Position numbers and translations under genes: made by a program
DNA from: Candidatus Eisenbacteria bacterium
GTDB taxonomy: Bacteria; Eisenbacteria; RBG-16-71-46
Assembly: GCA_013140805.1 (NCBI GenBank)
Contig: JABFRW010000020.1
Location: 1 to 41,318 of the forward strand
Direction of reading: 5' to 3'
DNA: 41,318 bases
Notes under the pieces: generated by a model
The model's input: the letters and a program-made list of their open reading frames with translations, nothing else
Databases searched by the model: none
What the model was told of the DNA's origin: nothing
Shown here: positions 1-41,318 of the stretch, one piece after another
Position numbering within the stretch: position 1 is the stretch's first letter
How the letters are laid out: the number at the start of each line of letters is the position of its first letter

Positions 1-84
1 AGGACCCGCCTGGCCGGGGCCGCCGACGGATGCGCCTCGTCATGCCGCAGGGCCCAAGAGGGACCGCACCATGAAACTCCTCGC

Positions 85-2208
85 ATGGCCGATCGTGTTC
101 GCCTGCATCGCCGTTGCCCCCCCCCCGCGATGGCGATTCAACTTCACTGGAGTAATGGCGCGACGGACCTGAGTTTCGCCGGCGCGGTCCGATGCACCGC
201 GCTGGTTGAGGCCGACGTGGCGGCTCCGTCGCTGCCGTCGGGCTGGCGGTTGTTGTGGGCCGCGGAGGATTGCTCGCTCCACTTCGTCGCCACACTTCCC
301 GCGGGTGCTCCGTGCGATTCGCTGGTCGCCGAGGTCGCGGAACTCACACCGCCGGCCGACGTGGCCGAAAATCTCCTGACGGCGCACTTTTGTGCAGGAG
401 CATCATCGCCCCGGTCCGCGAGGCTGGTGCTCGATCTGGTCGGTGCTGGGAGCGGCAGACTGAAGGTGGTGGCGCTCGATCCCGCCGACTCGGATTCCCA
501 AGCCGTGCTGCAGTCGGCCGAGATTCGGTTCAACGGAGGGACGAGCCTCCCGCTCCCTGCTGTCGTGCTGCACGTGACTCATTCGCACGGCTCGCCGCAG
601 CTTCGCGTGCGAGCGTCGGGCTACGGGCTCGACGCCACGTCGCAAGTGGTGGCCTATCCGACCGACGGCTCGCCACCGATCTTTCTGGCGATCACGAGCC
701 AGAGCGAGACGAACCTGGAAGCGGAAGCCACGCTGCCAAGCGCGCTGCCGCCATCGTCGCTCCAAATCGCGAGCTCGTCGGGGACGTTTTCGTCGTCGCC
801 GCTGGCGGGCGATGTGGTGCTGAACTCGGCTCCGCTCGGCGCCGAGTGGGCCTACTACGTCGACCCGGACCCGAGCGTTTACCCGAAGGACTTCGCATTC
901 ATCTACAACACGGTGCCGACGGCGCAGCCGAACGTGTGGCGAAGTCTCTACCACCTGATCTACATCCGACACTTTCACACCAATCCGCCGCCCGTGAACG
1001 ACGCGGACCTGAGCCATGCGTGGTCGCCGGACCTGAGCCCCGGCTCGTGGAAGACCCAGTCGATCGCGTTCTCGCCCAGCGGCGGCACGGGCTGGGATTC
1101 GCGTCGGGTGTGGGCCCCGAGCATCGTCGAATTGAACGGAACGATCTACATGTACTACACCGGTCTCGATGGAGTCGACAACCAGTCGATCGGGTACGTG
1201 ACGACTTCGATCATCGACACGACGAACACGGTCTGGTCGCCGCAACGAACCCAGGTGTTCACCGCTGGCAACACAGGTTGGGCCGCTACCGGTGCGCCGC
1301 AGCAGTTCCGCGATCCGTTCGTAATGCAAGACCCGGCCGGGAGCGGTCGGCTGTTCATGTGGATGGTGGGGAACAATAGCCATGATCCGTCGAGGCGCTC
1401 GGTGGTCGGCGTGGCGAGGACCAATCCTGGCTCGCCGGGACCGTTCTTTGACCGCGGCTACTACCGCGCCACCGACCACCTTCATAGCGGTGGCGTCCAG
1501 ATCGCCGAATCGCCGCACATCTTCCCGGATGCCGATCACGCCACACCGAGTCAGTGGGCCCAGGCCCGGTGGCGTCTCACGTACACCGATGGGCCGGCCG
1601 CTCCCGATCGGTCGATCATCTTCTCGACCCGGCTGTTGAATACGGTGGCGCTCGACGACACGACGCTCGGTGAAGGAACAGCGCAGAGCCCCTATCGATG
1701 GTCGTTCCCCCCGACTCGGCTCTACCCCTACCTTCACCCGGACCTGCAGCCCGATCAGACGATGTGGGGCTGGGTAGCCACCGAGTACCTGCGCGCCGGC
1801 AAGGTGGACTTCATGGCCGCATACGACGGGGTTGGGATTCCGATCACGCGGATGTTCTGGAGCGGACCGGAGTTCCTGCTCGGGTATCCGAGCGTTGCCG
1901 GCATTGACGACTCACACCGCGCGACTCACGAGCGGACGCGGCTCACGGTCGCGAGCATGATTCCGACGCGGCAGCGGGTGAGTCTCCGCGTCGAGCTGCC
2001 TGCCTCGATGCCGGCAACCCTGAGCGTGTTCGACGCGCTTGGTCGAAGGGTCGCGGATCTCGCGAGCGGAACGATGCAGGCCGGGATGAGGCTCCACCCC
2101 TGGGATGGCAGCGACGCGAATCGTAACGCGGTGCGCAGCGGTGTCTACTTCGCTCGACTCTCGACACCGTTCGGCGCCCGCGTCGTACGCATTCCATTGC
2201 TCCGATGA
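85..2208 (+). CDS. Secreted beta-propeller (GH43-like) protein with FlgD-like C-terminal domain; signal peptide out of frame
   Basis: The open frame starts at ATG 85, but its first 15 residues look like an out-of-frame signal peptide. A better start is ATG 71, preceded by AGAGGGA at about 57-63; it encodes MKLLAWPIVFACIAVA and then runs into ten C residues (117-126), leaving the downstream frame. With 8 or 11 C the two parts join as a signal peptide ending in AMA before IQLHWSN. The middle (about residues 275-620) has glycan-active five-bladed propeller features such as RVWAPSIVELNGTIYMYYTG. The last ~75 residues (SVFDALGRRVADL ... SGVYFARL) form the FlgD-Ig-like tail common on secreted proteins of Eisenbacteria-like genomes. 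Inferred: exported polysaccharide-binding or degrading protein. No catalytic residues are assigned. The N-terminal 250 residues are not recognised. Confidence 0.75.
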   Translation: MADRVRLHRRCPPPAMAIQLHWSNGATDLSFAGAVRCTALVEADVAAPSLPSGWRLLWAAEDCSLHFVATLPAGAPCDSLVAEVAELTPPADVAENLLTAHFCAGASSPRSARLVLDLVGAGSGRLKVVALDPADSDSQAVLQSAEIRFNGGTSLPLPAVVLHVTHSHGSPQLRVRASGYGLDATSQVVAYPTDGSPPIFLAITSQSETNLEAEATLPSALPPSSLQIASSSGTFSSSPLAGDVVLNSAPLGAEWAYYVDPDPSVYPKDFAFIYNTVPTAQPNVWRSLYHLIYIRHFHTNPPPVNDADLSHAWSPDLSPGSWKTQSIAFSPSGGTGWDSRRVWAPSIVELNGTIYMYYTGLDGVDNQSIGYVTTSIIDTTNTVWSPQRTQVFTAGNTGWAATGAPQQFRDPFVMQDPAGSGRLFMWMVGNNSHDPSRRSVVGVARTNPGSPGPFFDRGYYRATDHLHSGGVQIAESPHIFPDADHATPSQWAQARWRLTYTDGPAAPDRSIIFSTRLLNTVALDDTTLGEGTAQSPYRWSFPPTRLYPYLHPDLQPDQTMWGWVATEYLRAGKVDFMAAYDGVGIPITRMFWSGPEFLLGYPSVAGIDDSHRATHERTRLTVASMIPTRQRVSLRVELPASMPATLSVFDALGRRVADLASGTMQAGMRLHPWDGSDANRNAVRSGVYFARLSTPFGARVVRIPLLR
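117..126 (+). repeat. Homopolymer of ten C inside the signal-peptide codons
   Basis: G116 is followed by ten C residues and then GCGATGGCG. The run lies exactly where the signal peptide frame (ATG 71) must join the mature frame. Eight or eleven C restore one continuous protein; ten break it. It could be a phase-variable tract, a real frameshift or a sequencing/assembly error. Confidence 0.9.
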
Positions 2209-4739
2209 TCACCAGCGCTCGCAGAAGTCGACAGCACCGCGACGCGGCACGCCATGTGGCGGCGGCGCTGCTGGCGGCACTTCTGATGTGCAGCACGCCT
2301 TCGGCGCGCGCGCAGGTCGCAGATGGGAACCTGTGGACCTGTGACTGGGCAGGTCTGATCGAGTCGATCGCCCGCTACGGCGACACGCTGGTGGTGGGGG
2401 GCTTTCCGTGGAACCTGGGCCCCGCGAGCGGTGCCGGGGTGCCGGTGGACCCGATCGACGGCAGGCCGCACGAGCGATACGCGAAGGTTGCCGGCGTCGT
2501 ACACGTGGCCATCTCCGACGGCTGCGGCGGATGGTACGTAGGTGGGGAGTTCACGGGAGTCGGTGGGCTGCCGCGCCGCAACCTCGCGCACGTTCGTGCC
2601 GACGGGTCGGTGGATGACTGGAGTCCAGGCCCCGATGGGGAGGTGCGGGCCCTGCTCATGGCCCATGGTCGGCTCTACGTCGGCGGCCGGTTCGGAGTGA
2701 TCGCGGGGGCCAGCCGTAGCCGGGTGGCGGCCTTCGACCTCGCGTCGGGCGAGGTCATGGAGTGGGCTCCGCAGGCCCTCGGATGGGCGGTGCGCGCGCT
2801 CGCGTTCCGCGACAGCAGTGTGTACGTGGGGGGAGATTTCGAGCAGATCGGCGGAGCGGACCGCTACTACCTCGCTGAGATCAGTGCGACAACGGGCCAG
2901 GCAACGGAATGGAATCCGGTGGTTTGGGGAATCGTCGAGGCCCTCGCAATTCACGATCGCGCGCTCTATGCGGGGGGCCGATTCTCGAGGGTCGGACCCG
3001 ACGCGCGCAAGTACCTCGCGGCGATCGATCTCGATACGGGTCGCGCCACCGCATTCGACGCCCAGATCGACCGGCAGCCCGAGTACATCTACGACACGGG
3101 CCCGCGGGTGCGCGCGCTGGCGGTGGCGTGCGGAAGGTTGTACGTCGCCGGCGCGTTCGATCGGATCGGCGGACAGGCACGCGAGAGCCTCGCGGCGGTC
3201 GACCTCGAGACCGGCGAGGCGCTCCCATGGAACCCGCGCCTCGATAGCTACAACGGCACTCATCCCTGGATGCCCTATGTCCACGCCATGGTCGTGCAGG
3301 GCAACGCCGTCTACTTTGGAGGTCAATTCCAAACGATCGGCGACGACACCAGCCCGGACTTCGAGGGGCACTACGCCGCAGCGGTGAGCGCCCTGACGGC
3401 GGAGCGAATCGCGACCTGGCAGCCGCGAACCAATGGCCGGGTGCAGGCGATCGCAGCGGACGGGAGCTCGGTGTTTCTGGGTGGTGACTTCACGAGCGTG
3501 CGGGATTGGGTCAAGCACCTGGGGCTCGCGGCAATCGATCTTCGCAGCGGCCGCGCGCTCGATTGGTCGCTGAACACCGACGGCAGCGTGAAAGCCGTGG
3601 AGCGGATCGGAGATCGGATCTTCGTCGCCGGTGGATTCGGTGTGGTAGGAGGAAAGCCACGCGCGAACCTGGCGGCGATCGACGCGCGCACCGGAGAACT
3701 GCTCGACTGGGCGCCCAATCCCAATGGTGGGATCTGGTCGATGGCGCGGCACGGCGACAAGTTGCTCGTGAGCGGTACCTTTCGACGGATCAGCGGCCAG
3801 CCGCGCAACTGCTTCGCGGAGCTCGACCCTTTGACCGGTGCGGTGACCGCCTGGGACCCCAACGGCGACTACACCGCTGATGCCATGGTCGTGGATGGGG
3901 ACCGCGTCTATCTCGGCGGTGGATTCGATCACATCGGTGGAGTGTCCCGGGTAGGGCTCGCGGCGGTCGACGCCACGACCGGGGCGCTGCTCGATTGGTA
4001 TCCGGGGCCCGGCCAAGTGTTCGAGATGGTGTTGGACGGGGATCTGCTGTTGCTTGGCGGGTACCTTCAACTGGGGGGTGGTGAGCGCGGATTCGCCACC
4101 GTGAACAAGTTCACCGGTGCCCTGGTCGACTCGGGCCTGGGAGCGGTCGTTCTGGATCGCGACAATTTCACGAGCGTCATCGTGCGCGCGATGAGCGCGA
4201 GCAACGGCGTGCTGTACCTGGGCGGCGACTTCGACGTCGTCAACGGCGAGCGACGGTTCGATCTCGCGGCGATCGACATGGCGACCGGGACCTTGCTGTC
4301 CTGGGATCCGGGGGTGAGCGAAAACGTCTGGTCGCTGTTGGCGAACGACGTGGACGTGTTCGCCGGGGGACACTTCTGGAACGTGGGCGTGGCTCCTCAA
4401 TCCGGGCTCGTCCGGCTCAGTGCGGCGCAACCGCTGACTCGAAAACCCGAACCAGACCCCGAACCCATCGGGCCGCGAGCGGCGGTCGAGCTCGCGATGA
4501 ACAACCCTGCCGACGCCATGGGGATCGTGCGGCTCGTGCTGGCGGCGCCGAGTGTCGTGGATCTCGACATGTTCGACTCGCAGGGGCGTCGCGTCGCCAC
4601 AGTAATGCGAGGGGAGACTGTCGGGGCCGGCACTCACGAGGTGCGTTTCGCGACCGCCGGGATGAGAAATGGTTGCTACTTCTTGAAGCTCACGACCGGC
4701 GGATTGACGATTGTGCGGCGAGTCGTGGTCCTTCACTGA
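2205..4739 (+). CDS. Secreted protein with about 14 propeller repeats and FlgD-like C-terminal domain
   Basis: ATG 2205 overlaps the previous stop (ATGA), so translation is probably coupled. An N-terminal signal peptide runs to SARAQV (basic start, then AAALLAALLMCS). The body consists of about 14 repeats of roughly 50 residues with the pattern V-x-GG-x-F-x-x-IGG-x-x-R-x-x-LAAID-x-x-TG-x-x-x-x-W-x-P, close to the DUF5122/delta-60 propeller motif. Fourteen units would fit two seven-bladed propellers (inference). The final ~85 residues (LDMFDSQGRRVATVMRG ... NGCYFLKLTTGG) form a FlgD-Ig-like domain matching the neighbour's tail. Probably a cell-surface or secreted binding protein; ligand unknown. 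No enzyme motif is visible. Confidence 0.8.
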   Translation: MITSARRSRQHRDAARHVAAALLAALLMCSTPSARAQVADGNLWTCDWAGLIESIARYGDTLVVGGFPWNLGPASGAGVPVDPIDGRPHERYAKVAGVVHVAISDGCGGWYVGGEFTGVGGLPRRNLAHVRADGSVDDWSPGPDGEVRALLMAHGRLYVGGRFGVIAGASRSRVAAFDLASGEVMEWAPQALGWAVRALAFRDSSVYVGGDFEQIGGADRYYLAEISATTGQATEWNPVVWGIVEALAIHDRALYAGGRFSRVGPDARKYLAAIDLDTGRATAFDAQIDRQPEYIYDTGPRVRALAVACGRLYVAGAFDRIGGQARESLAAVDLETGEALPWNPRLDSYNGTHPWMPYVHAMVVQGNAVYFGGQFQTIGDDTSPDFEGHYAAAVSALTAERIATWQPRTNGRVQAIAADGSSVFLGGDFTSVRDWVKHLGLAAIDLRSGRALDWSLNTDGSVKAVERIGDRIFVAGGFGVVGGKPRANLAAIDARTGELLDWAPNPNGGIWSMARHGDKLLVSGTFRRISGQPRNCFAELDPLTGAVTAWDPNGDYTADAMVVDGDRVYLGGGFDHIGGVSRVGLAAVDATTGALLDWYPGPGQVFEMVLDGDLLLLGGYLQLGGGERGFATVNKFTGALVDSGLGAVVLDRDNFTSVIVRAMSASNGVLYLGGDFDVVNGERRFDLAAIDMATGTLLSWDPGVSENVWSLLANDVDVFAGGHFWNVGVAPQSGLVRLSAAQPLTRKPEPDPEPIGPRAAVELAMNNPADAMGIVRLVLAAPSVVDLDMFDSQGRRVATVMRGETVGAGTHEVRFATAGMRNGCYFLKLTTGGLTIVRRVVVLH
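2340..4425 (+). repeat. About 14 tandem ~50-residue propeller repeats within a coding region
   Basis: Recurring cores include VGGEFTGVGG, VGGRFGVIAG, VGGDFEQIGG, AGGRFSRVG, VAGAFDRIGG, FGGQFQTIG, LGGDFTSV, VAGGFGVVGG, VSGTFRRISG, LGGGFDHIGG, LGGYLQLGG, LGGDFDVVNG and AGGHFWNVG, plus a degenerate first copy. Repeats have diverged at the DNA level, so this is an old protein repeat, not a recent tandem duplication. Confidence 0.8.
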
Positions 4740-4748
4740 AGTTGACCC

Positions 4749-4772
4749 GATCGCCGCGTGTCCCCGGCGATC
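4749..4772. terminator. Hairpin between convergent genes
   Basis: GATCGCCG (4749-4756) pairs with CGGCGATC (4765-4772) around an 8-nt loop, between the stops of the propeller gene and the converging lipoprotein gene. There is no clear U tract on either side, so it may be a weak bidirectional terminator or an mRNA-end stabiliser. Confidence 0.45.
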
Positions 4773-4794
4773 TCACGTTCCCCCTTCCGCGGTA

Positions 4795-5397
4795 CTACTC
4801 GATCACCTTCCGGAAGCTCAGCGGTCGCTGCAGCCGCTCGAAGCCGGACCGGGACGGCTGATCCATCTCGCAGATCACGCGCTCGAGCGCACGCATCTGA
4901 TTCAGATCCTCGAGCGTCACCGACGAGGCCGGTGGCGCTTTAACGAGTACCACGATGCGCAGCTGCACGTTGCGCGCGAAGTTCCACTGCTCGGCCTGCG
5001 CGCGCGAAGCCGGGTAACCCGGCAGCACCACGATCAGGTCGGACTCCGGCGGCAACCCCTCGATGCTCGCGACGTTCGCGTAGTCGTCCGGCCACTCGGG
5101 CAGCGTCACCACCACGTGTGCGAGTCCCATGACCTGATGCAGTTCGTAGAGTTCGGTGCGGCTCGGGATGCGGTCGAAGTGGACGGTGGTCCCGATGCGC
5201 AAATCGGTTCGATCGATCAGCAACGGCGCGCAGCGGCCGCCCGCGGTCCCGGCAGCCTGAGCGAACGGGCTGCCGAGTGGTGACTCGGGTGGGAGGGCGG
5301 CGGAACCCGACGGAGCGGGTGGTGACGGCGGAGAAGACGCCATGCAGCCGGCGAGCAGGCCGAGCGTGAAGAGGGCGGCGGCGTGAAGGCGCTTCAT
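4795..5397 (-). CDS. Lipoprotein of unknown function
   Basis: The 200-residue product begins MKRLHAAALFTLGLLAGCMA, a lipoprotein signal peptide with lipobox LAGC (Cys18). A Pro/Ser-rich linker follows. The rest (about residues 60-200) has alternating hydrophobic strands (LAHVVVTLPEWP, DLIVVLPGYPA, LRIVVLVKAP) suggesting an alpha/beta domain; I do not recognise the family. Start ATG 5397 is supported by GAGGAG upstream on the minus strand. The gene is convergent with the propeller gene and divergent from the FAD oxidoreductase. Probably anchored in the outer or inner membrane, facing the periplasm. Confidence 0.75.
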   Translation of the reverse strand: MKRLHAAALFTLGLLAGCMASSPPSPPAPSGSAALPPESPLGSPFAQAAGTAGGRCAPLLIDRTDLRIGTTVHFDRIPSRTELYELHQVMGLAHVVVTLPEWPDDYANVASIEGLPPESDLIVVLPGYPASRAQAEQWNFARNVQLRIVVLVKAPPASSVTLEDLNQMRALERVICEMDQPSRSGFERLQRPLSFRKVIE

Positions 5398-5443
5398 GTC
5401 GGCTCCTCGAGTGAGGGATCGAATCGCGATGCGACCGGGTCGC

Positions 5444-5456
5444 CGCTAGAATAGCG
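5444..5456. promoter_or_regulatory. Palindromic divergent -10 region
   Basis: CGCTA-GAA-TAGCG is a perfect 13-bp palindrome. Read forward it contains TAGAAT (5447-5452), a good -10 hexamer ending 7 nt before ATG 5460; read in reverse it contains TATTCT. No good -35 is visible on the forward side. The spacing predicts a forward transcript starting at or next to the start codon. An operator role is also possible. Confidence 0.45.
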
Positions 5457-5459
5457 CGC

Positions 5460-6644
5460 ATGGAGTCGGCCGACATCGTGATCGTAGGCGGTGGTGTGAT
5501 GGGCTCGTCGATCGCCTGGCATCTGTGCGAGGACGGCGTGCGCGGACGCGTCGTGGTGATCGAACGCGATCCGAGCTACGCGCGTGCCTCGTCGCGGCTC
5601 GCGCTCGGAGGCGTCCGCCAGCAGTTCGGTTCCGATGTGAACATCCGCCTCGTTCAATGGAGCGTGCGTTTCTGGCGCCAGTTCGACGACTTGATGAGCG
5701 TCAACGGGCACGAGGCGCACGCGAACTTCCGGTCGCGCGGCTATCTGTTCCTCGCGGACGACGCGCATGCGCGGCACTTCGAGGAGCGGCTCGCGATGAT
5801 GCGGCTGTTCGGCGCTCAGGTCGAGCGACTCGAACTCGATGAGATCGCCAAGCGGGTGCCCGGCGTCGCGCTCGACGACATCCGCTTCGGCGTGTTCGGT
5901 GCCGACGACGGCTACGCGAACCCACACGAAGTGCTGCACGGCTTTCGCGCCGGCGCGCAGGCGGCGGGGGCCGAGTTCCGGACGGGCGAGGTCGTCGCGA
6001 TCGAGAGTCAGCATGCGCGAGTGCGCGAAGTGCAGCTCGCCGATGGCACGCGCATCGCGACGCGCAACGTGGTGATCGCGGCCGGCGCGTGGTCGCGGCC
6101 GCTCGGCGCGATGCTCGGGGTCGAGTTCCCGATCGAGCCGCAGCGCCAGTCGCTGTTTCGCTGCGCGCTGCCCGAGAGGGCGTCGCGGCGCTTCCCGATG
6201 GTGATCGATCCGAGCGGGGTGCACTGGCGACACGAAGACGACGACCGTGGCGCCGCGCACGACGCCATCGTGGTCGCGTGCACGCGCGCGGAGGAGCCGA
6301 TGGGGGAGAACTTCGAGCCCGATCCGACCCGGTGGAGCCGCGACTTCCTGCCGGCACTCGCGCGCCGGCTTCCGGGTCTTCGCGGCCTCGAGCCGCTCGA
6401 GACCTGGGCGGGGCTCTACGAGATGACGCCCGATCACAATCCGCTGATCGGCGCGTGCGACACGGTGGGAGGGCTGTACGTCGCCGCGGGTTTCAGCGGC
6501 CACGGTCTCATGATGTCGCCGGCGGTCGGCAAGGCGATGTCCGAGATCGTTCGGCTGGGTCGCGCCGAAACCGTCGACGTCTCGCCGCTTTCACCCGACC
6601 GCTTCGAGCGCGGCGCGCTGTTTCGGGACGGGGCGATGATCTGA
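5460..6644 (+). CDS. FAD-dependent oxidoreductase (DAO family, sarcosine-oxidase-beta/FOXRED1-like)
   Basis: The 394-residue protein begins with a Rossmann dinucleotide motif, IVIVGGGVMGSSIAWHL, then an acidic strand end VVVIERD. The segment ALGGVRQQFGSDVNI resembles the GG-x-RQQF signature of FOXRED1-like and sarcosine oxidase beta proteins. The C-terminal MTPDHNPLIGAC and GLYVAAGFSGHGLMMSPAVG are typical FAD-contacting segments of the DAO family. Likely oxidises an amino acid or N-methylated amine with FAD; the substrate cannot be told from sequence. No Shine-Dalgarno sequence precedes the ATG and a -10-like TAGAAT sits 7 nt upstream, suggesting a leaderless mRNA. The gene appears monocistronic. 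Confidence 0.85.
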   Translation: MESADIVIVGGGVMGSSIAWHLCEDGVRGRVVVIERDPSYARASSRLALGGVRQQFGSDVNIRLVQWSVRFWRQFDDLMSVNGHEAHANFRSRGYLFLADDAHARHFEERLAMMRLFGAQVERLELDEIAKRVPGVALDDIRFGVFGADDGYANPHEVLHGFRAGAQAAGAEFRTGEVVAIESQHARVREVQLADGTRIATRNVVIAAGAWSRPLGAMLGVEFPIEPQRQSLFRCALPERASRRFPMVIDPSGVHWRHEDDDRGAAHDAIVVACTRAEEPMGENFEPDPTRWSRDFLPALARRLPGLRGLEPLETWAGLYEMTPDHNPLIGACDTVGGLYVAAGFSGHGLMMSPAVGKAMSEIVRLGRAETVDVSPLSPDRFERGALFRDGAMI

Positions 6645-6660
6645 GGCTCGGCCGCCCGCC

Positions 6661-6690
6661 TTGACCCACCCTGAAAGCGCGTGGTACAAA
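6661..6690 (+). promoter_or_regulatory. Sigma70-type promoter for rplU-rpmA
   Basis: TTGACC (6661-6666), an 18-bp spacer and TACAAA (6685-6690) give a good housekeeping promoter. The predicted start is near 6697, leaving a leader of about 108 nt before rplU. Confidence 0.6.
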
Positions 6691-6696
6691 CCTGCG

Positions 6697-6804
6697 TTCC
6701 CCACCCGCTCGACGGGTCCACCGCGAGCGATGGGCAGCTCTCGAACTGGGTTGCCAGGCAGGTCGAAGTGATCGCCGGAACCTCAAGCGTTTCAAGGAGA
6801 AGCG
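6697..6804 (+). other. Untranslated leader of rplU
   Basis: About 108 nt between the predicted promoter and ATG 6805. It contains a small hairpin (ACCCG 6703-6707 with CGGGT 6713-6717) and ends in the ribosome binding site AAGGAGA just before the ATG. Long leaders of ribosomal protein genes are often autoregulatory. No known L21-leader consensus could be verified by eye. Confidence 0.3.
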
Positions 6805-7116
6805 ATGTACGCCATCGTCAACATCAACGGCAATCAGACCCGGGTCGAGCCGAACGCGATCGTGACCGTTCCGCGCGTCAAGGGCGAGCCGGGTGCCAGG
6901 CTCACCTTTGATCAGGTGATGCTGGTCTCCAACGGCGACTCGATCACGGTCGGCAAGCCGTACCTCAAAGGTGCCAGCGTTGCGTTCGAAGTCGTGGACC
7001 ATCCGCGCGGCGAGAAGATCTACGTGATGAAGTTCAAGCGTCGTCGCGACTTCAGCCGTCGCACCGGACATCGCAGCGAGCTGACCCGACTCAAGGTGTC
7101 GGCCATTCAGGCGTAG
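6805..7116 (+). CDS. rplU: 50S ribosomal protein L21
   Basis: At 103 residues it has the usual L21 length. It begins MYAIVNINGNQTRVEPNAIV and ends with the basic RNA-binding segment MKFKRRRDFSRRTGHRS typical of the family. It binds 23S rRNA in the large subunit. A strong AAGGAGA lies upstream. rpmA follows after 9 nt, the conserved order. The GTPase gene obgE that often follows is absent; a terminator and mdh come next instead. Confidence 0.97.
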   Translation: MYAIVNINGNQTRVEPNAIVTVPRVKGEPGARLTFDQVMLVSNGDSITVGKPYLKGASVAFEVVDHPRGEKIYVMKFKRRRDFSRRTGHRSELTRLKVSAIQA

Positions 7117-7125
7117 GAGAACGAC

Positions 7126-7395
7126 ATGGCACATAAAAAGGGTCAATCCTCGACCCGGAACGGCCGCGAGTCGAACGCGCAGCGCCTCGGCGTCAAACGG
7201 TTCGGCGGCGAGGTCGTGGAGTGCGGCAGCATCATCGTGCGGCAGCGTGGCTTCAAGTTTCATCCGGGCGAGAACGTCGGCGTCGGCAGCGACGACACGC
7301 TGTTCGCCATGGTGCACGGCACCGTGAAGTTCACGCGCTACGGTCGCGATCGCAAGCGTGTGCACGTGGTGCCGGGCTCGCCTTCCTCGAACTGA
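7126..7395 (+). CDS. rpmA: 50S ribosomal protein L27
   Basis: The 89-residue protein starts [20 protein letters not shown], the conserved N-terminal arm that reaches the peptidyl-transferase centre, and continues with [10 protein letters not shown] and [20 protein letters not shown], core signatures of L27. No cleavable Firmicutes-type N-terminal extension precedes the arm. It is co-transcribed with rplU, and its transcript ends at the hairpin at 7414-7454. Confidence 0.97.
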
Positions 7396-7413
7396 CCGCT
7401 CGCAACATCCGCG

Positions 7414-7463
7414 CGCCACGCCGTCCTCGGGCTCTCGTCCCGGACCGCGTGGCGTTTCGGTTT
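7414..7463 (+). terminator. Rho-independent terminator after rpmA
   Basis: CGCCACGC (7414-7421) pairs with GCGTGGCG (7447-7454), extended inward past a single mismatch by GTCC (7423-7426) and GGAC (7442-7445). TTTCGGTTT follows directly (7455-7463). This separates the ribosomal protein unit from mdh. Confidence 0.75.
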
Positions 7464-7531
7464 AGGAGCGGAGTCCACGCCCGCTCGCAATCATCCGGGA
7501 CCCGGCGTCCCGCCCATTCAAGGAGGAACAC

Positions 7532-8464
7532 GTGAAGAACAAGGTCGCCGTGATCGGAGCGGGCAACGTGGGCGCGAGTGCGGCTCTGTTCATCGCGGAA
7601 CGCGCGCTCGCCGACGTGGTGCTGATCGATCGCCCCGAGATGGACGGCATGCCGCAGGGCAAGGCGCTCGACATGCAGCAGGCCGCCCCGCTGTGGCACA
7701 AGGGCGGACGCATCGACGGCGCAACCGACCTTGCCGCGGTCAAGGGTTGCGACGTGGTGGTGATGACGGCCGGCTTTCCGCGCAAGCCCGGCATGTCGCG
7801 CAGTGATCTGCTTAAAGCCAACGCCGACATCATCCGGCCCGCCGCCGAGGCGGTGAAGCAACACGCACCGAATGCGATCGTGGTGGTGGTCACCAATCCG
7901 CTCGACGTCATGACCTGGCTGTTCTGGAAGACCACCGGATTCCCGAAGCACCGCGTGATCGGCATGGCCGGCATTCTCGACTCCGCGCGCTTCCGCGCCT
8001 TCCTCGCCATGGAGCTGGGTGTCTCGGGCGCCGACGTGCAGGCGATGGTGCTCGGCGGTCACGGCGACTCCATGGTGCCGGTGACGCAATACACCACGGT
8101 CTCGGGGATTCCGGTGTCGGAACTGATCGCGCCGGATCGTCTCGCCCAGATCGTTCAGCGCACCCGAGACGGCGGTGCCGAGATCGTGAAGCTCCTGAAG
8201 ACCGGCTCGGCCTACTACGCGCCGGCGATGTCGGCGGTCGAGATGGTCGAGGCGATTCTCACCGACCAGAAGCGGCTGTTGCCGTGCTCGGTGCTGCTCG
8301 ACGGCGAATACGACCAGAAGGGCATGTTCTGCGGCGTGCCGGTGGTGCTGGGTGCGAAGGGGGTCGAGAAGATCGTGACCCTCAAGCTGTCGGCGACCGA
8401 TCAGGCGGCGCTCGCCAAGTCGGCCAAAGACGTCGCCGACATGATCGCGGAGCTGGGCGCTTAA
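7532..8464 (+). CDS. mdh: Malate dehydrogenase, LDH-like type
   Basis: It interconverts malate and oxaloacetate with NAD in the TCA cycle. The N-terminus VAVIGAGNVGASAALFIAE is the NAD-binding GxGxxG fold. FPRKPGMSR carries the Arg that marks malate rather than lactate specificity (Gln in LDH), and GGHGDSMVP contains the catalytic His. Length (310) is normal for the LDH-like MDH group. The GTG start is preceded by a near-perfect AAGGAGGA at about 7520-7527. kdsB begins 4 nt after its stop. Confidence 0.96.
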   Translation: MKNKVAVIGAGNVGASAALFIAERALADVVLIDRPEMDGMPQGKALDMQQAAPLWHKGGRIDGATDLAAVKGCDVVVMTAGFPRKPGMSRSDLLKANADIIRPAAEAVKQHAPNAIVVVVTNPLDVMTWLFWKTTGFPKHRVIGMAGILDSARFRAFLAMELGVSGADVQAMVLGGHGDSMVPVTQYTTVSGIPVSELIAPDRLAQIVQRTRDGGAEIVKLLKTGSAYYAPAMSAVEMVEAILTDQKRLLPCSVLLDGEYDQKGMFCGVPVVLGAKGVEKIVTLKLSATDQAALAKSAKDVADMIAELGA

Positions 8465-8468
8465 GACC

Positions 8469-9206
8469 GTGCTCGTTCGCACGCTCGGCGTGATCCCTGC
8501 GCGCTTCGCCGCGCAGCGCTTTCCCGGCAAGCCGCTCGCGATGCTGTGGGGCAAGCCGATGCTGCGCCACGTCTGGGAGCGGGCGAGTCGCGTTGCGGGC
8601 CTCGACGAACTGGTGATCGCGACCGACGACGATCGGATCGCGACTGCGGCGCGCACGTGGGGCGCCACAGTCGAGCTGACTTCGCCCGACTGCACGAGCG
8701 GAACCGATCGCGTTGCAGAGGTCGCGCGACGGCGCGAGTCGGTCGAGCTGGCGCTCAACCTGCAAGGCGACGAGCCGGAGCTCGACGCCGACGCCGTCTC
8801 GCGACTCGTCGCCGGCATGCACGCCGACGTCTCGATCCAGATGGCGACACTCGCGCACGTCGAGGAGCATCCCGAAGTGTTCGGCTCGGCGGACGTGGTC
8901 AAGGTGGTGCTCGACGATGTCTCCGATGCGGTGTACTTCAGCCGCGCCGACATCGCATCCGGATCGCGCGGCGGCCCCGCCCTGCGGCACGTCGGTGTGT
9001 ACGGATTCCGCCGCGCGCTGCTGCTCGCCTTCGCGGGCTGGTCGCCGGGATCACTCGAGCTGGCCGAACGGCTCGAGCAGCTTCGCGCGCTGCAGCGCGG
9101 CGTCAAGATCCGCGTCTTCACCGGCACGCGACCGTTTTCCGGTATCGACACACCTGAGCAGATGGCGGCACTCGAGCGGCGCGGACCACGTCCCGACGCG
9201 CAGTGA
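8469..9206 (+). CDS. kdsB: 3-deoxy-manno-octulosonate cytidylyltransferase (CMP-KDO synthetase)
   Basis: It activates KDO with CTP to CMP-KDO for attachment to lipid A. The N-terminal GVIPARFAAQRFPGKPLA is the nucleotide-binding signature (PAR...R.PGKPL), and NLQGDEPELDADAV holds the metal-binding acidic residues. Length (245) is typical. The start is GTG, 4 nt after the mdh stop, so it is probably in one transcript with mdh. The other KDO genes lie 7 kb downstream after pyrG, which makes the CTP this enzyme consumes. Confidence 0.95.
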   Translation: MLVRTLGVIPARFAAQRFPGKPLAMLWGKPMLRHVWERASRVAGLDELVIATDDDRIATAARTWGATVELTSPDCTSGTDRVAEVARRRESVELALNLQGDEPELDADAVSRLVAGMHADVSIQMATLAHVEEHPEVFGSADVVKVVLDDVSDAVYFSRADIASGSRGGPALRHVGVYGFRRALLLAFAGWSPGSLELAERLEQLRALQRGVKIRVFTGTRPFSGIDTPEQMAALERRGPRPDAQ

Positions 9207-9246
9207 CAACCGGCGGGCGCGAAAGTGTCAACCGCTGGTTGACACT
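9202..9246. promoter_or_regulatory. Perfect 23-bp palindrome with upstream half-site repeat
   Basis: AGTGTCAACC (9224-9233), a GCT centre and GGTTGACACT (9237-9246) form perfect 10-bp arms. A near-copy of the left arm, AGTGACAACC (9202-9211, 9 of 10 identical), lies 22 bp upstream, about two helical turns. No U tract follows, so an operator is more likely than a terminator, though an RNA hairpin at the end of mdh-kdsB is possible. The TGA of kdsB (9204-9206) lies inside the upstream copy. Confidence 0.5.
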
Positions 9247-9634
9247 CGGCACGATCGACGCCTGGCAAGCCATCGACTTTTGAGGGCCTTCGCCTCGAAC
9301 CAACCGTGGCATCGTGACTGCTTGATCCAATTCCCCCACGGAGCCTGCTCGCGACCGTCGCGCCGCCTCAACCCGGGAGGATCGCCATGAATCGACTCGG
9401 CTTCACGTGCGGTGACGCAGGCGCATCGGCGACATCGCCCCGAGATCGGTCCGAGGGCTCCGTCCGGTGCGCGCGTTTCGAGCGACGACGATGGCGATGG
9501 ATGAGTGAGCGCGCGCGTGCTCGCGTGTTCGAGGCGGGCGGCATCCAGCCGGCCGCCTCTCTCAATTCCACACGGCGCGCGGAGGTCGATCGAGGCCCAA
9601 CGAGCTGACGTCGCTTTTGCCGACTTCCTGGCCG
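9247..9634. other. Gene-poor stretch upstream of the succinate dehydrogenase operon
   Basis: No convincing gene. A 73-codon frame (9387-9608) has a plausible GGGAGG upstream, but its product is Arg-rich, without domain or secondary-structure pattern. A hairpin lies at 9531-9559: GAGGCGG (9531-9537) with CCGCCTC (9553-9559) and inner GGC/GCC pairs, without a U tract. The region may hold a long leader, a small RNA or regulatory sites for the downstream operon. Confidence 0.35.
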
Positions 9635-9642
9635 GTGATAGT
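9615..9642 (+). promoter_or_regulatory. Possible promoter of the succinate dehydrogenase operon
   Basis: TTTTGC (9615-9620), a 16-bp spacer and GATAGT (9637-9642) form a mediocre sigma70-like promoter about 60 bp upstream of the chosen start of the membrane-anchor gene. Confidence 0.3.
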
Positions 9643-9701
9643 CTGCCGCCGCTTCAGATCGGATGCAGACGATTCGTCGGCACTTGTGGGGAGGCATGTC
9701 G

Positions 9702-10580
9702 ATGTCCCTCGGACGCGATCGCAAGTGGAGCAGCGCCGCGGGCAGCGTGGGTACTCCCAGCGCCGAAGCGGAGGCCCGGCGAAATCGGGGCCGCGCCTAC
9801 GGTGAGCCTCTCGGCGCGACCGAACGCCGCGATCTGTGGTGGCTGCAACCGGTTTCGCAGGCGCTCGGCCTCATGCTGCTCGGCGCGTACGCGACGTGGG
9901 CCGCCCTTCAGGGCGAGCACTACCTTTTGACCGTCGGCGGCCGCGACTACCTGTCGCCGTTCTACTCGCCGCTCCTCAAGCCCTCGTGGTGGCCGTTTTC
10001 GCCTGCCATCCTGGTGCTCGGCGCGCCGATGGGATTTCGCACCACCTGCTACTACTACCGCAAGGCCTACTATCGGGCCTTCTTCGCGGATCCTCCGGCG
10101 TGCGCGGTCGGCGAGCCGAGAGGCGCCGGCTACACGGGTGAGTCCAAGTTTCCGTTCATCCTCCAGAACCTGCATCGATACTTTCTGTATCTGGCGATGC
10201 CGATCCTGGTGTTCCTGTGGTGGGACGTGGTGCGCGCGTTCACCATCGACGGAGCGTTCGGCATCGGCGGCGGCTCGCTGGTGATTCTGGCCAGCACGAC
10301 GTTTCTCACGCTCTACACGTTTTCCTGCCACTCGTTGCGGCATCTGATCGGCGGCCGCCTCGACTGCTTCTCGTGCGTGGTCGCCGGCGAGTCGCAGCGC
10401 AAGCTGTGGTCGGGCGCGAGCTGGCTCAACGGGCATCACATGGCATGGGCCTGGTGGAGCCTGTTCGCGGTGTGCTTCGCCGACTTCTACGTGCGCATGT
10501 GCTCGATGGGTCTCTTCAACGACCCGATCCTCATGACGTTCAAGCAACTGTTCTCGACGGCCGGCGGCGTCGGGCTCTAG
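9702..10580 (+). CDS. sdhC: Succinate dehydrogenase membrane anchor subunit, Sdh1-like
   Basis: Start ATG 9702 is preferred over ATG 9663 and 9696 because GGGGAGG (9688-9694) lies 7 nt before it; the product is 292 residues. It has about five hydrophobic segments and many conserved-looking Cys/His: Cys116 in RTTCYYYRKAYYR, His158, Cys209-His210-x3-His214, Cys222-x2-Cys225 and His245-His246. This does not look like E. coli SdhC/SdhD. The RTTCYYYRKAYYR segment and single-anchor layout recall actinobacterial Sdh1 (from memory), where a membrane-embedded Rieske-type cluster has been described. Expected role: pass electrons from SdhB to membrane quinone. SdhA and SdhB follow directly. Confidence 0.75.
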   Translation: MSLGRDRKWSSAAGSVGTPSAEAEARRNRGRAYGEPLGATERRDLWWLQPVSQALGLMLLGAYATWAALQGEHYLLTVGGRDYLSPFYSPLLKPSWWPFSPAILVLGAPMGFRTTCYYYRKAYYRAFFADPPACAVGEPRGAGYTGESKFPFILQNLHRYFLYLAMPILVFLWWDVVRAFTIDGAFGIGGGSLVILASTTFLTLYTFSCHSLRHLIGGRLDCFSCVVAGESQRKLWSGASWLNGHHMAWAWWSLFAVCFADFYVRMCSMGLFNDPILMTFKQLFSTAGGVGL

Positions 10581-10599
10581 GCAACCTGCGAGAGGGCTC

Positions 10600-12423
10600 A
10601 TGGAGAAGTACGAGACTCGAGAACACGACGTGCTGGTGGTGGGTGCGGGCGGTGCAGGATTGCGCGCTGCGATCGAGGCCTCGGCGCAGGGCGCTTCGGT
10701 CGGCCTCGTGACCAAGTCGCTGCTCGGCAAGGCCCACACCGTGATGGCGGAGGGCGGCATCGCGGCGGCCCTCGGACACGTCGACACCCAGGACGGGTGG
10801 GAGACTCACTTCCAGGACACCATGAAGGGCGGCTCGTTCCTCAATCACTGGCGCATGGCGCAGATCCATGCGCAGGAGGCCCCCGATCGCGTTCGGGAGC
10901 TCGAGCAGTGGGGTGCTCTGTTCGACCGCACTCCCGACGGGCGCATCCTTCAGCGCGCGTTCGGCGGGCACAAGTGGAAGCGCCTCGCGCACGTCGGCGA
11001 CCGCACCGGACTCGAGATGATCCGCACGCTACAGGACCGCGGCGTGCATCAGGGACTCGAGGTCTACATGGAGTGCACGCTCACGAAGCTGTTCGTCGTC
11101 GGTGGTCGCATCGCCGGGGCACTCGGCTACTGGCGCGAGAGCGGACGCTTCGTGGTGTTCCGGGCCAAGTCGATCGTGCTGGCGACCGGTGGGATCGGGA
11201 AGTCGTACTCGATCACTTCGAATTCGTGGGAGTACACCGGCGACGGTCAGGCGCTCGCTTACGAAGCCGGTGCCGAACTCATCGACATGGAGTTCGTGCA
11301 GTTCCATCCGACCGGCATGGTGTGGCCGCCCGGCGTGCAGGGCATCCTGGTGACCGAGGGTGTGCGTGGCGAGGGCGGCATTCTTCGCAACAGCGCGGGC
11401 GAGCGCTTCATGTGGAAGTACCTGCCCGAGAACCGCCGTCACGAGTACGCCGAATCCGAGGACGAAGCGCGGCGCTGGCTCGAGGCTTCGGTGGCCGGCA
11501 AGCAGACCGATGCGCGCCGACCGCCCGAGCTGTCGACGCGCGATAATGTGGCGCGCGCGATCTACACCGAGAACAGAGAGGGCCGCGGCACGCCGCACGG
11601 CGGCGCGTTCCTCGACATCAGCTACCTGCCGGCGGAGCGCGTGAAGCGCAAGCTTCCTTCGATGTACCACCAGTTCCTCGAGCTCGCAGACGTCGACATC
11701 ACGAAGCAGGCGATGGAGGTCGGCCCGACCACGCACTACATGATGGGAGGGATCCGTGTGGATCCCGATACCGCGGCGTCGAACGTACCGGGTCTCTACG
11801 CGGCCGGAGAGGCGGCAGCAGGCCTGCACGGCGCGAACCGGCTGGGCGGCAACTCGCTCTCGGACCTGCTGGTGTTCGGCAGGCGGGCGGGAGCCGCGGC
11901 GGCGGCCTACGCGACATCGATCACCGCCACGCTGCACATCGCCGACGACGAGATCGAGGCGGAGACGCGCGATCTGCTCGCCCCGTTCGGCCGCAGCGGC
12001 GGCGAGAGTCCCTTCGAAGTCCATCGAGCGCTGCAGGTCCTGATGCAGGCGCAGGTCGGTATCTTCCGTACCGCCTCGGATCTCGAGGCCGCGGTCGAGG
12101 CGCTCGCCGGGCTGAACGCGCGCGCCGCGCGCGTGGCCGTCGAGGGTTCGCGCCTGTTCAATCCGGGCTGGCACCTGGTACGCGACCTTCGCAATATGCT
12201 GATGGTCTCGGAGGCGATCGCGCGTTCCGCGGCGCTGCGGCGCGAGAGTCGTGGCGCCCACTCGCGCCTCGACTATCCGAATCTCGATCCGGCGTCGAGC
12301 GAGTTCAATACCTGCATCGTGCGCGAGCATGGCGCGATGAAGCTGACCACGCTTCCGCTGGCTCCGATGCCTGCGGATCTCAAGGCGCTGTTCGAAGCCA
12401 AGTCGCCGGTCGCCCAGTCGTGA
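10600..12423 (+). CDS. sdhA: Succinate dehydrogenase/fumarate reductase flavoprotein subunit
   Basis: The 607-residue protein oxidises succinate to fumarate (or the reverse) with covalently bound FAD. VLVVGAGGAGLRAAIEA is the FAD-binding Rossmann motif, and His46 in KAHTVMAEGGIAAALG matches the covalent FAD-linking His. EFVQFHPTGMVWPPG and HYMMGGIRVDPDT are substrate/FAD-domain signatures, and GLHGANRLGGNSLSDLLVFG is highly conserved. It lies 19 nt after the anchor gene with GAGAGGG upstream and precedes sdhB. Direction in vivo is undetermined, but mdh nearby suits an oxidative TCA cycle. Confidence 0.95.
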   Translation: MEKYETREHDVLVVGAGGAGLRAAIEASAQGASVGLVTKSLLGKAHTVMAEGGIAAALGHVDTQDGWETHFQDTMKGGSFLNHWRMAQIHAQEAPDRVRELEQWGALFDRTPDGRILQRAFGGHKWKRLAHVGDRTGLEMIRTLQDRGVHQGLEVYMECTLTKLFVVGGRIAGALGYWRESGRFVVFRAKSIVLATGGIGKSYSITSNSWEYTGDGQALAYEAGAELIDMEFVQFHPTGMVWPPGVQGILVTEGVRGEGGILRNSAGERFMWKYLPENRRHEYAESEDEARRWLEASVAGKQTDARRPPELSTRDNVARAIYTENREGRGTPHGGAFLDISYLPAERVKRKLPSMYHQFLELADVDITKQAMEVGPTTHYMMGGIRVDPDTAASNVPGLYAAGEAAAGLHGANRLGGNSLSDLLVFGRRAGAAAAAYATSITATLHIADDEIEAETRDLLAPFGRSGGESPFEVHRALQVLMQAQVGIFRTASDLEAAVEALAGLNARAARVAVEGSRLFNPGWHLVRDLRNMLMVSEAIARSAALRRESRGAHSRLDYPNLDPASSEFNTCIVREHGAMKLTTLPLAPMPADLKALFEAKSPVAQS

Positions 12424-12466
12424 TCGCGGGCGGTGGCGGAGTGCACGACCGGATCGGAGTGACGCA

Positions 12467-13234
12467 ATGAGCGGTGAGCATCCGACGCCCTCCGAAGCAG
12501 TCCTGAGAGTCCAGCGTGGCGACGCGACCGAATCGAAGCTGGTCGAGTATCGCGTTCCGGTCGAGCCCGGCATGGTCGTGCTCGACGCGATTCACTGGAT
12601 TCAGGCGCACCGCGCTCCCGATCTGGCGGTGCGATGGAACTGCAAGGCTGCGAAGTGTGGCTCCTGCAGCGCCGAGGTGAACGGCAGGCCGGCGCTGATG
12701 TGCAAGAGCCGCATGGACCACTTCAAGCCGGATGCGCCGATCGAAGTGCGACCCATGAAGACGTTTCCGATCATCAAGGATCTGGTCACGGACGTGTCGT
12801 GGAACTACGAGGTCAACAAGCGCATTGCGCCGTTTCAGCCGCGCGCCGGCGCCGAGTGGCGCTGGAAGCAGTCGGACGTCGACCGGGCGCAGGAGTTCCG
12901 CAAGTGCATCGAGTGCTTCCTGTGCCAGGACGTGTGTCACGTCCTGCGGCAGCACGAGATGAAGCACCAGTTCGCGGGTCCGCGCTTCTTCGTCCGCATC
13001 GCGGGACTCGAGATGCATCCGATCGACGCGGGCGACCGCATCGGCCATCTGCGCGACCACGCCGGGCTGGGACTGTGCAACATCACCAAGTGCTGTTCGG
13101 ACGTGTGTCCCGAGGGGATCCACATCACCGACAATGCGATCATTCCGCTCAAGGAGCGTGTGGTGGATCGCCACTATGATCCGCTTCGCTGGGTGTGGGA
13201 TCGCATCCGCGGCGTTCCGGCCGCAGGAGCCTGA
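12467..13234 (+). CDS. sdhB: Succinate dehydrogenase/fumarate reductase iron-sulfur subunit
   Basis: The 255-residue protein carries electrons from the flavoprotein to the membrane anchor. The N-terminal ferredoxin domain has C-x4-C-x2-C-x11-C in WNCKAAKCGSCSAEVNG and LMCKS for [2Fe-2S]. CIECFLCQDVC (C-x2-C-x2-C-x3-C) holds the [4Fe-4S] ligands. CNITKCCSDVCPEG (C-x5-C-x3-C-P) fits the [3Fe-4S] pattern. It is 43 nt downstream of sdhA and followed after 2 nt by a small zinc-ribbon gene. Confidence 0.95.
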   Translation: MSGEHPTPSEAVLRVQRGDATESKLVEYRVPVEPGMVVLDAIHWIQAHRAPDLAVRWNCKAAKCGSCSAEVNGRPALMCKSRMDHFKPDAPIEVRPMKTFPIIKDLVTDVSWNYEVNKRIAPFQPRAGAEWRWKQSDVDRAQEFRKCIECFLCQDVCHVLRQHEMKHQFAGPRFFVRIAGLEMHPIDAGDRIGHLRDHAGLGLCNITKCCSDVCPEGIHITDNAIIPLKERVVDRHYDPLRWVWDRIRGVPAAGA

Positions 13235-13236
13235 AC

Positions 13237-13458
13237 ATGGCGACGCCCGCGCAGTGCGTCCGCTGCCACGGTCACGAGATCGCCGCGGCGACTCTCGAGG
13301 GTGCCGCGCTCGGGATCGTGACCGAAGCGGGGGCACGCAGTGCGGTCGACGCACGGGTGTGCCTCGCGTGCGGCGCGGTCATGCTCACCGCGCGCGAACC
13401 TGGAAAGCTGCGTTCGGCCAAGAGCGCGGGCGAACCGATTCAGGAGTACGACTTCTAG
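13237..13458 (+). CDS. Small zinc-ribbon-like protein at the end of the sdh operon
   Basis: The 73-residue product has two C-x2-C pairs, CVRCHGHE near the N-terminus and VCLACGAVML in the middle, a pattern typical of a small zinc ribbon. ATG 13237 lies 2 nt after the sdhB stop with AGGAG upstream, so it is part of the operon. No transmembrane segment. It could be an accessory or assembly factor for the complex, or bind metal independently; neither is shown by sequence. Its TAG (13456-13458) overlaps the stop of the opposite-strand gene on the palindrome CTAG. Confidence 0.7.
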   Translation: MATPAQCVRCHGHEIAAATLEGAALGIVTEAGARSAVDARVCLACGAVMLTAREPGKLRSAKSAGEPIQEYDF

Positions 13459-14531
13459 TCGCGGTTCGCGAGCGCCGGGACTCCGGCCTGCGCCCACTTG
13501 CGGGCATCGCCGAATCGGAAGTCGAAGTGCCACACGTCCAGCTCCAGGGTGTCGCCGATCGCTTCGAACGCGCGTCGGGCGTCCTCACGGTGTCCCGTCT
13601 GCCACGCGAACAGCGCGAGCGCGCTCATCGGCTGGGTGGAGCCCGGGCAGCGACGGTGCCACGCATCCGCTCCGCGTCGCGTGCGTTCCCACGACAGCTG
13701 CGGATGCTCGCGGAACAGGTTCAAGGCGAATCGATCCTGGTCGACCAACATGCGCACGTACATTTCGTCGCCGATCGAATCCGGGAGTTGCGACGCGCAG
13801 CTCTCGGCGAACCGTTCCCACTCCCCGGGTTGGCCGAACCAGCGCGGCATGAGGTGCCCGGCCATGCCGATGTGAAACCGCTCGTCTTCGGGAAAGCGAT
13901 CGAACGCGATCCGATAGGTCTCGCGATACGCCGGGTCATCGCCGAGGCCGTGCTGGGTCTTCATCAGCGCGCGGTACCACTCGGCCTCGTCACGCGCCGC
14001 GGGAGCGCAGCTCAGGAGCAGCTGACGTGCTTCGTCGAGATCGTGCTCGAAGCTCTGCGCGCGTGCCTCGGAGACCGAGGATGCCCATCCGCCACCGCGC
14101 GCCGCCCAGGCGCGGCCGATGAGCGCGTGGGCGAGGGCGACGCGCGCCGTGATCGAGCCCGGTCGCGTGTCCACCCACTCGCGCAGGCGCTCCAGGTGCA
14201 GCAGCCACGCATCCGGATCCCTCATTCGCTCCTGCGGCAGTCGGCCGAACGTCTCCTCGTAGAATGCGCCGAGTTTCGCGACCCCGCTCGGAAAGCACTC
14301 GCGGCTCGAGCGCAGCTCGGCGGCCTTCGCTTCGAGCGCGTCGAATGCTCGCAACTCGAGACGCGCTCGAAACGGCGCGACGTACTTCGTGCGCCACACG
14401 GACTCGGCGCGCCGGAATTCGCCGGTGGCGAGCGAGCGCACCGCCCATTGCGACAGGTAGGGAAGCCCGACGATCGCGATCAACGCCAGCAGCAATACGG
14501 CGAGCAGGAACTTTTGCAGGGTGCGACCCAT
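13455..14531 (-). CDS. Membrane-anchored protein of unknown function (possibly helical-repeat, DUF4034-like)
   Basis: ATG 14531 is chosen because AAAGGAGT lies just upstream on the minus strand; upstream in-frame sequence is Arg-rich and unlikely to be coding. The 358-residue product starts MGRTLQKFLLAVLLLALIAI, one membrane anchor. The rest is helical and Trp/Arg-rich, with segments such as FDALEAKAAELRSSRECFPS and GAFYEETFGRL that recall DUF4034 or TPR-type proteins (low certainty). It probably faces the periplasm. It converges on the sdh operon with overlapping stop codons and is divergent from pyrG. Confidence 0.7.
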   Translation of the reverse strand: MGRTLQKFLLAVLLLALIAIVGLPYLSQWAVRSLATGEFRRAESVWRTKYVAPFRARLELRAFDALEAKAAELRSSRECFPSGVAKLGAFYEETFGRLPQERMRDPDAWLLHLERLREWVDTRPGSITARVALAHALIGRAWAARGGGWASSVSEARAQSFEHDLDEARQLLLSCAPAARDEAEWYRALMKTQHGLGDDPAYRETYRIAFDRFPEDERFHIGMAGHLMPRWFGQPGEWERFAESCASQLPDSIGDEMYVRMLVDQDRFALNLFREHPQLSWERTRRGADAWHRRCPGSTQPMSALALFAWQTGHREDARRAFEAIGDTLELDVWHFDFRFGDARKWAQAGVPALANRD

Positions 14532-14845
14532 GCCTACTCCTTTCGGGACGGGGGCAAGTCCCGTGGGTTTTCGGCGAGAAGCGGCGCGGGCTGAACTCCG
14601 CTCGCTCGCCCCGCCGCCCTGTGCTAGCGTGCGCTTCCGTGCCTCGCGTGCATGGATCGAACCTCGTCGCCGTTCTGGGCGCTGACCCGCCCGGGGCGGC
14701 GCGTCGCTTTGCGGGGTTGAGCCACACGGTTCGCGGCATGGCACACCCGATGGGCGGGTGACGCCGGACCAGGAGCGGGTCGGGGCCAGGATGCGCCGCT
14801 GACCGGATCGCGGACCCTCCGCGAGAGGGATGGGAGACGAGAGCC
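14532..14845. other. Divergent intergenic region before pyrG
   Basis: No gene is seen. TGCTAGCGT (14622-14630) resembles an extended -10 element (TG-n-TAGCGT) pointing to pyrG, but no good -35 sits at the right distance; it would leave a leader of about 210 nt. The minus-strand gene has its AAAGGAGT in the first bases. No obvious attenuator hairpin with U tract was found. Confidence 0.3.
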
Positions 14846-16551
<1,706 letters not shown>

Positions 16552-16555
<4 letters not shown>

Positions 16556-17373
16556 AGCGTTTCTCGATCGGCGCTGCCGAGGCGGGTTCCGAGCGGCTGC
16601 TGATCGTCGCCGGCCCGTGCGTGATCGAGAATGCCGAAATGTGCTTCGAAGTCGCCTCGCACCTGCGGCGAGCATGCGAGGCGCGCGGGCTGCCGTTCGT
16701 CTTCAAGGCGTCGTATCGCAAGGCGAACCGCTCGAGCGTCCGATCGTTCGAGGGTCCGCCTCCGGCCGAGGCGCTCGCGATCCTCGCTCGGGTCAAGCGC
16801 GAAGTCGGTGTTCCGATCCTCACCGACGTCCATGACGAATCCGAGATCGCCGCCGCCGCCGAGGTCGCCGACGTGCTGCAGATTCCGGCGTTCCTGTCGC
16901 GTCAAACTTCGCTGTTGCAGGCGGCGGCGCGCAGCGGTCGCGCGGTCAACGTGAAGAAGGGTCAGTTCCTCGCGCCGTCCGACATGCAGCAGGTGATCGA
17001 AAAGCTGACCGCAGGCGGCTGCGAGCGCATCCTGCTGACCGAACGCGGTACGACGTTCGGATACGGTGACCTGGTCGTGGACATGCGCGGCCTGGTGGTG
17101 ATGCGCGGCTTCGGCTGGCCGGTGCTCTACGACGCGACGCACAGCCTTCAGCGACCGGGCGGCGAAACCAGCGGGGGTCGGCGCGAGTTCGCATTCCCAT
17201 TGATGCGTGCCGCGGTCGGATGCGGCGTCGAGGGGGTGTTCTTCGAAGCGCATCCCGAGCCGGCACGCGCGCTCTCCGATTCCGCGACCCAGCTGCCGCT
17301 CGCGGAGACCGAGCGCTTCCTCGACGAAGCATGCCGCATGCACGAAGCGGCGCGCGAGCGCGCCCATGCCTGA
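16552..17373 (+). CDS. kdsA: 3-deoxy-8-phosphooctulonate synthase (KDO-8-phosphate synthase)
   Basis: It condenses phosphoenolpyruvate with arabinose-5-phosphate to KDO-8-phosphate. Signatures: [13 protein letters not shown] near the N-terminus, [54 protein letters not shown] and [14 protein letters not shown]. At 273 residues it is of family length. It overlaps pyrG by 4 nt and kdsC by 8 nt, so the four genes pyrG-kdsA-kdsC-kdsD are almost certainly one operon. Confidence 0.96.
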
Positions 17374-17929
17374 GCGTCGCGCTCCGAGCGGCCGTGCAGG
17401 CGACCTGCGCTATGCGGCGCCGGTGGACGGACCGGTGCGCGTGCTGTTCCTGGACGTCGACGGAACGATGACCGACGGGTTGATCACCATGCGCGCCGAC
17501 GGGGATGCCCGGAACTTCTGGGTGCGCGACGGACTGGCGCTCGAGTGGGCGCGCGACTCGGGATTGCTCCCGATCGTGATCTCGGGCCGCGCGTCGCTGG
17601 CGGTCGAGGCGCGGATGCGTGATCTCAAACTCGAGTGCTACCTCGGGATAAAGGACAAGGTCGCGGTGGCCGAGAAGGTGCTCGCCCGGGAGAAGGCGCG
17701 CTGGATCGAGTGTGCGATGGTCGGCGACGACCTGCCGGACGTCCCGATGCTGAAGCGTGTCGGCTGGCCGATCGCGGTCGCGGACGCCGCACCGCAGGTG
17801 ATCGAGTTCGCGCGCGACGTCACGCTGGCCCGCGCCGGATTCGGCGCCGTTCGCGAGGCGGTCGAGATGCTGCTTCAGCACAACGGGCGCTGGGACGACG
17901 TGCTCAGGCGCTACGAGGTCATCGAGTGA
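17366..17929 (+). CDS. kdsC: 3-deoxy-manno-octulosonate-8-phosphatase
   Basis: ATG 17366 overlaps the end of kdsA by 8 nt and gives 187 residues, matching the usual KdsC length. The HAD motif I is LFLDVDGTMTDG, motif II falls in IVISGRAS, and VGDDLPDVPMLK is the acidic motif IV. It removes phosphate from KDO-8-phosphate. The next gene, kdsD, starts on the overlapping GTGA. Confidence 0.94.
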   Translation: MPERRAPSGRAGDLRYAAPVDGPVRVLFLDVDGTMTDGLITMRADGDARNFWVRDGLALEWARDSGLLPIVISGRASLAVEARMRDLKLECYLGIKDKVAVAEKVLAREKARWIECAMVGDDLPDVPMLKRVGWPIAVADAAPQVIEFARDVTLARAGFGAVREAVEMLLQHNGRWDDVLRRYEVIE

Positions 17930-18900
17930 GCGAGCGCCTGCTCGAGCTGGCGCGCGAAGTGGTGCGGATCGAGTCCGCCGCGGTCGCGGGGCTCGAGGCG
18001 CGGCTCGGCGACGAGTTCCTGGCCGCCGTCGAGCTGCTCGCGAGTTGTCAGGGCAAGGTGATCGTCTCGGGAGTCGGCAAGTCGGGGCTGATGTCGCACA
18101 AGCTCGCGGCAACCTTGACCAGCACCGGCACACCCGCCGTTTTCCTGCATCCCACCGACGCGTTGCACGGCGACGCCGGACTCTTCATGCGCGGCGATGC
18201 GGCATTGTTCCTCTCGAAGAGCGGGGCGAGCGAGGAGTTGTTGGCGCTGTTGCCCTATCTCGAGCGTCACGACATTCCGCTCGTCAGCATCGTGACGGAG
18301 CCGCGCTCGGCGCTCGCGAAACGCAGCCGCGTGGCGCTCGTGACCGGGCCGGTGCGCGAGGCGTGTCCGATGGACCTGACGCCCACCACCAGCATCACGC
18401 TCGCTCAGGTGATGGGCGACTGCCTCGCGGTCGCGCTGCTCGAGCGCCGGGGCTTCAAGCCCGAGGACTTCCGCTTCCTGCATCCGGGCGGCGTGATCGG
18501 TCGCGCGGCCGCACGTCGAGTGAGCGAGCTGATGCACGGGGGCGACGAGCTGCCGAAGGTCGCCGAGTCGGCGGGCCTTCGAGACGTGATGCTCGAGATC
18601 ATGGACAAGCGTCTCGGCGTCTCGACGGTGCTCGACTCCTCCGGCCGGCTGGCGGGGCTCGTGAGCGACGGCGACTTCAAGCGCATCCTGGTGCAGCACC
18701 GCGATCCGTGGGGGCTGCGTGCGATCGACGTCATGACGCGCACCCCGAGCACCATCGCGCCGGAGGCCCTGGTGGCCGCCGCGGTCCGCGCCATGGAGGA
18801 ACGTCCGCAGGGCCCGATCACCGCGCTGGTGGTCGTCGACGAGGAGCGTCGTCCGGTCGGCGTGCTGCACCTGCACGACTGCCTGCGAGCCGGCGCCTAG
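17926..18900 (+). CDS. kdsD: Arabinose-5-phosphate isomerase (SIS and two CBS domains)
   Basis: The GTG at 17926 overlaps the kdsC stop (GTGA) and gives 324 residues, near the E. coli length. It converts ribulose-5-phosphate to arabinose-5-phosphate, substrate of KdsA. The SIS domain (about residues 30-170) has VSGVGKSGLMSHKLAATLTS, HPTDALHGDAGLF and LSKSGASEELL. After FRFLHPGGVIGR come two CBS domains (about 200-320: VLDSSGRLAGLVSDGDFKR and VVDEERRPVGVLHLHDCLR). With kdsA and kdsC it completes the route to KDO. Confidence 0.95.
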   Translation: MSERLLELAREVVRIESAAVAGLEARLGDEFLAAVELLASCQGKVIVSGVGKSGLMSHKLAATLTSTGTPAVFLHPTDALHGDAGLFMRGDAALFLSKSGASEELLALLPYLERHDIPLVSIVTEPRSALAKRSRVALVTGPVREACPMDLTPTTSITLAQVMGDCLAVALLERRGFKPEDFRFLHPGGVIGRAAARRVSELMHGGDELPKVAESAGLRDVMLEIMDKRLGVSTVLDSSGRLAGLVSDGDFKRILVQHRDPWGLRAIDVMTRTPSTIAPEALVAAAVRAMEERPQGPITALVVVDEERRPVGVLHLHDCLRAGA

Positions 18901-19019
18901 TTTCGCGCGTACGTGCCGGCCCCTGCTCCGAGCCTCGACACGTCGTCCAACCATCGACAGGCGTGATTCGCGAGCGTCAAGTCCGCGTGGCTCAGGCCGA
19001 TAACCATGGAACGAATTGA

Positions 19020-19035
19020 TGGCACACCGTGTGCT
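19020..19035 (+). promoter_or_regulatory. Sigma54-like -24/-12 element overlapping a GCACAC-C-GTGTGC palindrome
   Basis: TGGCAC, five bases and GTGCT match the sigma54 consensus TGGCAC-N5-TTGCW at all but one listed position, with GG (19021-19022) and GC (19033-19034) separated by the required 10 nt. The same bases form a perfect palindrome GCACAC-C-GTGTGC (19022-19034), so an operator is an alternative reading. It lies about 57 bp upstream of lptC, in the operon that contains rpoN. Confidence 0.4.
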
Positions 19036-19063
19036 TGCCGGTGCCTGAGTCGTCTGTTAGCGT
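19035..19063 (+). promoter_or_regulatory. Possible sigma70 promoter for lptC-lptB-rpoN
   Basis: TTGCCG (19035-19040), a 17-bp spacer and TAGCGT (19058-19063). The predicted start is about 25 nt upstream of lptC ATG 19092. TTGCCG is also the -35 proposed for ahcY. The rest of the 191-nt gap after kdsD (18901-19019) shows no gene or clear terminator. Confidence 0.4.
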
Positions 19064-19091
19064 GCGATCGTCGCGCAAGAAGAGGATCTCG

Positions 19092-19697
19092 ATGCCTCGT
19101 CAGGACCGGCCCTTCCAAGCTCGTGCACCGCGTTTCCCGTGGTTTGGGATCGCGTGTCTGGCCGTGCTCGGGCTGACGCTGCTGGCGGGCTGCGGGCACG
19201 AACGCACGGCCCGAACCGGCGCCGCCTCGGCCGAGCTTCCCGACCAGGAAGTGAGCGACTTCTCGGTCGACGAGACCGACGCCGGCGCGATCCAGTGGAA
19301 GCTCTACGCCCAGAGCGCTGCAATCTACAACGCACGTGCGCTGATCGCGGGACGCGTGGTGCGTGTCGACTTCTTCGGCCGCGACGGCAAGCGCACCTCG
19401 ACGCTGACCGCCGACGAAGGCGAACTGCATCAGGTCGCTCACGACATGATCGCCCGCGGTCACGTGGTCATGCAGACCACCGAGGGCACGCGCATGACGA
19501 CCGAGGAGCTGCGATTCGACAACGACTCGCAGAAGATCTTCTCGGACCGTTTCGTGCGGATCGAACGGCGCGGCAACGTGCTCACCGGCTACGGATTCGA
19601 GAGCGATCCGAACCTCGAGCACTACGAGTTCAAGCGCGAGGTCAAGGCGGTGGTCCGGACTCAGTCGGGCGGCGGCATCAGTGAGGGGCCGCGATGA
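19092..19697 (+). CDS. lptC: LPS export system protein LptC, lipoprotein form
   Basis: ATG 19092 with AAGAAGAGGA upstream yields 201 residues; farther upstream codons lack a ribosome site. The N-terminal hydrophobic stretch ends in a lipobox LAGC (near residue 36), so it is probably lipid-anchored instead of having the transmembrane helix of E. coli LptC. The rest is beta-rich LptC/OstA-type sequence: ARALIAGRVVRVDFFGRDGK, LTADEGELHQ, ARGHVVMQTTEGTRMTTEEL and IFSDRFVRIERRGNVLTGYG. It takes LPS from the LptB2FG transporter into the periplasmic bridge. lptB overlaps directly, with no lptA between. Confidence 0.85.
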   Translation: MPRQDRPFQARAPRFPWFGIACLAVLGLTLLAGCGHERTARTGAASAELPDQEVSDFSVDETDAGAIQWKLYAQSAAIYNARALIAGRVVRVDFFGRDGKRTSTLTADEGELHQVAHDMIARGHVVMQTTEGTRMTTEELRFDNDSQKIFSDRFVRIERRGNVLTGYGFESDPNLEHYEFKREVKAVVRTQSGGGISEGPR

Positions 19698-20476
19698 GCG
19701 CGGGACCCGCGATCGCGCCGTCGTCAGCCGACGCACCCGTCCGCGCGCCGCTCGGCAGCGGTCTGGTGGCCGAGAATCTCGAGCGCTACTACGGCAAGTG
19801 GCGGGTGGTGGACGACGTGTCGATCCACGTGCGACCCGGTGAGGTGGTCGGGCTGCTGGGGCCGAACGGCGCCGGCAAGACGACCTCGTTCTACATGATC
19901 GTCGGATTGTTGCGACCGACGCGCGGTCGCATCCTGCTCGACGATCGCGACATCACCGACGCACCGGTCTACCAGCGCGCCCGCATGGGGCTCGGCTACC
20001 TGGCGCAGGAGCCCAGCATCTTTCGGCGGCTGAGCGTGCGCGACAACGTGCTCGCGGTGCTCGAGACCATGAAGATGAGCCGCGCGGACCGCGAGGCGCG
20101 CCTCGCGACGCTCCTCGACGACCTCAATCTGACGCACCTGTCCGACCGGCATGCTCACAAGTTGTCGGGAGGCGAGCGGCGCCGCGTCGAGATCACACGC
20201 GCGCTGGCCCGCCAGCCGCAGTTCATGCTGCTCGACGAACCATTCGTCGGCATCGATCCGATCGCGGTGGCCGAGATCCAGGACGTCGTCAAGCGGTTAC
20301 GCGAGCGCGGACTCGGGGTACTGATCACCGATCACAACGTGCGCGAGACGCTGCGCATCACCGATCGCGCCTACATCATGTACGAGGGTCGCATCCTGCT
20401 GCAGGGATCGGCCGAAGAGCTTGCGAACGATCCACGGGCTCGTCAGATCTACCTCGGCGAGCGGTTCTCGCTGTGA
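19694..20476 (+). CDS. lptB: LPS export ABC transporter ATP-binding protein
   Basis: The 260-residue cytoplasmic ATPase powers LPS extraction from the inner membrane. Walker A GPNGAGKTT, the Q-loop region YLAQEPSIFRRLSV (diagnostic of LptB), signature LSGGERRR, Walker B FMLLDEPFVGID and switch His in ITDHNVRETL are all present. It has about 20 extra residues at the N-terminus compared with E. coli LptB. ATG 19694 overlaps lptC (ATGA). LptF and LptG are not in the window. rpoN follows after 16 nt, a common arrangement. Confidence 0.96.
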   Translation: MSAGPAIAPSSADAPVRAPLGSGLVAENLERYYGKWRVVDDVSIHVRPGEVVGLLGPNGAGKTTSFYMIVGLLRPTRGRILLDDRDITDAPVYQRARMGLGYLAQEPSIFRRLSVRDNVLAVLETMKMSRADREARLATLLDDLNLTHLSDRHAHKLSGGERRRVEITRALARQPQFMLLDEPFVGIDPIAVAEIQDVVKRLRERGLGVLITDHNVRETLRITDRAYIMYEGRILLQGSAEELANDPRARQIYLGERFSL

Positions 20477-20492
20477 ATCGGAGTACGTCATC

Positions 20493-21929
20493 ATGGAAAT
20501 GAAGCACTCCCTCCAGTTGTCGCAACGGCCGGCGCTGATCATGACCCAGCGCCTGCAGCAGGCGCTCAAGCTCCTGCAGGTGCCGACTCTGGAGCTCCAG
20601 CAGATCCTCAAGCAGGAAATCATGCAGAACCCCATGCTCGAAGAGGTCGACGAAGTGACCGAGAGCGAGGACAACGCAGCCGAAGATTCGAACGACGAGA
20701 AGGACAACGAGGAAGCCGGCGATCCGAACGAGGAAGACCAGGTCGACTGGACGGAATACATGCAGGACGGCTCGTTCGACCGCACCTACGTGCCGCCGTC
20801 CGAGTCGAATCCGGAGTTTCTCGAGAAGGTTCAGGTCACCCGGACCTCGCTGGCCGAGAGCCTGCTCGAGCAGTTGAGCTTCCTGAGCCTCAAGCCCGAA
20901 CAGATCCTGATCGCCGAATTCATCGTCGGCTCGCTCGACGACCGTGGCTATCTCATGGCGATCCCCGAAGACATTGCGACCGCGACCGGCCGCACCGTCG
21001 TCGAAGTCGAATCGGTCCTCCAGGTGATCCAGGCGCTGGAGCCCGCCGGGGTGGGGGCGCGCGACCTGCGCGAGTGCCTGCTGATCCAGCTCGAGACGCG
21101 CAGCGACAAGGGCACGCTGACCTGGCAGCTCATCCACGACCAGTTCGACAACCTCGTGAACCGCCGGTTTCCCGAGATCTCACGCCAGCTCAAGGTGTCG
21201 GTCGAGGAGGTGCAGACGGCGGCCGACGCGGTGGCGACCCTCAATCCGCGTCCGGGCCTCCAGGTTTCGGATGACGATCCGCGCTACGTGGTGCCGGACC
21301 TGCTGGTCGAGCGTGTCGACGAGGAATACGTGGTGCTGCTCAACGACCGCAACGTCCCGCGCCTTCGGATCTCCTCCGCCTACGAGAGTGTGCTGCGCGA
21401 CAAGAAGTCCGCGCCGCGTGATTCGGAGGGCGCCAAGACCCGCGAGTACATTCAGACCAAGCTCAATTCCGCGCGGTGGCTGATCCAGACCATCGAACAG
21501 CGCCGTCGCACCATGATCAAAGTGATGAACTGCATCATCCGCGAGCAGCGCGAGTTCTTCGACAAGGGCATCGCGTTCCTGCGTCCGCTCACGCTGCAGC
21601 AGGTGGCGCGCCAGATCGACATGCACGAGTCCACCGTGAGCCGGGTGTGCAGCGGCAAGTACGTGCAGACGCCCCGCGGCGTCTTCGAGTTGAAGTTCTT
21701 CTTCTCGAGTGGCCTCGAAACCGAGGACGGAGAAGATGTCTCGGCGCGAACCGCCAAGGACATCATCAAGACGCTCATCGACGAGGAGGACAAGAAGGAC
21801 CCGCTTTCCGATCAGCGCATCGCCGAGCTGCTGCACGAGAAAGGGCTCAAGATCGCGCGTCGGACCGTGGCCAAGTACCGTGAGCAGCTGAGCATCCTGC
21901 CGGCGCGTTTTCGGCGCCGCGTGGCCTGA
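20493..21929 (+). CDS. rpoN: RNA polymerase sigma-54 factor
   Basis: ATG 20493 follows CGGAG by 9 nt; the product (478 residues) has the standard length. The N-terminal activator-interacting region is LSQRPALIMTQRLQQALKLL with ELQQILKQEIMQNPMLEE. A very acidic spacer (about residues 50-90) follows, then the core-binding region. The C-terminal helix-turn-helix LTLQQVARQIDMHESTVSRV precedes the RpoN box ARRTVAKYREQL, which reads the -24 element. It needs AAA+ enhancer-binding activators, none of which is in the window. Confidence 0.97.
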   Translation: MEMKHSLQLSQRPALIMTQRLQQALKLLQVPTLELQQILKQEIMQNPMLEEVDEVTESEDNAAEDSNDEKDNEEAGDPNEEDQVDWTEYMQDGSFDRTYVPPSESNPEFLEKVQVTRTSLAESLLEQLSFLSLKPEQILIAEFIVGSLDDRGYLMAIPEDIATATGRTVVEVESVLQVIQALEPAGVGARDLRECLLIQLETRSDKGTLTWQLIHDQFDNLVNRRFPEISRQLKVSVEEVQTAADAVATLNPRPGLQVSDDDPRYVVPDLLVERVDEEYVVLLNDRNVPRLRISSAYESVLRDKKSAPRDSEGAKTREYIQTKLNSARWLIQTIEQRRRTMIKVMNCIIREQREFFDKGIAFLRPLTLQQVARQIDMHESTVSRVCSGKYVQTPRGVFELKFFFSSGLETEDGEDVSARTAKDIIKTLIDEEDKKDPLSDQRIAELLHEKGLKIARRTVAKYREQLSILPARFRRRVA

Positions 21930-21969
21930 GCCCGATGCCGACCCGGCCGCAGCTTTCGGAGGTTCCGCC

Positions 21970-22377
21970 ATGCATGTCACGACCACCGCACGCCACTTCA
22001 CACTCGAATCGCCCGAGCGCTCCCACGCACAGGAGCGCCTCGACCGCCTCACGAAGTTTCTGGTGTGGGGCCGCAACCGGGTTCAGAGCGACGAATTGCA
22101 CCTGATTGTCACGGCCGAAAAGCACGGCTACACCGCCGAGGTGACGTTGAGGGTCGGGCGTCGCGAACTGGTGAGCCGCGAGCAGGCCGACGAAGCACGG
22201 GTCGCGATCGATCTGGCGGCATCCAAGCTCGAGGAACGGCTGCGACGCTTGAAGGACCGCGCCGTGGACCATCGGCGTACCGAGCACGTGCGCATCGCCG
22301 ACGAACCGAGCGACGGTGCACGCCCGGATGCCGAGGAGCCGTTCGACTGGCTCGACGGCCAACCGGCGGAGGATTGA
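21970..22377 (+). CDS. hpf: Ribosome hibernation promoting factor, short form
   Basis: The 135-residue protein has the HPF/RaiA fold: MHVTTTARHFTLESPERSHA at the start and DELHLIVTAEKHGYTAEVTLRVG, then a basic helix EERLRRLKDRAVDHRR. It lacks the long C-terminal dimerisation domain of long HPF and ends in an acidic tail. It should bind the 30S decoding region and silence ribosomes in slow growth. CGGAGG lies upstream. Position after rpoN is the widely conserved arrangement, and hprK starts 6 nt after its stop. Confidence 0.9.
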   Translation: MHVTTTARHFTLESPERSHAQERLDRLTKFLVWGRNRVQSDELHLIVTAEKHGYTAEVTLRVGRRELVSREQADEARVAIDLAASKLEERLRRLKDRAVDHRRTEHVRIADEPSDGARPDAEEPFDWLDGQPAED

Positions 22378-22383
22378 GGTCTC

Positions 22384-23355
22384 GTGGATAGCGTCAGCGC
22401 GGCACGACTGTTCGAGGATCAGCGTCAGGAACTGCAGCTCGAGGTGCTCACCGAGTCGCTCGCCTCGAACGCCGAGATCACCGTCAGCGACATCCATCGC
22501 CCCGGCATGGCGCTCATGGGCTTCGTCGAGAACTTCCTGCCCGAGCGCATCCAGATCCTCGCGCAGACCGAGATGACGTATCTCGCGACACTCGATCCCG
22601 CCGGCGTCCGTGCCGCGATCGATCGCCTGTTCCACTTCGACATGCCGCTGATCGTGGTGTGCAAGGGCCTCGAGGTGCCGCCGTACCTGCTTCAACGCGC
22701 GAATGCGCGCCAGGTGCCGGTGTACCGGACGCCGCAGAGCACCACGCCGTTCATCCACTCGCTGACCGGCTACCTCGATCACATGTTCGCGGTCTCGATG
22801 ACCGTGCACGGATCCCTGGTCGACGTATACGGCTGTGGACTGATGTTCACCGGCCGCAGCTCGATCGGAAAGTCCGAGACCGCGCTCGACCTGGTGGAGC
22901 GCGGGCATCGACTGGTGGCGGACGACGTGGTGACGATCACCAAGCGGCACGGCGACGTTCTGATCGGTACCGGCAATCAGCTGCTTCGCCATCACATGGA
23001 GATTCGAGGGCTCGGCATCATCGACGTGCAGGCGATCTTCGGGATCCGATCGATCCGCCTGCAGAAGCGCGTCGAGGTCGAGGTCAACCTGCGCGAATGG
23101 TCCGCCGAGGAGGAGTACGATCGCCTGGGGCTCGACGAGCGCAAGACCCGATACCTGGGCGTGGACATTCCGCTGGTGCAGATCCCGATCACGCCCGGCA
23201 AGAACATCACGGTCATCGCCGAAGTGATCGCGCTCAACTATCTCGTGAAGGTCACCGGCGGCTACTCGCCGGCGGAGCGACTCAATCAGCACCTGATCGA
23301 GCTGATGAAGCGCAAGAGCGCCGCCAAGGCGCTGGTGCGGGAGGACACGGAATGA
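22384..23355 (+). CDS. hprK: HPr kinase/phosphorylase
   Basis: The 323-residue enzyme (GTG start) phosphorylates HPr on Ser46 and can reverse this. The Walker A region reads GRSSIGKSE (about residues 157-165), slightly changed from the common GESGIGKSE. RGHRLVADDVV holds the acidic pair, MEIRGLGIIDVQAIFG is the HprK signature, and RKTRYLGVDIP and VRE-like C-terminal helices complete the domain. Its presence fits the intact Ser46 in the HPr encoded downstream. It overlaps the IIA gene by 4 nt (ATGA). RapZ, often found beside it, is absent. Confidence 0.95.
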   Translation: MDSVSAARLFEDQRQELQLEVLTESLASNAEITVSDIHRPGMALMGFVENFLPERIQILAQTEMTYLATLDPAGVRAAIDRLFHFDMPLIVVCKGLEVPPYLLQRANARQVPVYRTPQSTTPFIHSLTGYLDHMFAVSMTVHGSLVDVYGCGLMFTGRSSIGKSETALDLVERGHRLVADDVVTITKRHGDVLIGTGNQLLRHHMEIRGLGIIDVQAIFGIRSIRLQKRVEVEVNLREWSAEEEYDRLGLDERKTRYLGVDIPLVQIPITPGKNITVIAEVIALNYLVKVTGGYSPAERLNQHLIELMKRKSAAKALVREDTE

Positions 23356-23747
23356 GCCGCGTTCCCGCAATTCTGGTCATGCACGAAGGGCTCGCCGCGG
23401 CGCTGCTGGCGGCGGCCTCGCGACTCTATGGTCCGGTCGATGACATCGAGGCGCTCTCGAACGGCGGTCTGTCGCGCGATGGCCTCGAGTCGCTGATCGA
23501 GAGCCGGGTGGGTTCGTGGCGCGAGGGTGGCCTGGTGCTGACCGACGTGTGGGGTGGTTCGTGCCACGTGTGCGGAGCGCTGGCGGCGCGCGGTCACGGC
23601 GACATCGTGGTGGTGACCGGCGTCAACCTTCCGACCTTCGTGGACTTCCTGCACAACCGGGATCAGCTGCCGGTGCAGGAATTGGCGGATCGGCTGGTGC
23701 GAAAGGGGCAGGAGAGCATCCGCCTGCAGCGCGGCCCTCATCCATGA
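23352..23747 (+). CDS. PTS mannose-family EIIA component
   Basis: ATG 23352 overlaps hprK (ATGA) and gives 131 residues, one EIIA-man domain. His11 in ILVMHEGLAAALL is the expected phosphorylation site accepting phosphate from HPr. LVLTDVWGGSCHVCGALAA matches the DL-GGS-P-N region of the family with altered residues, and VVVTGVNLPTFVDFL is the following conserved segment. It passes phosphate to EIIB, encoded next with another ATGA overlap. Confidence 0.88.
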   Translation: MSRVPAILVMHEGLAAALLAAASRLYGPVDDIEALSNGGLSRDGLESLIESRVGSWREGGLVLTDVWGGSCHVCGALAARGHGDIVVVTGVNLPTFVDFLHNRDQLPVQELADRLVRKGQESIRLQRGPHP

Positions 23748-24241
23748 GCTGGGCGTTGGTGCGCATCGACGACCGGCTCATCCACGGCCAGGTCGTCGTG
23801 GCGTGGGGCAGCCGCATGCAGCCGCGTCGCATCTGGGTCGCCGACGATGCAGCGGCCGCGGACGCCTGGGAGCGTGAACTGCTCGCCGGAACCGCACCGG
23901 GCGTCGAGGTGCGGGTGGTGAGCATTGCCGAAGTCGCCGCCGCCTGGGAGACCGAGGCCGCCGCGCCCGAACCCGCCTTCCTGCTGGTGCGGGACCTCGC
24001 TGCGGCGCTCGCGCTGGTGCGGGCCGGCGCGCCGGTGCGAACCATGAACATCGGCGGGCTGCACTATGCGCCCGGCAAGACCAAGGTTCACGAGTCCGTG
24101 TATCTCGACGAGCACGATCGCCTTCAGGCGCGTGCGCTGCTCGGCGCCGGGATCCGACTCGACGTGCAGGACGTTCCGGCGGCTCGACCCGAGTCGCTCG
24201 TCCATCTCGATCCATCGCTCGGCGGAGCCACACCGCCGTGA
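23744..24241 (+). CDS. PTS mannose/sorbose-family EIIB component
   Basis: The 165-residue protein begins MSWALVRIDDRLIHGQVVVAWG; the RIDDRLIHGQV motif with His14 is the EIIB phosphorylation signature. Later MNIGGLHYAPGKTKV and VYLDEHD are family hallmarks. It transfers phosphate from EIIA to the incoming sugar at the IIC/IID membrane complex. ATG 23744 overlaps IIA and its stop overlaps the GTG of IIC. Confidence 0.93.
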   Translation: MSWALVRIDDRLIHGQVVVAWGSRMQPRRIWVADDAAAADAWERELLAGTAPGVEVRVVSIAEVAAAWETEAAAPEPAFLLVRDLAAALALVRAGAPVRTMNIGGLHYAPGKTKVHESVYLDEHDRLQARALLGAGIRLDVQDVPAARPESLVHLDPSLGGATPP

Positions 24242-24945
24242 TCGCCCCGATCGGTCCGACACTGGTACTCGGCGGCGTCGCCGCGGTCGACGCCACGCCG
24301 GTCGCTCAGACGCTGCTCTCGCAGCCGCTCGTCACCGCGACGCTGATCGGCTGGTGGTGGGGTGATCTGCACACCGCGCTGATGGTCGGCATGGTGCTGC
24401 AGGTGCTCGCGACCAGCACGCTTCCGGTCGGCGCACGCACTCCCGAGGACTACGCGACCGGGGGAGTCGTGGGTGCGGGGCTCGCGGTGCTGCTGGCGTC
24501 CGAGCAGCCGTTTCTTGTCACGCGCGATGCGTGCGCCGTGATCGGGGTGCTGTCGGGCCTGATCGTCGCGGTGCTCGGGGTGCCGATCATCAAGTGGCAG
24601 CGGCGCCACAATGAAGGACTCGCGCACTGGTGCGAAGACGCGGTGCGCGCCGGGCGTGCGGGCGCGCTCGCGCAGGCGCATGGTGCCGCGGTGGTGCTCG
24701 CGTTTGCGATCGGCGCCAGCTTCTGCGCGGTCGCGATCGGCCTCGGCGCATTCGCGACACGGGGACTCGTCGCACACGAGTCGATCCGACTGGCGCGCGC
24801 GTGGGCGCTCGCCGAACCGGTGTGGCTCGGGCTCGGAATCGCCCAGGTGCTGCATGCGTTCCTGCAGCGGCGGCTGGTGCGAGGCGCGCTGTTCGGCGCC
24901 GCACTGCTCGCCACCTGGCTCTATCTCATGGTCGGCACCGGCTGA
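24238..24945 (+). CDS. PTS mannose/sorbose-family EIIC membrane component
   Basis: The 235-residue integral membrane protein has about six hydrophobic segments. ATLIGWWWGDLHTALMVGMV, then VLATSTLPVGARTPEDYATG, are typical of sorbose-type IIC. It forms the sugar channel with IID. The GTG start overlaps the IIB stop (GTGA). The substrate cannot be read from the sequence; downstream genes point to a hexose entering as a 6-phosphate. Confidence 0.88.
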   Translation: MIAPIGPTLVLGGVAAVDATPVAQTLLSQPLVTATLIGWWWGDLHTALMVGMVLQVLATSTLPVGARTPEDYATGGVVGAGLAVLLASEQPFLVTRDACAVIGVLSGLIVAVLGVPIIKWQRRHNEGLAHWCEDAVRAGRAGALAQAHGAAVVLAFAIGASFCAVAIGLGAFATRGLVAHESIRLARAWALAEPVWLGLGIAQVLHAFLQRRLVRGALFGAALLATWLYLMVGTG

Positions 24946-24946
24946 C

Positions 24947-25696
24947 ATGGCGAAACTGACCGCGTTCGACCTCGGCCGCAGCTCGTGGCGCACGCATCTG
25001 CTGCAGGCGCTTTGGAACTACGAGCGCCAGCAGGGCATCGGCTGGGCGTTCGCGATCGAGCCGCTGCTCGAACGACTGATTCCGGATGCCTCGGAACGTC
25101 GCGCGCGGCTCGCCGAGCACACGGCGTACTTCAATACGCAGCCGACGCTCGCGTCGCTGGCGGTCGGTGCGGTTGCGGCACTCGAGGAGCGGCGTGCAGC
25201 CGGAGAGCCGGTCGATGCCGATGCGGTCGCGCGAACCAAGGCGGTGCTCGGTTCGGCACTGGCGGCGGTGGGCGACCGCTTCTTCTGGTTCACGCTGCGC
25301 CCGTTCGCCGGGCTGCTCGGCATCGCGCTCGCCGCCGGTGGCAGCCGTTACGGCGCGCTCGCGCTGTGGCTCGCCTACAACGCGTTTCACCTGCCGCTGA
25401 GGCACGCCGGGGTCGGGATCGGCTACCGTGAAGGTCCCGCCGTGCTGGGGGGCACGCTGCGCGCTCGGATCGAAAGCGTGATGCGCAATCTCTCGCTCGC
25501 CGGCTGCGCGCTCGCGGGTGTGGTGGTGGCGCTGCTGCTGGCGCCCGGCGGCAATCCACGCCCGGCGCCGTGGCAGGCGGCACTACTCGGCGGCATGATG
25601 TTCGGACTTCTGGCGGCACTTCGCTCGCGCCCGTCGCCCACCCAGTGGGCGCTCGGGCTCGGAGCGCTGTGCCTGATCGTGGGGTGGCGGCTGTGA
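24947..25696 (+). CDS. PTS mannose-family EIID membrane component
   Basis: ATG 24947 lies 1 nt after the IIC stop; the product has 249 residues. SSWRTHLLQALWNYERQQGI and HTAYFNTQPTLASLAVGAV match the conserved N-terminal half of EIID. FFWFTLRPFAGLLGIALA and YNAFHLPLRHAGVGIGYREG are also family segments. Membrane helices lie mainly in the C-terminal half. It is slightly shorter than many IID proteins. Confidence 0.9.
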   Translation: MAKLTAFDLGRSSWRTHLLQALWNYERQQGIGWAFAIEPLLERLIPDASERRARLAEHTAYFNTQPTLASLAVGAVAALEERRAAGEPVDADAVARTKAVLGSALAAVGDRFFWFTLRPFAGLLGIALAAGGSRYGALALWLAYNAFHLPLRHAGVGIGYREGPAVLGGTLRARIESVMRNLSLAGCALAGVVVALLLAPGGNPRPAPWQAALLGGMMFGLLAALRSRPSPTQWALGLGALCLIVGWRL

Positions 25697-25962
25697 CCGA
25701 GGCCGACGTACTGGTGCTCAATGAGTCGGGGCTGCACGTGCGAACCTGCGGTGTGTTCGTGCAGACGGCCGGCAAGTTTCGATGCGAAGTGTTCGTGAGG
25801 CACGGCGATACCGAGGTCAACGGTAAGAGCATCCTGGGCTTGATCGGCCTCGCGGCCGAGAACGGAGCGGTGCTGCACATTCGAGCGCAGGGGCCCGACG
25901 AGGTCGAGGCGGTCGCGGCGCTCAAGCAGCTCGTCGACAGTCGATTCGGGGGCATGGCGTGA
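25693..25962 (+). CDS. ptsH: Phosphocarrier protein HPr
   Basis: The GTG at 25693 overlaps the IID stop and gives 89 residues. His15 in SGLHVRTCGVFVQTAGKF sits exactly at the EI-phosphorylated position, and Ser46 in VNGKSILGLIGLAAENG at the HprK position. The usual LHARPA motif is altered to LHVRTC: Arg17 is kept and the following Pro is lost. It shuttles phosphate from EI to EIIA and can be switched by HprK. EI follows on a GTGA overlap. Confidence 0.92.
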   Translation: MTEADVLVLNESGLHVRTCGVFVQTAGKFRCEVFVRHGDTEVNGKSILGLIGLAAENGAVLHIRAQGPDEVEAVAALKQLVDSRFGGMA

Positions 25963-27716
25963 AGATCGTGGGTATCGCCGCTTCGCCGGGCCTCGCCGTG
26001 GGGCCGATCGTGGTGATGCAGAGCGAAGAGTTCGCGATCCGCGAGTTCCCGATCCGCGCGGAGCGCGTCGACGAGGAACTCGCGCTGTTCGAGCGCGCGC
26101 TGGGACTCGCACGCCGCGATCTCGAGCAGATCCGGGACGGCATCGCAGCGGAGCTCGGCGAGGCGGAGGCCGCGATCTACGCTGCGCATCTCATGATCCT
26201 CGAGGATCCGGAGCTGCGCCGTGCGATCGAGAACGGGATCCGCACGCAGCTTCGCAACGCCGGAGTGGTGTTCCGCGACTACATGGGCGCGGTGGCGACG
26301 CGGCTGCAGAGCGTCGAGGACGAGTACCTGCGCGAGCGGCACGCCGACATTCTCGACGTCGAGCGTCGAGTGCTGCGCTATCTGGTCGGCGGTGGGCAGC
26401 GCGGTCCACTGGCGCTCACCGAGCCCGCGATCGTGATCGCTCACGATGTCGGTCCCAGCGACGTGGCGCTACTCGACCGCAAGCGCGTGCTGGGCCTCGT
26501 CACCGAGGTCGGCGGGCGCACCTCGCACAGCGCGATCGTGGCGCGCGGGCGCGGAATCCCGGCGGTGGTCGGAGCGCGCGGAGCGGTGCAGCACGCGCGC
26601 ACCTCCCAGATCGGCGTGGTCGACGGAGATCGCGGCGTCGTCGATCTGCAGCCCGACGCCGCGGAGCTGGCGGAGTATCGCGCGCGCCGGGTCGAGTTCG
26701 AACGCACCGGTCGCGCATTGCGAGAGCTGTGCGAACTGCCGGCGGTGACGCTCGACGGCAAGCGCATCGAGCTCGGCGCGAACATCGAATTGCCGGGCGA
26801 CGTCGAGAACGTCGCCGAGGCGGGCGCCGACGGCATCGGGCTGTTCCGCACCGAGTTCTTCTATCTGGACCGTGCGTCTCTGCCGAGCGAGGAGGAACAG
26901 TTCCGGGCCTATCGCTCGGTGGCCGAGCGACTCGCCCCGCGGCCGGTGATCTTCCGCACCATGGACCTGGGCGGCGACAAAGTCGCCTCGTACCTGGGTA
27001 CGACGCACGAAACCAATCCGTTTCTCGGCTACCGCGGCATCCGCTTCGCTCTCCACCATCCCGAGATCTTCCGCGCTCAGATCCGCGCGATCTACCGGGC
27101 GAGCGCGTTCGGCCGTGCACGGCTCATGTTTCCGATGATCTCGAACCTCGAGGAGCTGCGCCGCGCGACCGCGCTGTGTCACGAGGTCGCGGACGAGCTG
27201 CGCAGCACGGGAGTGGCGTTCGACGAGCAGCTCGAAGTCGGAATGATGGTGGAGACGCCGAGCGCGGTGTGGGTGGCCGATCACCTGGCGCGGGAGTCGG
27301 CATTCTTCTCGATCGGGACCAACGACCTCACGCAGTACACGCTCGCCATGGACCGTGACAACGAACGCCTCGCGCATCTGTACCAGCCGCTGCATCCGGC
27401 GGTGTTGCGCAGCATTCGCCACACCGTCCAATGCGCGCTGGCGGCGGGGCGCTGGGCCGGGGTGTGCGGCGAGATGGCCGGCGACCCGCTCACCGCAGTG
27501 CTGCTGATCGGTATCGGGGTCGAAGAGCTGAGCGTTTCGTGTTTCGACCTGCCGCGCGTCAAGGCGGCGATCCGTCGCGTCTCGCTCGCCGGCGCGCGCG
27601 AACTCGCCGACCGTGCGCTCGAACTGGGATCGGGCGAACAGGTCGCCGAGTTGTTGAAGGCATGGGGCGCGCAACACCTGCCGGTGCTCGACACCGTGGA
27701 TCGGAGCGCGTCGTGA
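25959..27716 (+). CDS. ptsI: PTS enzyme I (phosphoenolpyruvate-protein phosphotransferase)
   Basis: The 585-residue enzyme takes phosphate from PEP onto a His and passes it to HPr. MKIVGIAASPGLAVGPIVV is the N-terminal start, GGRTSHSAIVARGRGIPAVV contains the active His (residue 190, E. coli His189), GIGLFRTEFFYL and SIGTNDLTQYTLAMDR are PEP-domain signatures, and Cys503 lies in GVCGEMAGDP. It has no GAF domain, so it is the sugar-PTS type and not the nitrogen-PTS type EI. GTG start overlapping HPr, and it overlaps the isomerase gene (GTGA). Confidence 0.96.
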   Translation: MKIVGIAASPGLAVGPIVVMQSEEFAIREFPIRAERVDEELALFERALGLARRDLEQIRDGIAAELGEAEAAIYAAHLMILEDPELRRAIENGIRTQLRNAGVVFRDYMGAVATRLQSVEDEYLRERHADILDVERRVLRYLVGGGQRGPLALTEPAIVIAHDVGPSDVALLDRKRVLGLVTEVGGRTSHSAIVARGRGIPAVVGARGAVQHARTSQIGVVDGDRGVVDLQPDAAELAEYRARRVEFERTGRALRELCELPAVTLDGKRIELGANIELPGDVENVAEAGADGIGLFRTEFFYLDRASLPSEEEQFRAYRSVAERLAPRPVIFRTMDLGGDKVASYLGTTHETNPFLGYRGIRFALHHPEIFRAQIRAIYRASAFGRARLMFPMISNLEELRRATALCHEVADELRSTGVAFDEQLEVGMMVETPSAVWVADHLARESAFFSIGTNDLTQYTLAMDRDNERLAHLYQPLHPAVLRSIRHTVQCALAAGRWAGVCGEMAGDPLTAVLLIGIGVEELSVSCFDLPRVKAAIRRVSLAGARELADRALELGSGEQVAELLKAWGAQHLPVLDTVDRSAS

Positions 27717-28780
27717 TTGCGCTCGAGCCACCCTACGAGCGTCGCGATCCGAGCGGCATGACGGCGCGGATCGAGACGATTCCCGATCAGATCGAAGCGC
27801 AGCTCGCGCGGCTCGACGGTTTCCAGTGGCGGCTGCCGAGTGCACCACGGCTGATCGCCGCGGGCGCGATGGGTGGCTCGGCGATCGCCGCGGATCTCTG
27901 TGCATCGCTTTATTCCGACCGACTGCCCGCGCCGCTGCTCGCCGTTCGTGACTACCGCTGGCCCGCCTGGGCCGGCCGCGGAGCGCTCGCGCTGCTGAGT
28001 TCGTACTCGGGCAACACCGAGGAGACGCTTGCACTCTACGATCACGCCGGCTCGCTGGGGCTCGATCGAGTCGCCATGAGCACCGGCGGAACGCTCGCCG
28101 AATCCTGCCGTCGCGATGGAGTCTCGTGTGCACCGCTGCCGCCAGGTTCGCCGCCGCGCGCCGCGATGTACGCCGCATGGGTGACGCTCACCCACCTGCT
28201 CGCGGCACTCGGCTGGGTCGACGATCCCGGTGCGGCCTGGCGAGAGGCCGCAGGCGCGGTGCGCGAACTGAACGGAATCCTGGGCTCTGCGGTGCCCGAA
28301 GCGCGCAATCCCGCCAAGCAGCTCGCGCGACGGCTGGCCGGCCGACCGCTCTACATCTACGCCGCAGCCGGCCCGACCGAACCGATCGCGGCGCGCTGGC
28401 GACAGCAGTTCAACGAAAATGCTAAGGTCCCCGGCCATTCGGCGGTGGTGCCCGAGCTCAACCACAATGAAATTGTGGGTTGGGAACGGGCGCGCGAGGA
28501 CGCAACTCCCGCGGCGGTGTTGCTGCTCGAGGATTCCGAGCTGGCCCCCGCAGTGGCGAGACGGCTCTCGCTCACCGGCGAATACGTCGAGCGGCAAGGT
28601 GCCGAGGTGATTCACCTCGCGCCTCCGGCGGCGGGGCGTGTGGCACGGCTCGCATGGCTCGCAGCGTATGGCGACTACGTGAGTCTGTATCTGGCCCTGC
28701 TGCGTGGAGTGGATCCCACTTCGATCGACAGCATCGACGAGTTCAAACAGCGTCTCGGTACCGCCTCGGGACGCTCCTAG
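27713..28780 (+). CDS. Bifunctional phosphoglucose/phosphomannose isomerase
   Basis: The GTG at 27713 overlaps the EI stop and gives 355 residues. Two SIS-like halves are present: AAGAMGGSAIAADLCASLY and SSYSGNTEETLAL in the first, and QFNENAKVPGHSAVVPELNH in the second, the signature of the archaeal/bacterial PGI/PMI family. It should convert glucose-6-phosphate and mannose-6-phosphate to fructose-6-phosphate. Its place at the end of the PTS operon suggests that the imported sugar is glucose or mannose, though a housekeeping role is also possible. metK begins 63 nt later. Confidence 0.88.
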   Translation: MIALEPPYERRDPSGMTARIETIPDQIEAQLARLDGFQWRLPSAPRLIAAGAMGGSAIAADLCASLYSDRLPAPLLAVRDYRWPAWAGRGALALLSSYSGNTEETLALYDHAGSLGLDRVAMSTGGTLAESCRRDGVSCAPLPPGSPPRAAMYAAWVTLTHLLAALGWVDDPGAAWREAAGAVRELNGILGSAVPEARNPAKQLARRLAGRPLYIYAAAGPTEPIAARWRQQFNENAKVPGHSAVVPELNHNEIVGWERAREDATPAAVLLLEDSELAPAVARRLSLTGEYVERQGAEVIHLAPPAAGRVARLAWLAAYGDYVSLYLALLRGVDPTSIDSIDEFKQRLGTASGRS

Positions 28781-28843
28781 CACGATCCGGTTCGCGCCGC
28801 TCGTGGCGCGCCGCGCCAATCACGAACATTCAGAGGAGCCCCG

Positions 28844-29983
28844 ATGGGAGCCCGACACCTGTTCACGTCCGAGTCGGTCACCGAAGGCCACCCGGACAAG
28901 ATCGCCGACCAGATCTCCGACGCGGTGCTCGACGCGCTGCTCACCCAGGACAAGATGAGCCGCGTGGCGTGCGAGACGCTGGTCACCACCGGTCTCGCGA
29001 TCGTCGCCGGTGAGATCTCGAGCCGCGGCTACGTCGAAGTTCCGGAGCTGGTGCGCCGGGTGATCGGCGAGATCGGCTACGACAGTGCCGAGTACGGCTT
29101 CGACAGCCACACCTGCGCCGTCATGACGACGATCGACAACCAGTCGCCGGACATCGCGATGGGTGTCAACACCGGTGGGGCCGGCGATCAGGGGCTGATG
29201 TTCGGTTTCGCGTGCCGCGAAACCCCTCAGCTCATGCCGCTGCCGATCATGCTTGCGCACGCCATCACCAAGCGGCTCGCACACGTGCGGCGCCAGGGCA
29301 TCATTCCCTACCTGCGCCCCGACGGGAAGTCTCAGGTCACGATCGAATACGACGGGCTGCGTCCCGTGAAGGTCGATACCGTGGTGGTCTCGACCCAGCA
29401 TGCCGACGGCATCGCGCAGTCGCGCATCCGCCGCGACGTCATCAAGCACGTGGTGGAGCCGGTGCTGCCGAAGCGTTTCGCAAAGGGTCGCATCACGTAT
29501 CACATCAACCCGACCGGATCGTTCGTCAAGGGTGGGCCGATGGCGGACACCGGACTGACCGGCCGCAAGATCATCGTCGACACCTATGGTGGCGTCGGCA
29601 GCCACGGCGGCGGCGCGTTCTCGGGCAAGGACCCGACGAAGGTCGACCGTTCGGCGAGCTATGGCGCGCGCTACGTGGCCAAGAATCTCGTGGCCTCGGG
29701 CCTGTGCGACCGTTGTGAGGTCCAGATCGCGTATGCGATCGGCGTCTCCGAGCCCGTCAGCGTGATGGTGGACTCGAACGGAACCGGCAAGGTGAGTGAC
29801 AGGAAGCTCACGGACCTGGTGCTCAAGCACTTCGACCTGACGCCCAAGGGCCTCATCGAGGTTCTCAAGCTGCGCCGCCCGATCTATCGAAAGACTGCGG
29901 CCTACGGCCACTTCGGCCGCACCGGCCCTGGCTTCACATGGGAACGCACCGACAAGGCGAAGCTGCTCGCGAAGAGCGTGTAG
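28844..29983 (+). CDS. metK: S-adenosylmethionine synthetase
   Basis: The 379-residue enzyme makes SAM from methionine and [23 protein letters not shown] with the ATP-contacting His, [12 protein letters not shown] and [16 protein letters not shown] are the classical signatures. AGAGGAG precedes ATG 28844. The 63-nt gap after the isomerase has no convincing terminator, so read-through from the PTS operon is possible. A strong terminator follows. ahcY, acting later in the methyl cycle, is 4.9 kb downstream. Confidence 0.97.
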
Positions 29984-30003
29984 GGCTCGACGGACATGAT
30001 GGG

Positions 30004-30036
30004 ACGGGCGCCTCGGACGGGGCGCCCGTTTGCTTT
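30004..30036 (+). terminator. Rho-independent terminator after metK
   Basis: ACGGGCGCC (30004-30012) pairs with GGCGCCCGT (30021-30029) around an 8-nt loop and is followed by TTGCTTT. It ends the long pyrG-to-metK region. Confidence 0.75.
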
Positions 30037-30063
30037 GGTCGTCGCTCATGGCTGTGCCATAGT
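30035..30063 (+). promoter_or_regulatory. Possible promoter of the M16 peptidase pair
   Basis: TTGGTC (30035-30040), a 17-bp spacer and CATAGT (30058-30063), just after the metK terminator and about 40 nt upstream of ATG 30109. Confidence 0.4.
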
Positions 30064-30108
30064 CGGCCCGTTTTCCTCGGTTCCAATCCCACTCGAGGAG
30101 GTTCCGTC

Positions 30109-31710
30109 ATGAAGACGAGCCGCCGCGGGCACGCCGTTCTCGTGCTCGCGACCTGCGTGACACTCGCGCTCGCTGCGGTCTGGAGCGGCGCGTCGAATGC
30201 CGTCGCGGCGAGGTCCAAGCCGATTCGCTCCGGCGTCACCGCGCCCCGCGTTCGCACCGGGCTCGAAAACCTCGAGCGCCGGGTGCAGGAGTTCACGCTC
30301 CCGAACGGGTTGCGTTTCCTGGTCGTCGAGCGTCACGAGGCTCCGGTCTTCAGCTACTTCACGGTCGTGAATGCCGGCTCGTCGGACGAGAACATCGGCA
30401 CGACCGGGCTCGCACACATGATGGAGCACATGGCGTTCAAGGGAACGCGCGTGATCGGCACCTCGGACTTCGCGGCCGAACAGCCGCTGCTGGCAGCCGA
30501 AGAGGCGGCGTGGCAGGCGCTGTTCGCGGCCCGCCAACGCGCGGGGCGCGGCGACTCGACGCGACTCGCCGGGCTCGAGCAGGGGCTCACCGAGGCGATG
30601 AAGGCCTCGAACCAGTACGTGGTCTCGAACGAGATGAGCCGGCTGATCGAGGAAGCTGGCGGTCAGAATCTCAACGCTTTCACCGCGAACGACATCACGG
30701 CCTACTTCTATTCGTTGCCATCGAACCGTCTCGACTTCTGGGGTGCCATGCACGCCGGCGGCTTCGTCCAGCCGGTCTTCCGCGAGTTCTACAAGGAGCG
30801 CGACGTGGTTTTCGAGGAGCGCCGGATGCGCGTGGAGTCCTCGCCGGTCGGTCGCCTGGTCGACGAATTCATCCATGCCTCGTATGTGGCGCATCCCTAC
30901 GGTTTCGGTGGAATCGGGCATCCGTCCGACCTCAAGGGCTTCAGCCGTTCTCAAGGCGAGGACTTCTTCCGGCGCTACTACGTCGCGAAGAACATGACGA
31001 TCGCGGTGGTGGGCGATGTCACGCTCGATGAGGTGAAGCGGGTCGCAACGCGGTTCTTCGGCGCGATCTCGGCCGCCGAGCCACCGCTGCCTCCGACCAC
31101 CGTCGAACCCGAGCAGAGGGCCGAGCGCCGCGTGATGATCGAGGAAGGCTCGCAGCCGCAGATCCTGATCGGCTGGAAGATTCCGGCCGCCACCGATCCG
31201 AGCTACGCCGCCTACAAGGCGCTCGCCGACCTGCTCGCCGGCGGCAACTATTCGCGGCTGGTGAAGAAGTTCGTGAAGGAGCGGAAGTCCGCCACCACGA
31301 TGCAGGCGTTCACCGGCTTCCCCGGAGAGAAGTATCCGAACCAGATGATGTTGTACGTCGCGCCGGCGGCGGGGCAGGATCCCGAAGCGCTGGAGCGCGA
31401 GATCTACGCCGAGCTCGACACGCTCGAGTCACATCCGTTCACCGCCGAGGAAGTGGCGGGCTATCAGGTGCGGATGAAGGCGCAGAAGCTCGGTGCGGTC
31501 GACGCGAACGATCGCCTCGCCGGCGAACTCGCCCAGGCGCAGGCGCTCTACGGGGACTGGCGACAGTTCTTCCGCGAGCAGGAGCGCGTGCAATCGTTGA
31601 CGCCCGACGCCCTCATGCAGGCGTTGCAGTCCGCCGCGAAGCGCTCGCGGCGCACCGTGGCGATGATCGTGAATCCGGCGGCGGGCCAGGCGCCCGCGGG
31701 AGGGCGCTGA
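30109..31710 (+). CDS. Secreted M16 family zinc metallopeptidase (catalytic partner)
   Basis: ATG 30109 follows GAGGAGG; 533 residues. A signal peptide is visible (basic start, then VLVLATCVTLALAAVWSG, probable cleavage after NAVA). The inverted zinc motif HxxEH is intact as HMMEH (His103, Glu106, His107), with a conserved distal ENGQ-like region GGQNLNAFTANDITAYFY. A helical insert of about 60 residues lies between them, as in bacterial M16 pairs. It should act in the periplasm or outer membrane on peptides. The partner gene follows after 1 nt. Confidence 0.9.
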   Translation: MKTSRRGHAVLVLATCVTLALAAVWSGASNAVAARSKPIRSGVTAPRVRTGLENLERRVQEFTLPNGLRFLVVERHEAPVFSYFTVVNAGSSDENIGTTGLAHMMEHMAFKGTRVIGTSDFAAEQPLLAAEEAAWQALFAARQRAGRGDSTRLAGLEQGLTEAMKASNQYVVSNEMSRLIEEAGGQNLNAFTANDITAYFYSLPSNRLDFWGAMHAGGFVQPVFREFYKERDVVFEERRMRVESSPVGRLVDEFIHASYVAHPYGFGGIGHPSDLKGFSRSQGEDFFRRYYVAKNMTIAVVGDVTLDEVKRVATRFFGAISAAEPPLPPTTVEPEQRAERRVMIEEGSQPQILIGWKIPAATDPSYAAYKALADLLAGGNYSRLVKKFVKERKSATTMQAFTGFPGEKYPNQMMLYVAPAAGQDPEALEREIYAELDTLESHPFTAEEVAGYQVRMKAQKLGAVDANDRLAGELAQAQALYGDWRQFFREQERVQSLTPDALMQALQSAAKRSRRTVAMIVNPAAGQAPAGGR

Positions 31711-31711
31711 C

Positions 31712-33886
31712 ATGCGAGTCGACTCGAGAAAGGCCGAATCCGTGTTCGCGCGCACGATCGCAGTCATGCTCGTGCTGGCAGCCGTCGCTTGCGCCACCGA
31801 CGCGAGGACGGCGCGGGCCGCGGACACCGACTGGGATCCGCGCAAGGTCGAGGTTCCGGAGCTGCGTCCGGTTCGAGTGCCGAAGCCGGAGCGGCTCGCG
31901 TTGCCGAACGGAGCAGTGATCTATCTGCTCGAGAATCACGAGCTGCCGGTGGTGTCCGGAACCGCCTATTTTCCGATGGGGCCGGAACTGGTCCCGAACG
32001 AAAAGGTCGGGCTCGCTTCACTGCTCGGTGAAGTGATGCGCAGCGGCGGTTCTGCTTCGCATGCGGGCGACTGGCTCGACGACCGCCTCGGTCAGATCGG
32101 TGCGAGTGTGAACAGCAGCGTCAGCTCCGATCTTGCGAGCAGCAGCTTTCGGTGCTTGACCGAGAACACCGCGGAGGTCATCGGACTGTGGGCCGAGCTG
32201 CTGCGTGGGCCGGCATTCCCGGACGACAAGATCGAACTCTCGAAAGTCGGATTGCGCCGCGCGATCGCGAGTCGCAACGACGAGATGCTTGCGGTGCTGG
32301 GTCGGGTCGCGAATCAGGCGGTGTTCGGTAAGGACCATCCAAACGCGCGCGAGCCGGAGTACGCGACCGTCGACGCGATCGCCCGGGAGGACTGCCGGGT
32401 CCTGCATGGCCGCGTGTTCGTCCCGAATCGCATGGTGGCGGCGCTCTACGGGGACTTCCGCTCGGCGGACGTGAAGAAATGGCTGTCGGGGGGATTCGGC
32501 GGATGGGCGAAGAGCAGCTCGCCGACACCTCAGCCGGCCGCTGCTCCCGGACGTCAGCCGATGCGGATCGTGTTCGCGCCGAAGGACGACGTGACGCAGT
32601 CGGGCATCGTGGTGGCCGAACCTGGATCGCGCGCCGATGATCCCGACTATGCGGCGCTGCAGGTGCTCGAGACCGCGCTCGGCGGCGGCTTCCAGTCGCG
32701 GCTGTTCAATCGCATCCGCACCCAGCGCGGGCTGGCCTACGCGACCGGCGCGAGCGCCGGCATCCAGTGGCGACGTCCCGGCACCTTTCTCGCGTATTCG
32801 CTGACCAAGAGCGAGTCCACGATGGTCGCGTTCGACCTGCTGCGCGAAGAGTTGCGTCGCCTGATCGAAACCCCGCTCACAGCAGCGGAGTTGCTAAGCG
32901 CCAAGCAGTCGGTGCAGAACAACTTCGTGTTCAATTTCGAACAGCCTGCGCAGGTGCTGTTCCGCTCGGCCTTCTACGAGGTCAACGGCTATCCGGCCGA
33001 CTTCCTCGACCGCTACCAGCAGTCGCTCGCTCGAGTCGACGCCACGTCGGTGCTCGAGGCCGCGCGCCGCAAGATCCATCCGTCGCAGCAGGTCGCGGTG
33101 ATCGTTGGCAAGGAGAAGGACTTCGATCAAGCACTCGACTCGGCCGGACTTCCGGTCGAGCGCATCGACATCGCGATTCCACCACCGGCTTCCAAAGTCG
33201 CTGCCGCTCCGGCTTCGCCCCAGGCGGCCGCAAAGGGACGCGCGTGGCTCGACCGCGCCGCGGCCCTGGCGGGGGGACGCGCAGCGTGGACCGCGGTCAA
33301 GGGGGCGGTGCTGGAGCAGAGCGCCACGCTCTCGATGCAGGGCCAGCAACTCAGCCTCACCGGCAGGAATACCTGGGTGTTCCCGGATCGCCAGCTCGAG
33401 ATTCAGACCCTGTCGATGGGGGAGATGCGCTCGGGAGTCAATGGCGCGAGCGCGTGGCGTTCGATGATGGGGCAGGTGCAGGACGATCCGAAGGGCGCTG
33501 CTTCACTGGCCGAGGAGTGGGAGCGCTCGTTGTGGAATCTGTTCGGTCCCGCCAGCGGGCTCGAAGCACTGGCGCTGGATGCGCCGATCGAGCTGAACGG
33601 CAAGCCGTGTGCCGCGGCGCTCATCAAGGGCGGCAAGGTGCGCGACCTGACGCTGATGTTCGCGGCCGACGGTAAGCTCGCGGGAATTGCCTACCAGGGG
33701 GAGGGCCCGCAGGGCCCGGCTCGACTCGAGCTCACCTACTCGGACTGGCGGGCGCACGGTGCGATCCAGTATCCGCACGGGCTTTCCATCAAGGTCGACG
33801 ATCAGCCGTTTCTCGAAGCGAAACTGACGGGACTGACGCTCGATCCGGAGGTCGACCCGGGGACCTTCAAGAAACCCGGCTCGTGA
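31712..33886 (+). CDS. Inactive M16 peptidase partner fused to a lipoprotein-carrier-like C-terminal domain
   Basis: The 724-residue protein has a signal peptide (VMLVLAAVACATDA; an exact lipobox is not clear). The M16 N-terminal half is present (LALPNGAVIYLLENHELPVV), but the site of the zinc motif reads GLASLLGEVMRSGG, lacking HxxEH, so it is predicted inactive. It keeps the R/Y pair-type region GGGFQSRLFNRIRTQRGLAY of non-catalytic partners. From about residue 510 a separate domain (TGRNTWVFPDRQLEIQTLS ... IQYPHGLSI) resembles LolA/LppX-type lipid-carrier folds (moderate certainty). It probably forms a heterodimer with the preceding protein. Confidence 0.85.
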   Translation: MRVDSRKAESVFARTIAVMLVLAAVACATDARTARAADTDWDPRKVEVPELRPVRVPKPERLALPNGAVIYLLENHELPVVSGTAYFPMGPELVPNEKVGLASLLGEVMRSGGSASHAGDWLDDRLGQIGASVNSSVSSDLASSSFRCLTENTAEVIGLWAELLRGPAFPDDKIELSKVGLRRAIASRNDEMLAVLGRVANQAVFGKDHPNAREPEYATVDAIAREDCRVLHGRVFVPNRMVAALYGDFRSADVKKWLSGGFGGWAKSSSPTPQPAAAPGRQPMRIVFAPKDDVTQSGIVVAEPGSRADDPDYAALQVLETALGGGFQSRLFNRIRTQRGLAYATGASAGIQWRRPGTFLAYSLTKSESTMVAFDLLREELRRLIETPLTAAELLSAKQSVQNNFVFNFEQPAQVLFRSAFYEVNGYPADFLDRYQQSLARVDATSVLEAARRKIHPSQQVAVIVGKEKDFDQALDSAGLPVERIDIAIPPPASKVAAAPASPQAAAKGRAWLDRAAALAGGRAAWTAVKGAVLEQSATLSMQGQQLSLTGRNTWVFPDRQLEIQTLSMGEMRSGVNGASAWRSMMGQVQDDPKGAASLAEEWERSLWNLFGPASGLEALALDAPIELNGKPCAAALIKGGKVRDLTLMFAADGKLAGIAYQGEGPQGPARLELTYSDWRAHGAIQYPHGLSIKVDDQPFLEAKLTGLTLDPEVDPGTFKKPGS

Positions 33887-33888
33887 GC

Positions 33889-33912
33889 GCGCCCGCGGGA
33901 GCGCGCGGGCGC
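33889..33912. terminator. GC-rich hairpin between convergent genes
   Basis: GCGCCCGCG (33889-33897) pairs with CGCGGGCGC (33904-33912) over a 6-nt loop. It lies directly after the M16 partner stop and touches the stop of the convergent toxin gene. No U tract, so it is a weak candidate for a bidirectional terminator. Confidence 0.4.
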
Positions 33913-34412
33913 TAAGTTCCGCGCGGGGTGAGCCGACGATACCGTCGCCCCGGGGCGTCGCCGGGACGCCACGGTGCGCCGTGGATCGGATCGATCACTT
34001 CCAGAAAGCGCCACGCGCGCATGTCGCGATCGGCTGAGAGCAGTTCGCGGACGCCGTGCTCGCGGAGAAGCAGCGCAGTCTCGAAGCCGGCGACCAGTCC
34101 CGGACCCTCGCCGGTTCTCCCGGCGAGCAACTCTCGGGCGACCGCGGCGTGGCGATCGGTCGGGCCCAGAAAGCGCAACGAGGGGCTCGTCCCGAGCTGA
34201 TCCAGAAACGCCAGTGCTTCTTCGGGCCGGGCCGGTCGGCCGACCGCGTGCGGGTGGGTCACGAGCGCAAGGAACTCGTGCGCGACACTCCATGGCACCG
34301 CCCAGGGTCGTCCACCATTCGCGAGTGCCTCGAGCACCTGTGAGGCGCGTGGATGCTCGGGCGTGCCCCGATTGGCGGCCCACGCGAGAATGCTGGTGTC
34401 GACGGCGATCAT
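33912..34412 (-). CDS. vapC: PIN-domain ribonuclease toxin (VapC-like)
   Basis: The start at 34412 is chosen because GGAGA lies 5 nt upstream and the protein then begins MIAVDTSILAWAAN, the canonical PIN opening with its first catalytic Asp. 166 residues. VAHEFLALVTHP supplies the conserved Glu, and LLSADRDMR the C-terminal Asp. The third acidic position lies in AGFETALLLREHGV, where Glu-Thr replaces the more usual Asp-Ala. VapC toxins cut specific RNAs such as tRNA. An alternative GTG at 34454 would overlap the antitoxin. The gene follows the antitoxin on the same strand. Confidence 0.85.
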   Translation of the reverse strand: MIAVDTSILAWAANRGTPEHPRASQVLEALANGGRPWAVPWSVAHEFLALVTHPHAVGRPARPEEALAFLDQLGTSPSLRFLGPTDRHAAVARELLAGRTGEGPGLVAGFETALLLREHGVRELLSADRDMRAWRFLEVIDPIHGAPWRPGDAPGRRYRRLTPRGT

Positions 34413-34443
34413 GAGGTCTCCGAGTACGCCCGGGAGCGGGTGA

Positions 34444-34689
34444 TCACTCCTCACCCTCGGTGGCCCGCGCGGGAGCGGGCCACCGATCGCGCCGAGCGGG
34501 ACTCACGAGAAAGGGGCCGAGGTCATAGGAGGGCAGCACCACACGCGTACGCCGCGCACGGCCCGGGGACTCGAGCCCCGCGCGCAATGCTTCCTCGACG
34601 ACGGCCGTGAGCGTGCGGCGCTCGCGCGCGGCGCGCTTTCGCAGTTCGGCGTCGAGGCCGGAGTCGAGGATCAAAGTGGTCCGTTTCAT
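34444..34689 (-). CDS. vapB: Ribbon-helix-helix antitoxin (VapB-like)
   Basis: The 81-residue product begins MKRTTLILDSGLDAELRKRA, a ribbon-helix-helix DNA-binding fold (strand, then ERRTLTAVVEEALRAGLE), followed by a Pro/Arg-rich tail (YDLGPFLVSPARRDRWPAPA) that would wrap the toxin. It should neutralise the PIN toxin and repress its own promoter. No Shine-Dalgarno is visible; a -10-like TATGCT ends 7 nt before the ATG, suggesting a leaderless mRNA. Confidence 0.85.
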   Translation of the reverse strand: MKRTTLILDSGLDAELRKRAARERRTLTAVVEEALRAGLESPGRARRTRVVLPSYDLGPFLVSPARRDRWPAPARATEGEE

Positions 34690-34725
34690 ATGCGAAAGCA
34701 TACGAATGATTCGAAGTCGAGTCAC
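34690..34725 (-). promoter_or_regulatory. vapBC promoter with operator-like repeat
   Basis: On the minus strand, GTGACT (34725-34720), a 17-bp spacer and TATGCT (34702-34697) are followed after 7 nt by the ATG. TATGC-TTTC-GCATA forms an inverted repeat covering the -10 and the region up to the start codon, a natural site for the ribbon-helix-helix antitoxin to repress. Confidence 0.45.
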
Positions 34726-34742
34726 GGACAATTTCGCGAGCC

Positions 34743-34771
34743 TTGCCGCGGATCGTCCGTTCCGGCACAAT
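34743..34771 (+). promoter_or_regulatory. Promoter of ahcY
   Basis: TTGCCG (34743-34748), a 17-bp spacer and CACAAT (34766-34771), giving a leader of about 60 nt before ATG 34840. It is divergent from, and close to, the vapBC promoter. Confidence 0.45.
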
Positions 34772-34839
34772 CGCCCGCGTTCGTCACCGTCGATCCCAGC
34801 CTTCGATCGATCGCATCACTTCTCCGGAAAGGAAACGGC

Positions 34840-36150
34840 ATGGTTCGCAAGTCTTCGAAGCGCAAAGCGATGGTCACCTCCAGCTCCTCGGAAGTCGGAG
34901 GTCACGTCAAGGATCCGAGTCTCGCTCGCGAGGGCCGCCTGCGCATCGAATGGGCCGATCGGCACATGCCGGTGCTGCGTGCGATCCGTGCGCGCTTCGC
35001 GAAAGAGCGCCCGCTGCGCGGCATGCGCATCGCCGCGTGCCTTCACGTCACGACCGAGACCGCGAATCTGGCGCGAACGCTGCAGGCCGGCGGCGCCGAG
35101 GTGCTGCTGTGCGGCTCGAATCCGCTGAGCACCCAGGACGACGTGGCCGCGGCACTGGTGTCGCACTACGGGATCGCCACGTACGCGATCAAGGGCGAGG
35201 ATCACAAGACCTATTACTCGCACATCGTCTCGTGCATCGAAGCCCGCCCGCACATCACCATGGACGACGGCTGCGACCTCGTGACGGTGCTCCACACCAA
35301 GAAGCAGAGCTTCCTGCGCGACATCATCGCGGGCACCGAGGAGACTTCGACCGGAGTCACCCGCCTGCGCGCCATGGCTCGCAGCAAGGTTCTCAAGTAC
35401 CCGGTGATCGCGATCAACGACGCCGACACCAAGCACCTGTTCGACAACCGCTACGGCACCGGCCAGAGCACCATGGACGGCATCCTGCGCTGCACGAACA
35501 TGCTGGTGGCCGGCTCGACGGTGGTGATCGCCGGCTACGGCTGGTGCGGTCGCGGCCTGGCTTCGCGCGCCAAGGGCATGGGCGCCACGGTGCTCGTTAC
35601 CGAGATCGACCCGTTGCGCGCGCTCGAAGCGGCGATGGACGGCTACGAGGTGAGCTCGATGGAGCAGGCGGCCCGGCGTGGCGATCTGTTCATCACGGTG
35701 ACCGGTAACAAGTCGGTGCTGCGTCGCGAGCATTTCGCCGCCATGAAGGACGGCGCAATCGTCGCGAACAGCGGGCACTTCAACGTCGAGATCGACATCC
35801 CCGCGCTCGAGCGCATGTCGTCCTCGCGCAAGACCGTGCGTCCGTTCGTCGAGGAGTTCCGCGTCAAGGGCGGTGGCCGCGTCTACCTGCTGGGCGAAGG
35901 ACGGCTCATCAACCTGGCCGCAGCCGAAGGCCATCCGGCGATGGTGATGGACATGTCGTTCGCGAATCAGGCGATGTCGGTCGAGTATCTGCGCAAGAAA
36001 TATCGCTCGCTCAAGAAGCAGGTCTACGGGGTGCCCGAGAACATCGACAAGGAAGTCTCACGCCTGAAGCTCAAGAGCATGCGCATCGACATCGACTCGC
36101 CGACGGCCGAGCAGCTCAAGTACATGGCGACCTGGAACGAGGGCACGTAG
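34840..36150 (+). CDS. ahcY: S-adenosylhomocysteine hydrolase, short type
   Basis: ATG 34840 follows GGAAAGGAAA; 436 residues. It splits S-adenosylhomocysteine to homocysteine and adenosine with bound NAD. DPSLAREGRLRIEWADRHMP and GMRIAACLHVTTETANLART are N-terminal signatures, and GYGWCGRGLASRAKGMGATV is the NAD-binding fold. The end KYMATWNEGT lacks the K..YRY tail, and the insert seen in long-type enzymes is missing, so it belongs with the archaeal/Thermotoga-like short group. It completes the SAM cycle with MetK. Monocistronic, with its own promoter and terminator. Confidence 0.93.
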   Translation: MVRKSSKRKAMVTSSSSEVGGHVKDPSLAREGRLRIEWADRHMPVLRAIRARFAKERPLRGMRIAACLHVTTETANLARTLQAGGAEVLLCGSNPLSTQDDVAAALVSHYGIATYAIKGEDHKTYYSHIVSCIEARPHITMDDGCDLVTVLHTKKQSFLRDIIAGTEETSTGVTRLRAMARSKVLKYPVIAINDADTKHLFDNRYGTGQSTMDGILRCTNMLVAGSTVVIAGYGWCGRGLASRAKGMGATVLVTEIDPLRALEAAMDGYEVSSMEQAARRGDLFITVTGNKSVLRREHFAAMKDGAIVANSGHFNVEIDIPALERMSSSRKTVRPFVEEFRVKGGGRVYLLGEGRLINLAAAEGHPAMVMDMSFANQAMSVEYLRKKYRSLKKQVYGVPENIDKEVSRLKLKSMRIDIDSPTAEQLKYMATWNEGT

Positions 36151-36177
36151 CACGCCCGCTTCCCGAATCGCAACGCG

Positions 36178-36210
36178 ACGCCCCGGCTCCTCACCGAGTC
36201 GGGGCGTTTG
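36178..36210 (+). terminator. Rho-independent terminator after ahcY
   Basis: ACGCCCCG (36178-36185) pairs with CGGGGCGT (36200-36207), with an inner CTC/GAG pairing in the loop, followed by TTTG. It lies close to the end of the convergent DinB gene (stop at 36221) and may serve both strands. Confidence 0.65.
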
Positions 36211-36220
36211 TGCGTCGGCA

Positions 36221-36790
36221 TCACCCGCGCGACCCGAGCTTCGTTCGAGCGTGAATGAGCAGAAGGATCTGGCCGTAGTGACCGGCGAAGTGCTCGACCA
36301 TGTGGTGCAGCACCCACTCGACGGTGAATTCCCGTCGTCCGCCGTCCGACCGCGGCCGCACGACCTCGCGTGACAGCTCGGAGTCTTCGAATCGGGACGT
36401 GACCCGCAGTGTATTCGCGCGCGCCCGCGCCATCAGATCGTCGAAGAACTCGATCGACCGTCCGTCGAGGGCGGCGGGAGGGGTCGCGCCGGCGGCCAGC
36501 GGCATGCCTTCCTCTTCGAGACCGAGTCCCAGCACCGCCTGAAGATCGCTGGTCGGCAGGCCCTCGAGGCCGACCGCCGTCAGATGGACTTCCGCGACTG
36601 CGAGGTGCGTGAGGAGCATGCCGATGGTGTTCATTCCGGGCGCGAGCTGCCAGCTCAGTGCCTCGGGCGTGAGCCCCCGCGTATCCGCGCGCAGTCGCTC
36701 CGAGAGGTCGTCGAGCTGGGCGACGAAACGCGCCACCGCTGCGGATCGATGCCCCGCCGGAACGACGAGTGCGCTGCGCACGATGTTCAA
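36221..36790 (-). CDS. DinB-family four-helix protein (second of a tandem pair)
   Basis: Probable TTG start at 36790, overlapping the preceding stop as TTGA; a GTG at 36781 is the alternative. About 189 residues. NTIGMLLTHLAVAEVHLTAV and VLHHMVEHFAGHYGQIL carry the His residues of the DinB/YfiT-like metal site. Such proteins include thiol S-transferases, but most have no known role. It is paralogous to the gene immediately upstream: both share NTIGMLL-HLAV, LQAVLG/SVLG-type linkers and EHFAGHYGQIL. Confidence 0.8.
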   Translation of the reverse strand: MNIVRSALVVPAGHRSAAVARFVAQLDDLSERLRADTRGLTPEALSWQLAPGMNTIGMLLTHLAVAEVHLTAVGLEGLPTSDLQAVLGLGLEEEGMPLAAGATPPAALDGRSIEFFDDLMARARANTLRVTSRFEDSELSREVVRPRSDGGRREFTVEWVLHHMVEHFAGHYGQILLLIHARTKLGSRG

Positions 36791-37362
36791 CGCGCCGCGT
36801 CCCCCGCCACGTCCCGGTACCGATGGCGGATGAGCAGAATCTGTCCGTAGTGTCCCGCAAAGTGCTCGAGGAGGTGGAACAGAACCCAGCGAAGGTTGAA
36901 TTCGCGCGTGCCGCCCGTACGCCGTTTCTGGATGCGGATCGATCCGAGTTCGGCATCGGTGAGCGGCAGGAGATGAACCGCGGCGTAGCGTCGCGCGGCT
37001 TCGAGCTTGTCGCGGTACCAGGCGAGATCGCGGTCCGCCAGGCCCGCCGGTGGCTCCGCATCGGCCGGGAGCGGCAGGCCGTCGTCGTCGATGCCCATGC
37101 CGAGCACCGAATCCGTATCGGGTTCCGGCAGGCCGATCACCCCGACTTGCGTCCAGAACACCTCGACCACCGCGAGATGCGCGAGCAGCATGCCGATCGT
37201 ATTGTGCCCGCGACTCGGCTGCCATTGAAGTTCGGCGGGCGTGATGGCGCCGAGATCGTCCCACAGGTAGCGCGTGAGTTCCTCGAGCTGGGCGATCGTG
37301 AGCGCGCCGAATCCGGTCTGGCCGGGCGGCAGCTCGAGCAGCAGTCGTTCGTTCGTCGACAT
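36787..37362 (-). CDS. DinB-family four-helix protein (first of a tandem pair)
   Basis: ATG 37362 with CGGAGG just upstream on the minus strand; 191 residues. It begins MSTNERLLLELPPGQTGFGA and has NTIGMLLAHLAVVEVFWTQV and VLFHLLEHFAGHYGQILLIR, giving the three-His pattern of the DinB superfamily. It is translationally coupled to its paralogue. Possibly a metal-dependent transferase using a low-molecular-weight thiol; substrate unknown. Divergent from the GH1 gene. Confidence 0.82.
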   Translation of the reverse strand: MSTNERLLLELPPGQTGFGALTIAQLEELTRYLWDDLGAITPAELQWQPSRGHNTIGMLLAHLAVVEVFWTQVGVIGLPEPDTDSVLGMGIDDDGLPLPADAEPPAGLADRDLAWYRDKLEAARRYAAVHLLPLTDAELGSIRIQKRRTGGTREFNLRWVLFHLLEHFAGHYGQILLIRHRYRDVAGDAAR

Positions 37363-37443
37363 GCGTCCTCCGGGGGAGCGTTCGCGACCGGGTGAGCGAT
37401 CGAGAACGCCATGAGAACGGACCTCGCGCGGGCGGTCAAGCGA

Positions 37444-37473
37444 TTCACGATCGAGTCGCCGACATGATTGAAT
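37444..37473 (+). promoter_or_regulatory. Possible promoter of the GH1 gene
   Basis: TTCACG (37444-37449), an 18-bp spacer and TTGAAT (37468-37473), about 46 nt before ATG 37520. Weak but the only candidate in the divergent 157-nt gap. Confidence 0.3.
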
Positions 37474-37519
37474 GCGCGGCGCCGCTCCCGATCGATCCGC
37501 CGATTGCCCGAGGACTCGA

Positions 37520-38809
37520 ATGACGCCCGTCACGCGCCAGCCCGCCGATGCGTTTCGCTTTCCGGACGGCTTCCTGTGGGGCGCGGCGACCTCGGCGCAT
37601 CAGGTCGAAGGCAACAACACGCTCAACGACTGGTGGGCCTGGGAACAGCAGGGTCGGGTGCCGGTCGCCTCGGGACTGGCGTGCGATCACTATCGACGCT
37701 TCCGCGAGGACTTCGATCTTGCGCGCGACCTCGGCCACAACGCGCACCGGCTGTCGCTCGAATGGAGCCGAATCGAGCCCGAGGAAGGGCGCTTCGACGA
37801 CGCGGCGCTCACGCACTATCGCGAAGTGCTCGAGGCGTTGCGCGCGCGTCGAATCGAACCGCTGGTCACGCTCCAGCACTTCACGATTCCCCGCTGGCTG
37901 GCAGAGCAGGGAGGGTGGGAGAACGAAGCTACCGAGCGGCTCTACGTTCGCTACGTGCGGCGGGTGGTCGACGCGTACGGCGATCTGGTTCGCTGGTGGA
38001 TCACCTTCAACGAGCCGGTGGTGCAGGTCTTCAAGGGCTGGATCGTGGGGCAGTGGCCGCCGGGGCGCACCGGAGACTACCCGCGTGCGCTGCAGGTGGT
38101 GCGCCGGCTGCTGCGTTCGCACGTGCTCGCCTACCACGAAATCCACACCCGGCGTCCCGATGCCATGGTGAGCGTCGCGAAGCACTGCCTGGCGCTGCGA
38201 CCGAACAATCCGCGCAATCCGTTCGACTGGCTGTCGACGCGCGGGCGCGGCTACCTGTTCAATGAACTGTTCCTCGACTCGCTGCACACCGGCCGGCTCG
38301 CGCTGCCGGGCCAGTTCTTCGAACACCTGCCGATGGGCCGCACGCTCGACTTCATTGGAGCGAACTACTACACGCGCGATTTCGTGCGCAACACCGGCTT
38401 CGGACTTCCGGGCCTGGTCGGCACCTCGGCGACGCTCGACAACCCGCGCCACGTCGGCAAGCGCAACGACCTCGGCTGGGAGATCTATCCCGAGGGGCTG
38501 GGGCACTTCCTCCGCACCTTCCGGCGCTACCAGGTGCCGATCGTCATCACCGAGAACGGCATTCCGACTTCCGACGAGGACGATCGCTGGAGCTTCATCT
38601 TCCTGCACCTGTGGCAGGTGATGCGCGCGATGGAGGCAGGCGTGCCGGTCGCCGGTTATCTCTACTGGTCGCTGCTCGACAACTTCGAGTGGGCCGACGG
38701 TTACGACGCGAAGTTCGGACTGGTCGGCGTCAACTTCGCGACCCAGCAGCGCATCGTGAGGCCGAGCGCCCGGTGGCTGGCGGAAGTCACTGCGCGCAGC
38801 TCGCTGTAG
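37520..38809 (+). CDS. Glycoside hydrolase family 1 beta-glycosidase
   Basis: ATG 37520 follows GAGGA by 5 nt; 429 residues, no signal peptide, so cytoplasmic. FRFPDGFLWGAATSAHQVEG is the GH1 N-terminal signature. The acid/base Glu165 lies in TFNEP and the nucleophile Glu345 in ITENG, so both catalytic residues of the retaining mechanism are present. YLYWSLLDNFEWADGYDAKFG is the sugar-binding C-terminal segment. Likely cleaves beta-glucosides or beta-galactosides; it has no 6-phospho-binding signature I can identify. It may supply glucose from oligosaccharides. Confidence 0.93.
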   Translation: MTPVTRQPADAFRFPDGFLWGAATSAHQVEGNNTLNDWWAWEQQGRVPVASGLACDHYRRFREDFDLARDLGHNAHRLSLEWSRIEPEEGRFDDAALTHYREVLEALRARRIEPLVTLQHFTIPRWLAEQGGWENEATERLYVRYVRRVVDAYGDLVRWWITFNEPVVQVFKGWIVGQWPPGRTGDYPRALQVVRRLLRSHVLAYHEIHTRRPDAMVSVAKHCLALRPNNPRNPFDWLSTRGRGYLFNELFLDSLHTGRLALPGQFFEHLPMGRTLDFIGANYYTRDFVRNTGFGLPGLVGTSATLDNPRHVGKRNDLGWEIYPEGLGHFLRTFRRYQVPIVITENGIPTSDEDDRWSFIFLHLWQVMRAMEAGVPVAGYLYWSLLDNFEWADGYDAKFGLVGVNFATQQRIVRPSARWLAEVTARSSL

Positions 38810-38826
38810 TCAACGGACGAAAACAC

Positions 38827-38860
38827 GCGACCCCCGGGGCGAGGCCTCCGGGGGTCGCGG
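38827..38860. terminator. Strong bidirectional terminator between GH1 gene and hppA
   Basis: CGCGACCCCCGG (38827-38838) pairs perfectly with CCGGGGGTCGCG (38849-38860), a 12-bp stem with a short loop. On the minus strand it is followed by TGTTTTCG, so it best serves hppA. On the plus strand it lies 18 nt after the GH1 stop. Confidence 0.7.
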
Positions 38861-38881
38861 AACCGTGCGTCGAGCGCGCCG

Positions 38882-41287
<2,406 letters not shown>

Positions 41288-41318
41288 CACAGGCTCCTCG
41301 GTAATTGGCTCCCGGCGC

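Follow-up and report, generated by a model that had tools for sequence, protein, structure and literature searches.

Switching by slippage is known chiefly from pathogens and commensals associated with hosts. The closest described counterparts of the locus examined here are found in Neisseria. In opa, CTCTT repeats are located in the region coding for the leader peptide, changes in repeat length shift the frame of the mature protein, and several paralogs are present (PMC3960869). A poly-G/C tract within the reading frame, with 9 to 20 G, is found in pilC (PMC5953494), and opc is switched by a poly-C tract in its promoter (PMC3960869). In a study of the Neisseria phasomes, a G/C tract of 9 bases was the threshold for phase variability (PMC5953494).

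The window, that is, the whole stretch of 41,318 nucleotides that was analysed, is the entire contig C20 of a Candidatus Eisenbacteria genome (G000; 3.8 Mb, 215 contigs, 96% complete, 0.06% contamination). The window and the contig begin at the same base, and the C tract is therefore located in the contig tip. The relevant features are the following:

1 to 160, forward strand: shared with the terminal part of contig C207 (19420-19581), same bases except for C10 versus C12
58 to 63, forward strand: Shine-Dalgarno-like GAGGGA, 7 bases 5' of the ATG at 71 (ATG71), retained in the C189 copy
71 to 116, forward strand: frame 2 codons for the predicted n- and h-region of the signal peptide, MKLLAWPIVFACIAV; hydropathy resembling that of 26 relatives
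71 to 172, forward strand: ATG71 ORF as assembled, 33 aa, the proposed off state, with TGA at 170-172
117 to 126, forward strand: C10 tract where the two frames meet; its counterparts are C12 (contig C207) and C11 (C189 paralog)
127 to 135, forward strand: codons Ala-Met-Ala, predicted signal-peptidase site in the mature frame at the AMA/IQLHW border, from the comparison with relatives
136 to 2208, forward strand: predicted mature secreted protein, a GH43/GH32/GH117-like propeller with an FlgD-like C-terminal tail
2205 to 4739, forward strand: gene 2 of the pair, encoding a DUF5122 propeller and a sorting-type tail, with an ATGA overlap with gene 1

Like opa, this locus has a repeat inside the region coding for the signal peptide, a mature protein that length changes would move into and out of frame, and paralogs. 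Unlike opa, which has pentamer repeats, encodes outer-membrane adhesins of a pathogen and is a proven switch, the C20 locus is a proposed one. The likeness to pilC consists of a G/C homopolymer in the 5' part of a coding sequence whose product is exported, and of two paralogs, whereas the pilC product is an unrelated pilus protein and its switching is likewise proven. Jonsson et al. reportedly located the pilC tract in the signal peptide in 1991. Promoter poly-C switches such as opc are a possible parallel to the G/C runs upstream of related genes, but the C20 tract itself is coding. Among the papers searched, none mentioned both Eisenbacteria and phase variation.

Translation from ATG71 in frame 2 yields MKLLAWPIVFACIAVAPPP and ends at the stop codon at 170-172. 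The frame of the mature protein is frame 1, which is open until the stop at 2206-2208 and is also open 5' of the tract. As read from the frames, the predicted signal peptide is split: frame 2 encodes its first half, and frame 1 encodes its cleavage site together with the mature protein. A tract of 8 or 11 C would fuse the ATG71 frame to the mature frame and place A-M-A directly before IQLHW. These results bear out the original prediction that ATG71 with a ribosome site opens a good signal peptide, that the mature protein follows in a different frame with the switch exactly at ten C, and that 8 or 11 C would restore a signal peptide ending in AMA. The frames, and the joined form seen in the relatives, show that changing the length of the tract connects the beginning of the protein to its remainder or disconnects them.

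Genomes of the family, 20 in number, were searched with the mature protein, and 26 relatives were inspected at their 5' ends. In all 26, a single frame contains the ATG, the hydrophobic core and an x-Ala border (once x-Ser) with an IQLHW-like motif after it, and the longest C run at the signal-peptide border does not exceed 5. The signal peptide of one relative (G004:C625) ends in A-M-A, as in the C20 gene. A tract within the signal peptide was absent from every other genome checked, among 47 of the phylum. Genome G010 has an expanded family, with 15 places matched in the mature-protein search. Peak 10-residue hydropathy is 2.65 in the ATG71 frame and 2.86 on average in the 26 relatives (1.90-3.74), compared with 0.80 for a start at ATG85 and 1.08 for a start at ATG130. 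Because all 26 relatives have an in-frame signal peptide and no long tract at this position, ATG85 and ATG130 are implausible starts, and they were rejected on this ground and on that of the hydropathy values. The original prediction had named homologues truly starting at one of these two codons as evidence against itself, and the relatives, each with a signal peptide, do not provide it. A gene caller would pick ATG85 or ATG130 here, and the signal peptide would be lost from the annotation.

The tract is the sole run of C or G longer than 6 in the window. Dinucleotide shuffles gave an expectation of 0.04 for C10 or G10 in the window, with such a run present in 3 of 100 shuffles, and the run-length decay of the window itself gave about 1e-3 to 1e-4. 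Poly-C/G tracts of at least 10 bases are rare, with three distinct loci in G000 and roughly one per megabase across the family. A scan of the window for sigma-70-like promoters found none above chance near the gene.

The product of gene 1 is predicted to be a putative glycosidase with a GH43/GH32/GH117-like propeller. It matches the Pfam profile of the GH32 N-terminal domain (PF00251) with 28.8 bits against a cutoff of 22.1, the GH43 profile (PF04616) below its cutoff, and an FlgD Ig-like profile at its tail. An AlphaFold model of the gene 1 protein from 24 relatives had a mean pLDDT of 79.7. The best solved structures found with Foldseek were GH117, GH32 and GH43 propellers (probability 1.00, E 2e-8), with 11-15% identity and low TM-scores by query of 0.25-0.36. 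Invariant D, H and E columns are present in the family alignment. The GH32 profile match and the Foldseek hits tentatively liken the protein to the five-bladed propeller glycosidases of these families, from which it differs by a long extra N-terminal part and the FlgD-like tail. The term propeller, used in the original prediction, suits this protein and also fits gene 2, whose DUF5122 propeller is followed by a type A sorting-like tail. This tail passes the curated cutoff for type A sorting (T9SS, TIGR04183) with 26.0 bits against 23, whereas the tail of gene 1 misses it with 18.7 bits. About 95 places in G000 match the FlgD-like C-terminal tail of gene 1; these are probably exported or surface proteins.

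A second copy of the whole gene pair is located on contig C189 (4.65 kb, 88.5% nucleotide identity). Protein identity between the copies is 92% for gene 1 and about 84% for gene 2, and the ATGA overlap of the two genes is present in both. The C189 junction reads GTA-C11-GCGATGGCG and would be in frame only with 9 or 12 C, so this copy is out of frame as well. Its frame offset equals that of C20 even though its junction is 3 bases longer, and its tract sits in the contig interior, 1,963 bases from the end. For gene 1, the comparison of 692 codons gave a dS of 0.215, a dN of 0.046 and a dN/dS of 0.21, and for gene 2 the dN/dS is 0.27. The mature frames of 692 and 696 codons stay open in both copies. 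Since these ORFs are open and the dN/dS is 0.21, neither copy looks dead, and both mature frames look to be under purifying selection while off frame. A pseudogene was rejected on the basis of the same ratio. Of the changes between the copies in the 15 codons 5' of the tract, 3 are synonymous and 4 non-synonymous when read in the ATG71 frame, and none is synonymous in the ATG85 frame (dS = 0); these counts are small numbers that lean towards the ATG71 frame. A 292-bp block (window 1379-1670) is identical in the C189 paralog, against a divergence of about 11% elsewhere, a pattern like that left by gene conversion.

A C9 search of the genome revealed a further tract at C207:19536-19547, 34 bases from the end of that contig. 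Apart from C12 in place of C10, the terminal 162 bases of C207 match bases 1 to 160 of C20. Since the tips match apart from the tract length, C207 and C20 are neighbours, and this match indicates that the assembly broke at the tract, with the lengths disagreeing on either side. The C207 ORF 5' of the locus, which we take to encode ribonuclease G, ends about 100 bases before the overlap. A paralogous repeat is unlikely as the cause of the break because the assembly ran without a break across the identical 292-bp block in another part of the pair and across the C11 tracts on C189 and C128. Homopolymer contig breaks of this kind can conceal switch loci. As a control for tip overlaps, partners were sought for three other contig ends, and none were found. 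The other tip of the window (41189-41318) overlaps G000:C84:6-136 with a one-base difference, at a place without a homopolymer, and the contig tips of this assembly are unreliable in general. The tip of C84 contains a short inverted repeat.

Taken together, the locus is somewhat more probably than otherwise a slipped-strand, simple-sequence contingency locus that switches the export of the gene 1 protein. During replication, the C tract, which separates the hydrophobic core from the cleavage site, would gain or lose C's. With 8 or 11 C, translation from ATG71 would enter the mature frame and the glycosidase-like propeller protein would be exported, and with other tract lengths translation would stop within a few dozen codons. 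While gene 1 is off frame, translation of the ATGA-overlapped gene 2 would probably drop too, because the overlap suggests translational coupling of the two genes. We infer that tract length would differ among living cells, with C10 and C12 taken from overlapping contig ends rather than from read counts, and that the switching would be reversible and polar on gene 2. The C10, C11 and C12 tracts all exceed the 9-base G/C threshold of the Neisseria phasomes. C10 and C12 at the same locus and C11 in an off-frame paralog favour length variation over a uniform in-frame length. The original prediction had proposed counting the tract in raw reads and related genomes, and these three lengths, read from contig sequences, answer this in part. 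Its suggestion of slipped-strand phase variation is upheld in its geometry and by the tract lengths, while the homopolymer sequencing error that it named beside it may still account for C10 and C12, which come from contig tips. Phase variation is only partly supported for this reason, because lengths of 10 and 12 would also result if a true 11 had slipped during PCR or sequencing.

Such a technical artefact is the main rival explanation, and we consider it less likely. It would require that the true tracts are in frame, with 11 C here and 12 on C189, that the gene was on in the sampled cells, and that the assembled lengths are due to slippage during PCR, sequencing or assembly. The symmetry of 10 and 12 about 11 is consistent with this, as is the position of the C20 tract in a contig tip. 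C20 also mismatches its neighbour at the opposite tip, so that both C10 and C12 may be misread forms of a true 11. Furthermore, most long C runs of genome G014 are found at contig ends, which indicates that C runs can break assemblies. However, three assembled lengths would then have to be wrong, including the one well inside C189, and the C11 tracts on C128 and C189 left the assembly unbroken. Even in-frame tracts of 11 to 12 C would exceed the phase-variable length in Neisseria (PMC5953494), and slippage in cells would still be expected.

Another possibility, which we consider very unlikely, is programmed slippage, in which the tract keeps one off-frame length in the DNA and some full protein arises through slippage of RNA polymerase or the ribosome along the C run. 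The common frame offset of C20 and C189, despite junctions that differ by three bases in length, and the purifying selection on both mature frames would fit this explanation. However, C207 with its C12 has another offset, the arrangement is absent from all 26 relatives, and constant low-level slippage would bring no known benefit at a secretion signal. An ordinary gene with a non-secreted start at ATG85 or ATG130, or a dead gene without a signal peptide, would fit the fact that every assembled length is off frame and that frame 1 is open 5' of the tract, but it can be dismissed as highly improbable given the long open mature frames with their low dN/dS, the signal peptides of the relatives, the FlgD-like or sorting-type tails of the proteins, and the pre-tract differences between the copies, which are non-synonymous in the ATG85 frame.

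If the slipped-strand switch is real, slippage switching would extend to secreted, glycan-active-looking proteins with two paralogs in an uncultured environmental phylum. The selective pressure there might be phage, grazing or public-goods sharing rather than immunity.

G/C runs of 8-11 bases were also found at -174 to -237 from the mature start in 6 of the 26 relatives (G010:C109, G010:C2, G010:C148, G003:C18, G003:C3 and G004:C197). In comparison, a G/C run of at least 8 bases near the start was found in 4 of 216 control genes (Fisher p 1.4e-4 excluding the G000 copies, 4e-6 including them), with unequal windows of 450 bases before the mature start for the relatives and -250 to +60 of the start for the controls. 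The control genes were predicted with a crude gene caller in 400 kb from G000, G003 and G010, and those with upstream runs include alaS and an ABC-transporter-like ATPase. Since housekeeping genes such as alaS carry them, upstream tracts alone do not mean switching. Their support for switching in the relatives is modest for this reason and because of the crude gene caller and the differing windows. In a trio of relatives (G003:C3, G004:C197 and G004:C625), TTGC[AG]C and TACGGT flank a G-rich stretch and are spaced by 16, 20 and 19 bases, respectively, which would fit a possible promoter-spacer switch. Beyond this one trio, the upstream regions were too divergent in a MAFFT alignment for a common tract element. 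A family-wide repertoire of poly-G/C switches of an expanded family of secreted glycosidase-like propeller proteins in Candidatus Eisenbacteria, with tracts inside the signal peptide (G000) or upstream and possibly in the promoter (G003, G004 and G010), is a tentative and rather unlikely extension of the proposed switch.

Several further homopolymers were observed in these genomes. A run of 30 C at G010:C34:12462-12491 is probably an assembly artefact. A 9-base C/G run at G000:C10:12651-12659 is located in the linker of another probable surface protein, just ahead of its FlgD-like tail, and a length change there would remove this tail. At G000:C128:2767-2777, the C11 tract lies about 25 bases 5' of an ATG that opens MPLIAFVMACVLA, a signal-peptide-like sequence, and may represent a second switch.
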